Origin: Candidatus Latescibacterota bacterium | GTDB lineage: Bacteria; Latescibacterota; UBA2968; SICM01 | Length of the DNA: 41,268 nucleotides | Direction of reading: 5' to 3' | Assembly: GCA_009694805.1 (NCBI GenBank) | Contig: SICM01000018.1 | Location: 1-41,268, forward strand | In this document: positions 1-41,268 of the stretch, in pieces | How positions within the stretch are numbered: the first letter of the stretch is position 1 | How the letters are laid out: each line of letters starts with the position of its first letter | Made by a program: the position numbers and the translations under genes | Notes under the pieces: model-generated | What the model was told of the DNA's origin: nothing | The model's input: the letters and a program-made list of their open reading frames with translations, nothing else | Databases searched by the model: none

Positions 1-120
1 ATGATGACGGTCGTGACCACCCTGAGGCAGCAGAAGCGCAATGTGCTCGATTACCTCACGGCTGCCTGCGAGGCGCACCTGAGGGGGGAGACACCTCCCT
101 CACTGCTCCAGACCATCTGA
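1..120 (+). mobile_element. C-terminal end of an IS66-family transposase (partial, cut by window edge)
   Basis: The first 39 codons, open from the window edge to a TGA at 118-120, read MMTVVTTLRQQKRNVLDYL and then TAACEAHLRGETPPSLL. This resembles the conserved C-terminal tail of IS66-type TnpC transposases (pattern TVVxTxRQQxRNVLDYLTxACEAxLRGExxPSLL). Only the tail is in the window, so it cannot be said whether the full transposase, or tnpA and tnpB, lies upstream. The ATG at position 1 is an internal methionine rather than a start. The frame is intact to its natural stop, and a terminal repeat follows 16 bases later. The family call rests on recognised motif similarity. Confidence 0.75.
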
Positions 121-135
121 ACGGTTACCTTTTTT

Positions 136-149
136 TTAAGCGCCCTTAC
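136..149 (+). repeat. Candidate right terminal inverted repeat of the IS66-type element
   Basis: Read on the minus strand from 149 inward the sequence is GTAAGGGCGCTTAA. IS66-family terminal repeats characteristically begin GTAA and continue with a GC-rich stretch. It lies 15 bases after the transposase stop, where the right end is expected. The element would therefore end at 149. The next eight bases, 150-157 (AAATCATC), would be one copy of the usual 8-bp target duplication. The left end is outside the window, so the duplication cannot be confirmed. Confidence 0.5.
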
Positions 150-152
150 AAA

Positions 153-1349
153 TCATCTGGCCCCCACCCCTCCCATATCCTCCGGCATCTGCCCCACCGG
201 CCGGTCCGGCCCCGGACGAAAGTCCGGCACCCGCACACACCGGCCCCCTTCCACGATGGAGTCGTAGGCCCGGATGGCCGGCGCGATGGTCTCCATCGCC
301 CGGTACACGTCGAGCTCCAGCGGCCTCCCCTTCAGCACCGCGTCCCGGAAAGCCGCGTGAACGTAGTAATCCGCGTCCCCGTGGCCGCTCCCCCGCGCCT
401 CTGTCGGCGCGTCCGTCCGCTCGTAGCGCCAGTCCGCCTCCGCCCAGTCCCACATCTGCCCATCCGCAAACCAGACCTTGGGCCTGTCCCGCAGCGACCG
501 CCGCCACTCCAGGCTCCCCTTCGTCCCGATCATCTGCCACCAGTGGTGGTCCCCGTGCGGCCTCGGCTGATTGAACCCGGCCAGCATCCGGATGACCGTG
601 TCCTTCTCCGTCTTCATCAGCGCGACCTGGATGTCCGCGCTCCCGACCTGCGGCCACGCGTAGCTCGGCTGCCGCGTGCTCATGCCCGTCACCTCCGTCA
701 CCCGGTCGTCCAGCGCCCGCAGCAGGAGGCTCATGTCGTGCGAACCGATGCCCCCGATGATCGGCGGCAGGGCGTGCAGCACCGTCGGCCTCGCCTCGGG
801 GTGATCCGGAAGCTCCTCGATCGAGTACTGCGCCCCCGTCTTGAAATCCTGAAAATACTGCCGGGTCCCGTAGTACCCCACGTACTGCCCCTCCGCATAC
901 GTGATCCTGCCGAGACGCCCGTCCGCCACCAGCTTCTTCCACCCGTCCACGAACCCCCAGTAGCGCGTCTGCTCCGCCAGGCTGTAGACCAGCCCCGTCC
1001 GCTCCACGGCCGTCACGATCCGCCAGCAGTCCGCCATCGTATACGCCGCCGGCACCTCCGAGTTCACGTGCCTGCCCGCCTCCAGGGCCTGCGCCGCCAT
1101 TTGCCCCTGCTCCTTCTGGCGCACCACCAGGGCGACCGCGTCCATGCCCGAATAAGCCAGAAAGTCCTCGTACCGGCTGAACGTCTTCACGTCGCCCCGG
1201 TACCCGACCTCCGCCAGGGCCCGCGCCTGCAACGGCTCGATCCAGTCGTAGACCGCCACGATCCGGTAGCCCGGCACCTTCTGCAGCAGCCTGATCCAGC
1301 CCAGCGCCCTCCGCCCCAGCCCCGCGATACCGATCCGTATCTCGTCCAT
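153..1349 (-). CDS. Gfo/Idh/MocA-family oxidoreductase-like protein
   Basis: This 398-residue protein has an N-terminal Rossmann fold (residues 5-13, GIAGLGRRA, dinucleotide-binding turn) followed by the Gfo/Idh/MocA alpha/beta domain. Members bind NAD(P) and oxidise or epimerise sugars, inositols or sugar acids in the cytoplasm. The usual catalytic EKP motif is replaced by EVP (SEVPAA, about residues 97-102). That replacement and the C-terminal GHGDADYYVHAAF region recall the branch related to GH109-type NAD-dependent glycosidases, so a simple dehydrogenase role is uncertain. The start at 1349 has a GGAGGG ribosome-binding site at a good distance. The stop codon lies three bases from the inferred IS66 end, so the insertion landed at or in the very 3' end of this gene. 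Confidence 0.85.
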   Translation of the reverse strand: MDEIRIGIAGLGRRALGWIRLLQKVPGYRIVAVYDWIEPLQARALAEVGYRGDVKTFSRYEDFLAYSGMDAVALVVRQKEQGQMAAQALEAGRHVNSEVPAAYTMADCWRIVTAVERTGLVYSLAEQTRYWGFVDGWKKLVADGRLGRITYAEGQYVGYYGTRQYFQDFKTGAQYSIEELPDHPEARPTVLHALPPIIGGIGSHDMSLLLRALDDRVTEVTGMSTRQPSYAWPQVGSADIQVALMKTEKDTVIRMLAGFNQPRPHGDHHWWQMIGTKGSLEWRRSLRDRPKVWFADGQMWDWAEADWRYERTDAPTEARGSGHGDADYYVHAAFRDAVLKGRPLELDVYRAMETIAPAIRAYDSIVEGGRCVRVPDFRPGPDRPVGQMPEDMGGVGAR

Positions 1350-1406
1350 GAACCCTCCGCCTATTGATCTCAGCTTTGCTAAAGAGAGTGCCTCGTCCCT
1401 CGATAT

Positions 1407-1458
1407 GCCCCGTATCCCTGAGTAGCGGCCAGAGGCCGCGTATCGAAGGGTACGGGGC
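1407..1458. repeat. Nested palindromic intergenic element (CCTGAG...TCGAAGG type)
   Basis: Outer arms GCCCCGTA (1407-1414) and TACGGGGC (1451-1458) enclose an inner perfect stem GCGGCC (1425-1430) and GGCCGC (1434-1439). The body runs from CCTGAG (1417) to TCGAAGG (1449). The same CCTGAG...TCGAAGG frame occurs again at 27700-27727 with a different interior. It lies between two minus-strand genes and could fold in RNA. I see no transposase or coding function. Confidence 0.6.
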
Positions 1459-1518
1459 TACTCGGGAACTCGGCTCTGATTCTCTTTGTCTATGCTGGAG
1501 TCAATAACTTCCTCCCCT

Positions 1519-2469
1519 TCACGGGGTACGCATCCCCTTCTCCCAGGCCAGCGAGTAGTCGCGCAGGTGTCGGGGCGGGTGGCCGCGCGGGCCGTAGCCT
1601 TCCGCCCTGGAGACCTTCTCCAGAGGGATGAACGTGATGTCGATCCGCTCGTCCGTCACGTCAAACCGGTGAAACCCCAGCGTGTCGTCGCCGTCGGGCC
1701 AGACGTCCCCGTACTGGGGCTTGCCGCCCGCCGCCGGCGCCTTCAGGAAACCCACGCCCTCCACCGTCTGCACGGGCCGTCGAACGTGCAGATGGGCGGT
1801 GATCACCAGATCCACCCTGGCGGCCCTGAGCGCCTCGAGCATCCGGAACCTCGGCCCCCGGTCGAGATTGAAGAACCACCGGACGAACTCCTCCCTGACC
1901 GTCGGGTCATACGTCGGCTCATCCATGTGGTCAAAGAACAGGGGGGAGTGCAGCATGGCGACGTGGTGGGCCGGAGCAGGCAGGGACGGCAGTCGCTCAA
2001 GAAAGTCCCAGAGTTGCGCCTCCTCGGGCAGGCCGGAGCCGGCCACCGCCTCGTAAAACCCCGTGAAGCGCACGTTCTTGTGGAGGAACGTCCAGGGAAG
2101 GGGGCCGAAATGCGAGGCGAACTGCCGCAGCCACTCGGACTTCACGTTCCACTCGATGTCGTCGTAGCCCCAGGCCCCCTGCACCGGCGTGAACTTGTTG
2201 CCCACGTCGTGATTTCCCGGCACCACATAGGATGGAAACGGCAGGGATTCCAGGTCCTCCTTCACCGTCCGAAGTTCATCGTCGTGAAGACATCCATCCA
2301 TCGTCAGATCTCCGCCGACCAGCAGCAGGTCCGGGCGCAGGGCCAGGATCTGCCCCCGGGCGGTCTGCCAGTTCTCGTTCCGAGAAGGGTCGAACCGGTA
2401 GGACCTCGGAGACCCCACGTGGAGATCGTTGGCATTGACAAACGTCCAGCGGTCATACGAGCGGTTCAT
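1519..2469 (-). CDS. Calcineurin-like metallophosphoesterase
   Basis: The 316-residue protein carries the full set of metallophosphoesterase motifs in order: NANDLHVG (D-x-H, about residue 13), GGDLTMDG, VVPGNHDVG (GNHD), LHSPLFF and ITAHLHV (A-H-x-H). These residues bind the two-metal centre that hydrolyses phosphate esters or nucleotides. The start at 2469 (MNRSYDRW) overlaps the end of the upstream deacetylase-like gene by 4 bp (ATGA), which supports this start over longer in-frame extensions and implies translational coupling. No signal peptide is visible, so a cytoplasmic location is likely. The substrate is unknown. The overlap suggests it works with the neighbour, perhaps on a phosphorylated sugar. 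Confidence 0.88.
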   Translation of the reverse strand: MNRSYDRWTFVNANDLHVGSPRSYRFDPSRNENWQTARGQILALRPDLLLVGGDLTMDGCLHDDELRTVKEDLESLPFPSYVVPGNHDVGNKFTPVQGAWGYDDIEWNVKSEWLRQFASHFGPLPWTFLHKNVRFTGFYEAVAGSGLPEEAQLWDFLERLPSLPAPAHHVAMLHSPLFFDHMDEPTYDPTVREEFVRWFFNLDRGPRFRMLEALRAARVDLVITAHLHVRRPVQTVEGVGFLKAPAAGGKPQYGDVWPDGDDTLGFHRFDVTDERIDITFIPLEKVSRAEGYGPRGHPPRHLRDYSLAWEKGMRTP

Positions 2470-4193
2470 CTCCGGCCCCTTTCGTACCGGAGGCTGACCG
2501 ACACGTCGGTCTTCCCGGCGGGAAGAGGGATGAGCGCCACCGCCTCGCCGTAGCGGGTCGCGGCCTGCCACCCTCCCTTCTCTCCGTTGAATCGGACCTC
2601 CAACAGGGACGCCCCCGCGTATTTCGCCGGGACCATCAGACGCAGCCCCTCGTGGGGCGACTCCCCTTCGGCCCCGAACCGCAGCTCGGACCCGTCCCAC
2701 GCGACCTCGCTGAAACGCCACGTATCGCGGGCCTCCCAGAATGCGCACCACTGGTCGTAAGACCAGATGGGGATGGCCCGCTCCGCCGCCTGCCGCAGCA
2801 GCGTCTCCCCCTGCTGCCGGGAGAACTTCGCCCAGTTGCTCGGATGGATGATCACGCCATAGGGCGTGTGGAACCGCGTCACCATATCCCCGAAGATGCG
2901 GTCCAGGATCACCTCGAACTGCTGCGGCGAGACCCTGAAAGAGTATTCGGCGGCCGGGCTGAAGATCCCGTCGTCGGACAGGTGCGTGTGCTGCTGGAAC
3001 ACCTGGAACGGGCGTCCGTCGGGCCGGAAGAACCGCATCGGCATGGCCGCGCCGAAGGCCGCGTAGGGGGAGCTGTCCCGGTCGCGCATGTAGGTCCCGC
3101 AGATATAGTTGGCGTCCATGCGCACGCCCAGCCGTTCCATGACCTCCACCGGCTCCAGGTAGCCCGCCCACGCCGTGCAGTGGTTCCGGAGGGTCCGGGT
3201 CCGCACCCCGAACATCTCCTCAAACATCCGGATCTGACGCTCGAACTCCGCGATGCGCTCGGCCACCGGACGCCCGTCCAGAGCCCGCAGGTCGGGATGG
3301 GGTCCCACGTCGTGCCGGGAGGCGTAGCGCCGGACGTCCTCCGGCGTCGACTTCGTGCGGATCGGAATCAGATAGAGGCTCATCCGCCCCCCGGCCTTCG
3401 CCACAAAATCCAGCTCATCGTCGTTCCAGGCCACCTCAGCGAAGTCCTCGTCCCCGGAATACAGCAGCACCCCCGGGGCCTCCCCCGGCAGGTGGGACAG
3501 CAGGGGCACGGGCGCCCCCATCCGCCTCCGCGCCAGGTCGACCAGCAGCCGGGACAGGAGGTCCGCGAACGGGACCCACCCCGCGTCCGCAGGCCCGATC
3601 TCCGACGCCATGTGCGAGGGCCGCGCACACCCGTCCCCCGCAGGGACGAACTCCGTGCGCGCCGGGTCCCCCTGCCTGAGCATCAGCACGCACAGCGCCA
3701 GGTCGAACGCAAACGCCACGACCCGCCCCCGCCCCACCTCCGTCTCCGTCACCCCGGCGCTCTCCCCCGCGTATCGCCCGGGATGGAACAGATACGCCAG
3801 CCCGCGCACGCCGGGAGCGGTCCGGTAGGTCTCCGCCTGCCCCACCACGGGCAGAGACTCCCCCGCCAGACCCGACGCAGGCGCCGAGGCCATCCGCAGC
3901 CTCAGCGGGCCCTCCTTCCGGCCCGTGCGTTCCAGGCCGGCCGCCGCCGCCAGCGTAGGGTCGGGCAGAAAGCTGATGACCGTCCCCCCGCGCCGGGCGT
4001 AGGCCAAAAGCGCCTCCTCGCACCCCCGGACGCCTTCGGATACCGGGCAGATGACCACCGGCGCCTCCGAGGGGTCCAGGCCGGAGACCGCCTCCGGCGG
4101 GACGAGCTTGCCCACGGCCAGCCCCCAGGTCTTCAACATCTCCACGACATAGGCCGAGAGATCTGGCGGGTGGGATACCACGACAACGTGCAT
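2466..4193 (-). CDS. Two-domain protein: ThuA/glutamine-amidotransferase-like N-terminus plus polysaccharide-deacetylase-like domain
   Basis: The protein has 575 residues. Residues 1 to about 240 look like a flavodoxin-like or class-I amidotransferase-like module (MHVVVVSHPP, later VICPVSEG and ARRGGTVISF), as in ThuA-like or beta-galactosidase trimerisation domains. From about residue 250 there is a NodB-like deacetylase fold: YSGDEDF (metal-binding DxD-type motif), DVGPHPDL and RNHCTAW. The C-terminal 80 residues are beta-rich. No signal peptide is seen. The start at 4193 is chosen because AGGT/GGAGGT (4201-4206 on the complement) sits at ideal spacing, whereas upstream in-frame codons have none. 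It is coupled to the metallophosphoesterase. A role in carbohydrate modification or breakdown is likely but the substrate is unknown. Confidence 0.7.
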   Translation of the reverse strand: MHVVVVSHPPDLSAYVVEMLKTWGLAVGKLVPPEAVSGLDPSEAPVVICPVSEGVRGCEEALLAYARRGGTVISFLPDPTLAAAAGLERTGRKEGPLRLRMASAPASGLAGESLPVVGQAETYRTAPGVRGLAYLFHPGRYAGESAGVTETEVGRGRVVAFAFDLALCVLMLRQGDPARTEFVPAGDGCARPSHMASEIGPADAGWVPFADLLSRLLVDLARRRMGAPVPLLSHLPGEAPGVLLYSGDEDFAEVAWNDDELDFVAKAGGRMSLYLIPIRTKSTPEDVRRYASRHDVGPHPDLRALDGRPVAERIAEFERQIRMFEEMFGVRTRTLRNHCTAWAGYLEPVEVMERLGVRMDANYICGTYMRDRDSSPYAAFGAAMPMRFFRPDGRPFQVFQQHTHLSDDGIFSPAAEYSFRVSPQQFEVILDRIFGDMVTRFHTPYGVIIHPSNWAKFSRQQGETLLRQAAERAIPIWSYDQWCAFWEARDTWRFSEVAWDGSELRFGAEGESPHEGLRLMVPAKYAGASLLEVRFNGEKGGWQAATRYGEAVALIPLPAGKTDVSVSLRYERGRR

Positions 4194-4200
4194 AACTCGG

Positions 4201-4206
4201 ACCTCC
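4201..4206 (-). promoter_or_regulatory. Ribosome-binding site fixing the start of the deacetylase-like gene
   Basis: On the minus strand GGAGGT lies 7 bases before the ATG at 4193. The open frame continues 94 codons further upstream without another such site, so this decides the start. Confidence 0.75.
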
Positions 4207-4342
4207 GGAAAAATAACAGAAGAATATAGAGGATGGGCGTGCTCATAAAGAAGAAGAGCGGGGGTCCTGCTTCGGCAGGAGATCCCGGACGAACCTCCCA
4301 CGCGAAAATCCTGCTTCAACGAGCGTTTTTTGAGGTCGTCTC

Positions 4343-5191
4343 TTACTTCCGCGCAAACTTCTGGAGCCTCTGCCCCTCCAGCACCTCCCCCACGTAGAGA
4401 TCCCCCCGCGAGTCCGTCCACGCCGCGTGGGGGGCGATGAACTCCCCCGGCCTGCGGCTCTCCGCGTCCCCCCACCGCGCCAGCACCGCGCCGTCCAGAG
4501 ACAGGATGCTCATCCGGTGATGCAACTCCGGCACGTACACGGCCCCCTCAGCGTCGATGAAGATATCGCACGGCCGCTGGAACCCGGTCCACTGCGAGAG
4601 GAACGCCCCTTCCGGCGTGAAGACCTGAATGCGGTGGTTCTCCCGGTCCGCCACGTAGACCCGCTCCTCCCGGTCCACCCAGACGCTGTGCGGCAGACGG
4701 AACTCCCCCGGCCCGTCGCCGGGTGTGCCCCAGGAGAACAGGAGTTCCCCGTCCTTCGAGAACTTGTGGACCCGCGCGTTCCCGTACCCGTCCGACACGT
4801 AGAACGCCCCCGACGGCGAGAACGCCAGGTCCGTGGGCTTGTTGAAGGGCCTCTCCTCCACCGGCTGCCCGGCCTGGCCCAGCGTCCGCAGCAGCCCCCC
4901 CTCCGGCGTATAGACCCGCACCGTGTGGTCCCCGGCGTCCACGAGGTAAAGGTTGCCGTCCGGCCCGATGCAGATCCCGTGCGGCATCTTGAAGACCCCC
5001 TCCCCCCACGCCTTCAGAAAGCGCCCCTCCCGGTCGAACACGATCACAGGGTGCTCCCCCCGGCAGAAGACGTAGACCCGGTCCTGCGCGTCCACCGCCA
5101 CCCCGGCCGCCTGCTTGAACGCCCAGCCCTCCGGGAGCTGCCCCCACCCCTCCACCACTTCGTAGGTATGTCTGCCTGCGCCAAAGATCAT
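4343..5191 (-). CDS. NHL-repeat beta-propeller protein
   Basis: The 282-residue protein consists of about six repeated blades with the NHL signature: HGICIGPDGNLYLVDAGDH, PTDLAFSPSGAFYVSDGYG, PHSVWVDREERVYVADREN, CDIFIDAEGAVYVPEL and PHAAWTDSRGDLYVGEV. Such propellers bind proteins, nucleic acids or sugars, or act as lyase-like or lactonase-like scaffolds. The N-terminus shows no clear signal peptide, so it is probably cytoplasmic. Length fits a single closed propeller. An AAGGAGGG ribosome-binding site (5199-5206) precedes the ATG. It is followed by the deacetylase-like gene after about 150 bases with nothing recognisable, and preceded by an oxidoreductase gene, suggesting one transcription unit. 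Function beyond the fold is unknown. Confidence 0.85.
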   Translation of the reverse strand: MIFGAGRHTYEVVEGWGQLPEGWAFKQAAGVAVDAQDRVYVFCRGEHPVIVFDREGRFLKAWGEGVFKMPHGICIGPDGNLYLVDAGDHTVRVYTPEGGLLRTLGQAGQPVEERPFNKPTDLAFSPSGAFYVSDGYGNARVHKFSKDGELLFSWGTPGDGPGEFRLPHSVWVDREERVYVADRENHRIQVFTPEGAFLSQWTGFQRPCDIFIDAEGAVYVPELHHRMSILSLDGAVLARWGDAESRRPGEFIAPHAAWTDSRGDLYVGEVLEGQRLQKFARK

Positions 5192-5209
5192 ATCATCACC
5201 CTCCTTCCT

Positions 5210-6178
5210 TCAGGTCACGGACGATCCCCTGCCCTTCACCGACGCCTCCACCGCCCGGCGGAGGACATCCGTCCTGGCCGCGTCCTCCAGCGAACTCAAC
5301 GGGATCTTCCCCGCCCGGATGCACTCCGCGAAATCCTCGATCTCCGCGGCATAGCCGCTGGCATAGAGGGTGTTCAGGCGGTTGTAGGCCACGGAGGTGG
5401 AGTTTCTCCAGATCGTGCCGCCCGCCGTGTCGAACCGCATCTCGCGGGTGGAGACCGCCTCCGGATCACGGTAGTGCCGGAGTTCGGACCGGTCCGTGGC
5501 CCGGAGCATCCCGTCCGGCCGCGTGACCTCCACCTCTTCATACGGGATGGCGTGGTTCTGGAACGCCGTGGACCGGATCGTCCCCAGGTCCCCGTTCTCG
5601 AACTCCAGGACCACCCGCCGGCTCTTCCCCTGCCCCCACGCGTGAACGCCCTTCACATCCCCCGCCAGGTAGAGGGCCATGTTGTAAAAGTGGTGAATCC
5701 ACTCGAAGTAGCGGATGTCCAGACAGAAGGCCCCTTCCCCCTCCGTCCGCCAGGCGTCCAGCAGCGCCTTCAACTTCCGGTAGATCGGCGCATACCGGAG
5801 GCAGAAGGCCACCTGATAGATCCTGTCTGTCCGGGCCAGGACCTTCCCGATGCGCTCCGCATCCTCCGGCGAGGTAATCCCCGGCGTCTCGCACAGCACG
5901 TGCTTCCCGGCGGACAGCGCCGCCGCCGACAGCTCGGCAGAGACCCCGCCGGGCACGGACACGATCACGGCCTCCACCTCGTCGTCCTCCAGCAACCGCT
6001 CGTGCCCCACGTAACAGCGGACGTGGAAATCCATCTCCGCCCGCGCAGCGGATTCCACCGTGCGCGTGGCGACCGCCGTCAGCCGCACCCCCGGCACAAA
6101 ATGCAGGGAGGGGTAGAGCATCGACCGGGCGTGCTGCCCGGCCCCGATGAAACCGATTCGAACAGGGTCTTCACTCAC
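5210..6178 (-). CDS. Gfo/Idh/MocA-family oxidoreductase
   Basis: This 322-residue protein opens with a Rossmann motif (RIGFIGAGQHARSM, residues 7-20) and continues with the Gfo/Idh/MocA C-terminal domain (RYFEWIHHFYNMALYLAGDV region). It should bind NAD(P)(H) and act on a sugar or polyol in the cytoplasm. The catalytic EKP motif is CETPG, with the lysine replaced by threonine, as the lysine is also missing in the protein at 153-1349. The C-terminal stretch YASGYAAEIEDFAECIRAG is typical of the family. The stop is 18 bases before the NHL gene start, so the two are probably co-transcribed. Confidence 0.88.
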   Translation of the reverse strand: MSEDPVRIGFIGAGQHARSMLYPSLHFVPGVRLTAVATRTVESAARAEMDFHVRCYVGHERLLEDDEVEAVIVSVPGGVSAELSAAALSAGKHVLCETPGITSPEDAERIGKVLARTDRIYQVAFCLRYAPIYRKLKALLDAWRTEGEGAFCLDIRYFEWIHHFYNMALYLAGDVKGVHAWGQGKSRRVVLEFENGDLGTIRSTAFQNHAIPYEEVEVTRPDGMLRATDRSELRHYRDPEAVSTREMRFDTAGGTIWRNSTSVAYNRLNTLYASGYAAEIEDFAECIRAGKIPLSSLEDAARTDVLRRAVEASVKGRGSSVT

Positions 6179-6206
6179 GCTGTCGCTCCTTATGGATCTC
6201 TGAGTC

Positions 6207-6740
6207 TTAACCCGGCTTGGGAACGCCCCCCGTCAGGACCAGCATCATTGCGAGAATCAACATCTGAATCACCCATCCGATCAGGCAGACCCCCACGGCC
6301 CGCATCGTGCTCTGATAATCCAGCGCCTGCCGGACCGCGACGACCATGGTCGCCAGCATCCAGACCGATGCCACGAACAGGGCGATCCCCCTCAACCCCG
6401 GCACGATGCCCAGCGCCTGGATCACACCGGGGGCGCTCGAAAAACCGACGGTGCGCAGCAGCTCCCCGTAAGTGGCGTTCGTCTCCGCCGTCGAGAGGAT
6501 CTTGGTGCCGATGATATAGGTCAGAAAGGACCAGATGTACCACCCGAGGAGCGAGGAAAGCATCCCCCAGAAAATGCCGAGGACGCCCCCGACCTGGGCG
6601 CTCCCGATCCCCGCGGCCAGGCTGGAGAGCAACACCACCCCCATCGCCCGGCCCAGGGCGCTCGGGTCGGCCTCCACCTCTTCGTAAAGGCTGGCGTCCA
6701 GCTTCGCAGCGCGGACCATATCGTTCACAAACCCTGCCAT
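6207..6740 (-). CDS. Yip1-domain-like integral membrane protein
   Basis: The 177-residue protein has a short soluble N-terminus (residues 1-30, VNDMVRAAKLDASLYEEVEADPS) followed by about five hydrophobic segments near residues 32-50, 52-78, 98-114, 116-138 and 146-170. The DASLYEEVEADPSALGRAMGVV opening and the overall layout match bacterial Yip1-like membrane proteins, whose function is poorly known. A GGGAGG site lies just before the ATG. It sits 28 bases before the oxidoreductase gene on the same strand and may be co-transcribed with it. Confidence 0.75.
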   Translation of the reverse strand: MAGFVNDMVRAAKLDASLYEEVEADPSALGRAMGVVLLSSLAAGIGSAQVGGVLGIFWGMLSSLLGWYIWSFLTYIIGTKILSTAETNATYGELLRTVGFSSAPGVIQALGIVPGLRGIALFVASVWMLATMVVAVRQALDYQSTMRAVGVCLIGWVIQMLILAMMLVLTGGVPKPG

Positions 6741-6912
6741 AAAATCCCTCCCGGAGATACATCATCCACAGCCGAAACGGGGAGCGGCTATCTGGCCCTA
6801 ATATATACGAACAAACCCGGAAGGGGGAGAAAAATCTCCGAAGCGCCCGGACGTTTTTTTATTGCCCCGGCCTTCATCCGTGCGTATCATGGAGCAAATG
6901 AAAAACATGGAG

Positions 6913-6971
6913 CGTATCTCGTGAAGCGTGAAGCGTAAGAGTCTCTTACGAGATACGAGATACGAGATACG
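6913..6971. repeat. Intergenic palindromic element, CGTATCTCGTGAAGC family, copy 1
   Basis: CGTATCTCGT (6913-6922) and a threefold direct repeat of ACGAGAT (6948-6971, ending in ACGAGATACG) form inverted arms around GAAGCGTGAAGCGTA. A closely similar element lies at 15123-15181. It sits between the divergent Yip1-like and aldo/keto reductase genes, just upstream of the latter's ribosome-binding site. No coding function is evident. Confidence 0.75.
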
Positions 6972-7002
6972 TGTTTTATGTCTCACCTTCCGGGAGGTTC
7001 AA

Positions 7003-8022
7003 ATGGAATACCGCAATCTGGGCATCGCCGGCGTGAAGGTCTCGCGGCTCTGTCTGGGGACCATGATGTTCGGCGGCCCTACGGATGAGGCCGAGTCCGT
7101 CCGCATCATGCACAAAGCCTGCGACCTGGGCATCAACTTCTTCGACACCGCGAACGTCTACAACGACGGAGGGTCGGAGCGCGTGGTCGGGAAGGCCATC
7201 GCGGACCGTCGTGACCGGATCGTGCTGGCCACCAAGGGGCGGCTGCCGTCCCGCTCGCCCTCAGGCCCCGGCGGCCCGAACGACCAGGGGGCCAGCCGCA
7301 TCCATCTCCTGCGGGAGGTCGAACAGAGCCTCCGGCGTCTGAACACAGACACCATCGATCTCTACTACATCCACAGCCCGGACCGGACCACGCCCATCGA
7401 AGAGACCCTTCGGACCCTGGATCACCTCGTCCAGCAGGGGAAGATCCGCTACGTCGGCCTGTCGAACTACCGGACGTGGCAGCTCTGCCAGACCCTGCGG
7501 GCCGGAGACCGCCTGGGCACGGAGCCGGTCGCCGCCCTCCAGCCCCTCTACAACATCGTCAACCGGGACATCGAAGTGGACCTGCTCCCCCTCTGCTGCG
7601 AGGCCGGCGTCGGCGTGGTCTCCTACAGCCCCCTGGCCAGAGGCGTCCTGGCCGCCAAGTATAAACCCGGCGAGCCCTACCCGGAAGGCAGCCGCGCCGC
7701 GCGCGGAAACAAGCGGATGGAGGAGGCGGAGATCCGGGAGGAGAGCTTCGTCATCGCGCAGAAGTTGAGGGCCATCGCGGACGCCAGGGGCATCACCGTG
7801 ACGCAGTTCGCGCTCTCCTGGTGCCTGGCGAATCCCCTGCTGACCTCGGCCATCGTCGGGCCGCGCACGATGGCGCAGTTCGATGACAACCTCGGATGCC
7901 TGAAAGTTCAGATCACCCCGGAGGACGAGGCCACCGTGGACGCCCTGGTGCCGCCGGGGGAGCACAGCGGCAAGGGGTTCCCGGACCCGGCCTTCCCGGT
8001 CGAGGGCAGACCGGTACGATAA
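7003..8022 (+). CDS. Aldo/keto reductase
   Basis: The 339-residue (alpha/beta)8-barrel oxidoreductase should reduce aldehydes or ketones with NADPH in the cytoplasm. The catalytic tetrad is visible: D48 (NFFDTANVY), Y53, K78 (LATKGR) and H124 (YYIHSPD). The late SAIVGPRT segment is the usual cofactor phosphate-binding region. It resembles the YajO/YghZ-like branch (MEYRNLGIAGVKVSRLCLGT opening). The start at 7003 has GGGAGG at 6992-6997. The longer open frame upstream runs through the palindromic repeat at 6913-6971 and is not likely coding. It is the only plus-strand gene in the first 20 kb. Confidence 0.92.
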   Translation: MEYRNLGIAGVKVSRLCLGTMMFGGPTDEAESVRIMHKACDLGINFFDTANVYNDGGSERVVGKAIADRRDRIVLATKGRLPSRSPSGPGGPNDQGASRIHLLREVEQSLRRLNTDTIDLYYIHSPDRTTPIEETLRTLDHLVQQGKIRYVGLSNYRTWQLCQTLRAGDRLGTEPVAALQPLYNIVNRDIEVDLLPLCCEAGVGVVSYSPLARGVLAAKYKPGEPYPEGSRAARGNKRMEEAEIREESFVIAQKLRAIADARGITVTQFALSWCLANPLLTSAIVGPRTMAQFDDNLGCLKVQITPEDEATVDALVPPGEHSGKGFPDPAFPVEGRPVR

Positions 8023-8026
8023 AAGG

Positions 8027-8087
8027 AGGGGCGAAGCATTTGCTCACTGAAACCCCTGAGGATTGCCAGCGAATGCTTCGCCCCTAC
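8027..8087. repeat. GTAGGGGC-type palindromic intergenic element (GGGGCGAAGCATT variant)
   Basis: AGGGGCGAAGCATTTGC (8027-8043) and its near-perfect inverse at 8069-8085, followed by TAC-type ends, form a 17-bp stem with one mismatch. It lies between convergent genes: the aldo/keto reductase stop is 5 bases before it and the DUF4432 gene ends at 8111. It shares its GCCCCTAC end with elements at 9338-9367 and 21525-21551 and could act as a bidirectional terminator. Confidence 0.75.
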
Positions 8088-8110
8088 GGACCTGATGGGC
8101 GGTTTGTGCT

Positions 8111-9313
8111 TCACCCCTCCGACGACAGCCGCTTCAGGACCTGCCGGGAGACCTTCGGCCGGACATCTTTCTGAACCCGCCGGACCAGGCGCTCCATCGC
8201 CTCCACCTCCTGCCGCTTGTCGTGTACCGCCACTGTCAGGTCGATCCGCCTCGTCTCCCCCCCTCCCAGCACGACCACCCGGCCCCTCTTCCGCTCGAAC
8301 CGCTTGGCGTTCGGATAGTTTGTGGCCGGCTCCAGCCCGATCACGTACCCGTCCTCGGTCGCCGCCGTGTTCTTCCAGAGCGTGAAGCAGGGCATCTGCT
8401 TCAGCGAAAAGTGGAGCGACGACCCGATGCTCCCATCCCGGTTCTTCAGCAGCACGCACGTCTCCTCGCTCCGCCGCCGGCCCGCCAGTTCAAAAAAGTA
8501 ACACTGCTCCACGTAGCCCGGCTCCGGCCCCGAAAACCGGTCGTAGACGCCGATCCCCTCCTGCGCGCGCGAGTCCCTCGGGCAGACCGTCTTGAACGGG
8601 GTGACCAGGGCGCTCCCCTCTTCGAGCAGCGGAGGCCCGTAGTTACAATGGTAGAGCAGCTCCAGCTCCGCGGGTCGCCGGTTCAGGTTGGTCACCTCGT
8701 CGCAGATCGTCAGCGCATTGGACCCCAGCGTCGTCGAGATCGACGTGGTCAGCCGTAGCGCCGGCCCGAACATCATCGTCTCCTCCACGATCCCCATCAC
8801 CGTGAGCCGGTGCGGAGGGGACAGCTCCACGCGCGCCTCCACGTGCCGCGCCGGAATGTTCGCGATCTTCCCGTGCAGGGGCAGGAAGACCTTCGCCTCG
8901 TTCCCGTTATTGTCGATGACCACGTCCTCGCTCGGCGCCCCGTTGCTCTCCAGCCCGCACCGCACGACCCATTCATTGAACCCCTTCAGCCAGCCCAGCC
9001 CCCCCCGGTCGTTCGCGTCCACGAAGGCCGGGTTCACCAGGTCCCGCGCCGGGGACTCCCATCCCAGCGGGATGCCCCGGTAGATCCCCTTCCAGATCCC
9101 CATCCCCCGCGTGGGCACGACGAAGAAAGACAGCGCCCCGTTGTCCACCTCGATCAGGTCCACCCCATCCTGCAGCCCCCCCCGAAGCGTCGTCTTCCGC
9201 ACGCTCCAGGTGGACCCCGCCCCGAGCGGCAGCGTGGCCTCGTCCACGGTCCACGACTCGTACCAGAGGTTCTGTTCCACGTCCGTCAGCACGTACCGGT
9301 AGATGCCTTCCAT
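8111..9313 (-). CDS. DUF4432 / aldose-1-epimerase-like protein
   Basis: This 400-residue cytoplasmic protein is recognised as a DUF4432 member from segments such as LIEVDNGALSFFVVPTRGMGIW and IPLGWESPARDLVNP, with a galactose-mutarotase-like beta-sandwich expected. Family members are presumed to bind or epimerise sugars, but the reaction is not established. It is near full family length. The start at 9313 is preceded by a GGGAGA site at slightly long spacing. It lies 50 bases downstream of lutC on the same strand, with a palindromic repeat between them, and fits the sugar-catabolism flavour of the left part of the window. Confidence 0.82.
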   Translation of the reverse strand: MEGIYRYVLTDVEQNLWYESWTVDEATLPLGAGSTWSVRKTTLRGGLQDGVDLIEVDNGALSFFVVPTRGMGIWKGIYRGIPLGWESPARDLVNPAFVDANDRGGLGWLKGFNEWVVRCGLESNGAPSEDVVIDNNGNEAKVFLPLHGKIANIPARHVEARVELSPPHRLTVMGIVEETMMFGPALRLTTSISTTLGSNALTICDEVTNLNRRPAELELLYHCNYGPPLLEEGSALVTPFKTVCPRDSRAQEGIGVYDRFSGPEPGYVEQCYFFELAGRRRSEETCVLLKNRDGSIGSSLHFSLKQMPCFTLWKNTAATEDGYVIGLEPATNYPNAKRFERKRGRVVVLGGGETRRIDLTVAVHDKRQEVEAMERLVRRVQKDVRPKVSRQVLKRLSSEG

Positions 9314-9337
9314 AATCGGATCATCTCCCTTTTTGAG

Positions 9338-9367
9338 GTAGGGGCGGGTTTGAAACCCGCCACCTAC
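9338..9367. repeat. GTAGGGGC-type palindromic element (CGGGTTT variant) overlapping the lutC stop
   Basis: GTAGGGGCGGGTTT (9338-9351) and AAACCCGCCACCTAC (9353-9367) form a stem of about 14 bp with one mismatched or bulged position. The terminal CTAC contains, on the minus strand, the TAG stop codon of lutC (9364-9366). It may also act as a terminator or RNA-stabilising hairpin. Confidence 0.75.
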
Positions 9368-10056
9368 GATACATCCCTCTCCAGAATGATCACATGCACC
9401 TCCCCCGGCCCGTGTACGCCCGTCGTCAGCCGCAACTCGATGTCCCCCGTCTTGCTCGGCCCAGTGATCAGCGCCACATTGCCCGGCAGCGGGTCCCGGC
9501 CGGAGGCCGCCAGCAGGTCGAACAGGTCGGGGACCACCTGGCGCGGCTCCACCAGCGCGATGTGGACCGGCGGCAACAGGCTAACCGAACGCCCCTGTCC
9601 GGGGAGCGAGGCCAGCGCCAGCGTCCCCGTCTCCGCCGCCGCCGCGTCCACCCCGGAGATCCCCAGGTCCGCCCGGAAGATCAGGTCCCGCGCCCCGTCC
9701 GGGTCCCGCCCGGCCATTTGCTCGACATCCGACCAGCGGACCCCCTCCACCCCCCTCGCCCTCAACGCCTCGTCCAGCCCCAGCCGGTCCAGCAGCGGGT
9801 GCGCCCACCGGACCGCCAGCCGCGCCCCGGCCCCAGCGGCAATCTCGCAGACCTTTTCGACCGCCTCCTCAGGACCCTGGACACGATAGGGAAAAGCCCC
9901 TGCGCCTCGCAGCTCTTCTGCCAGACGCCCCAGCAGGTCTCCCCCGCCCCCGGCATATCCCGTATCCCTGGAAAAAGCGATCCGCGACGTGGGCCTGTGC
10001 GCCCGACCCGCAGCCGCAGCCTGCCTGATCCGTTCCAGAAAAGCGTCCCGCTCCAC
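9364..10056 (-). CDS. lutC: LUD-domain protein, LutC/YkgG type
   Basis: The 230-residue protein is a LUD-domain protein of the LutC type, recognised from ISGVDAAAAETGTLAL, RSVSLLPPVHIALVEPRQVVPDLFDLL and ITGPSKTGDIE. With LutA and LutB it forms the iron-sulfur oxidoreductase complex that oxidises L-lactate to pyruvate in the cytoplasm. The start codon is GTG (10054-10056 on the complement), supported by AAGGAGA six bases before. It lies about 320 bases after lutB, an unusually wide gap containing a strong hairpin. Its TAG stop is supplied by a palindromic repeat. Confidence 0.85.
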   Translation of the reverse strand: MERDAFLERIRQAAAAGRAHRPTSRIAFSRDTGYAGGGGDLLGRLAEELRGAGAFPYRVQGPEEAVEKVCEIAAGAGARLAVRWAHPLLDRLGLDEALRARGVEGVRWSDVEQMAGRDPDGARDLIFRADLGISGVDAAAAETGTLALASLPGQGRSVSLLPPVHIALVEPRQVVPDLFDLLAASGRDPLPGNVALITGPSKTGDIELRLTTGVHGPGEVHVIILERDVS

Positions 10057-10073
10057 GCCTTCTCCTTAAAAAC

Positions 10074-10107
10074 ATCCACCACCAAGACACCAGGACACCA
10101 AGAAGGA
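10074..10107. repeat. ACCACCAAGACACC-type short repeat, copy 1
   Basis: ACCACCAAGACACCAGGACA followed by CCAAGAAGG lies upstream of lutC. An inverted relative is present at 11882-11911 on the other side of lutB, including the AAATCAA tail. This is one of the short repeats seen often in intergenic DNA of bacteria. No coding function is seen. Confidence 0.55.
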
Positions 10108-10315
10108 ATCAAATCAAGACAACGTACAGGCAAAAAGCAGGCGCGACGTCCCGGCTTTCAAGCAGATCGTTCGTTCAGGCAAGGTGGGGTACGAGCGCCA
10201 AAGGCGCGGGGGTGCGGTGGAAGGGGCTCGTCCTACCACGGGACCCCGATTACGCCACTGGACAGAGTACGGCGCGCCAAAGCCCCTCCGGCGTCTGAGG
10301 AGCGTGCTTCTTTTG

Positions 10316-10349
10316 TCCAACTTTTCTTGCACGAGCAAGAAAAGTTGGA
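10316..10349. terminator. Perfect 15-bp hairpin between lutB and lutC
   Basis: TCCAACTTTTCTTGC (10316-10330), loop ACGA, and the exact inverse at 10335-10349 form a perfect stem of 15 bp. It sits 27 bases beyond the lutB stop. There is no clean T-tract on either side, so it may be an RNA-stabilising or attenuating hairpin, or another mobile palindrome, rather than a classic terminator. Confidence 0.5.
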
Positions 10350-10375
10350 AAGCGGCATGGGGCAGCGGCGCATCC

Positions 10376-11791
10376 TCAAAGCCCCAACTCCCCCAACCGT
10401 TCCCTGAACCCCCGCTCCGCCGGCATCGGAAAATCCCTCACCCGCGTCCATCCCGCCGCCGGCCCCGGCATCTCCGCGATCCACCCCTCCCGCCCCATCA
10501 GCCGAAGCAACCTGCGCGCCGCCCACGTCCCCAGCCGGTAGAGCCCGGGGGAGCGCAACCCGGCCCGCCATGCGCGGTAGATCAACCGTTCCGCCAGCGA
10601 GACCTCGCCCTCCTCTGCCAGCCGGCCCCGCAGGGCGACGAGCATGTGCGGGATGTCGATCCGAAGCGGGCAGGCCTGCTGGCACGCCCCGCACAGGGAC
10701 GAGGCGTGGGGCAGGTGATGGTAGTCCGGCAACCCGTCGTAGAGCGGCGTGAGCACCGCCCCGATGGGCCCCGCGTACACCCCCCCGTAGGCGTGCCCCC
10801 CTACCTTCCGGTAGACCGGACACGTGTTCAGACAGGCCCCGCACCGGATGCAGTAGAGACTCTCCCGGAACGGCCCGCTCAGGATGCGCGACCGCCCGTT
10901 GTCCAGCGCCACCAGGTGAAACGCCTCCGGCCCGTCGGCCTCCCCCGGCCTGCGCGGACCCGTGATCAGCGACGTGTAGACCGACATCTTCTGCCCCGTC
11001 GCGCTCCGGGCGAGCAGCTTGAGAAAGACCCCCAGATCCTCGAACCTCGGGATCACCTTCTCGATCCCCATCAGCGCCACGTGAACCCTCGGCGTGGTGG
11101 TCGTCAGCCGGGCATTCCCCTCGTTGCTGACAAGCACGACCGTGCCCGTCTCCGCCACCGCGAAGTTGACCCCCGTGATGCCCATGTCCGCCTCCCGGAA
11201 CCGGTCCCGCAGCACGGCCCGCGCCGCCGCGGCCATCGCAGCCGGATCGTCCGGGATCTCCCGGTTCAGCTTCTCCACCAGCAGCGCCCGGATGCGCTCC
11301 CGCGTCTTGTGCAGCACCGGGGCCACGAGATGCGACGGGCGCTCCCCCGCAAGCTGGAGGAGGAACTCCCCGAAGTCCGTCTCCGTCACCTCCATCCCGG
11401 CGGCCTCCAGCGCCCCGTTCAGATGGACCTCCTCGGTCGTCATGGACTTGGACTTCACGACCCGGCGGACGCCGTGCTCGCGCGCGATCCTAAGCACGAT
11501 CTCCCGCGCCTCCGCCCCGTCCGACGCCCAGTGTACGCGCCCCCCGACCCGGACCACCGACGCCTCCAGCTCGGCCAGGTACCGGTCCAGGTGGGCCAGG
11601 GCCTCGTCCTTGATCGCACGGCCTCGCTCCCGCAACGCCTCCCGGTCCAGACCCCCGAAGGCCCCCTGCTGCCCCTCCGCCAGACGCAGCGTCAGCCGCT
11701 GCAGCGCCGTCTGCAGGTGGGGATCCTCCACGGCCTCCCGGCTGGCTCCGATAAAATCTTTATGGGCATGGGTTGCGTATGAACTGGGCAT
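10376..11791 (-). CDS. lutB: LutB-type iron-sulfur lactate-utilisation protein
   Basis: The 471-residue protein combines an N-terminal LUD domain (SKSMTTEEVHLNGALE, GVNFAVAETGTVVLVSNEGN) with a C-terminal ferredoxin-like part holding two 4Fe-4S motifs: CIRCGACLNTCP and CGACQQACP. This is the LutB/LldF arrangement. The protein carries electrons from L-lactate oxidation within the LutABC complex. Length matches the family. The start at 11791 has only a weak AGGAT site. The gap to lutA (126 bases) holds two intergenic repeats, and the gap to lutC is about 320 bases, so the operon is intact in order but stretched by inserted repeat elements. Confidence 0.92.
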   Translation of the reverse strand: MPSSYATHAHKDFIGASREAVEDPHLQTALQRLTLRLAEGQQGAFGGLDREALRERGRAIKDEALAHLDRYLAELEASVVRVGGRVHWASDGAEAREIVLRIAREHGVRRVVKSKSMTTEEVHLNGALEAAGMEVTETDFGEFLLQLAGERPSHLVAPVLHKTRERIRALLVEKLNREIPDDPAAMAAAARAVLRDRFREADMGITGVNFAVAETGTVVLVSNEGNARLTTTTPRVHVALMGIEKVIPRFEDLGVFLKLLARSATGQKMSVYTSLITGPRRPGEADGPEAFHLVALDNGRSRILSGPFRESLYCIRCGACLNTCPVYRKVGGHAYGGVYAGPIGAVLTPLYDGLPDYHHLPHASSLCGACQQACPLRIDIPHMLVALRGRLAEEGEVSLAERLIYRAWRAGLRSPGLYRLGTWAARRLLRLMGREGWIAEMPGPAAGWTRVRDFPMPAERGFRERLGELGL

Positions 11792-11810
11792 CTTATCCTA
11801 AAACCAAGAC

Positions 11811-11880
11811 AATCCGCAGATTTTCGCAGATGCGCACAGATGGGTTTCTATCTGCGTCTATCTGCGCACATCTGCGGATT
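11811..11880. repeat. AATCCGCAGA-type palindromic intergenic element
   Basis: AATCCGCAGA (11811-11820) and TCTGCGGATT (11871-11880) are exact inverse ends of a 70-bp element whose interior holds degenerate repeats of GCAGAT and ATCTGCG. It can fold into one long imperfect hairpin between lutA and lutB. Confidence 0.7.
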
Positions 11881-11881
11881 C

Positions 11882-11911
11882 CCTGGTGTCTTTGGGTCTT
11901 GGTGGTTTGCT
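11882..11911. repeat. ACCACCAAGAC-type short repeat, copy 2 (inverted)
   Basis: CCTGGTGTCTTTGGGTCTTG followed by GTGGTTTGC is the inverse relative of the motif at 10074-10107, and both are followed on their outer side by AAATCAA-like sequence. It directly precedes the 3' end of lutA. Confidence 0.55.
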
Positions 11912-11917
11912 TTTGAT

Positions 11918-12634
11918 TTATTCTGAAGCCAGCAACTCCGCCAGGTGCATCGCCCTCACCTTCACCCCCCTCCGCCGCATCGCCCCGGCGATGTTCATCA
12001 GACACCCCGCGTCCGTGGACACCACCGCATCCGCCCCGGTTCGGGCGATGCAATCCACCTTGTCGGCCACGATGGCCCCCGACACCTCCGGGTAGCGCAC
12101 GGAAAACGATCCTCCGAACCCGCAGCACTGGTCCCACCGTTCCAGCGGCACGAACGCCGCGCCCTTCACGTTCCGGATCAGCCGGACCGCCTCGTCCGTC
12201 ATCCCCAGCCCCCGCAGGTGACAGGCATAGTGATACGTCACCCGCCCCTCAAACCGCGCCCCCACGTCCTCCACCTTCAGCGTCTTCACCAGAAACTCCG
12301 ACAGCTCGAAGGTCCGGCCCGCCAGCGCCTCCGCCCGCCCCCGCATCCCCGCATCGTCGTGAAACAGCTCCGGATAGCCGACCCGCACCATCGCCGCGCA
12401 CGACCCCGACGGGGCCACCACCGGACTCTCTCCTTCAAAGGCCTCGATCGTATGCCGGGCCACCTCGCGCGCGTCCCGGTGAAACCCGCTGTTGAACATG
12501 GGCTGTCCGCAGCAGGTCTGCCCCTTCGGGAAGTCCACCTCCACGCCCAGCCGGCGGAGGACCCTCACCGTGGCCACGCCCGCTTCGGGACAGAACAGAT
12601 CCCCCAGGCAGGTGATCATCAGCGAGACCTTCAC
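11918..12634 (-). CDS. lutA: LutA-type (Fe-S)-binding protein
   Basis: The 238-residue protein carries two cysteine-rich CCG-type domains: FPKGQTCCGQPMFNSG and QCCGFGGSFSVRYPEVSGAI, plus YHYACHLRGLG. These bind iron-sulfur clusters and are shared with GlpC/HdrB-like subunits. In LutABC it takes part in L-lactate oxidation in the cytoplasm. The start codon is GTG, overlapping the ybaK-like stop by 4 bases (GTGA at 12631-12634), with a GGGAGGAGG ribosome-binding site, so translation is probably coupled. Length matches the family. Confidence 0.92.
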   Translation of the reverse strand: MKVSLMITCLGDLFCPEAGVATVRVLRRLGVEVDFPKGQTCCGQPMFNSGFHRDAREVARHTIEAFEGESPVVAPSGSCAAMVRVGYPELFHDDAGMRGRAEALAGRTFELSEFLVKTLKVEDVGARFEGRVTYHYACHLRGLGMTDEAVRLIRNVKGAAFVPLERWDQCCGFGGSFSVRYPEVSGAIVADKVDCIARTGADAVVSTDAGCLMNIAGAMRRRGVKVRAMHLAELLASE

Positions 12635-13116
12635 GCCCCCTCCTCCCGCGCCGGGGCCTCCGTGACCTCCGCCATCTCCGGCCCCTCCACCCTCACATAG
12701 TCCTCATACCCCATCTCCAGCGTCGTCGTGTGCGATCCCGGGTTGAAGTTGATCCGCTCGTTCTGCCCCAGCGCCCGGTCGCAGTAGGTCTTCAGCCCGA
12801 ACAGACTCCCGAACGGCGGGATCGCCCCCGGCTGGAGCCCCGTCAGGGCGAAGACCTCCTCCCGCGTCGCAAACCGGAGCTCCCGAAACCCGAGGTTCTT
12901 CCTCACCCGCTTGCTGTCCAGCTTCCGGTCCGCCGGCATCACGAACAGGACAAACGCCTCCCCCGCCTTCAAAACCAGCGCCTTGGCGCCGGACGACAGG
13001 GCGGTCCCCCGCGCCGCCGCGGCCTCCGCGCTGGTGTAGACCGGTCCGTGGGTCGTGATCCTGTAAGACACCCCCTGCGCGGTCAATTTCTCCTCGATGC
13101 GTTCCAGGACCGTCAT
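12631..13116 (-). CDS. YbaK/prolyl-tRNA-editing-domain deacylase
   Basis: This 161-residue protein is a stand-alone YbaK-like editing domain. Visible features are TTHGPVYTSAEAAAARG, SSGAKALVLKAGEAFVLFVMPADRKLD (with the conserved lysine of the active-site pocket) and PGAIPPFGSLFGLKTYCD. Such proteins hydrolyse mischarged tRNAs such as Cys- or Ala-tRNA(Pro) in the cytoplasm. It overlaps the upstream rluA-like gene by 4 bp (ATGA) and the downstream lutA by 4 bp (GTGA), so it lies in the middle of a tightly coupled operon despite an unrelated function. Confidence 0.85.
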   Translation of the reverse strand: MTVLERIEEKLTAQGVSYRITTHGPVYTSAEAAAARGTALSSGAKALVLKAGEAFVLFVMPADRKLDSKRVRKNLGFRELRFATREEVFALTGLQPGAIPPFGSLFGLKTYCDRALGQNERINFNPGSHTTTLEMGYEDYVRVEGPEMAEVTEAPAREEGA

Positions 13117-13814
13117 GTCAGGTTACCCACCAGTTCATTGAAATAGCCCGGAATGGAAGTCTCAAACGTGAGCCGTTGACCGCTGAAAGGGTGCTGGAAG
13201 GAGATCGACCGGGCGTGGAGCGCCAGGCGTCTGTGCCCGTCCCCCTCTTTACCGTATCTCTTGTCGCCCACGACCGGATGCCCTTTTTCAGCCAGATGGA
13301 CCCGGATCTGATGCTTTCTGCCGGTCAGAAGACGAACTTCCAGCAGACTGAACAGCTTCGTCTCTTTGAGCACGTCATAGGCCGTGTGCGACAGCCTGCC
13401 CTGCGTGGGGTCAGGCGTGGAATACACCCGGTGCGCGCGGTTCTCGGTGAGGGTGGTGGTGATCGTCCCCGCCCTGCTTTCGAGCCGACCGTGGATGACG
13501 GCCAGATATCGCTTCTCCGTCTCTTCCCATCCCCCCTGCAGATGGAATTTGGCCTTTTCGCTTTTTGCGAAGATGAGAATCCCCGACGTCTCTCGATCCA
13601 GACGATGGACGATGAAAATGCGGTTTCGAGACCTGGCCGAGCCCTTTCTGACATAATCAGTCAGGATATGGTAGGCGGTCCTCTCCTGCTCCCTGTCGGT
13701 CGCGATGGTCAAAAGACCGGGGGGTTTGTCCACCACCAGAAGATCCCGGTCTTCGTGAAGGATGACGATGCCTTTGAGGTGTTGTTTCAGGGGAGCGCTG
13801 TTTCTGCCGGGCAT
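13113..13814 (-). CDS. RluA-family RNA pseudouridine synthase
   Basis: The 233-residue protein converts uridine to pseudouridine in rRNA or tRNA. The catalytic motif HRLDRETSG (D73) is intact, and the motif VVDKPPGLLT (residues 27-36) and the RLLTGRKHQIRVHLAEKGHPVVGDKRYG block are typical of the RluA/RluC/RluD group. No S4 domain precedes it, so it resembles the short RluA-type or TruC-type enzymes. It starts at 13814 with an AGAGGA site, 12 bases after the peroxidase gene, and overlaps the YbaK gene. Which RNA position it modifies cannot be told. Confidence 0.9.
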   Translation of the reverse strand: MPGRNSAPLKQHLKGIVILHEDRDLLVVDKPPGLLTIATDREQERTAYHILTDYVRKGSARSRNRIFIVHRLDRETSGILIFAKSEKAKFHLQGGWEETEKRYLAVIHGRLESRAGTITTTLTENRAHRVYSTPDPTQGRLSHTAYDVLKETKLFSLLEVRLLTGRKHQIRVHLAEKGHPVVGDKRYGKEGDGHRRLALHARSISFQHPFSGQRLTFETSIPGYFNELVGNLT

Positions 13815-13826
13815 GGTCCTCTACCC

Positions 13827-14306
13827 TCAGTCCAGCAACGGCGTCAGGTCCTTCTCCAGACTCTCCGGGGTATCCGTCGGCGCGTAGCGGTCGATCACCG
13901 CGCCATCCTTGCCCACCAGAAACTTGGTGAAGTTCCACTTGATGGATTCGCTGCCCAGCACCCCCTTCTTCTCCGATTTGAGGTACTTGTAGAGCGGATG
14001 CGCGTCCTCGCCATTGACGTCGATCTTGGAGAACATTGGAAAAGTGACGTCGTACGTGCGCGAACAGAACTCCTGGATCTCCGCCTCGTCCCCCGGCTCC
14101 TGATGCCCGAACTGGTCGCACGGAAAGCCCAGGATCGTCAACCCTTCGTCCTTGTGCTTCCGGTAGAGGGCCTCCAGCCCGGCATACTGAGGGGTTAAAC
14201 CGCACTTGCTGGCCACGTTGACGATCAACAGCACCCGACCCCGGTACGCATCCAGGGTCTGCGGCTGTCCATCGATGGTCTTGACATCGAAATCATAGAC
14301 GGTCAT
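13827..14306 (-). CDS. Glutathione peroxidase family (cysteine form)
   Basis: The 159-residue thioredoxin-fold peroxidase reduces hydrogen peroxide or lipid peroxides, in bacteria usually with thioredoxin. The catalytic residues are visible: C35 in NVASKCGLTPQY (cysteine rather than selenocysteine), glutamine in FPCDQFGHQEPG and tryptophan and asparagine in IKWNFTKFLVGKDG. Length is normal for the BsaA/BtuE type. No signal peptide is seen. It lies 14 bases after the MOSC gene and 12 before the rluA-like gene, consistent with one operon. Confidence 0.93.
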   Translation of the reverse strand: MTVYDFDVKTIDGQPQTLDAYRGRVLLIVNVASKCGLTPQYAGLEALYRKHKDEGLTILGFPCDQFGHQEPGDEAEIQEFCSRTYDVTFPMFSKIDVNGEDAHPLYKYLKSEKKGVLGSESIKWNFTKFLVGKDGAVIDRYAPTDTPESLEKDLTPLLD

Positions 14307-14320
14307 GGCTTATCCTCACG

Positions 14321-15106
14321 TCAAATGTGGATGATCTTCACCTCGTCTCCCACTTTCACCACCTTCCCGGCCTCCGACGGCGGGATGCGTGTGTTCACGC
14401 TCAGCCGGTAGAAAGGGTCGAACCGGGACACCGCCGCCCATTCCGGAAGCGTCTCCTTCCGCTTTTCCGAAAAACGCCTCTGAAACCCACGGATGACCTC
14501 TCCTGTGCGCGGGTCACGGGTCGGAACCACGCAGCGCTGGCACGGATTGACCCCCTCGAAGCGTACCGCCCCGACCTCAAACCCCACGCTCACCCCCGGC
14601 GTCCCGAACAGGCGATCCTCCCAGAACGCCGGGACGCCCCCGAGGATCAGGTTGGGCCGGAAACGGGCCTGGGCCTCCTCCGCGCTCAGACCGCCGAACC
14701 ACGCGGCCACCTCTTCCAGCGTCCCCCGGCTCACGACGGTCGGCCCCCACGCCTCGGTGTCGTCCGGGAACCCGTTCACCGCGTTCTGGGACATCCGGAC
14801 GCGAAACCCAAAGAAGTCACTCAGCCAGTCCTCCAGCGCCTGGACCTCATCCTCCAGGCGGAAGCTCTGTGAACGGTCCGACCCCTGGACCCGGAGCGTG
14901 ACCGTCCTGATTCCTGCGTCGAACGAGGCCCGGATCAGATGCACCCTTTTGTCTCGCTTGCCGTTGACGAAGTCCCCCCGTTCGTCCACGATGGCGAACG
15001 CACGGTCGTGCGCCAGGGACCCGCCCTGAAGAATCCTGACCTCGGAGACAGCGACGCCGTCCAGAGATTTGATGGGGTAAACGGTGATGCGGTCCAGAAA
15101 GGGCAT
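14321..15106 (-). CDS. MOSC-domain protein (YcbX/mARC-like)
   Basis: The 261-residue protein has an N-terminal MOSC beta-barrel domain (MPFLDRITVYPIKSLDGVAVSEV) and a C-terminal MOSC domain with FEGVNPCQRCVVPTRDPRTGEV, whose cysteine is the candidate molybdenum ligand. Relatives such as YcbX and mARC use a molybdenum cofactor to reduce N-hydroxylated compounds. No ferredoxin domain is fused, so a separate electron donor would be required. I chose the start at 15106, since the longer frame to 15139 runs into the palindromic repeat at 15123-15181. Neither start has a strong ribosome-binding site. Confidence 0.85.
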   Translation of the reverse strand: MPFLDRITVYPIKSLDGVAVSEVRILQGGSLAHDRAFAIVDERGDFVNGKRDKRVHLIRASFDAGIRTVTLRVQGSDRSQSFRLEDEVQALEDWLSDFFGFRVRMSQNAVNGFPDDTEAWGPTVVSRGTLEEVAAWFGGLSAEEAQARFRPNLILGGVPAFWEDRLFGTPGVSVGFEVGAVRFEGVNPCQRCVVPTRDPRTGEVIRGFQRRFSEKRKETLPEWAAVSRFDPFYRLSVNTRIPPSEAGKVVKVGDEVKIIHI

Positions 15107-15122
15107 GGCAAACCGCGTGAAA

Positions 15123-15181
15123 CGTATCTTGTGAAGCATGAAGCGTGAAGCGTAGAATGCTTTTACGAGATACGAGATACG
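15123..15181. repeat. Intergenic palindromic element, CGTATCTCGTGAAGC family, copy 2
   Basis: CGTATCTTGTGAAGCATGAA, a second GCGTGAAGCGTA unit, then TTACGAGATACGAGATACG closing at 15181 reproduce the arrangement at 6913-6971. The arms are inverted and the interior is a direct repeat of TGAAGCG. It fills the gap between sthA and the MOSC gene and reaches to within four bases of the sthA stop. Confidence 0.75.
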
Positions 15182-15184
15182 GTC

Positions 15185-16552
15185 TTATCGGAGCCGATTC
15201 AGACCATTCAGCGCCGCAACGCGGTAGGCCTCGGCCATGGTGGGATAATTGAACGTGGTGTTGATGAAATACATCAGCGTGTTGGCCTCCCCGGGCTGAG
15301 CCATGATCGCCTGGCCGATGTGGATGATCTCCGATGCCTGGTCCCCGAAGCAGTGGATGCCCAGGATCGCCAGCGTCTCGCGATGGAACAGGAGCTTGAG
15401 CATGCCGGTGGTGCGCCCCGTGATCTGCGCCCGCGCCAGGTGCCGGAAGAAGGCGTGGCCCATCTCATAAGGGACCTTCTTATCCGTCAGCTCCCGCTCC
15501 GTCAGGCCGATGGAACTGATCTCCGGGATGGTGTAGATGCCGGTCGGGATGTTCTCCACGAGATGGTACTCGCACATCCCGAACACCAGATGCGTGACCG
15601 CGAAGCGCCCCTGGTCATAGGCCGCACTGGCCAGGTTGGGATACCCCACCACGTCCCCGACCGCGTAGATGTGCGGCTGGGCCGTCTGGTAATTCTCGTT
15701 GACCACGATGGAGCCGCGCTCGTTGGTCTGAACCCCGATCGCCTCCAGCCCCATGCCGTCCGAGTTTCCGGTCCGCCCCTGCGCCCAGAGCAGGAAGTCC
15801 GTGTGGATCAGCTTGTTGGATTTGAGATGGAGCCGGACCCCGTCCTCGCCCACCTCGACCTTCCCGTACTCCTCGTGATGCCGGATCAACACCCCCTGGT
15901 CGCGCAGGTGGTAGCTCAGGGCGTCCACGATCTCATCGTCCAGAAAGGCCAGCAACCGGTCCCGGCTGTTGATCAGATTGACCTTGATGCGCAGCCCCCG
16001 GAAGATGGAGGCATACTCGCATCCGATCACCCCCGCCCCGTAGATCGTGATCGACCTCGGGTTCTCCTTGACGCTCAAAACCGTGTCGCTGTCCAGGATG
16101 CGCGGATGGGAGAAGTCCACGTCCGGGGGCCGATACGGCCTGGAGCCGGTGGCGATCACAAACCCCTGGGCCGTGTGCCGCTCCCGCCCGCCGTCGGCGA
16201 ACACGGTCTCCACCGTGTGCGGGTCTATGAACACGGCATTGCCGCAGATGACGTCCACCAGATTCCGCTCGTAGAACGTGCGGCGCATGGACACCTGCTG
16301 CCGGATGACCGACTCGGCGGACCTGAGGAGATCCTGAAAACCCGCCTCCCGGAACCGGCCCACGCTGGCGAGCTGCTGGACCGCGTGCCGGAGGGCCTTG
16401 CTGGGGATCGTCGTGCGGTGCGTGCAGTTGCCCCCCACCTCGGAGAGCCGGTCGATGACCGCGACCCTTTTGCCCTCCTTGGACGCCTTCATGGCCGCCC
16501 CTTCTCCGCCCGGCCCGCTCCCAATGACGATGACGTCGTACTGATAGGACAT
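15185..16552 (-). CDS. sthA: Soluble pyridine nucleotide transhydrogenase
   Basis: The 455-residue flavoprotein transfers hydride between NADPH and NAD+ in the cytoplasm. It has the FAD-binding motif [13 protein letters not shown] (residues 9-21), the second dinucleotide-binding motif [17 protein letters not shown] and the C-terminal dimerisation domain. The pattern [19 protein letters not shown] is diagnostic for SthA: the usual second cysteine of the disulfide reductases is missing. Length fits the family. GGGGAGAG precedes the ATG. It lies between the terminator of the accessory island (upstream) and the MOSC-lut operon (downstream). Confidence 0.95.
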
Positions 16553-16570
16553 TTCAACGCTCTCCCCTAA

Positions 16571-16612
16571 ATAAAACAGCAGGCATAAGTATAGTGAACT
16601 TACGCCTGCTGT
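16571..16612 (-). terminator. Intrinsic terminator of the accessory-island operon
   Basis: ACAGCAGGCATAAGT (16576-16590), loop of seven bases, and ACTTACGCCTGCTGT (16598-16612) form a 15-bp stem with one mismatch. On the minus strand it is followed by TTTTAT. It lies 36 bases after the last gene of the five-gene operon and just before the sthA ribosome-binding site, so it closes the island transcript. Confidence 0.75.
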
Positions 16613-16647
16613 TCAAGAAAAAGTTTCGTGATCTTAAAGGAGGCGGA

Positions 16648-17151
16648 TCAGGGGGTTCGAGAAATACGTTTATACCATTCCTCCCATACCCTTATGTTCA
16701 AAACGGGGTCCCCGCTTCCGCCCGGAGGCGCTTCCGCAAGCCGGGTTGGCGTATGCTCTCCGAAAAAAAACGTCCATAACGCACATGCGGCAAATACCCC
16801 TTTCTGAAATTTCGTCCCTCTGGTCACACACCAGCGATTAAGACCGAGGTAGCCCGCCCGAATACTACCTGACCTACAAGACAAAACAGCATTTTCCGGG
16901 TCCGCGCCTAGCTCTTTGAGAGAAGCCCAAAGCCTGCGGTCTACATTTCCTGCGCTGGTCTCAAAGTCATAGAGCAGCCGAGCGTATTTTTCCTTGTCGA
17001 ACGCTTCAGGATTAACCAGTCTCAGATCACGCGAATACTGATCCCCACGCTTCCAGATCAACATCTTGTCCCTTTTGGATAGGTTTGGGAATTTGAGGCA
17101 TTTCCAAGAAGAGTCAGACCTGCCCTTCGTGATTTTCTTCCTTCCCTTCAT
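16648..17151 (-). CDS. Protein of unknown function, last gene of the accessory island
   Basis: The 167-residue protein is basic at the N-terminus (MKGRKKITKGRSDSSWK), followed by a soluble alpha/beta-type region (PEAFDKEKYARLLYDFETSAGNVDRRLWASLKELGAD) and a mixed C-terminus with two tryptophans. I recognise no family. The start at 17151 overlaps the upstream gene by 38 bases and has GAGGA about eight bases before. A TTG directly preceding it is possible, and an internal ATG at 17064 cannot be excluded. Base composition is clearly less GC-rich than the flanking genes. Its position in the operon suggests it is an accessory partner of the NYN and PD-(D/E)XK-like proteins. Confidence 0.6.
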   Translation of the reverse strand: MKGRKKITKGRSDSSWKCLKFPNLSKRDKMLIWKRGDQYSRDLRLVNPEAFDKEKYARLLYDFETSAGNVDRRLWASLKELGADPENAVLSCRSGSIRAGYLGLNRWCVTRGTKFQKGVFAACALWTFFFGEHTPTRLAEAPPGGSGDPVLNIRVWEEWYKRISRTP

Positions 17152-17401
17152 CAAGCACTTCCTCTATGGTCAACAGGTCGCTTCCCAACGCCCGCGATGC
17201 TAGCCGGCTTCCCATCCCGCTCAGAAAGGCTACGTCCTCTTCAGGAAGCGTACATTCCCCCACTTTCAGATAAGCAGAAAACCCCAGCAGAGCAAGATAG
17301 AGCGCATAATCCTCGTCGGCGACTGTAACGGGTTTAAACCGATGGGTGATCTCTTGGAAACGAGCAACGTAGGTTTCCGGCATCGACGTCAACTGGTTCA
17401 T
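17114..17401 (-). CDS. Small acidic protein of unknown function in the island
   Basis: The 95-residue acidic protein (MNQLTSMPETYVARFQEITH start) appears mostly helical, with a hydrophobic middle (YALYLALLGFSAYL) and a strongly acidic C-terminus (EEVLDEGKEENHEGQ). I recognise no family. A strong AGGAGG site lies nine bases before the ATG, which supports it as a real gene. It lies 36 bases after the 379-residue gene and overlaps the next. A small acidic protein beside a basic partner could be an inhibitor or adaptor, but this is speculation. Confidence 0.65.
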   Translation of the reverse strand: MNQLTSMPETYVARFQEITHRFKPVTVADEDYALYLALLGFSAYLKVGECTLPEEDVAFLSGMGSRLASRALGSDLLTIEEVLDEGKEENHEGQV

Positions 17402-17437
17402 CTCTTACCTCCTTTGTGAAATCTTGTGCGGATGTCT

Positions 17438-18577
17438 CTATAAAATGCCTCCCAACGCCCCTACAACCGCTTTTACGAAACCCTCATCTTCTTGCTCCGG
17501 AATCCTGATCTGTCCCCCCATTACCCATTCATGAAGATGCTTTGAGAGGCTGATTTTAAGGCGGCTGTCACAGTCGGAGATATATTCCCCCTGCGAAGCA
17601 TGAAGATTGCCGACCCTGAATAGACGGCGACCATCCCGGTTGACGGTCATCGTCTTGCCTCCGTAGACCAACCCCAGGCGGCAGGAAAATTCAGACCGGA
17701 GGGCTTCTTGCAAGACTTTTCCACCTGCGCCGCATCTTTCGCGGAATGTAAAAAACGTTGCCCGGCTTTCGGAGCCTGGGGTCGCCTGTGATCGTGGCGA
17801 TGAAGTTCCCCCCATCAGTGGAAAAATCTTTCGGTGGATGGATACTGCTTCTTCTGACGCCCTCAACCTGTCATACGGCAGTTCCAGCCTCTCAGCCCAT
17901 CTCGCCGGATACAGCCATACCAACGGAGATGAACCTGGCCCAAAAGCTATCAGGGCAACTCGAAAACACTCCTCTCCGATTTCATCTACGTAAGGCTTCA
18001 GCCGCCTCGCCATCTTCTCCATAGTGCCTACTGCATTTCCGCCGTTACCGCCGTCGAAAAACTCCAGGAGGTATCCTGCCCCAAGTCCCCCGCTCCGGAG
18101 TTCCCGGATAAGCTTTGCCGCATCTCCCGGCTCCGGGGCCTGATCGTCCAGAGGGGCGTCGATATTCCCCAGGGATGCCAGGCTTTTATTCTTTCCGACC
18201 TCAACAGCCACGACCGCCGGAAGTTCTTCGATTTCTTTCTTGCGGATGATATTTCCGTTTCTGGCTGTCAGCCCTGTGCCATCCACGAACGCCAGATCGA
18301 AACGTCCCGGTGATGCTGATATTCCGGTCTTCTGATAGGTAAGCGTGGTATAATGCTCCACCTGAAGGAGCAGAACGCTCTGACCTACCTCGGAACAGGG
18401 CGGCCAGATCGCCCGCTCTCCCGCATTGGTGAGCAGCCGGTGATAGAGGTAATTCTGAATCCCTGTGTCGCCGTGGAATCCGTAAGGGTGTCGAAAAAAA
18501 GCCAGAACCGTGTCTCTTATGGCCGCGTCTGAAATCCGAATGAATTCGTTCAAATCTGGAGGCTTTAACGGCTCCAT
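17438..18577 (-). CDS. Uncharacterised protein with PD-(D/E)XK-nuclease-like N-terminal half
   Basis: The 379-residue protein does not match a family I can name. Its N-terminal half follows the pattern of restriction-endonuclease-like folds: a helix (GIQNYLYHRLL, residues 39-49), a strand with VEHYTT (73-78), GRFDLAFVD with D94, then AVVAVEVGKNK with E126 and K129 or K131, and a later GDAAKLIREL helix. The spacing E-x-x-K rather than E-x-K is atypical, so activity is uncertain. The C-terminal half has no recognised motif apart from a glycine-rich loop (FFDGGNGGNAVG). An AGGAG site lies eight bases before the ATG. It follows the NYN gene by 21 bases. Confidence 0.6.
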   Translation of the reverse strand: MEPLKPPDLNEFIRISDAAIRDTVLAFFRHPYGFHGDTGIQNYLYHRLLTNAGERAIWPPCSEVGQSVLLLQVEHYTTLTYQKTGISASPGRFDLAFVDGTGLTARNGNIIRKKEIEELPAVVAVEVGKNKSLASLGNIDAPLDDQAPEPGDAAKLIRELRSGGLGAGYLLEFFDGGNGGNAVGTMEKMARRLKPYVDEIGEECFRVALIAFGPGSSPLVWLYPARWAERLELPYDRLRASEEAVSIHRKIFPLMGGTSSPRSQATPGSESRATFFTFRERCGAGGKVLQEALRSEFSCRLGLVYGGKTMTVNRDGRRLFRVGNLHASQGEYISDCDSRLKISLSKHLHEWVMGGQIRIPEQEDEGFVKAVVGALGGIL

Positions 18578-18598
18578 TTCTCGCTCCTTTCTAAGGGG

Positions 18599-19111
18599 TC
18601 AACCCAGAAACTCCACCCTATCTGCTACAGCCCAGAGGCTTGTTGCCAGAGCCTCCCGCAAGGCGAACACCTCGACTCGCTTTCCTTTGATCTCCTTCAA
18701 GTAGCGTAGAGCGGGTTCAAAATCCCCGTCGCCGCTGACCAGGGCAACCACGTCGGCGTCGCTGTCACCTGCTTCGTAAAGCGCCCGATGGATATACGGG
18801 TCGGTTCGATTCTTATGCTTTCCATTGGATAGCTGGCTCTCGATGGCTTCCACCTCAAAGCCTCGGTTCTGCATGGCAAAGACAAACCCCTCGTTGTGAG
18901 GCGTGGCGTCTGTGATGATCTTGGGTAGATTTGCAACCTCTCGATGTCCGTCGAGTATATTTTCTCGAAGCCGCTGATAGTCAATACGCCTTCCGAGGAT
19001 CGACAACGCAGCATGCTGAAGGTTGCACTCGTCGATGATGATGGCTACTTTTTCTACAGGTTCCCCAAACCGATAGCTGATGGCACGAAGTTGCTCTTGT
19101 AAGGTGTTCAT
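18599..19111 (-). CDS. NYN-domain (LabA/PIN-like) predicted ribonuclease
   Basis: The 170-residue protein is a single NYN domain. Metal-binding acidic positions of this PIN-like fold are present: D27 in VAIIIDECNL, D104 in NRTDPYIHRALYE, and D128 and D130 in ALVSGDGDFEPALRYL. The strand-loop pattern LVSGDGDF is the clearest signature. NYN proteins are Mg-dependent RNases, several acting in RNA decay, toxin or defence contexts. It is short, with no fused OST-HTH or other domain. It lies 22 bases after the HTH/zinc-ribbon gene and 21 before the PD-(D/E)XK-like gene, in one operon. Confidence 0.85.
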   Translation of the reverse strand: MNTLQEQLRAISYRFGEPVEKVAIIIDECNLQHAALSILGRRIDYQRLRENILDGHREVANLPKIITDATPHNEGFVFAMQNRGFEVEAIESQLSNGKHKNRTDPYIHRALYEAGDSDADVVALVSGDGDFEPALRYLKEIKGKRVEVFALREALATSLWAVADRVEFLG

Positions 19112-19133
19112 CAGGTTATCCTTTCAGAGAAAA

Positions 19134-19898
19134 TCACGTCGAAGAAGAAGCTTCAGTCCCTTTTCCGGCTTCATTGAATTTCCTGCCACAACCATCACAG
19201 AAATTTGTTTTTTGTTCTCCAAATCTGACTATTGGTTTTCCGCATTGAGAACACGAAGAGATCAGTTTCTTGCCACAGAATGGACAAAAGTTAAGTTCTC
19301 CTGCGAAGCCGAAGGTAGGAAACCAAATAAACTCCTCTTGGTCTGGATTATGGTCATGTTTCTTAGTGATACAGATTTTCGCCTGATAGATAAATTTAGG
19401 GCTATCGTAATAACCATACTCTTCATCTATAGCAAAACCAACTTCCGAAAGAAGGTCAAGATTTCCCTCAATCTTGGTCGTAAATCTACAACCGCACACT
19501 TCACAGAATTGATCTCCAACTCCCCCCCTGGGCGTACCACACCGAGGGCAATCGCCTTCAAGCTTTTTACCACAGTCAGGACAAAATTTGCTTTCAAACC
19601 CATCCCGAATACGTCTCACAACGAACATAGGATCATGGTGTGGGCAGAACCTGGGATAGAGCCTCTCATTTTTTATGAAAGATTCTAGATTCGTCCCCTT
19701 TGCCAGGTCTAACACAGACATTTTAAAAACATCGGCAAACCGAAGAAAAATGCCTACGCCAGGTTCCTTCTCACTTCGTTCAATTTTTGAGATTTCACTT
19801 TGAATTGTATCTATCCTATATGCAAGGTCCCCTTGAGTCATCCGGTTTTTTTCTCGTAATTCTTGTACGCGCTGTCCATATTTTATAATCTTTCCCAT
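19134..19898 (-). CDS. XRE-type HTH protein with multiple C-terminal zinc ribbons
   Basis: The 254-residue protein starts with a Cro/C1-type helix-turn-helix (about residues 7-68: RMTQGDLAYRIDTIQSEISKIE). It is followed by six CxxC pairs at 106/109, 117/120, 132/135, 205/208, 216/219 and 234/237, enough for about three zinc ribbons, in two clusters separated by about 70 residues. This is most likely the DNA- or RNA-binding regulator of the operon it heads. The zinc ribbons could sense a partner or nucleic acid. A GGAGG site lies seven bases before the ATG. It is one of the most AT-rich genes in the window, pointing to horizontal origin. Confidence 0.82.
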   Translation of the reverse strand: MGKIIKYGQRVQELREKNRMTQGDLAYRIDTIQSEISKIERSEKEPGVGIFLRFADVFKMSVLDLAKGTNLESFIKNERLYPRFCPHHDPMFVVRRIRDGFESKFCPDCGKKLEGDCPRCGTPRGGVGDQFCEVCGCRFTTKIEGNLDLLSEVGFAIDEEYGYYDSPKFIYQAKICITKKHDHNPDQEEFIWFPTFGFAGELNFCPFCGKKLISSCSQCGKPIVRFGEQKTNFCDGCGRKFNEAGKGTEASSST

Positions 19899-20129
19899 CG
19901 TGAAACCTCCGCTATCTGTCCTCAGTGCGCCAATATCTACACTGGGAAACCGTTCTCGGCTTTATGCCTATACGCGACATCCAATCGGCAGGGGCTAGTA
20001 CCGTCCGATCTATCGCGCTATCCTTGACCCGGAGGGCTGAGCCTTATCTCCTGCTGGCCTGTCCTCCCGCCGGGCTGAAGTGTCAAAGAGCATTTTTTTA
20101 ACTTTGCAGGTCTCCGGTGTTGTTTCGCG
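19899..20129 (-). promoter_or_regulatory. Structured 5' leader of the accessory island with boxA-like element
   Basis: Between the promoter at 20136-20164 and the HTH gene lies a leader of about 230 bases without coding potential. On the minus strand it contains TGCTCTTTGACA (20081-20092), very close to the boxA antitermination sequence. A helix follows, formed by GGGAGG (about 20063-20068) with CCCTCC (20031-20036), and a hairpin CAGTG/CACTG (19940-19944 with 19923-19927). I recognise no known riboswitch. It may be a regulatory or functional RNA of the island. Function is inference. Confidence 0.5.
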
Positions 20130-20135
20130 TAGGGT

Positions 20136-20164
20136 AATATAAAGCTTTTCATAACAAAAGTCAA
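20136..20164 (-). promoter_or_regulatory. Sigma-70-type promoter of the accessory island
   Basis: On the minus strand TTGACT (20159-20164) and TATATT (20136-20141) are separated by exactly 17 bases inside a very AT-rich tract. Transcription would start near 20129 and run through the boxA-like leader into the five-gene operon. Confidence 0.65.
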
Positions 20165-20318
20165 ATAGGAATTAAAAATAGAATTTTATATTTATAATCA
20201 ATAGTTTAAATCTAAAAAATCCGCAAAATATCTCATTCCCCAAATACTGCTGGACATCTTCCCTTACTCCGTTATATTTGTCCATCACGGGGATGAGATC
20301 GCATAGGAGGAAGAAGCG

Positions 20319-20537
20319 ATGCGCATTGAATACGACGCTGAGGTAGACGCGCTCTACATCGAGTTCCGGCCCCTTGCGGCGGGCACCGCCGAGGCGCGGA
20401 CCCTCAGCGAGGACATCACGGGCAACTTCGCTCCGGACGGCAAACTGGCCGGCCTGGAGATTCTGGATGCGAGTAAAGTGCTGGGGGAAGAAGTGGGGAA
20501 GGTGGTAATGGAACTCAGTCCGATGGCTCGCCACTGA
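20319..20537 (+). CDS. DUF2283-family protein
   Basis: The 72-residue protein has the DUF2283 pattern: MRIEYDAEVDALYIEF followed by an acidic GNFAPDGKLAGLEILDASKVLG. The family is widespread and small, often beside toxin-antitoxin genes, and its function is not established. It is complete in length. The AGGAGGAAGAAGCG sequence before the ATG is a strong ribosome-binding site. It is 22 bases upstream of the oxidoreductase gene in the same direction. It reads away from the accessory island, with the AT-rich stretch at 20150-20260 between them. It may or may not belong to the island. Confidence 0.88.
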   Translation: MRIEYDAEVDALYIEFRPLAAGTAEARTLSEDITGNFAPDGKLAGLEILDASKVLGEEVGKVVMELSPMARH

Positions 20538-20559
20538 TCACCGATCACGGAGGCTTTCC

Positions 20560-21528
20560 ATGCCCGACACTTTGCGCCTCGCCGTCGTGGGTTGCGGCAG
20601 CATCTCAAAGACCCATCTGAACGCCATCCGGGACTGTGACCGGGCGCAGCTCGCGGCCGTGGTCAGCCGGGACGAGGGCCGGCGCACCGCCGCAGCGAGC
20701 GCCTATGCCGCGCCCCGCGCCTACGGCGTCTACGAAGAGGCCCTGGCCGATCCCGACATCGACGCCATCGTCCTCTGCACCCCCAGCCACCTCCACCTCG
20801 CGCAGGCGATGGCCGCGCTCCAGGCGGGCAAGCGCGTCCTGGTCGAAAAGCCCATGACCGAGGGCTACGCGGACGGCGTGACCCTCGTGACCGAGGCGGA
20901 GCGCCGGGGCCTGACGTTGATGTCCGCGCAGTGCTGCCGTTTCCTGGCCGCCTGCCGGAAGGTCCGGGAGATCCTCCAATCCAACGAGATCGGCAGGCCC
21001 CTCCACCTCCTCTACACCAACCTGAGCTACAGCGCCACGCATCCGGCCTGGTACAAAAACTGCCGGAGCGTCCTGATGGAGAGCTCCGGCAGCCACACCT
21101 TCGACTTCTTCCCCTGGATGGCCGACGCGCGCCCGGTCCGGGTCTACGCCACGGCCCACAACAACAGCAGCGACCACGACGGCGACGACGACTTCGTGGC
21201 GAACATCGCCCTGGAGAACGGCGCACACGCCGTCACCTACACCTCCGCCTGCTCCCGAAAGCCCCGCAAGGACCTCCTCGTCGTCTGCCAGAAAGGGACC
21301 CTCGTCCTGGACTGCTGGCACACCCTCCGGCTGGACGACCGGCCCCTCGTGGAGGAACCCCGCGACCGCGCCTATCAGAACACCTTCGACCGGCAGATGG
21401 CCGAGTTCGTGGACGCCGCGCTGGCCGGGCGGGAGCCGGAGTCCTCCGGCAGGCAGGTCCTCCCCTCCCTCGCCGTCCTGGACGCGGCCATCGAGTCCAT
21501 CCGCACAGGAAAGGCCGTGAACCTGTAG
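20560..21528 (+). CDS. Gfo/Idh/MocA-family oxidoreductase
   Basis: The 322-residue protein has the Rossmann motif VVGCGSISKTHLNAI (residues 8-22) and the intact catalytic motif EKP (VEKPMTEG), unlike the two other family members in the window. It should oxidise a sugar, polyol or sugar acid with NAD(P). The C-terminal domain contains HTFDFFPWM, with the histidine commonly used in catalysis. High GC content returns here after the island. Its TAG stop codon lies in the GTAG end of a 27-bp palindrome that also ends the convergent ATPase gene. Confidence 0.92.
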   Translation: MPDTLRLAVVGCGSISKTHLNAIRDCDRAQLAAVVSRDEGRRTAAASAYAAPRAYGVYEEALADPDIDAIVLCTPSHLHLAQAMAALQAGKRVLVEKPMTEGYADGVTLVTEAERRGLTLMSAQCCRFLAACRKVREILQSNEIGRPLHLLYTNLSYSATHPAWYKNCRSVLMESSGSHTFDFFPWMADARPVRVYATAHNNSSDHDGDDDFVANIALENGAHAVTYTSACSRKPRKDLLVVCQKGTLVLDCWHTLRLDDRPLVEEPRDRAYQNTFDRQMAEFVDAALAGREPESSGRQVLPSLAVLDAAIESIRTGKAVNL

Positions 21529-21551
21529 GGGCACCGGCCGGTCGCCCCTAC
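21525..21551. repeat. GTAGGGGC-type 27-bp palindrome supplying stop codons of two convergent genes
   Basis: GTAGGGGC (21525-21532) and GCCCCTAC (21544-21551) flank the central palindromic CGGCCG. The TAG at 21526-21528 stops the oxidoreductase gene. The complementary TAG at 21548-21550 stops the P-type ATPase gene. It can serve as a bidirectional terminator stem. Confidence 0.85.
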
Positions 21552-23638
21552 GCCACCTTCCGCAACAGTCTCAGCCCGTTCGCCGTCACCACCAGGGACG
21601 CCCCCATGTCCGCGGCCACGGCCATCCAGAGCGTGGCCAGCCCGGAGACTGCCAGGACCATGAACACCGCCTTGATCCCGACGGAGAAGACCACGTTCTG
21701 CTGGATGACCGACAGCGTCCGCCGACCCAGCCGGACCGCCCACGCCAGCCGCCTCAGATCGTCCCCCATCAGGGCCACGTCCGCCGTCTCCAGCGCCGCG
21801 TCCGTCCCCGCGCCCCCCATCGCAACCCCCACCGACGCCGCGGCCAGCGCCGGCGCGTCGTTGATCCCGTCCCCCACCATCGCCACCACCCCGTAGCGCG
21901 CCACCAGGTCCCGCACCTCCTTCACCTTGTCCTCCGGGAGCCGCTCCGCGCGCACGTCCTCGATCCCCAGCCGCCCCGCCACGGCCCGCGCCGTGATCTC
22001 ATTGTCCCCCGTCAGCATCGCGACGTGCTCCACCCCCCCGCGCCGCAGGTCCCGCACGGCCTCCGCCCCCTCCTCCCGGACCCTGTCGGAGACGGCGATC
22101 ACCCCCAGGACGTGCGCCCGGTCGGCCAGCACCACCGCCGTCCTGCCGTCCCCCTCGACCCGGCTCAGCACGGCCTCCACGTGCGGCCCGCAGACCCCCC
22201 GCGCCTCCACCAGGCGGTGGTTGCCGAGCATATAGGTCTCCTCGCCCACCCCTGCCTCCGCCCCCAGCCCGGCCAGCGCCCGGAACCGCTCCGTGGGCCG
22301 GATGGGGAGGCGCTCCCGACGCGCCGCGTCCAGGATCGCCTGCGCCACCCGGTGCTCGGAACGCCCCTCCACGGACGCGGCCAGCCCCAGCACCGTCGCC
22401 GGGGACGACCCGTCCAGGCTCACCACCTCATCCACCCCGAAACGCCCTTCCGTCAGCGTCCCCGTCTTGTCGAACGCCACGGCCCTCACCCGGCCCAGGG
22501 TCTCCAGGTGCGCCCCCCCCTTGATGAGCACCCCCTCACGCGCAGCCCGTGCCAGGGCGGACACGATGGAGACCGGCGTGGAGATGACCAGGGCGCAGGG
22601 GCAGGCGATGACCAGCAGGACCAGCGCCCGGTAGAACCAGACTGCGAACGGCAACCCCATGACCAGGGGCGGAATCACCGCCACGGCCACGGCCCCGCAC
22701 AGGACGGCCGGCGTGTAGACCCGTGCGAACCGCTCCACAGACCGCTGCGTCGGCGCGCGGCTCACCTGCGCCTCCTCCACCAGGTGGACGATCCGCGACA
22801 GGGTCGTCTCCTCTACCCGGCGCGTGACCTCCACCTCCATCGCCCCGGTCCCGTTGATCGTCCCCGCGAACACCGCGTCCCCCACCGATTTGGCCACGGG
22901 GACCGACTCCCCCGTGATCGGGGCCTCGTCCACCTCCGACACCCCGGAGGTCACCCTCCCGTCCAGTGCGAGCCGCTCCCCCGGCCGCACCAGGATCGTC
23001 GTCCCCACCTCCACCTCCTCCACCCGTGTCCGGACCTCCTCGTCCCCCTTCAGGACCGACGCCTCCGTCGGCGACAGGTCCATCAACCCTTTCACCGAGC
23101 GCCGGACGCGGTCCATGCTGGCCCGCTCCAGCGCCTGCGCCACGGCGAACAGGAACAGGACCGACGCCCCCTCCGACCAGGCCCCGATCCCCACGGCCCC
23201 GAGCGCCGCCAGGGTCATCAGCACGTGGATGTCGAACGACAGCCGCCACAGCCCCGCGACCCCCTTCCGGGCGACCTCGGCCCCTGCGGCCAGCATCGCC
23301 GTCCCGTAGACCGGCGCGAAGGCCGAGGCCGGATACCCGGCGTGCTCCAGCCCCATCCCGACGGCCGTCAGCGCCCCTCCCACACAGGTCAGGATCGTCC
23401 GCCAGCGCTGGGGTTTTGACCCGGTATCCGGGACCCGGGACTCTGGACGCGCTTCAAACCCCTCCTCCCGGATCGCGGCGACGATCTCCTCCGCCCTCAG
23501 ACAATGCTCCACCGTCACGGTCTCGGCTACCAGGTTGAAGCCCACCTCCGACACGCCCTCCAGCCCCCGCAGCCGCCGTTCTATCGGCTTCGATTCCCCG
23601 GGGCAACACATGCCCTTGACCTGAAAAGTTGTTCGCAT
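21548..23638 (-). CDS. Zn/Cd-exporting P1B-type ATPase
   Basis: The 696-residue inner-membrane pump exports divalent metals using ATP. It has one N-terminal HMA domain whose metal motif is GMCCPGE (residues 9-15). It also has the membrane CPC motif at residues 346-348 (VIACPCALVIS), the phosphorylation site D390 in DKTGTLTEG, and the hinge GDGINDAPALAAASVGVAMG. The last helix MGASLVVTANGLRLLRK is typical of the Zn/Cd/Pb (P1B-2, ZntA/CadA) class. The adjacent CadC-like repressor gene 15 bases upstream supports Zn, Cd or Pb specificity. Length is normal. Its stop codon is in the shared palindrome. Confidence 0.93.
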   Translation of the reverse strand: MRTTFQVKGMCCPGESKPIERRLRGLEGVSEVGFNLVAETVTVEHCLRAEEIVAAIREEGFEARPESRVPDTGSKPQRWRTILTCVGGALTAVGMGLEHAGYPASAFAPVYGTAMLAAGAEVARKGVAGLWRLSFDIHVLMTLAALGAVGIGAWSEGASVLFLFAVAQALERASMDRVRRSVKGLMDLSPTEASVLKGDEEVRTRVEEVEVGTTILVRPGERLALDGRVTSGVSEVDEAPITGESVPVAKSVGDAVFAGTINGTGAMEVEVTRRVEETTLSRIVHLVEEAQVSRAPTQRSVERFARVYTPAVLCGAVAVAVIPPLVMGLPFAVWFYRALVLLVIACPCALVISTPVSIVSALARAAREGVLIKGGAHLETLGRVRAVAFDKTGTLTEGRFGVDEVVSLDGSSPATVLGLAASVEGRSEHRVAQAILDAARRERLPIRPTERFRALAGLGAEAGVGEETYMLGNHRLVEARGVCGPHVEAVLSRVEGDGRTAVVLADRAHVLGVIAVSDRVREEGAEAVRDLRRGGVEHVAMLTGDNEITARAVAGRLGIEDVRAERLPEDKVKEVRDLVARYGVVAMVGDGINDAPALAAASVGVAMGGAGTDAALETADVALMGDDLRRLAWAVRLGRRTLSVIQQNVVFSVGIKAVFMVLAVSGLATLWMAVAADMGASLVVTANGLRLLRKVA

Positions 23639-23653
23639 CGCACGTCTCCTTTT

Positions 23654-24019
23654 TCAGCCTTCTTCCACGTGTTCGATGCCCATCCGGAACAGCCGTTCGA
23701 TGTGGGCATCGTCGAGCGAATAGTAGACCATTTTCCCCCGCCGCTGCCCCTTCACCAGGCGCAGCGTCCGCAAAATCCGGAGATGGTGCGAGACCGCTGG
23801 GCTCGACATGTTCAGCAGCGCGGCGATGTCGCAGACACAGAGTTCGGCCAGCGACAGGGCCAGGATGATCTTGACCCGCGTGGCATCCCCCATCGCACTG
23901 AATGTCTCGGCCAGCCTCTCGAGGACCTGGTCGGTCCTCATCTGCCGCCGGACCGAGCGGACCTTCTCCTCATCCACGAATTCGACGTCGCAGACGTCCT
24001 GTTCTTTGACCTGGACCAT
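23654..24019 (-). CDS. ArsR/SmtB-family metal-sensing repressor, CadC-like
   Basis: The 121-residue winged-helix repressor is released from DNA when it binds metal. It keeps the CadC-type site near the N-terminus and helix 3 (C10 in DVCDVEF and C61, C63 in ELCVCDIA). It also keeps the SmtB-type C-terminal zinc site (DDAHIERLF followed by H and E in GIEHVEE). Recognition helix: SSPAVSHHLRILRTLRLV. I chose the ATG at 24019, preceded by GGGAGAGG at good spacing. ATG 24025 and a TTG at 24055 are alternatives. It is 15 bases upstream of the ATPase gene and has its own promoter and operator. Confidence 0.9.
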   Translation of the reverse strand: MVQVKEQDVCDVEFVDEEKVRSVRRQMRTDQVLERLAETFSAMGDATRVKIILALSLAELCVCDIAALLNMSSPAVSHHLRILRTLRLVKGQRRGKMVYYSLDDAHIERLFRMGIEHVEEG

Positions 24020-24052
24020 GCGCATCCTCTCCCGGCGTCCTTTCACCTTAAA

Positions 24053-24108
24053 CAATTAAGCAATGATTTAATTGTATGAAGATACAAAAAAGCCCTCTTC
24101 CATGTCAA
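24053..24108 (-). promoter_or_regulatory. Promoter and candidate ArsR operator of the Zn/Cd efflux operon
   Basis: On the minus strand TTGACA (24103-24108) and TATCTT (24079-24084) are spaced 18 bases apart. Immediately downstream an inverted repeat CAATTAA (24053-24059) and TTAATTG (24068-24074) with an 8-base spacer covers the expected transcription start, a common place for an ArsR/SmtB operator. The repressor would thus block its own transcription and that of the ATPase. Confidence 0.65.
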
Positions 24109-24155
24109 GGCCCATTTTGAAAAGAGCACTTTCTGGGAGATATTCAAGATTTCAG

Positions 24156-24183
24156 TAAAGATTCCCCCCCCATCGCTCGATAA
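24156..24183 (+). promoter_or_regulatory. Possible flagellar sigma-28-type promoter upstream of fliG
   Basis: TAAAGATT (24156-24163), a 12-base spacer and CTCGATAA (24176-24183) match the FliA consensus TAAAGTTT-N11-GCCGATAA at 7 of 8 and 6 of 8 positions, with the spacer one base long. Transcription would give a leader of about 235 bases. The match could be chance in a 370-base gap. Confidence 0.35.
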
Positions 24184-24254
24184 TACAATAATGAGCTGGC
24201 CCCTCCCTCCTCATCTGCCCGGAGGCCCGATACCTGAGACGGCCCTGCCCGCAA

Positions 24255-24281
24255 ATATCTCTTGATTAATAGAGAGATATG
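24255..24281 (+). other. Small hairpin in the fliG leader
   Basis: ATATCTCT and AGAGATAT form an 8-bp stem around a short AT-rich loop. The rest of the 24110-24426 gap shows no gene. Confidence 0.4.
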
Positions 24282-24426
24282 TCTTACATTTGACACGGAT
24301 TAACCAGAAGATGGCGAGGGGACCCATCTCAGTGCGTAACACGGCACAGGCCAGGTGGGTCTCTCTTTTTGGCAGGACCATCGGATCGCACGCAGAGGCG
24401 GACTTCCTGAGGAGTGAGGAGATCGT

Positions 24427-25434
24427 ATGGCAGCCACGGATGACTTGACCCCGCGCCAGAAGGTGGCCGTCCTGATGATCTCCCTCGGCCAGGATACCAC
24501 CGCCGAGATCCTGAAATACCTGAACGACTACGAGATCGAGGACATCGCTCAGACCATCGCTGAACTCAAGACCGTCACCACCGAGCAGGAGGACGAGGTC
24601 CTCGAAGAGTTCGAACAGCTCCTCATGGCCGGCAAATACGTCTCCATGGGAGGCATCGACTTCGCACGCGGGGCCCTGGAGAAGGCCCTGGGTCCCCGCC
24701 GAGCGCAGCAGATGCTCGATCGGGTGACGGCCACGACCAGCGGGGGGTTCTACCTGCTGCGGAACATCGCGCCCAACCAGATTGCCCCGTTCATCAGCAA
24801 GGAGCACCCCCAGACCATCGCCCTGATCCTGGCGCAGCTCGAACCCAGCCAGGCCGCCGGCGTGCTCAACATCCTGCCGGAGGAGCTGCAATCGGAGGTG
24901 GCCTACCGCGTGGCCACCATCGAGAACATCTCCCCGCAGGTGCTGCGGGAAATCGAGCAGAGCCTGGCCGCCGAACTCCAGGCCATCATCACCGGCCAGG
25001 TCACGGAGATCGGCGGACCCAAGAAGGTGGCGGAGATCCTGAACATGACGGGTCGGTCCACGGAGAAGGCCGTGCTGGAGAAGTTAGACTCGCAGGACCC
25101 GGAGATCGCCGAGGAGATCCGCAACATGATGTTCACCTTCGACGACATCGCACGGCTGACCGACCGGGAGATCCAGTTGATCCTGCGGGAGGTGGACACC
25201 AAGGACCTGGCCACGGCGCTCAAGGGGGCCCAGCCGGAGATGCAGGACCGGATCTTCTCGAACGTGTCGGAGCGGGTGAGCACGATGATCAAGGAAGAGA
25301 TGGAGTTCTCCGGTCCCGTTCGCCTGAGCGACGTGGAAGAGGTGCAGTTGCGCATCGTCCAGACCGTGCGCCAACTCGAAGAGGCCGGGCAGATCACGGT
25401 CGTCCGCGGCGAGACCCAGGACGTGTTCGTGTAA
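24427..25434 (+). CDS. fliG: Flagellar motor switch protein FliG (orphan)
   Basis: The 335-residue protein is full length. It has the N-terminal domain (LTPRQKVAVLMISLG), the middle domain with EHPQTIALIL (residues 126-135) that contacts FliM, a GGPKKVAEILN linker region, and the C-terminal torque domain with MFTFDDIARLTDREIQLILREVD, holding the charged residues that face the stator. FliG links the MS ring to the C ring on the cytoplasmic side. No other flagellar gene is nearby: neighbours are metal resistance and an aldo/keto reductase. It is therefore isolated from a flagellar operon. GAGGAG lies before the ATG. It is convergent with the aldo/keto reductase gene. Confidence 0.95.
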   Translation: MAATDDLTPRQKVAVLMISLGQDTTAEILKYLNDYEIEDIAQTIAELKTVTTEQEDEVLEEFEQLLMAGKYVSMGGIDFARGALEKALGPRRAQQMLDRVTATTSGGFYLLRNIAPNQIAPFISKEHPQTIALILAQLEPSQAAGVLNILPEELQSEVAYRVATIENISPQVLREIEQSLAAELQAIITGQVTEIGGPKKVAEILNMTGRSTEKAVLEKLDSQDPEIAEEIRNMMFTFDDIARLTDREIQLILREVDTKDLATALKGAQPEMQDRIFSNVSERVSTMIKEEMEFSGPVRLSDVEEVQLRIVQTVRQLEEAGQITVVRGETQDVFV

Positions 25435-25458
25435 GACCCTCCAGGCCCTTTTCCTCTC

Positions 25459-26391
25459 CTACTTTGCCGCCCCGAAGTGCTCCCCCCACGCCTTGGACAG
25501 CTCCTGCCCCAGGGCCGTCGCCCCTCGCCCCTCCGCTTCCGTCAGCGGCTTGTAGTCCCGGACCCCCGCGATGTTCCGGCGCAACTCCTCCTCCGAGAAC
25601 ATCCCGATCACCGCCACCGTCACCCCCGGCAGTCCCAGGGCATAGCGCAGCGCCAGCCCGTGGTCGTGCGGCCCGTGCGCCCCCATCGCCGACGGCTTCG
25701 GCGTCTCGTACTTCATCCCCTGCGCCCCCCCGTAGACCTTCATCGCCGCCACCCCCGCATTCTGCTTCACCGCCAGCGGCAGCACCTCCTCCTCGAAGTT
25801 GTAGGTGTGCCGGTCCCCGATGTTCATCGCCAGCATGATCGCATCCACCTCCGCCTCCCGCAGGACCTTCGCCGCCTTCCAGGGCGCGTTGTGCGCCGTG
25901 AACCCCACGTAGCGCGTCCACCCCCGGCGCTGCGCCTCCCGCAACGCCGCCAGAGACCCGTCCTTCGCCAGGACCTTCTCCACATCCATCCCCCCCAGGG
26001 AGTGGACGAAGACCAGGTCCACCTGGTCCGTCTGCAACAGCTTCAGGTTCTGCTCCAGGATCTCCAGCGCCTTCGGCCCCTCCGCCGTGTTCGTCTTGGT
26101 CACCAGGAAGACCTCCTTGCGTCGGGCTTGCATGACCTCGCCGAGCTGCGCCTGCGCCCGCCCGTAGCCCGTGGCCGTGTCGATGTAGGTCACCCCCAGG
26201 TCGATCGCCTTGTGAATCAGCGCGATCGCCTCCTCGTCCGGCAACCCCATCCCCCCCGGCGCGGACCCCAGCCCCAGCATCGGGACCAGCTCCCCCGTCT
26301 TTCCCAGGATGCGCTGCGGGAACGTCCCCGGCCCCGCCGCTGTCTTCGCTGCCGTCTTCTCTATGACCGCACTCCCTGTGCTCGCAGACAT
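25459..26391 (-). CDS. Aldo/keto reductase
   Basis: The 310-residue (alpha/beta)8-barrel protein should reduce carbonyl substrates with NAD(P)H. The tetrad residues are recognisable in VTYIDTATGYG (D and Y), LVTKTN (K) and LVFVHSLGG (H). The first 20 residues (MSASTGSAVIEKTAAKTAAG) are a low-complexity extension rather than a clear signal peptide. The start at 26391 has AAGGAGG at ideal spacing. The longer frame upstream passes through the GCAAAATG repeat and is not coding. It lies 86 bases after the enolase-superfamily gene on the same strand, probably one transcript. Confidence 0.9.
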   Translation of the reverse strand: MSASTGSAVIEKTAAKTAAGPGTFPQRILGKTGELVPMLGLGSAPGGMGLPDEEAIALIHKAIDLGVTYIDTATGYGRAQAQLGEVMQARRKEVFLVTKTNTAEGPKALEILEQNLKLLQTDQVDLVFVHSLGGMDVEKVLAKDGSLAALREAQRRGWTRYVGFTAHNAPWKAAKVLREAEVDAIMLAMNIGDRHTYNFEEEVLPLAVKQNAGVAAMKVYGGAQGMKYETPKPSAMGAHGPHDHGLALRYALGLPGVTVAVIGMFSEEELRRNIAGVRDYKPLTEAEGRGATALGQELSKAWGEHFGAAK

Positions 26392-26440
26392 GGCAACCTC
26401 CTTAAATGAAAAGTGCAAATGAAAGGCGGTGCTCGTACCT

Positions 26441-26478
26441 TGCATTTTGCATTCTCCATTTTGCATTTTGCATTCTCC
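26441..26478. repeat. TGCATTTTGCATTCTCC tandem repeat
   Basis: Two copies of the unit TGCATTTTGCATTCTCC occur at 26441-26457 and 26462-26478, joined by ATTT. The minus-strand reading (GGAGAATGCAAAATGCA) directly abuts the TAG stop of the enolase-superfamily gene. It lies between the two genes of the likely operon. Confidence 0.7.
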
Positions 26479-27554
26479 TATTTCATGAATCCCCACTCCC
26501 GGTCCGTCAGCGCCTCCAACTTCGCCTCGTCGAGTTCCATCCCCAGGCCCGGGCCGTCCGGGACGACCAGATATCCCTGCTCGTACTTCACCCGTGTCAC
26601 AACCACGTCATCGATGTAGAGCTGCGCCCCGGCGGCATCCCCCGGAAAGTCCAGGTTGGCCACGGAGGCCCCCAGGTGCGCCTGCGCCGAGGTCCCGATG
26701 GACAGCTCCTGCGTGGTCCCGATCAGCGTCCTGAGCCCCAGCGCCTCCGCCGCCGCGAACAGGTCCCGCGCCCGCCGGATGCCCTGGTTGCACACCGCGA
26801 TGTTCAGGATGTCCACGGCCTGCGCCCGCGCGAAGGCCACGGCCTGCGCCACGCTCTCGCAATGCTCGCTGATCGGAAACCGGACCGCCTCCCGCACCTT
26901 CGCCATCCCCTCCAGGTCCGGACACGGGCTCTCCACCAGCATCGGCTCCACCCACCCCAGCCGCTCCACGGCCCGGATCGTGGACTTCCAGTCCAGCGTC
27001 CGGCTGAAGTCCAGGGACTTGACCTTCACCGCATCCCCGTGGGTCTCCTTCAACGTCCGCAGGAAAAGCTCGTCCGCGTCCAGATTCCCCCCCACATACA
27101 GCCGGATCAGATCGAACCCCAGCTTCAGCACCTCCCCGACGCGCTCGACGTTCTTCGCCACCTCGCTCACGTCCCGGTGCCGGAAGATCGGGTAACAGAT
27201 CTTGTATCGCTTCCGGTACGCGCCCCCGTAGAGGTCGTGGACCGGCACGCCCAGGGCCTTCCCCCGCAGGTCGTGGATGGCCGTGTCGATGCCCGCCCCC
27301 AGGGGCGTGGGGAACCGGTCCACCACAGAATCGATTCGCCCCGGGTCGAACGGGTCTGCCCCGGCCATCGCCTTCCGGAGCGCCCCTTCGAGCTGGTCCA
27401 CGTCCGGCATGACCGGGCTGTGCCCCAGGTCCGACATCTCCCCGATCCCGGTGATGCCCCCGTCCGTCCCCAGCCTCACGATGATGTGCGGGGAGGCGGA
27501 CCCCGTGGCCCGCCGCGTGCCCACCGGATACAGCTTCAGGTCCGTGATGCGCAT
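26478..27554 (-). CDS. Mandelate racemase / muconate lactonizing enzyme family protein
   Basis: The 358-residue enolase-superfamily protein probably dehydrates, epimerises or racemises a sugar acid or related carboxylate with Mg2+. The capping domain is N-terminal (MRITDLKLYPVGTRR). The barrel holds a KxK-like motif (AVKVKSLDF), metal ligands D in SLDFSR, E in LVESPCPD and E in ISEHCES, and a later loop GTTQELSIG. The start at 27554 is preceded by GGAGGG. Neighbouring aldo/keto reductase suggests a shared catabolic pathway for sugar acids. Confidence 0.88.
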   Translation of the reverse strand: MRITDLKLYPVGTRRATGSASPHIIVRLGTDGGITGIGEMSDLGHSPVMPDVDQLEGALRKAMAGADPFDPGRIDSVVDRFPTPLGAGIDTAIHDLRGKALGVPVHDLYGGAYRKRYKICYPIFRHRDVSEVAKNVERVGEVLKLGFDLIRLYVGGNLDADELFLRTLKETHGDAVKVKSLDFSRTLDWKSTIRAVERLGWVEPMLVESPCPDLEGMAKVREAVRFPISEHCESVAQAVAFARAQAVDILNIAVCNQGIRRARDLFAAAEALGLRTLIGTTQELSIGTSAQAHLGASVANLDFPGDAAGAQLYIDDVVVTRVKYEQGYLVVPDGPGLGMELDEAKLEALTDREWGFMK

Positions 27555-27606
27555 GGATACCCTCCAGAACAGGGATCGGAATTCAGGCCCCCAGCCCACC
27601 CCCACA

Positions 27607-27643
27607 CCCCCTCCCTCCCCCGCGTGCGGGGGGAGGGAGGGGG
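27607..27643. repeat. G/C-only hairpin (CCCCCTCCCTCCCCC)
   Basis: CCCCCTCCCTCCCCCGC (27607-27623) pairs with GCGGGGGGAGGGAGGGGG (27626-27643), leaving one bulged G and a very short loop. The G-rich arm could also form a quadruplex. It lies between the DUF92 gene end and the enolase-superfamily gene start. Confidence 0.65.
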
Positions 27644-27699
27644 CATCAGGGCTTTGCCTCTTGAGATGGGGGAGGAAGGGGGGCTGTTGCCTCTTACCT

Positions 27700-27727
27700 C
27701 CTGAGCGGAACGCAGTGGAGTCGAAGG
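27700..27727. repeat. CCTGAG...TCGAAGG intergenic element, second example
   Basis: CCTGAGCGGAACGCAGTGGA followed by GTCGAAGG has the same ends as the element at 1417-1449 but a different centre. It is located 20 bases beyond the DUF92 stop. Confidence 0.5.
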
Positions 27728-27746
27728 ATGCCTGTTGCCTTCGCCA

Positions 27747-28574
27747 TCAGCCCCTCATCCAGATCATGCCCAGATGCAGGAACCCCGGCCCGCTCAGCGT
27801 GGCCAGAAAATTCACCGCATCGTTGTTCATCCAGCGAAAGCCGGAGACGGGCGCGGTCCGGCGCCCCCCGCAGTGGACCCTCCGCTCCGTGACTACCCCG
27901 CACGCGGGGCAACGATACTGGACCTGGAGCGTGGCGCCCAGAAGGCTGTCCACCAGGCTGCCCAGAAACCCGCTGAGCCCCACCAGATAGAGGAGCTGTG
28001 AGGCCCCGGATTCCGCCCGGAGAAAGACCCACCCGCTCAGGGCGATCGTCATGCCCCCGGCCAGGGCGCTCAGGAGCCCGGCCAGGGTGACCCCCCCGGA
28101 GGCCCCCGCCGGTACCGGACGAAAGCAGGGGATCCGGCGGGGCCGCTGCCCGGACAGGGTCCCGACCTCCGTGGCCCACGTGTCCGCCGTGGCGGACGCC
28201 AGGGCCGCGCAATAATACGGGTAGAGAGAGGGCCATCCGGAGACCAGGGACAGGACCATCAGGGCCCCGGCGACCCCGCCGTTGGCCAGCACCTGCCCGC
28301 CATCCCGGCGGCTCCCTTTCTCGAAGACCGAATCGTACCGGGCCTTGGCCGACCGGCCCAGCCTGGACAGCAGGCTGGAGAGGATGAAGAAGACGGCGAT
28401 GGGAAGGGTCCACTTCCACCCCCCGAACCCGAAGATGGGCACGGCCAGCGCGAACATGGCCATCGCCCCCCCGGCGGTCAGCGTCCGAAGGCGATGGGAG
28501 AGGACGGCCACGAGGCCGCCCAGCAGGACCCCGAGCGCGAGATGTGAATAGGCCCCTGCCATGTTCCCGCCCAT
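27747..28574 (-). CDS. DUF92-family membrane protein (phytyl-phosphate-kinase-like)
   Basis: The 275-residue protein has about seven hydrophobic segments and the DUF92 landmarks DTWATEVGTLSGQRPRRI, GGVTLAGLLSALAGG and SGFLGSLVDSLLGATLQ, plus a late zinc-knuckle-like CPACG. The plant member VTE6 is a phytyl-phosphate kinase; bacterial members are largely uncharacterised. It lies 18 bases after the geranylgeranyl-reductase-family gene and is probably co-transcribed, which supports a role with isoprenoid phosphates or alcohols in the inner membrane. An AGGA site precedes the ATG at 28574. ATG 28562 is an alternative. Confidence 0.85.
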   Translation of the reverse strand: MGGNMAGAYSHLALGVLLGGLVAVLSHRLRTLTAGGAMAMFALAVPIFGFGGWKWTLPIAVFFILSSLLSRLGRSAKARYDSVFEKGSRRDGGQVLANGGVAGALMVLSLVSGWPSLYPYYCAALASATADTWATEVGTLSGQRPRRIPCFRPVPAGASGGVTLAGLLSALAGGMTIALSGWVFLRAESGASQLLYLVGLSGFLGSLVDSLLGATLQVQYRCPACGVVTERRVHCGGRRTAPVSGFRWMNNDAVNFLATLSGPGFLHLGMIWMRG

Positions 28575-28592
28575 CCGGTCCTGTGGGTCCGT

Positions 28593-29825
28593 CTACGCAA
28601 ACAGCAGTTTCAGGTAGAAGAACGGATTCATCAGCTTCTTCTTCGGGATCTCATCGGCCATCATCCCGCAGATGACGTCTCCAATCGCCTGCTTCTGCGC
28701 GGCCTTTCGGATCACGAAATTCAGCAGGAATCGCAGTCGGCCCAGTTGCTGCATGCGAAAGCTGACCTTCAGCTCGTCGCCCAGCGTCTCCCAGACGCGC
28801 CGGTCGTAGCCCGCCAGAGCGGCCTCGCTGAAGTCCCCTGCCGCGCCCGCCTCGCAGGCCGTCTCCACCGCCAGGCGGGCGGAATACATGGCATTTCCGA
28901 TGCCCTCCCCGGTGAACGGGTCGATCAGGCCCGCCGCATCCCCCAGGAGCAGGAACCCATCCCCGCAGAGCTTGCGACGCTTGCTCCCCAGCGGCAGGTT
29001 CCAGCCCACCGGCTCCTCCAGGGCCTTCGCCCCCGCAAACCGGTCTCTAAAGTGAGGGCTCTGGATGACCGCCTGGAGCGCCCCCTTCAGGTCCACGCCC
29101 CGGCGCTTGAGGTAGTCGTGCCGCATGCCGATCCCGACGTTGGCGCAGCCGTCCTCCAGCGGAAAGATCCAGAAGTAGCCGGGCAGCGCCTCATCGACGA
29201 AGTGCAGCTCGATCTGATCCGTCAACCGCCCGACGTTCTGATAGTAGCACCTCAGGGCCACGACCCAGTGGCCCGGCTCGTGTCTGTAAAGCCCGGCCTT
29301 CCGGGCCACGATGGAGTTGAACCCATCCGCGCCCAGCACGATGCGGCCCCGGTACGTCACCTCCCCGTCCCCGCCCACCCCCTGGACCCCCACGACCTGT
29401 CCCCCCTCCACCAGAAGGTCCCGCACCGTGAACCCTTCCACGCAGGCATCGGCCGCCTGCCGCGCCTCTTCAAACAGAAAATGGTCGAACACCTGCCGGC
29501 GGATCACGAACCCCGTCAGGAAATCCTGCCGGCTGGAGCGGCTGAACGGGATGTTGGTCTCCGTATGATCGGGGCTTCCGAACGTGACCGACCGGATGAA
29601 AGCCCCGGGCAGGCCCCGCACCTTCTCCAGCAACCCCAGGTCCCGAAGGACCGTCACCGCCTTGCCGGACAGGGCATCCCCGCAAATCTTGTCGCGCGGG
29701 AACTGCGCTTTCTCCAGCAGCAGCGTCTTCAACCCCTGCCGGCCCGCGTAGAGCGCAGCCGTGGCCCCGGCGGGCCCCCCTCCCACGATGATCAGATCGT
29801 AAATCGGGTCCGTCAAATCTCCCAT
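28593..29825 (-). CDS. Geranylgeranyl reductase family flavoprotein
   Basis: The 410-residue flavoprotein has the FAD-binding motif [21 protein letters not shown] (GxGxxG near residue 13), the family motif [13 protein letters not shown] and the second FAD site [22 protein letters not shown]. Members saturate isoprenoid chains such as geranylgeranyl or menaquinone tails. The start at 29825 has AAAGGA before it; the longer open frame upstream is not supported. Its partner DUF92 gene suggests reduced isoprenoid metabolism. Confidence 0.88.
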
Positions 29826-30012
29826 GCGTCCTTTCACGCGATCACATGCCCCCGGGCTCACCTCGCATTTTTTCTGCCAGCTTTCGGGACGGGTTATTAT
29901 ACCAAGATTCCCACCTTGAGTCAACCGCAAACGCACGGCTCAGACCGGGTCTTCAACATCCTGGATCGACTGGACGAGACCCACCCCGCGCAGGAGTTGC
30001 TGCTCCTGACCC

Positions 30013-31104
30013 TCATGGAAAGATGAGAAAATTCCCATCCCGCGTGACGACGCCGGCAGGGCGATGGGCATTGCTGACCGGCGCAGAACCCGGATCGCCT
30101 TTCTGCCTGCCGCTGGCGTCATACGCCTGCCACGCCAGCGCCGACCCATTCTTCCAGGCCACCAGAAGGGTCCCATCGGGAGCGCTCAATACAACGGGAT
30201 ACTTCCCTCGTTCCGCAACCTGGATCTCCTCTGACGGAAGCGCGCGCCCGGCATCCTCCAGCCGGGCGAAGTAGACCTGCCCCTGTGTCTCCCACCCTGC
30301 TGCAAGGCGTTCCCCATCTCCGCCCGTCAGGTAGGCCCCCGTCATGGGACAGGCGTTGATCTGCCAGGACGTCAGGCTCACCTTCTCCTTTGAAAAAGCC
30401 TTTTGGCCGTCCTTGAGGACCATCAGGTGCATATCGCGGATGTTTTCGGCCTTTTCGCGGTAGAAAAAATAGAGGCTCTTGTTCTTGGAGAAATAGGCCC
30501 GCGTGGCGCAGCAATCGCACGGGTCGGCCTGGTCGATCGTTGTCGCCTCTGAGAACGTCTTGCCGCCATCGTCGGAGAGGTTCACGTAGGCCCCTTCGGC
30601 CGTCCAGAAGACCGCCACCTTCCCCCTGCCGTCAGCCGCGACGGAGAAGTTGTCACTCGGTAGCCGGTTCAGATTGCGGGCGGGCTCGAACGCCGTCCCG
30701 GAGGTGTTCAGATGGGCGTAGAAGACCCCCCACTGGTCCTTGGGGAGCTTCCGCTGGTAGGCGTTCGTGTACCAGACCACGTGGACCTGCCCCTTTTTTC
30801 CGACGGCGATGTCGGGGCCTCGATACTTGCCCCCATAGGCCGTGCCCGCCTCGGCGTTCACCCGGATCGGGGGGCTGAAGCTCTTCCCCTGATCCGATGA
30901 CTTCACATAGTACACGTCCTCTCCGGAGACATAGACGAGATGGACCACGCCCCGGCCATCGACCTCCGCATCCGGGACGATGCCTTCGTTCGGGGTCTGG
31001 ATCACCTGTACGCTCCCGTCGGCGCTCGCCTGCGTGGGGTTGGCGAGGACCCCCAGCGTCAGCATCCAGAGGAAAACGAGCATCCCTGTCTTGAACCCCT
31101 TCAT
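30013..31104 (-). CDS. Secreted sialidase/BNR-like beta-propeller protein with a CxCC motif
   Basis: The 363-residue protein begins with a signal peptide (MKGFKTGMLVFLWMLTLGVL, cleavage after about residue 27). It then has repeated strands with Asp-box-like turns (SSDQGKSFSPPIRV, SDDGGKTFSEATTI) and regular hydrophobic beta-strands, as in sialidase-fold proteins. C196, C198 and C199 form a CDCC motif that could hold a metal or disulfide. No catalytic sialidase residues are evident. The start at 31104 has AAAGGAGG at good spacing. It follows the czcA-like gene by 126 bases on the same strand, so a periplasmic role linked to metals is possible. Confidence 0.8.
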   Translation of the reverse strand: MKGFKTGMLVFLWMLTLGVLANPTQASADGSVQVIQTPNEGIVPDAEVDGRGVVHLVYVSGEDVYYVKSSDQGKSFSPPIRVNAEAGTAYGGKYRGPDIAVGKKGQVHVVWYTNAYQRKLPKDQWGVFYAHLNTSGTAFEPARNLNRLPSDNFSVAADGRGKVAVFWTAEGAYVNLSDDGGKTFSEATTIDQADPCDCCATRAYFSKNKSLYFFYREKAENIRDMHLMVLKDGQKAFSKEKVSLTSWQINACPMTGAYLTGGDGERLAAGWETQGQVYFARLEDAGRALPSEEIQVAERGKYPVVLSAPDGTLLVAWKNGSALAWQAYDASGRQKGDPGSAPVSNAHRPAGVVTRDGNFLIFP

Positions 31105-31230
31105 AACTCGACCTCCTTTAAAGCTTATCAGAATGAGCGAAGCTGATCTCCGGGCTAGCTCGATGCGGGTGTGGCAGGCCATCCGTATACGATAAGTGCC
31201 GCCAGGCCATGACTCCAGTTCGCCCACGAT

Positions 31231-34398
<3,168 letters not shown>

Positions 34399-34462
34399 TT
34401 ACAGGGCCAGGTCGTGTCGTTCGCCGGTTTCGATCTCTTTCACGGCGTATCTCCATCAACGA

Positions 34463-35962
34463 TTAATGATCGTGGGAAGCCCCGGCCTTGCCGAGTTCGG
34501 CCTTGAGCACGAAGCTGTTGCGAGCGGCATACCGGTCTCCGGGGGACAGCCCTGCCAGAACCTCCACCCACCGCCCATCGTTTCGTCCCAACTCCAGCGG
34601 GCGGGCTTCAAACTGGTTGCCAACCTGCACGAACACGACCGACCAATCGCGCAGCGTCTGGATCGCCTCGACCGACACGGCCACCGGAACCTCCGCCTCT
34701 TCCTGGACCAGCTCGACCGTCACGAAAAGTCCCGGACGCCACTGCCCATCAGGGTTCGGGATGACCACGCGGGCCTTTGCGGACCGGGTCTGCTCCCCCA
34801 CGAGCGAGCCGAGATACTCCAGCGCGCCTTCTGCTTTTAGGCTCGGCGCCTTTGACTTCACGGTGGCGGCCTGGCCGACCCTGACCACGTCCAGGTCTTT
34901 GGCGTAGACCGTGACCCCTACCCAGACGGTGGACAGATCGGCGATGACGAAGATGTCGGCATCCTCCCTGACTGCCTCCCCGATGGCGATGTGTTTTTCG
35001 ATCACGGTCCCATGAAAAGGGGCTCGAATCTCATACCGCGTGAAGGCCACATCCGGCTGGTCCGGCAACCGGGCGAGGTGCTCGTCAGAGAACCCCAGCG
35101 CGTGGAGTTTCTGCTCGGCGGACTGCCGTTTAATCTTAGCCTCGGCGAACGCCTGCCTGGCTTCAAGATAATCCCGCTCGGCTGAAATTTTCTGCTTCCA
35201 CAGCCGCTCCTCCCGCTCAAAAGTCGCACGAGCCAGCTCCACCCGCTGGATCGACGCCAGATACTCGCTCTTCGCGTCGGCCAGTTCCCGGCTTTCCAGA
35301 ACGGCGATCATCTCGCCCTTCCTGACGGTCTCCCCGAGCCCCTTGCGCACCTCCGTGACCACCCCCGAGAGCCTTGGGACCACGTGCGCCACCTTATCCG
35401 CGTTGAACCCGACCTCACCGGGAAGCTCCAGGAGGATCTTCATCTTGACGGGACCGGCCTTCTCCACGACGATCCCGGCGCTTTCCACCGCTTCGGAGGT
35501 CAACTCGACCCTCCCCTCCACCTGCGAATACGCCCATCGGTAGGTCCGGCCGTCCCACTCCGCAACCACCTTGACATCAAAGGAATGGGGCTCTTCAACC
35601 ACCCGGTCCCCGCGCAAATAATCGCCCTCTTTTTGAAACTGGATGGCATCCACTCTGCCGCCGAGCCGGTGCAACTCAACGGTCAGCTTCACCTCGTCCG
35701 GGCTGACCGGCTTCCCTTTTTCAAAGGCATAGACCCTGAACTGCGGAGGGACGCCCCGTTCATAAAGGGTCACCTCCACCTGAAAGTCGTCCTTTGAGAG
35801 CAACCTGCCCCCGTGAGGTCCTTTTTTGGCCACCTGTTCCGGGTCGGCATGTTCACCCGCATCGTCCCCCATAGACGCCTTGTTCGTGCGTGCGATGAAC
35901 AGCGCCAGGACGACGCCCACCAGGACGACCATCGCAAGGGGTATGAACTTTGTCTTGCTCAC
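34463..35962 (-). CDS. RND periplasmic adaptor, CzcB-like
   Basis: The 499-residue membrane-fusion protein bridges the inner-membrane pump and the outer-membrane channel. It has one N-terminal membrane anchor (FIPLAMVVLVGVVLALFIA), a histidine/acid-rich segment (DDAGEHADPEQ), barrel-sandwich domains (VVTEVRKGLGETVRKGEMIAVLE, FHGTVIEKHIAIGEAV), a helical hairpin and a C-terminal SHDH. The start codon is GTG at 35962 with AAGGAG at proper spacing. It lies 19 bases after the TolC-like gene. The long N-terminal region before the hairpin (about 150 residues) is typical of the CzcB type. Confidence 0.93.
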   Translation of the reverse strand: MSKTKFIPLAMVVLVGVVLALFIARTNKASMGDDAGEHADPEQVAKKGPHGGRLLSKDDFQVEVTLYERGVPPQFRVYAFEKGKPVSPDEVKLTVELHRLGGRVDAIQFQKEGDYLRGDRVVEEPHSFDVKVVAEWDGRTYRWAYSQVEGRVELTSEAVESAGIVVEKAGPVKMKILLELPGEVGFNADKVAHVVPRLSGVVTEVRKGLGETVRKGEMIAVLESRELADAKSEYLASIQRVELARATFEREERLWKQKISAERDYLEARQAFAEAKIKRQSAEQKLHALGFSDEHLARLPDQPDVAFTRYEIRAPFHGTVIEKHIAIGEAVREDADIFVIADLSTVWVGVTVYAKDLDVVRVGQAATVKSKAPSLKAEGALEYLGSLVGEQTRSAKARVVIPNPDGQWRPGLFVTVELVQEEAEVPVAVSVEAIQTLRDWSVVFVQVGNQFEARPLELGRNDGRWVEVLAGLSPGDRYAARNSFVLKAELGKAGASHDH

Positions 35963-35981
35963 AGGAACATCTCCTTTATTT

Positions 35982-37226
35982 TCAGTTTCCCATCTTTCCG
36001 CCAGCCGCCCCCGTCAGGTCCGCCTGGGCCGTGTGGTAGTCCAGCAGGGCCTCCACGAACGCCACCCGCGTCTCAGACAGCGTTCGGCCCGCATCGATGA
36101 CCTCCAGGTAGTTCGATTTCCCCTCGTCATAGCGCAGCCGGACCATCCGGTAGGTCTCCTCTGCGCTCGGCAGCACCCGGTCCCGGTAGAGCAGGACACG
36201 CTTCTCGGAGGTCTTGACGCTCAGGTATGCCTCCTCCACCTCCAGGAGCGCCCGGTTTTTCGTCCCGGCCTGCTCCGCCTCCGCACGGACGACCTCGGCC
36301 CCGGCCCCGGCGATCTCCCCCCGCTGTCTGCCGAAGGCCCAGACCGGGACCGTGAAGCTCACCCCGGTCTTCCAGAAGTCTCCTGCCCCCCGGACGGTCT
36401 GACGGGACAGCCAGAAGGTGAGGTCCGGAAGAAGAGAAGAGGCCGCCAGCCCTCGACCGGCCCTGGCGCCCTCCAGGGCGACCTGCGCCCCTTGCAGGTC
36501 AGGCCGGCGCTCCAGGGCCATCTGCCGGAGCGTCTGGATGTCGGTCTCCGTCGGCGTGTAGGTCAATTCGCCAGCCACCTCGACGGGCGTGGACAGGTCC
36601 CGGTTCAGCAGGGTGTTCAGCGATGCCCTAGCCAGCGCGGCGCGATTGTCCGCCGCAGTCACTTCCGCCTCAGCCCGCCCGGCCTCCACCTCGGCCCGGA
36701 GCGCCTCCACGCTCGAAGCGTCCCCGGCCTCCACGCGCACCTTCGTCTTGTCCCGAAACTCGTTGGCAAGCTTCAGGTTCTCCGCCGCGTACCTCTGGAT
36801 GCGCCGACTCGCCCAGACCCTCCCACAAGCCTTCAGGGCATCCGCCGCTATCTCGATTCGGGCAGCCTCGTAGTCCCTCCGGGACACCTGCGCCTCCCGA
36901 TCCGCGACCCGACCTCTCAGGTAGGGCTTGGTCGGGAACTCCAGCGTCTGGCTGAAACCGACGTTGCGCTCCCCAAAGCGACTTAACCTGAGCGCCCCCG
37001 GAAGTCCTTCATACTCAAAGATGACCTCTGGATCGGGGAGCATCCGGGCCGGCCAGATGCGGGCGCAGGCCGCGTCCCACGCCTTTTTCGCTGCCATGAC
37101 CTTCGGGTTATGGTCCAGCGCCCACACGACGGCCTGCTCCGGCGTGAGGGTCAGAGGCCCCTCTTGACCGCGTGAAACTGAAAATAGGCACACTACGGCT
37201 AAAGCAGACAGTGCCCAAATACGCAT
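35982..37226 (-). CDS. TolC-family outer-membrane channel, CzcC-like
   Basis: The 414-residue outer-membrane protein has a signal peptide (MRIWALSALAVVCLFSVSRG) and two long helical repeats rich in A, E, R and L with the usual E-A-x-R-A-E pattern (AEVTAADNRAALARASLN, AEVVRAEAEQAGTKNRALLEVEEAYL). It forms the trimeric exit duct for the RND pump. GGAGG precedes the ATG. It is the first of the three pump genes. The gap upstream to the small Cys/His-rich gene is 126 bases with no feature seen. Confidence 0.9.
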   Translation of the reverse strand: MRIWALSALAVVCLFSVSRGQEGPLTLTPEQAVVWALDHNPKVMAAKKAWDAACARIWPARMLPDPEVIFEYEGLPGALRLSRFGERNVGFSQTLEFPTKPYLRGRVADREAQVSRRDYEAARIEIAADALKACGRVWASRRIQRYAAENLKLANEFRDKTKVRVEAGDASSVEALRAEVEAGRAEAEVTAADNRAALARASLNTLLNRDLSTPVEVAGELTYTPTETDIQTLRQMALERRPDLQGAQVALEGARAGRGLAASSLLPDLTFWLSRQTVRGAGDFWKTGVSFTVPVWAFGRQRGEIAGAGAEVVRAEAEQAGTKNRALLEVEEAYLSVKTSEKRVLLYRDRVLPSAEETYRMVRLRYDEGKSNYLEVIDAGRTLSETRVAFVEALLDYHTAQADLTGAAGGKMGN

Positions 37227-37352
37227 GACACCTCCGGGAAAAGGGCCAGGATCGGCCTGCGATGGACCTAGAGACGCCCAATAGGCAAACGCAGGAACGC
37301 CTGGCGATAAAACTTATGAGTTGGGGATGGAGGAAGATAAAAAGCTAAAACT

Positions 37353-37733
37353 TCAGGAGATGGGAGGGCGGAAGACCTTCAGAGGGTGAATATCCGCGAA
37401 GAGAACGGATGACGCCGGAGGCGCATCCGTCGAAGGGGGGAGATGGATGAGGGAAGTTCGATGCGTGGCTACAGCAAAGACGTGGCAGGTACAGACCTTA
37501 CCGTTGTGGCAGGGGATAACCGGCAGACTCCCGGAGGGTCTGGCCTCAGGACGAGCCCCCTGGATTCCTTCCTGATCGTGGACGTGATGCCCTGGGACGT
37601 CGTGATCGCAGAGCGTCAAAACGACGTACGCCTGCTCACCATAAAGCATCAGGGAGAGAATGAGACACGTGAATGACTTGAATAGGATCATCATAGAAAG
37701 TCTGTTAAACTTGTGGGCGGGGGTCGCTTTCAC
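37353..37733 (-). CDS. Small secreted Cys/His-rich protein upstream of czcCBA
   Basis: The 126-residue protein begins with a hydrophobic export segment (MMILFKSFTCLILSLMLYG, residues 14-32) followed by histidine/cysteine-rich stretches: CDHDVPGHHVHD and PCHNGKVCTCH. These look like periplasmic metal-binding sites, comparable in position and style to CzcI-type accessory proteins, though I cannot assign a family. The GTG start at 37733 overlaps the CorC-like stop by 4 bases (GTGA), with GGGGAG nearby, so it is coupled to that gene. Internal ATG codons at about 37694 are alternatives but without ribosome-binding sites. Confidence 0.6.
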   Translation of the reverse strand: MKATPAHKFNRLSMMILFKSFTCLILSLMLYGEQAYVVLTLCDHDVPGHHVHDQEGIQGARPEARPSGSLPVIPCHNGKVCTCHVFAVATHRTSLIHLPPSTDAPPASSVLFADIHPLKVFRPPIS

Positions 37734-39064
37734 GTCTCCCCTTTGTCGTTTTCCGTCTCAGGTTCCTTTTCCTGCATCACCAGCACCCGCACGATCCGCC
37801 GCCGGTGTAATTCCAGCACTTTGAGCAGATGGCCATTCGCCTTCACCTCGTCCCCTCGCACTGCCACCCGCCCCAGACGGTACTGGATGTAGCCCCCTAT
37901 CGTATCCGTATCCCCCTGCACATCCGGGAGGGCCACCCTGGTCCGATCCGCGAGGTCGTCGATCTGCATCTGGCCGCTCACCCGGTAGTGCCCCTCCGGC
38001 GTCTTCTCGATCTCAGGCGCTTCCTGATCCATCTCATCCTGGATCTCCCCCACCAGTTCCTCCAGGACATCCTCCAGGGTGACGATGCCCGACGTGCCTC
38101 CGTACTCGTCCACCACGATGGCCATGTGGATGCGGCTCCTCTGGAACCGCTTCAGAAGGGTCTCCACCCGCTGGCTCTCCGGCACAAACAGACATTCCCG
38201 CTTGAGGGCCACGATCCCCTCGGCGCTGGGCGGCCCCTCCGGCTGGCCCAGGTAGCGCAGCAGGTCCTTCGCATACAGGATGCCGATGGGATGATCCAGG
38301 TCTCCGTCGCACAGCGGGAACCGGGAATAGGCGTGCTCGATCACCGTGGTGACGATCTGCTGCCACGTGGCCGACGTGGAGATATAGGCCACGTCCACGC
38401 GGGGCACCATGATCTGCTTCACCGCCCGCTCCGTGATGTCCAGCGCGCCCTCCAGAAGCTCGTGCCTCTGCTCGGACAGGACGCCGCTCTGCTCGGAGTG
38501 TTCGAGGATGATCCGGATCTCCTCCGCCGAATGGGCCAGGTCGTGCCCCCCTACCGGTGTGATGCCCACGGTGCGCAGGAGCAGGTTGGCCGACCCGTTG
38601 AACACCCAGATGGCTGGGAGAAAGAGGTAGTAGAAGGCCTGGAGCGGCAGGGCCACCCCCAGCGTCGTCTGCTCGGCCCGCTGGATGGCCAGCGACTTGG
38701 GCGCCAGTTCCCCCAGGACGACGTGCAGGAAGGAGATGATCAGAAAGGCGACGGTCAGTGAGGTCGTATGGAGCGCCTTCTCCGACAGGAACCCCATCCA
38801 CGCGAACAGGGGCTCCACCAGGAGATGCGCCACGGCGGGTTCCCCCACCCATCCCAGGCCCAGGCTGGCCAGGGTGATGCCGATCTGCGTCGCAGACAGG
38901 TAGGCATCCAGGTGATAAACGATGTTTTGAGCCATCTTCGCCCCCGGCCGCCCCTCTGCGACCAGCTCCTGAAGACGGCTCAGGCGGACCTTCACGATGG
39001 CGAACTCCGCCGCCACGAAGAACCCGTTCAGGAACACCAGCAGCGCTGCCAGGATCAGAAGCAT
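37730..39064 (-). CDS. CNNM/CorC-type membrane protein with CBS pair (hemolysin family)
   Basis: The 444-residue protein has an N-terminal DUF21/CNNM membrane domain (about four hydrophobic segments, with LNGFFVAAEFAIVKVRLSRLQEL and ATQIGITLASLGLGWVGEPAVAHL). Two CBS domains (IMVPRVDVAYIS and FQRSRIHMAIVVDEYGGTSGIVTLEDVLEELVGEI) and a C-terminal CorC/HlyC domain (YRVSGQMQIDDLADRTRV) follow. Members affect Mg2+ or Co2+ flux across the inner membrane. The start at 39064 has AGAGGA before it. The TTG at 39085 is less likely. A promoter and structured leader precede it, and the next genes are metal efflux. Confidence 0.9.
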   Translation of the reverse strand: MLLILAALLVFLNGFFVAAEFAIVKVRLSRLQELVAEGRPGAKMAQNIVYHLDAYLSATQIGITLASLGLGWVGEPAVAHLLVEPLFAWMGFLSEKALHTTSLTVAFLIISFLHVVLGELAPKSLAIQRAEQTTLGVALPLQAFYYLFLPAIWVFNGSANLLLRTVGITPVGGHDLAHSAEEIRIILEHSEQSGVLSEQRHELLEGALDITERAVKQIMVPRVDVAYISTSATWQQIVTTVIEHAYSRFPLCDGDLDHPIGILYAKDLLRYLGQPEGPPSAEGIVALKRECLFVPESQRVETLLKRFQRSRIHMAIVVDEYGGTSGIVTLEDVLEELVGEIQDEMDQEAPEIEKTPEGHYRVSGQMQIDDLADRTRVALPDVQGDTDTIGGYIQYRLGRVAVRGDEVKANGHLLKVLELHRRRIVRVLVMQEKEPETENDKGET

Positions 39065-39087
39065 CCAGTCCTCTTGGGAAAGCAAAA

Positions 39088-39163
39088 TCAGGGGTCAGGG
39101 ATCAGGGGTCAGGAAAAGCGAGGATCATCTTTTGTCTTTCCCCGACACCCGACACCCGACCCC
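39088..39163. repeat. GGGGTCA/GGGATCA direct repeats and CCCGACACCC repeats
   Basis: Alternating 7-base units GGGGTCA and GGGATCA cover 39091-39113. A second run, CCCGACACCCGACACCCGAC followed by CCC, covers 39141-39163. Both are short intergenic repeats between the CorC-like gene and its upstream leader. The two runs are imperfect inverses of each other and could pair. Confidence 0.55.
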
Positions 39164-39276
39164 GCAGTTATCTTTTCCCCGCCCCCGTTCTGACCGCCTC
39201 AATATAATATGAAACCCGGCGCAAAGCAAGCGGCCCGCACCTCTCAGGTCACGAACAACATCGTCTCAATAGAAAC

Positions 39277-39441
39277 GGGCAGAGACGGTTACGAGAGAGA
39301 TATCTCCCGCATCTCTGCCCTTCAGGGCGCTTAAAAAGAGGCCCGGCCACCCTCACCCATAGCTGGTCGGGGCAGCTACAGGAGGAGAGCGCCGGGCCAA
39401 TGTCGGAAGTCGCCTGAAAAGAAGGGGCCTTCATATTATCT
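39277..39441 (-). ncRNA. Candidate structured leader or small RNA upstream of the CorC-like gene
   Basis: Transcription from the promoter at 39448-39476 would enter a non-coding stretch with two stable helices. GGCCCGGC pairs (39391-39398 with 39340-39347 on the complement), followed by TCTTTTT, like an intrinsic terminator. A second stem is GGGCAGAGA with TCTCTGCCC (39312-39320 with 39277-39285). It may be a short RNA of about 110 bases or an attenuator or riboswitch for the downstream metal genes. I do not recognise a known class. Confidence 0.5.
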
Positions 39442-39447
39442 GACCAG

Positions 39448-39476
39448 AATATACGGCAAGCGCAATGGCGTGTCAA
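39448..39476 (-). promoter_or_regulatory. Near-consensus sigma-70 promoter
   Basis: On the minus strand TTGACA (39471-39476) and TATATT (39448-39453) are separated by exactly 17 bases. It is the best promoter match in the window, pointing to the CorC-like gene and the metal-efflux genes beyond. Confidence 0.75.
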
Positions 39477-39507
39477 GGCTGAATTTCTGGCTTATCCGAC
39501 ATTTCTT

Positions 39508-40255
39508 CTACAACGCCGGCAGCAGGTTCGTCAGCCCGAAGATGAAGACCAGCCCCACGACCAGACTGTACGTCCCCGTGGCCACGGCCCGGTAGACCGA
39601 CGCCCGCCCGGCCGCCGAGCCGTACAGGCCGATGGACGCGGCGCACATCAGCGTGTTCGTCACCAGCAGACCGACCACGAACGACAGCACCCCGAACACA
39701 CCCAGGCTGGCCCCTCCCAGGCCGGTGGCCACCAGGAACAGCAGCAGTTGCGTCGGCGTCTCGGCCCCGATGCCGTGGATCATCCCCACCACAAAAGAGG
39801 ACCGCCCCCCATATCCGTCCCTGAAGATCTCCCTCCGTTGACCCTGAACCCCGGCCAGACCCGTCCGGCAGCGGTCGTAGGCCCAGAGGAGGGTGTCGGC
39901 CAGCACGGCGACCCGGCTCTTCATCCGGAACGCCTCATCCCGATTCTTGACCAGCGTGTAGAACACATAGCCGCCCAGCAGGACCAGCGTCACGCCGACC
40001 AGACGCTCCATCAGCACATCGGTGCCTGCCGGCAGGCGCACCCCCAGGGATATGGCAAGGATGCCGAGCGTCGCGACGACGAACCCGTGCCCTGCGGCAT
40101 ACATCAGGCCGAGCAGCATCCCCCCGCCTCCGGCTGGCCTGCACACTGGTGATGTCGGTGATCGCGGCGATGTGGTCGTAGTCGATCCCGTGCCGGATCC
40201 CCAGCAGAAACGTCGCCCCTACCGCCATCCAGACCTGTCCACCCGGATCGCCCAT
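39508..40255 (-). pseudogene. NicO-type nickel/cobalt transporter split by a frameshift
   Basis: The N-terminal part (from ATG 40255) reads VGATFLLGIRHGIDYDHIAA ITDITSVQ, the metal-binding helix of NiCoT/NicO transporters. The rest of the protein continues in another frame (GMLLGLMYAAGHGFVVATLG to the stop at 39508, with a second histidine motif GMIHGIGAETPTQLLLFLV). Frames change at a run of six C (plus strand 40120-40125); removing one base joins them into one protein of about 248 residues with about six membrane segments. The cause may be sequencing error, a real mutation, or slippage in the homopolymer. It lies 18 bases after larC, so a role in nickel uptake is likely. Confidence 0.82.
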
Positions 40256-40273
40256 GCCACCCTTTCACCTTTT

Positions 40274-41113
40274 TTACAGGGGTCTGCCGATGCAGATCCG
40301 CAGCAGATTGGGCCGATCCGGAAAATCCTTGGTCCCGGCCCCGTACCCGATCTGTTCCACCACCATGTCGGGCCTCGGCCCGAACCCGGCGCACAGGACC
40401 CGCAGCAGCGCGGCCCCGGTGGGCGTCACCAGCTCCGTCTTCAGGTCGCTCGTCCGCGTCGGAATCCCCTTTAAAAGCTCCAGCGTGGCCGGGGCCGGCA
40501 CGGGGACGATCCCGTGGCTGAAGGTCACCGTCCCCCCTCCGCACAGCGGCACCTCCGAGGCAAAGACCTTCTCCACGCCCATCTCGTGCAGCGCCAGGCA
40601 GGCGCCCACAATGTCCACAATGGAATCCACGGCCCCCACCTCGTGGAAATGGACCGCCTCCAGGGTCGTGTTGTGCAGGTGCGCCTCCGCCTCCCCGATG
40701 GCCCGGAACACCGCCCGCGCGTTCCCCCGGACAGGTTCGGGCAGGCCGCCCCCCTCGATCATCCGCGTGATTTCTGCCAGATGCCTGCCGTGAGGCTCAT
40801 GGTCGTGATCGTGAGCATGCCGATGGCCAGGCCCGTGGTCGTGGGAGGGCTCATGATCGTGCCCGTGCCCATGTTCCTGTCGCGGGTCTGACTCGTCACG
40901 CTCTTCCATCACCTCGAACTTCGTCCCGCCCAGGCCGCGCCGCGTGACCCGGCGGGCGTCGATGCGGACCCCTTTCAGACCCACGCCCGCCAGCGCCTCC
41001 CGAAGCCGCTCGATGGGAAACCCCGCGTCGATCATCGCCCCGACGAACATATCCCCGGCGATCCCCGTGGCCATGTCGATGTAGGCGATGCGGTGTGGTT
41101 TATCAGCGGACAT
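40274..41113 (-). CDS. larC: LarC-type nickel-pincer-cofactor protein lacking its C-terminal domain
   Basis: The 279-residue protein matches the first domain of LarC (IDMATGIAGDMFVGAMIDAG, residues 12-31; HFHEVGAVDSIVDIVG; VPVPAPATLELLKG; LVTPTGAALLR). LarC inserts nickel into the cofactor of lactate racemase. A histidine-rich segment at residues 81-111 could hold nickel. LarC is usually about 400 residues, with a second domain that carries out metal insertion. Here the frame stops at 40274 after NLLRICIGRPL and a nickel transporter gene follows instead. A TAGGAG site precedes the ATG. In some lactobacilli the two domains are joined by frameshifting, but I find no second domain nearby. Confidence 0.85.
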   Translation of the reverse strand: MSADKPHRIAYIDMATGIAGDMFVGAMIDAGFPIERLREALAGVGLKGVRIDARRVTRRGLGGTKFEVMEERDESDPRQEHGHGHDHEPSHDHGPGHRHAHDHDHEPHGRHLAEITRMIEGGGLPEPVRGNARAVFRAIGEAEAHLHNTTLEAVHFHEVGAVDSIVDIVGACLALHEMGVEKVFASEVPLCGGGTVTFSHGIVPVPAPATLELLKGIPTRTSDLKTELVTPTGAALLRVLCAGFGPRPDMVVEQIGYGAGTKDFPDRPNLLRICIGRPL

Positions 41114-41201
41114 GACGCTCCTACATTCGTGATCGGTTTAGGTGTAAGATATTGAAAATATTGAAAGATCGAAATTCAAAATTTCATCTGGTATTGTGTC
41201 C

Positions 41202-41252
41202 CAGCCAGGAGGCAGGAAAAGAGGCCCGCGTCCTTCCTGGAGACGGCTGGGA
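41202..41252. other. Inverted repeat upstream of larC
   Basis: TCCCAGCC and GGCTGGGA bound a stretch of about 50 bases with an inner CCAGGA/TCCTGG pair. It may be a terminator of a gene beyond the window or part of a larC leader. Between it and larC the sequence is AT-rich (41140-41190) and may hold the promoter, though no clean -35/-10 pair is evident. Confidence 0.45.
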
Positions 41253-41268
41253 GCAAGATTCAAATAGA

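Follow-up and report, generated by a model that had tools for sequence, protein, structure and literature searches.

Outside the rRNA operons, boxA elements have been reported upstream of CRISPR arrays (Stringer et al. 2020, as cited in PMC7862264), and a boxA no more than 50 nt from the start codon represses suhB and the Citrobacter koseri ParE toxin gene (PMC5725501). The boxA-led CRISPR arrays and the C. koseri boxA-ParE locus are cases in which an rRNA-type boxA precedes a non-ribosomal, conflict-related locus. Cyanobacterial XRE-DZR regulators, for example Fischerella NIES4106_58800 and Scytonema NIES4073_03800, carry a helix-turn-helix (HTH) followed by a double zinc ribbon within about 150-170 aa, are encoded divergently from a tyrosine recombinase and often lie near a Tn3 transposase. 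A further point of reference is given by the LabA/DUF88-type NYN proteins (PDB 2qip; Pfam PF01936).

We analysed a 41,268-nt stretch of DNA from a Candidatus Latescibacterota bacterium (contig SICM01000018.1 of assembly GCA_009694805.1), referred to below as the window, in which a five-gene island is preceded by an rRNA-type boxA. Unlike the two boxA-led loci, the island has neither a CRISPR array nor a ParE gene, and its operon encodes proteins, with 182 nt between the boxA and the first gene. The product of this first gene, g1, resembles the cyanobacterial regulators in its HTH and following double zinc ribbon, but has a second ribbon pair and no adjoining recombinase. The product of g2 shares with the LabA/DUF88-type proteins a whole-domain match and most of the active-site motifs, but is only 27-38% identical to its whole-domain NYN relatives, has Ala in place of the second motif-II Asp and stands in a different gene context. 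Our preferred reading, to which we give a probability of roughly 40%, is that the island is a horizontally acquired, self-contained nucleic-acid-targeting cassette, most likely a conflict module.

Layout of the island

The minus strand holds, from 19898 to 16648, five ORFs with ribosome-binding sites and tight spacing. The features, in window coordinates and in the direction of transcription, are:

20165 to 20260, minus strand: AT-rich tract, UP-element-like by its GC content, upstream of the promoter
20136 to 20164, minus strand: promoter TTGACT-N17-TATATT (10 of 12 consensus positions)
19899 to 20129, minus strand: untranslated leader of ~230 nt with several possible stem-loops
20081 to 20092, minus strand: boxA TGCTCTTTGACA, identical to the 16S-23S rRNA spacer boxA of the same genome
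19134 to 19898, minus strand: g1, XRE helix-turn-helix plus two double zinc ribbons, 254 aa (Pfam, collinear relatives)
18599 to 19111, minus strand: g2, NYN (PIN-like RNase family) protein, 170 aa (Pfam NYN, PDB 2qip, motif alignment)
17438 to 18577, minus strand: g3, 379-aa orphan, tentatively PD-(D/E)XK-like (from a motif read by eye)
17114 to 17401, minus strand: g4, 95-aa orphan with a strong ribosome-binding site, AAAGGAGGT
16648 to 17064, minus strand: g5, orphan, 138 aa from ATG 17064 (168 aa if from TTG 17154)
16571 to 16613, minus strand: intrinsic terminator with a 15-bp stem, 9-nt loop and T-rich tail (direct sequence reading)

The original prediction had listed five minus-strand genes with gaps of 22, 21 and 36 nt (g1-g2, g2-g3 and g3-g4), the promoter, a leader of about 230 bases and a closing terminator; all are present in the sequence, with matching coordinates and spacing. 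The ribosome-binding sites are GGAGG for g1, AAAGGA for g2, AAAGGAG for g3, AAAGGAGGT for g4 and AAAAGGGA for g5. The one overlap that had been described, between g4 and g5, exists only if g5 is read from TTG 17154. The likelier start is ATG 17064, which has AAAAGGGA upstream, so that the overlap is replaced by a 49-nt gap. The terminator, with stem arms read directly from the sequence at 16613-16599 and 16589-16575, escaped an automatic terminator scan, which admits loops of at most 8 nt.

Foreign composition and genomic setting

GC content is 44-55% inside the island, versus about 60-74% outside. GC3 is 0.36 in g1 and 0.59, 0.57, 0.57 and 0.52 in g2 to g5, while the flanking genes have values of 0.90, 0.82, 0.93 and 0.75. 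With 0.36-0.59 inside versus 0.75-0.93 in the flanks, the five genes can be regarded as foreign, and both measures agree with the earlier observation that the island is less GC-rich than the sequence on either side. That the island is a single transcription unit of foreign origin with a boxA-type leader is well supported.

We looked for flanking direct or inverted/terminal repeats around the island and found none. The flanking genes examined are metabolic, and no defence gene, defence island, integrase, recombinase or transposase was recognised among them. The downstream pyridine nucleotide-disulphide oxidoreductase has a relative in the closest genome that is 82% identical, and its relatives are preceded by different sequence. 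The sequence upstream of sthA varies among relatives, and an empty site could not be demonstrated from this comparison.

The difference in GC3 between g1 (0.36) and g2-g5 (0.52-0.59) suggests that the cassette may have been assembled from two sources. Two sources would also speak for the island as the remnant or passenger of a mobile element, such as a transposon or plasmid fragment, in which g1 is the element's regulator and g2-g5 are carried along without a joint function. The nearest architecture-level relatives of g1 adjoin tyrosine recombinases and Tn3-family transposases, and joint conservation of the five genes was not found in the collections described below, as such a remnant would have it. 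We nevertheless consider this unlikely, given that no recombinase, transposase or terminal repeats were seen at the island and that the even tight spacing, the ribosome-binding sites and the single promoter and terminator suggest a maintained operon.

Promoter, leader and boxA

The promoter, at 20164-20136, matches the sigma-70 consensus at 10 of the 12 positions and is preceded by a very AT-rich tract. GC amounts to 23% over the 125 bp at 20136-20260, in a region of ~65% GC, and the tract may act as an UP element. The boxA follows ~44 nt downstream of the -10 element. In the 4.9 Mb genome, TGCTCTTTGACA has exactly two copies: one at 20092-20081 in the island, the other in the 16S-23S rRNA spacer, between the tRNA genes and the 23S gene. 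The two are identical at 12 of 12 positions, and a related sequence, GGCTCTTTGAAA, is carried by the 16S leader. For the 412-nt region upstream of g1, the chance expectation is 2e-5 for the exact boxA and about 9e-4 for a sequence with at most one mismatch to the E. coli-type consensus.

The boxA-type leader of the original prediction is thus borne out by a sequence identical to the genome's own rRNA-spacer boxA, and this identity with the boxA of the cell's own rRNA operon is the best-supported new point of the analysis. Since TGCTCTTTGACA occurs only here and in the rRNA spacer, the Nus antitermination factors of the host are probably employed by the operon, in the way known from CRISPR arrays in other organisms. 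If boxA does recruit ribosomal antitermination to a foreign protein operon, acquired AT-rich genes would have a simple means of evading silencing by Rho, and the identity of the two copies makes the antitermination reading cheaply testable with a reporter.

Joined to the boxA is the ATG of a 27-codon frame (MLFDTSARREDRPAGDKAQPSGSRIAR; 20010-20093, minus strand), for which no ribosome-binding site is present. The predicted fold of the leader (19899-20120) has an energy of -74.1 kcal/mol and a z-score of -1.9; 10 of 200 shuffles were equally stable, and the structure is mildly beyond that of the shuffles. No credible match was found in an Rfam search of the window and the leader. When the leader DNA was compared with plasmids and with the phylum, only matches of 15-30 nt were obtained, which is chance level. 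Exact matches to the pattern ATGCTCTTTGACA in 64 phylum genomes were rejected as similar leaders, as they lay within coding sequence or in unrelated places.

Alternatively, the boxA could serve for repression, with the bound Nus factors lowering expression of the operon, as is the case for suhB and the C. koseri ParE gene. Such repression is established for a boxA less than 50 nt from the start codon (PMC5725501); here, the distance to the g1 start codon is 182 nt and translation of g1 should not be blocked, while the sole nearer start codon is that of the 27-codon frame, which lacks a ribosome-binding site. Repression is therefore improbable, and the distance would fit antitermination better.

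The HTH-zinc-ribbon protein g1

The HTH and zinc ribbon expected for g1 were both recovered by Pfam above cut-off (DZR, 7.2e-11; HTH_31, 1.5e-6; HTH_3, 4.2e-6). The protein is collinear with the Fischerella plasmid regulator NIES4106_58800, at 29% identity over 142 aa. The g1-like XRE-DZR family was found in 50 plasmid records, those named being nearly all cyanobacterial. Five loci were inspected on cyanobacterial plasmids. In four of them the XRE-DZR gene points away from a divergently transcribed gene for a tyrosine recombinase or phage-type integrase, and in three there is a Tn3-family transposase nearby. The divergent arrangement is seen at L022, L102, L104 and L105, two of which have the Tn3-family transposase nearby.

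On the Nostoc plasmid pTCL26-01_D (L103, 4028-5833), the gene next to a g1-like regulator is annotated as a PDDEXK nuclease. This pairing, in which the nuclease is known by annotation alone, is either a coincidence or possibly a case of the same kinds of proteins being paired independently.

The NYN protein g2

The NYN assignment of g2 was confirmed by Pfam NYN (PF01936) with an E-value of 1.1e-16 and 62.1 bits, against a cut-off of 24.2, and its relative of solved structure is PDB 2qip (9e-6). Aligned with full-domain relatives and 2qip, g2 retains the ID..N (IDxxN), K..D and SGDGDF motifs. However, the second Asp of motif II (the "AID" position), conserved in the aligned full-domain relatives and in 2qip, is Ala in g2, which thus lacks the complete conserved acidic set of the family. 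By sequence, this substitution weakens the claim of an active RNase, but not membership of the NYN family, and activity of g2 cannot be assumed. The single match to g2 in the genome-contig collection was rejected, as it spans just 28 residues of an archaeal protein.

The NYN relatives found for g2 are generic LabA-like proteins, and their neighbours are housekeeping genes unrelated to the island. This setting would suit an RNA-processing or stress operon, controlled by g1, in which the NYN protein processes its own boxA leader or another structured RNA, and the rRNA-type signals, the AT-rich upstream tract and boxA, point the same way. Such an operon seems rather unlikely to us: the foreign composition and the absence from sampled relatives are atypical of core RNA processing, and the leader has no RNA family match and folds only slightly better than its shuffles.

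The orphan proteins g3, g4 and g5

The original prediction had called g3 PD-(D/E)XK-like, a claim that was left with a motif reading. No match to g3 was found in Pfam, NCBIfam, PHROGs, PADLOC or PDB sequences, and its single-sequence AlphaFold model, with a pLDDT of 31, is unusable. Read by eye, the protein has the order helix, RFDLAFVD, AVEVGKNK, DAAKL and GYLLEFFD. The order is suggestive of a restriction-endonuclease-like core, although the spacing of the candidate E and K is ExxK-like (EVGK), versus the ExK of the PD-(D/E)XK core.

For g4, no meaningful matches were obtained in the profile libraries or sequence collections searched. For g5, no relatives were found in the collections searched; the sole PADLOC match was a type I specificity subunit at 15 bits, and the single-sequence AlphaFold model (pLDDT 39) is unusable. 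Apart from those of g3 in two genomes (G002 and G012), the weak genome matches to g3 and g5 lay antisense to other genes or in a different reading frame from them, and two weak g5 matches in 363 genomes were chance frames. For the three protein families represented by g3, g4 and g5, no relatives were detected; in the operon they accompany a predicted RNase and a regulator of mobile-element type.

Distribution and co-occurrence

Relatives were sought in overlapping genome samples (100, 64 and 386 genomes for g3, 64 and 374 for g1, 363 for g5 and 374 for g2), in viral contigs, phages and plasmids, and in two scans of 84,980 species genomes with g3 and g2. No credible relatives of g3, g5 or g1 were found in the 363-386 sampled genomes, no co-occurrence of island genes in the viral, plasmid and phage scans, and no relative of the whole system in up to 386 genomes and the viral, phage and plasmid collections. 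The only relatives found anywhere were generic NYN proteins and cyanobacterial g1-like regulators.

Failure of the genes to be conserved together elsewhere had been named in advance as what would refute the module, and in the samples searched the five are nowhere found together. With not a single homologue of g3-g5 detected, however, the result speaks of missing data more than of a counter-example. Since only close relatives are within reach of the pattern-based scans, and the genomes searched were samples, the system may occur in organisms outside these sets. A very narrow distribution also fits a fast-evolving mobile cassette.

A proposed conflict-related cassette

Host or element would most likely gain from the cassette in a conflict, through restriction of phages or mobile elements or through toxin-like maintenance. 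In favour of the cassette reading, we count the foreign composition, the exact copy of the rRNA-spacer boxA, the NYN match at 1.1e-16 with three motifs kept, the g1 relatives on plasmids beside tyrosine recombinases and Tn3 transposases, and the precedent of boxA before CRISPR arrays (PMC7862264) and the ParE toxin gene (PMC5725501). Against it stand the metabolic flanks without defence gene or integrase, the lack of terminal repeats, the motif-II Ala of g2, the unconfirmed PD-(D/E)XK assignment, a leader fold only mildly beyond shuffles and the fact that NYN proteins are also housekeeping RNases. The nucleic-acid-targeting part is suggested by g2 and by the predicted zinc ribbons and HTH of g1.

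In such a cassette, host Nus factors would attach to the boxA in the transcript and thereby modify RNA polymerase, so that neither the leader, which is untranslated, nor the foreign, AT-rich genes behind it would fall to Rho termination. The g1 protein would bind near its own promoter and regulate the operon, its zinc ribbons perhaps sensing nucleic acid or zinc state. The RNase effector would be g2, whose catalysis may be weakened. Its partner g3 would be nuclease-like or would bind nucleic acid, and g4 and g5 would have an accessory or neutralising role as subunits.

The gene set of no named anti-phage system was found; PADLOC gave only a generic HTH, a LabA-like NYN and the 15-bit match to g5. 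It is doubtful, if conceivable, that the island represents an undescribed defence or conflict system in which an NYN RNase, a new nuclease-like family and two new small proteins are expressed from foreign, AT-rich DNA through the host rRNA antitermination signal. Of the original interpretation, the foreign unit, boxA leader, HTH/zinc ribbon and NYN protein held, and the PD-(D/E)XK assignment and the anti-phage or toxin role stay putative; for the latter, the PADLOC matches are generic only, the neighbours metabolic and co-occurrence absent.

Genes next to the island

A DUF2283 gene (8.7e-13) lies at 20319-20537 on the plus strand, pointing away from the island and ahead of a GFO/IDH/MocA oxidoreductase gene. 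Small toxin-like genes (DUF4258) are frequent neighbours of DUF2283 genes; no partner was seen for this one. At the other end, a promoter-like site, TTGAAC-N17-TATACT (9 of 12 positions; 16588-16616, minus strand), shares part of its sequence with the terminator dyad. The pyridine nucleotide-disulphide oxidoreductase gene that lies downstream, at 15185-16552, could be transcribed from it.

Follow-up and report, generated by a model that had tools for sequence, protein, structure and literature searches.

The intergenic region between a nickel-transporter-like gene and corC in the genome of a Candidatus Latescibacterota bacterium probably combines the end of one operon with the start of the next. 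The region is part of the window analysed here, by which the whole stretch of 41,268 nt from contig SICM01000018.1 (assembly GCA_009694805.1) is meant. Its most prominent structure, hairpin 1, is probably a strong intrinsic terminator that closes the operon of larC and the nickel transporter, while a promoter between the transporter and the hairpin (P1) would give rise to an RNA of about 109 nt that also stops at this hairpin, and corC and the efflux genes would use a promoter of their own (P2). A strong promoter and stable stems in front of metal genes make a riboswitch reading tempting, but the arrangement is best explained here by one operon ending where another begins.

Gene order and promoters

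All genes of the locus are encoded on the minus strand, where larC is followed by the nickel transporter gene, the promoter and hairpin region, CNNM/CorC, an ORF of 126 aa that contains Cys and His, and czcC-, czcB- and czcA-like ORFs, the last three being named from their sequences and not by a family search. This is the layout that had been given in an initial annotation of the same DNA (a CorC-like gene, a Cys/His-rich gene and czcCBA), which had also described a near-perfect promoter TTGACA-N17-TATATT, a GC-rich stem with a T-tract, and a second stem; its coordinates for the promoter and for both stems were all correct. On the 3' side of P1 follow, in this order, hairpin 1, hairpin 2, a small third stem, the weaker promoter-like site P2, an imperfect palindrome of heptamers, and corC (Table 1). 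The start codon of corC is likely ATG 39064, which is preceded by a GAGG 6-7 nt upstream, rather than TTG 39085. The nickel-transporter-like gene is broken across two frames near a G-run (GGCGGGGGG, window positions 40100-40160), which reflects either a genuine frameshift or a mistake in the assembly, and a 212-aa part of this gene had no Pfam match.

Table 1. Features of the larC-corC locus in window coordinates
Feature	Position	Strand	Basis
larC-like gene	40274..41113	(-)	Ni_insertion, PF01969
Nickel/cobalt-transporter-like gene, two frames, frameshift near 40146	39508..40255	(-)	HGIDYDHIAAI motif
Promoter P1, TTGACA-N17-TATATT, 11/12 consensus bases	39448..39476	(-)	consensus match, weight matrix
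Predicted non-coding RNA, about 109 nt	39333..39441	(-)	start inferred about 7 nt past the -10 box; end in U-tract
Hairpin 1 with U-tract, copy A of the six-copy family, apical loop YCYYGAC	39333..39398	(-)	folding, blastn, covariance model
Hairpin 2, GGGCAGAGA...UCUCUGCCC, outside the repeated family	39277..39320	(-)	folding, blastn
P2, candidate corC promoter, TTGCTT-N17-TATATT	39201..39229	(-)	weight matrix; ranks second in the intergenic region
Heptamer-repeat palindrome, imperfect, in the corC 5' UTR (GGGTGTC.../...CCCTGACCCCTGA)	39087..39165	(-)	repeat scan
corC/CNNM gene	37730..39064	(-)	CNNM, CBS and CorC_HlyC domains

P1 starts 31 nt past the stop codon of the nickel-transporter-like gene (39508), and in a weight matrix of 43 columns that was trained without the window it scores 23.7 bits. 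Its match to the consensus stands far above the background of reversed sequence: in 1.61 Mb, a sample of about a third of the genome whose stretches deliberately include the contigs that carry hairpin copies, there are 46 matches (45 distinct) with at least 11 of the 12 consensus bases and none in the reversed-sequence control, and weight-matrix sites of at least 18 bits were observed 64 times as compared with 4 times in the control. P2 resembles the consensus weakly and scores 9.6 bits, the next best site of the region having 2.9 bits, and equally good sites occur in the control at a rate of about 0.06 per kb. It lies 104 nt past hairpin 1, and from this weaker promoter, which is also past hairpin 2, corC and the metal-efflux genes would be transcribed.

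Hairpin 1 and the predicted small RNA

Hairpin 1 begins 50 bases past the -10 box of P1 and consists of a stem of 59 nt (39398-39340) with the U-tract UCUUUUU, which extends to 39333, immediately behind it. Folded alone it has a minimum free energy of -42.5 kcal/mol, and its lower-stem pairs have a probability of about 1 in the fold of the 109-nt transcript. The z-score of folding is -2.75 for a 115-nt transcript and -6.5 for the 203-nt region, where none of 200 shuffles was equally stable. The hairpin lies 110 nt past the nickel-transporter stop, at the end of a transcription unit, and it shares with intrinsic (Rho-independent) terminators the GC-rich hairpin, the U-tract, and the site behind a stop codon or ahead of a following promoter, but the family to which it belongs is unusually long (62-66 nt), and has related sequences and apical loops in six dispersed copies. 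The transcripts of larC and of the nickel transporter would be halted at this hairpin. The second stem, hairpin 2, is also stable (-28 kcal/mol), and a proper T-tract is absent behind it (GTTTCTATTG).

From P1, a separate transcript of about 109 nt would be started that ends at the same hairpin, with the terminator being shared with the larC operon. As in a small-RNA gene, there is an own promoter and an own terminator and no protein-coding gene between them; conservation does not extend beyond the terminator, since a blastn search with 241 bases matched the hairpin only (query 73-148), and the part of the RNA that is 5' of the hairpin is conserved in no other copy. An ATG 8 nt past the predicted start opens a frame of 61 codons across the hairpin, and attenuation by a leader peptide with its Ser and Cys codons was considered and rejected, as this frame has no ribosome-binding site, has its stop past the terminator, and is not kept in the other copies. 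No Hfq gene was found in the genome, which is 92% complete, and an Hfq-dependent small RNA is therefore unlikely; as the 5' part is unconserved too, any regulatory role of the predicted RNA is hypothetical.

Small RNAs of the 3' UTR type can be transcribed from a separate promoter that lies behind a gene whose terminator they share. The candidate resembles these in the strong promoter just past a stop codon, in its length, and in the shared terminator, whereas it differs from them by the unconserved 5' part and in that no Hfq gene was found. Should the short RNA exist, it would be a first candidate of its kind for a lineage with no other member of its order among the compared genomes.

Alternatively, the hairpin may be a terminator only, and P1 may be inactive or serve occasional read-through, in which case no stable small RNA would be formed. 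The lack of a promoter before the hairpin in most copies (B, C, E) is in line with this, as are the unconserved 5' part and the failure to find Hfq, but P1 is one of the 45 top-ranking promoters of the 1.6 Mb, none of that quality was found in the reversed control, and it stands in a non-coding stretch, and we regard a terminator without an RNA of its own as unlikely.

Four similar terminators of a CCCGCTGTCGAG..CGACAGCGGGTTTTTTGTT type were noted at L092:15050-15290, L045:9800-10060 and about 10317, and L086:14945-15260. Three of the four are preceded by a strong promoter at a distance of 180-235 nt, the reading frames between being short and mutually different, and Rfam gave no match at these loci. 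These promoter-terminator units are possibly small-RNA or small-protein units.

Attenuation and riboswitch readings

The hairpin region precedes metal-transport genes just like the Rfam families of metal riboswitches (NiCo, M-box, yybP-ykoY, Mg sensors), but it has no Rfam match at a useful score and no competing structures. Searches at gathering and at permissive thresholds gave only chance matches of the microRNA type and other sub-threshold matches, in agreement with the initial annotation, which had recognized no known Mg or Mn riboswitch motif. When the lower stem of hairpin 1 was forbidden in the 109-nt fold, both of its arms were left unpaired and the rest of the fold remained unchanged, at a loss of 21 kcal/mol; no antiterminator competes with the hairpin, and as no replacement pairing is formed the leader contains no partner for a switch. 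A lack of the stems ahead of corC orthologues had been named as a result that would speak against the regulatory reading, and this is the outcome at 29 loci of CorC homologues, where the best chance match to the hairpin had E = 4, but it is a weak test, as the loci are from class- and phylum-level relatives only. A search of genome contigs with CorC gave only one distant homologue.

In principle, hairpin 1 could be a conditional terminator in a corC leader, where a metal, a protein or a small RNA decides on the read-through into corC and czcCBA. The order of promoter, leader, terminator and gene is the one expected for an attenuator, the apical loop is conserved, and the hairpin copy D2 has the same order, with a promoter of 11/12 consensus bases, about 130 nt, the hairpin and an SprT-like gene, and with no better promoter between. 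It is this shared order of copies A and D2 for which we keep conditional termination at all, as a distinctly unlikely reading, given that the lower stem has no rival pairing, that P2 lies beyond the hairpin, that known riboswitches do not match, that the copies adjoin functionally unrelated genes, and that the leaders of A and D2 are unlike each other by eye. Several copies stand before a promoter and therefore cannot be leaders. The initial annotation had left the choice between a metal-responsive attenuator or riboswitch and a short RNA, and for the reasons above only the latter part is retained, as a prediction, because a credible promoter and a credible terminator frame some 109 nt in which no convincing gene lies.

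The dispersed hairpin family and the heptamer repeats

A second copy of hairpin 1 was found by blastn of the whole genome with the region (76% identity, E 3e-7), again with similarity in the hairpin only. A covariance model made from these first two copies alone detected four more, one in C70 (49.8 bits), two in C62 (40.2 and 29.9 bits), which are 232 nt apart, and one in C269 (35.3 bits), and no other site of the genome exceeded 20.4 bits, copy A read on its reverse strand excepted. In about 100 other genomes, none of which is of the same order, the same model detected no member of the family (best score 23.1 bits), and "lineage-specific" therefore means only that it is unseen at class distance or beyond. 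A blastn search against phages and plasmids and a pattern scan of viral contigs gave no match either. A model of all six sequences, which gives high scores to its training copies by construction, had further matches of 26-36 bits both in this genome and elsewhere, and these were rejected as members, being mostly short hairpins of 26-41 nt, of which the inspected ones are ordinary terminators whose lower stem is similar. Site F in C87 (66 nt, 20-25 bits) is a doubtful member. Upstream of F and of copy C, a protein family is encoded that starts with MAW.KR.RG.RY (L008:519-1361, L013:1689-2596), with no Pfam match for the L008 member and with the member at F split over two frames.

The stem of the family varies by paired changes: among the copies, 5 of the 19 pairs are changed on both sides, and if the pairing is slid by 1-3 columns, the paired cells fall from 86% to 31-55%. 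The apical loop, with the variants CCCCGAC, UCCCGAC, UCCUGAC, UCUCGAC and UCCCCGAC, is 76% identical across the copies when the deviating copy D1 is left out. The neighbours are a dienelactone hydrolase (DLH) and then a class-III aminotransferase at copy B, a protein of unknown family and then an FG-GAP-like protein at C, and a GntR/FCD regulator and then an enolase-superfamily-like gene at E, while D1 is preceded by a Gfo/Idh/MocA oxidoreductase and D2 followed by the SprT-like gene; the enolase and FG-GAP names were given from the sequences and not searched. A stop codon precedes copies B and E by 45-50 nt, and B, D1 and E, half of the six copies, have a TTGACA-type promoter not more than 50 nt behind them (that of D1 with an 18-nt spacer), whereas among the other intergenic terminators this holds for 8 of 209 (Fisher p 0.002, which is only indicative, as the automatic intergenic filter retained 4 of the 6 members and the family positions were checked by hand). 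A site after stop codons and before promoters is the position of a terminator and not that of a leader.

Why dispersed terminators should have a conserved loop is a modest question. The six hairpins with their YCYYGAC loop might form a lineage-specific regulatory RNA module in which a protein or a small RNA binds the loop and alters termination or RNA stability at all sites, and if that were true, there would be a small termination regulon that includes corC and the metal efflux (copy A) as well as the SprT-like gene (copy D2), but we consider such a module very improbable. An even slighter chance is given to a small mobile or duplicating element, consisting of the terminator and sometimes the following promoter, that was spread by copying and has termination as its only function. 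Sites B and C29b, which are on the same contig, are nearly letter-for-letter the same in terminator stem and promoter (TTGACACCCGGC[A/G]GTGC[C/G]CGCCTTACATTG), and the family is unseen outside this genome, but neither terminal repeats nor target duplications were seen, the copies are diverged, the long ones are only six, and they are in terminator orientation wherever the neighbouring genes are clear. Such an element would be compatible with, rather than opposed to, a terminator that closes the larC operon. Two terminator-plus-promoter units 3.6 kb apart (L063:3986-4060 and L063:7572-7668), the promoters of which are nearly identical and of the sequence just given, suggest that a terminator-promoter unit may have been copied.

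The palindrome in the corC 5' UTR belongs to a type of repeat that is strikingly frequent in this genome. Tandem heptamer tracts occur 212 times in the 1.61 Mb, versus 2-52 times for any other period between 4 and 14, with doubled heptamers counting towards period 14, and in the window they are found at 39087-39165, 26440-26483, 6946-6971 and 15132-15152. A self-complementary partner arm within 110 nt is present in 52 of the 212; a distant-window control gave 0, and every other period apart from 14 gave 0-1. The palindromic arms comprise 33 different heptamer words, a looser count of palindromes gives 76, and many of the tracts are pairs of self-complementary arms that form long intergenic hairpins. 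Intergenic repeats of seven bases have been described in Xanthomonas and Nostoc (PMC4692102), in Geobacter metallireducens (PMC2700814) and in Beggiatoaceae (PMC4679880). Palindromic heptamers with so many words in one genome merit a separate look, and further examples are the tracts at L027:13796-13924, L085:4786-4872 and L017:2477-2536.
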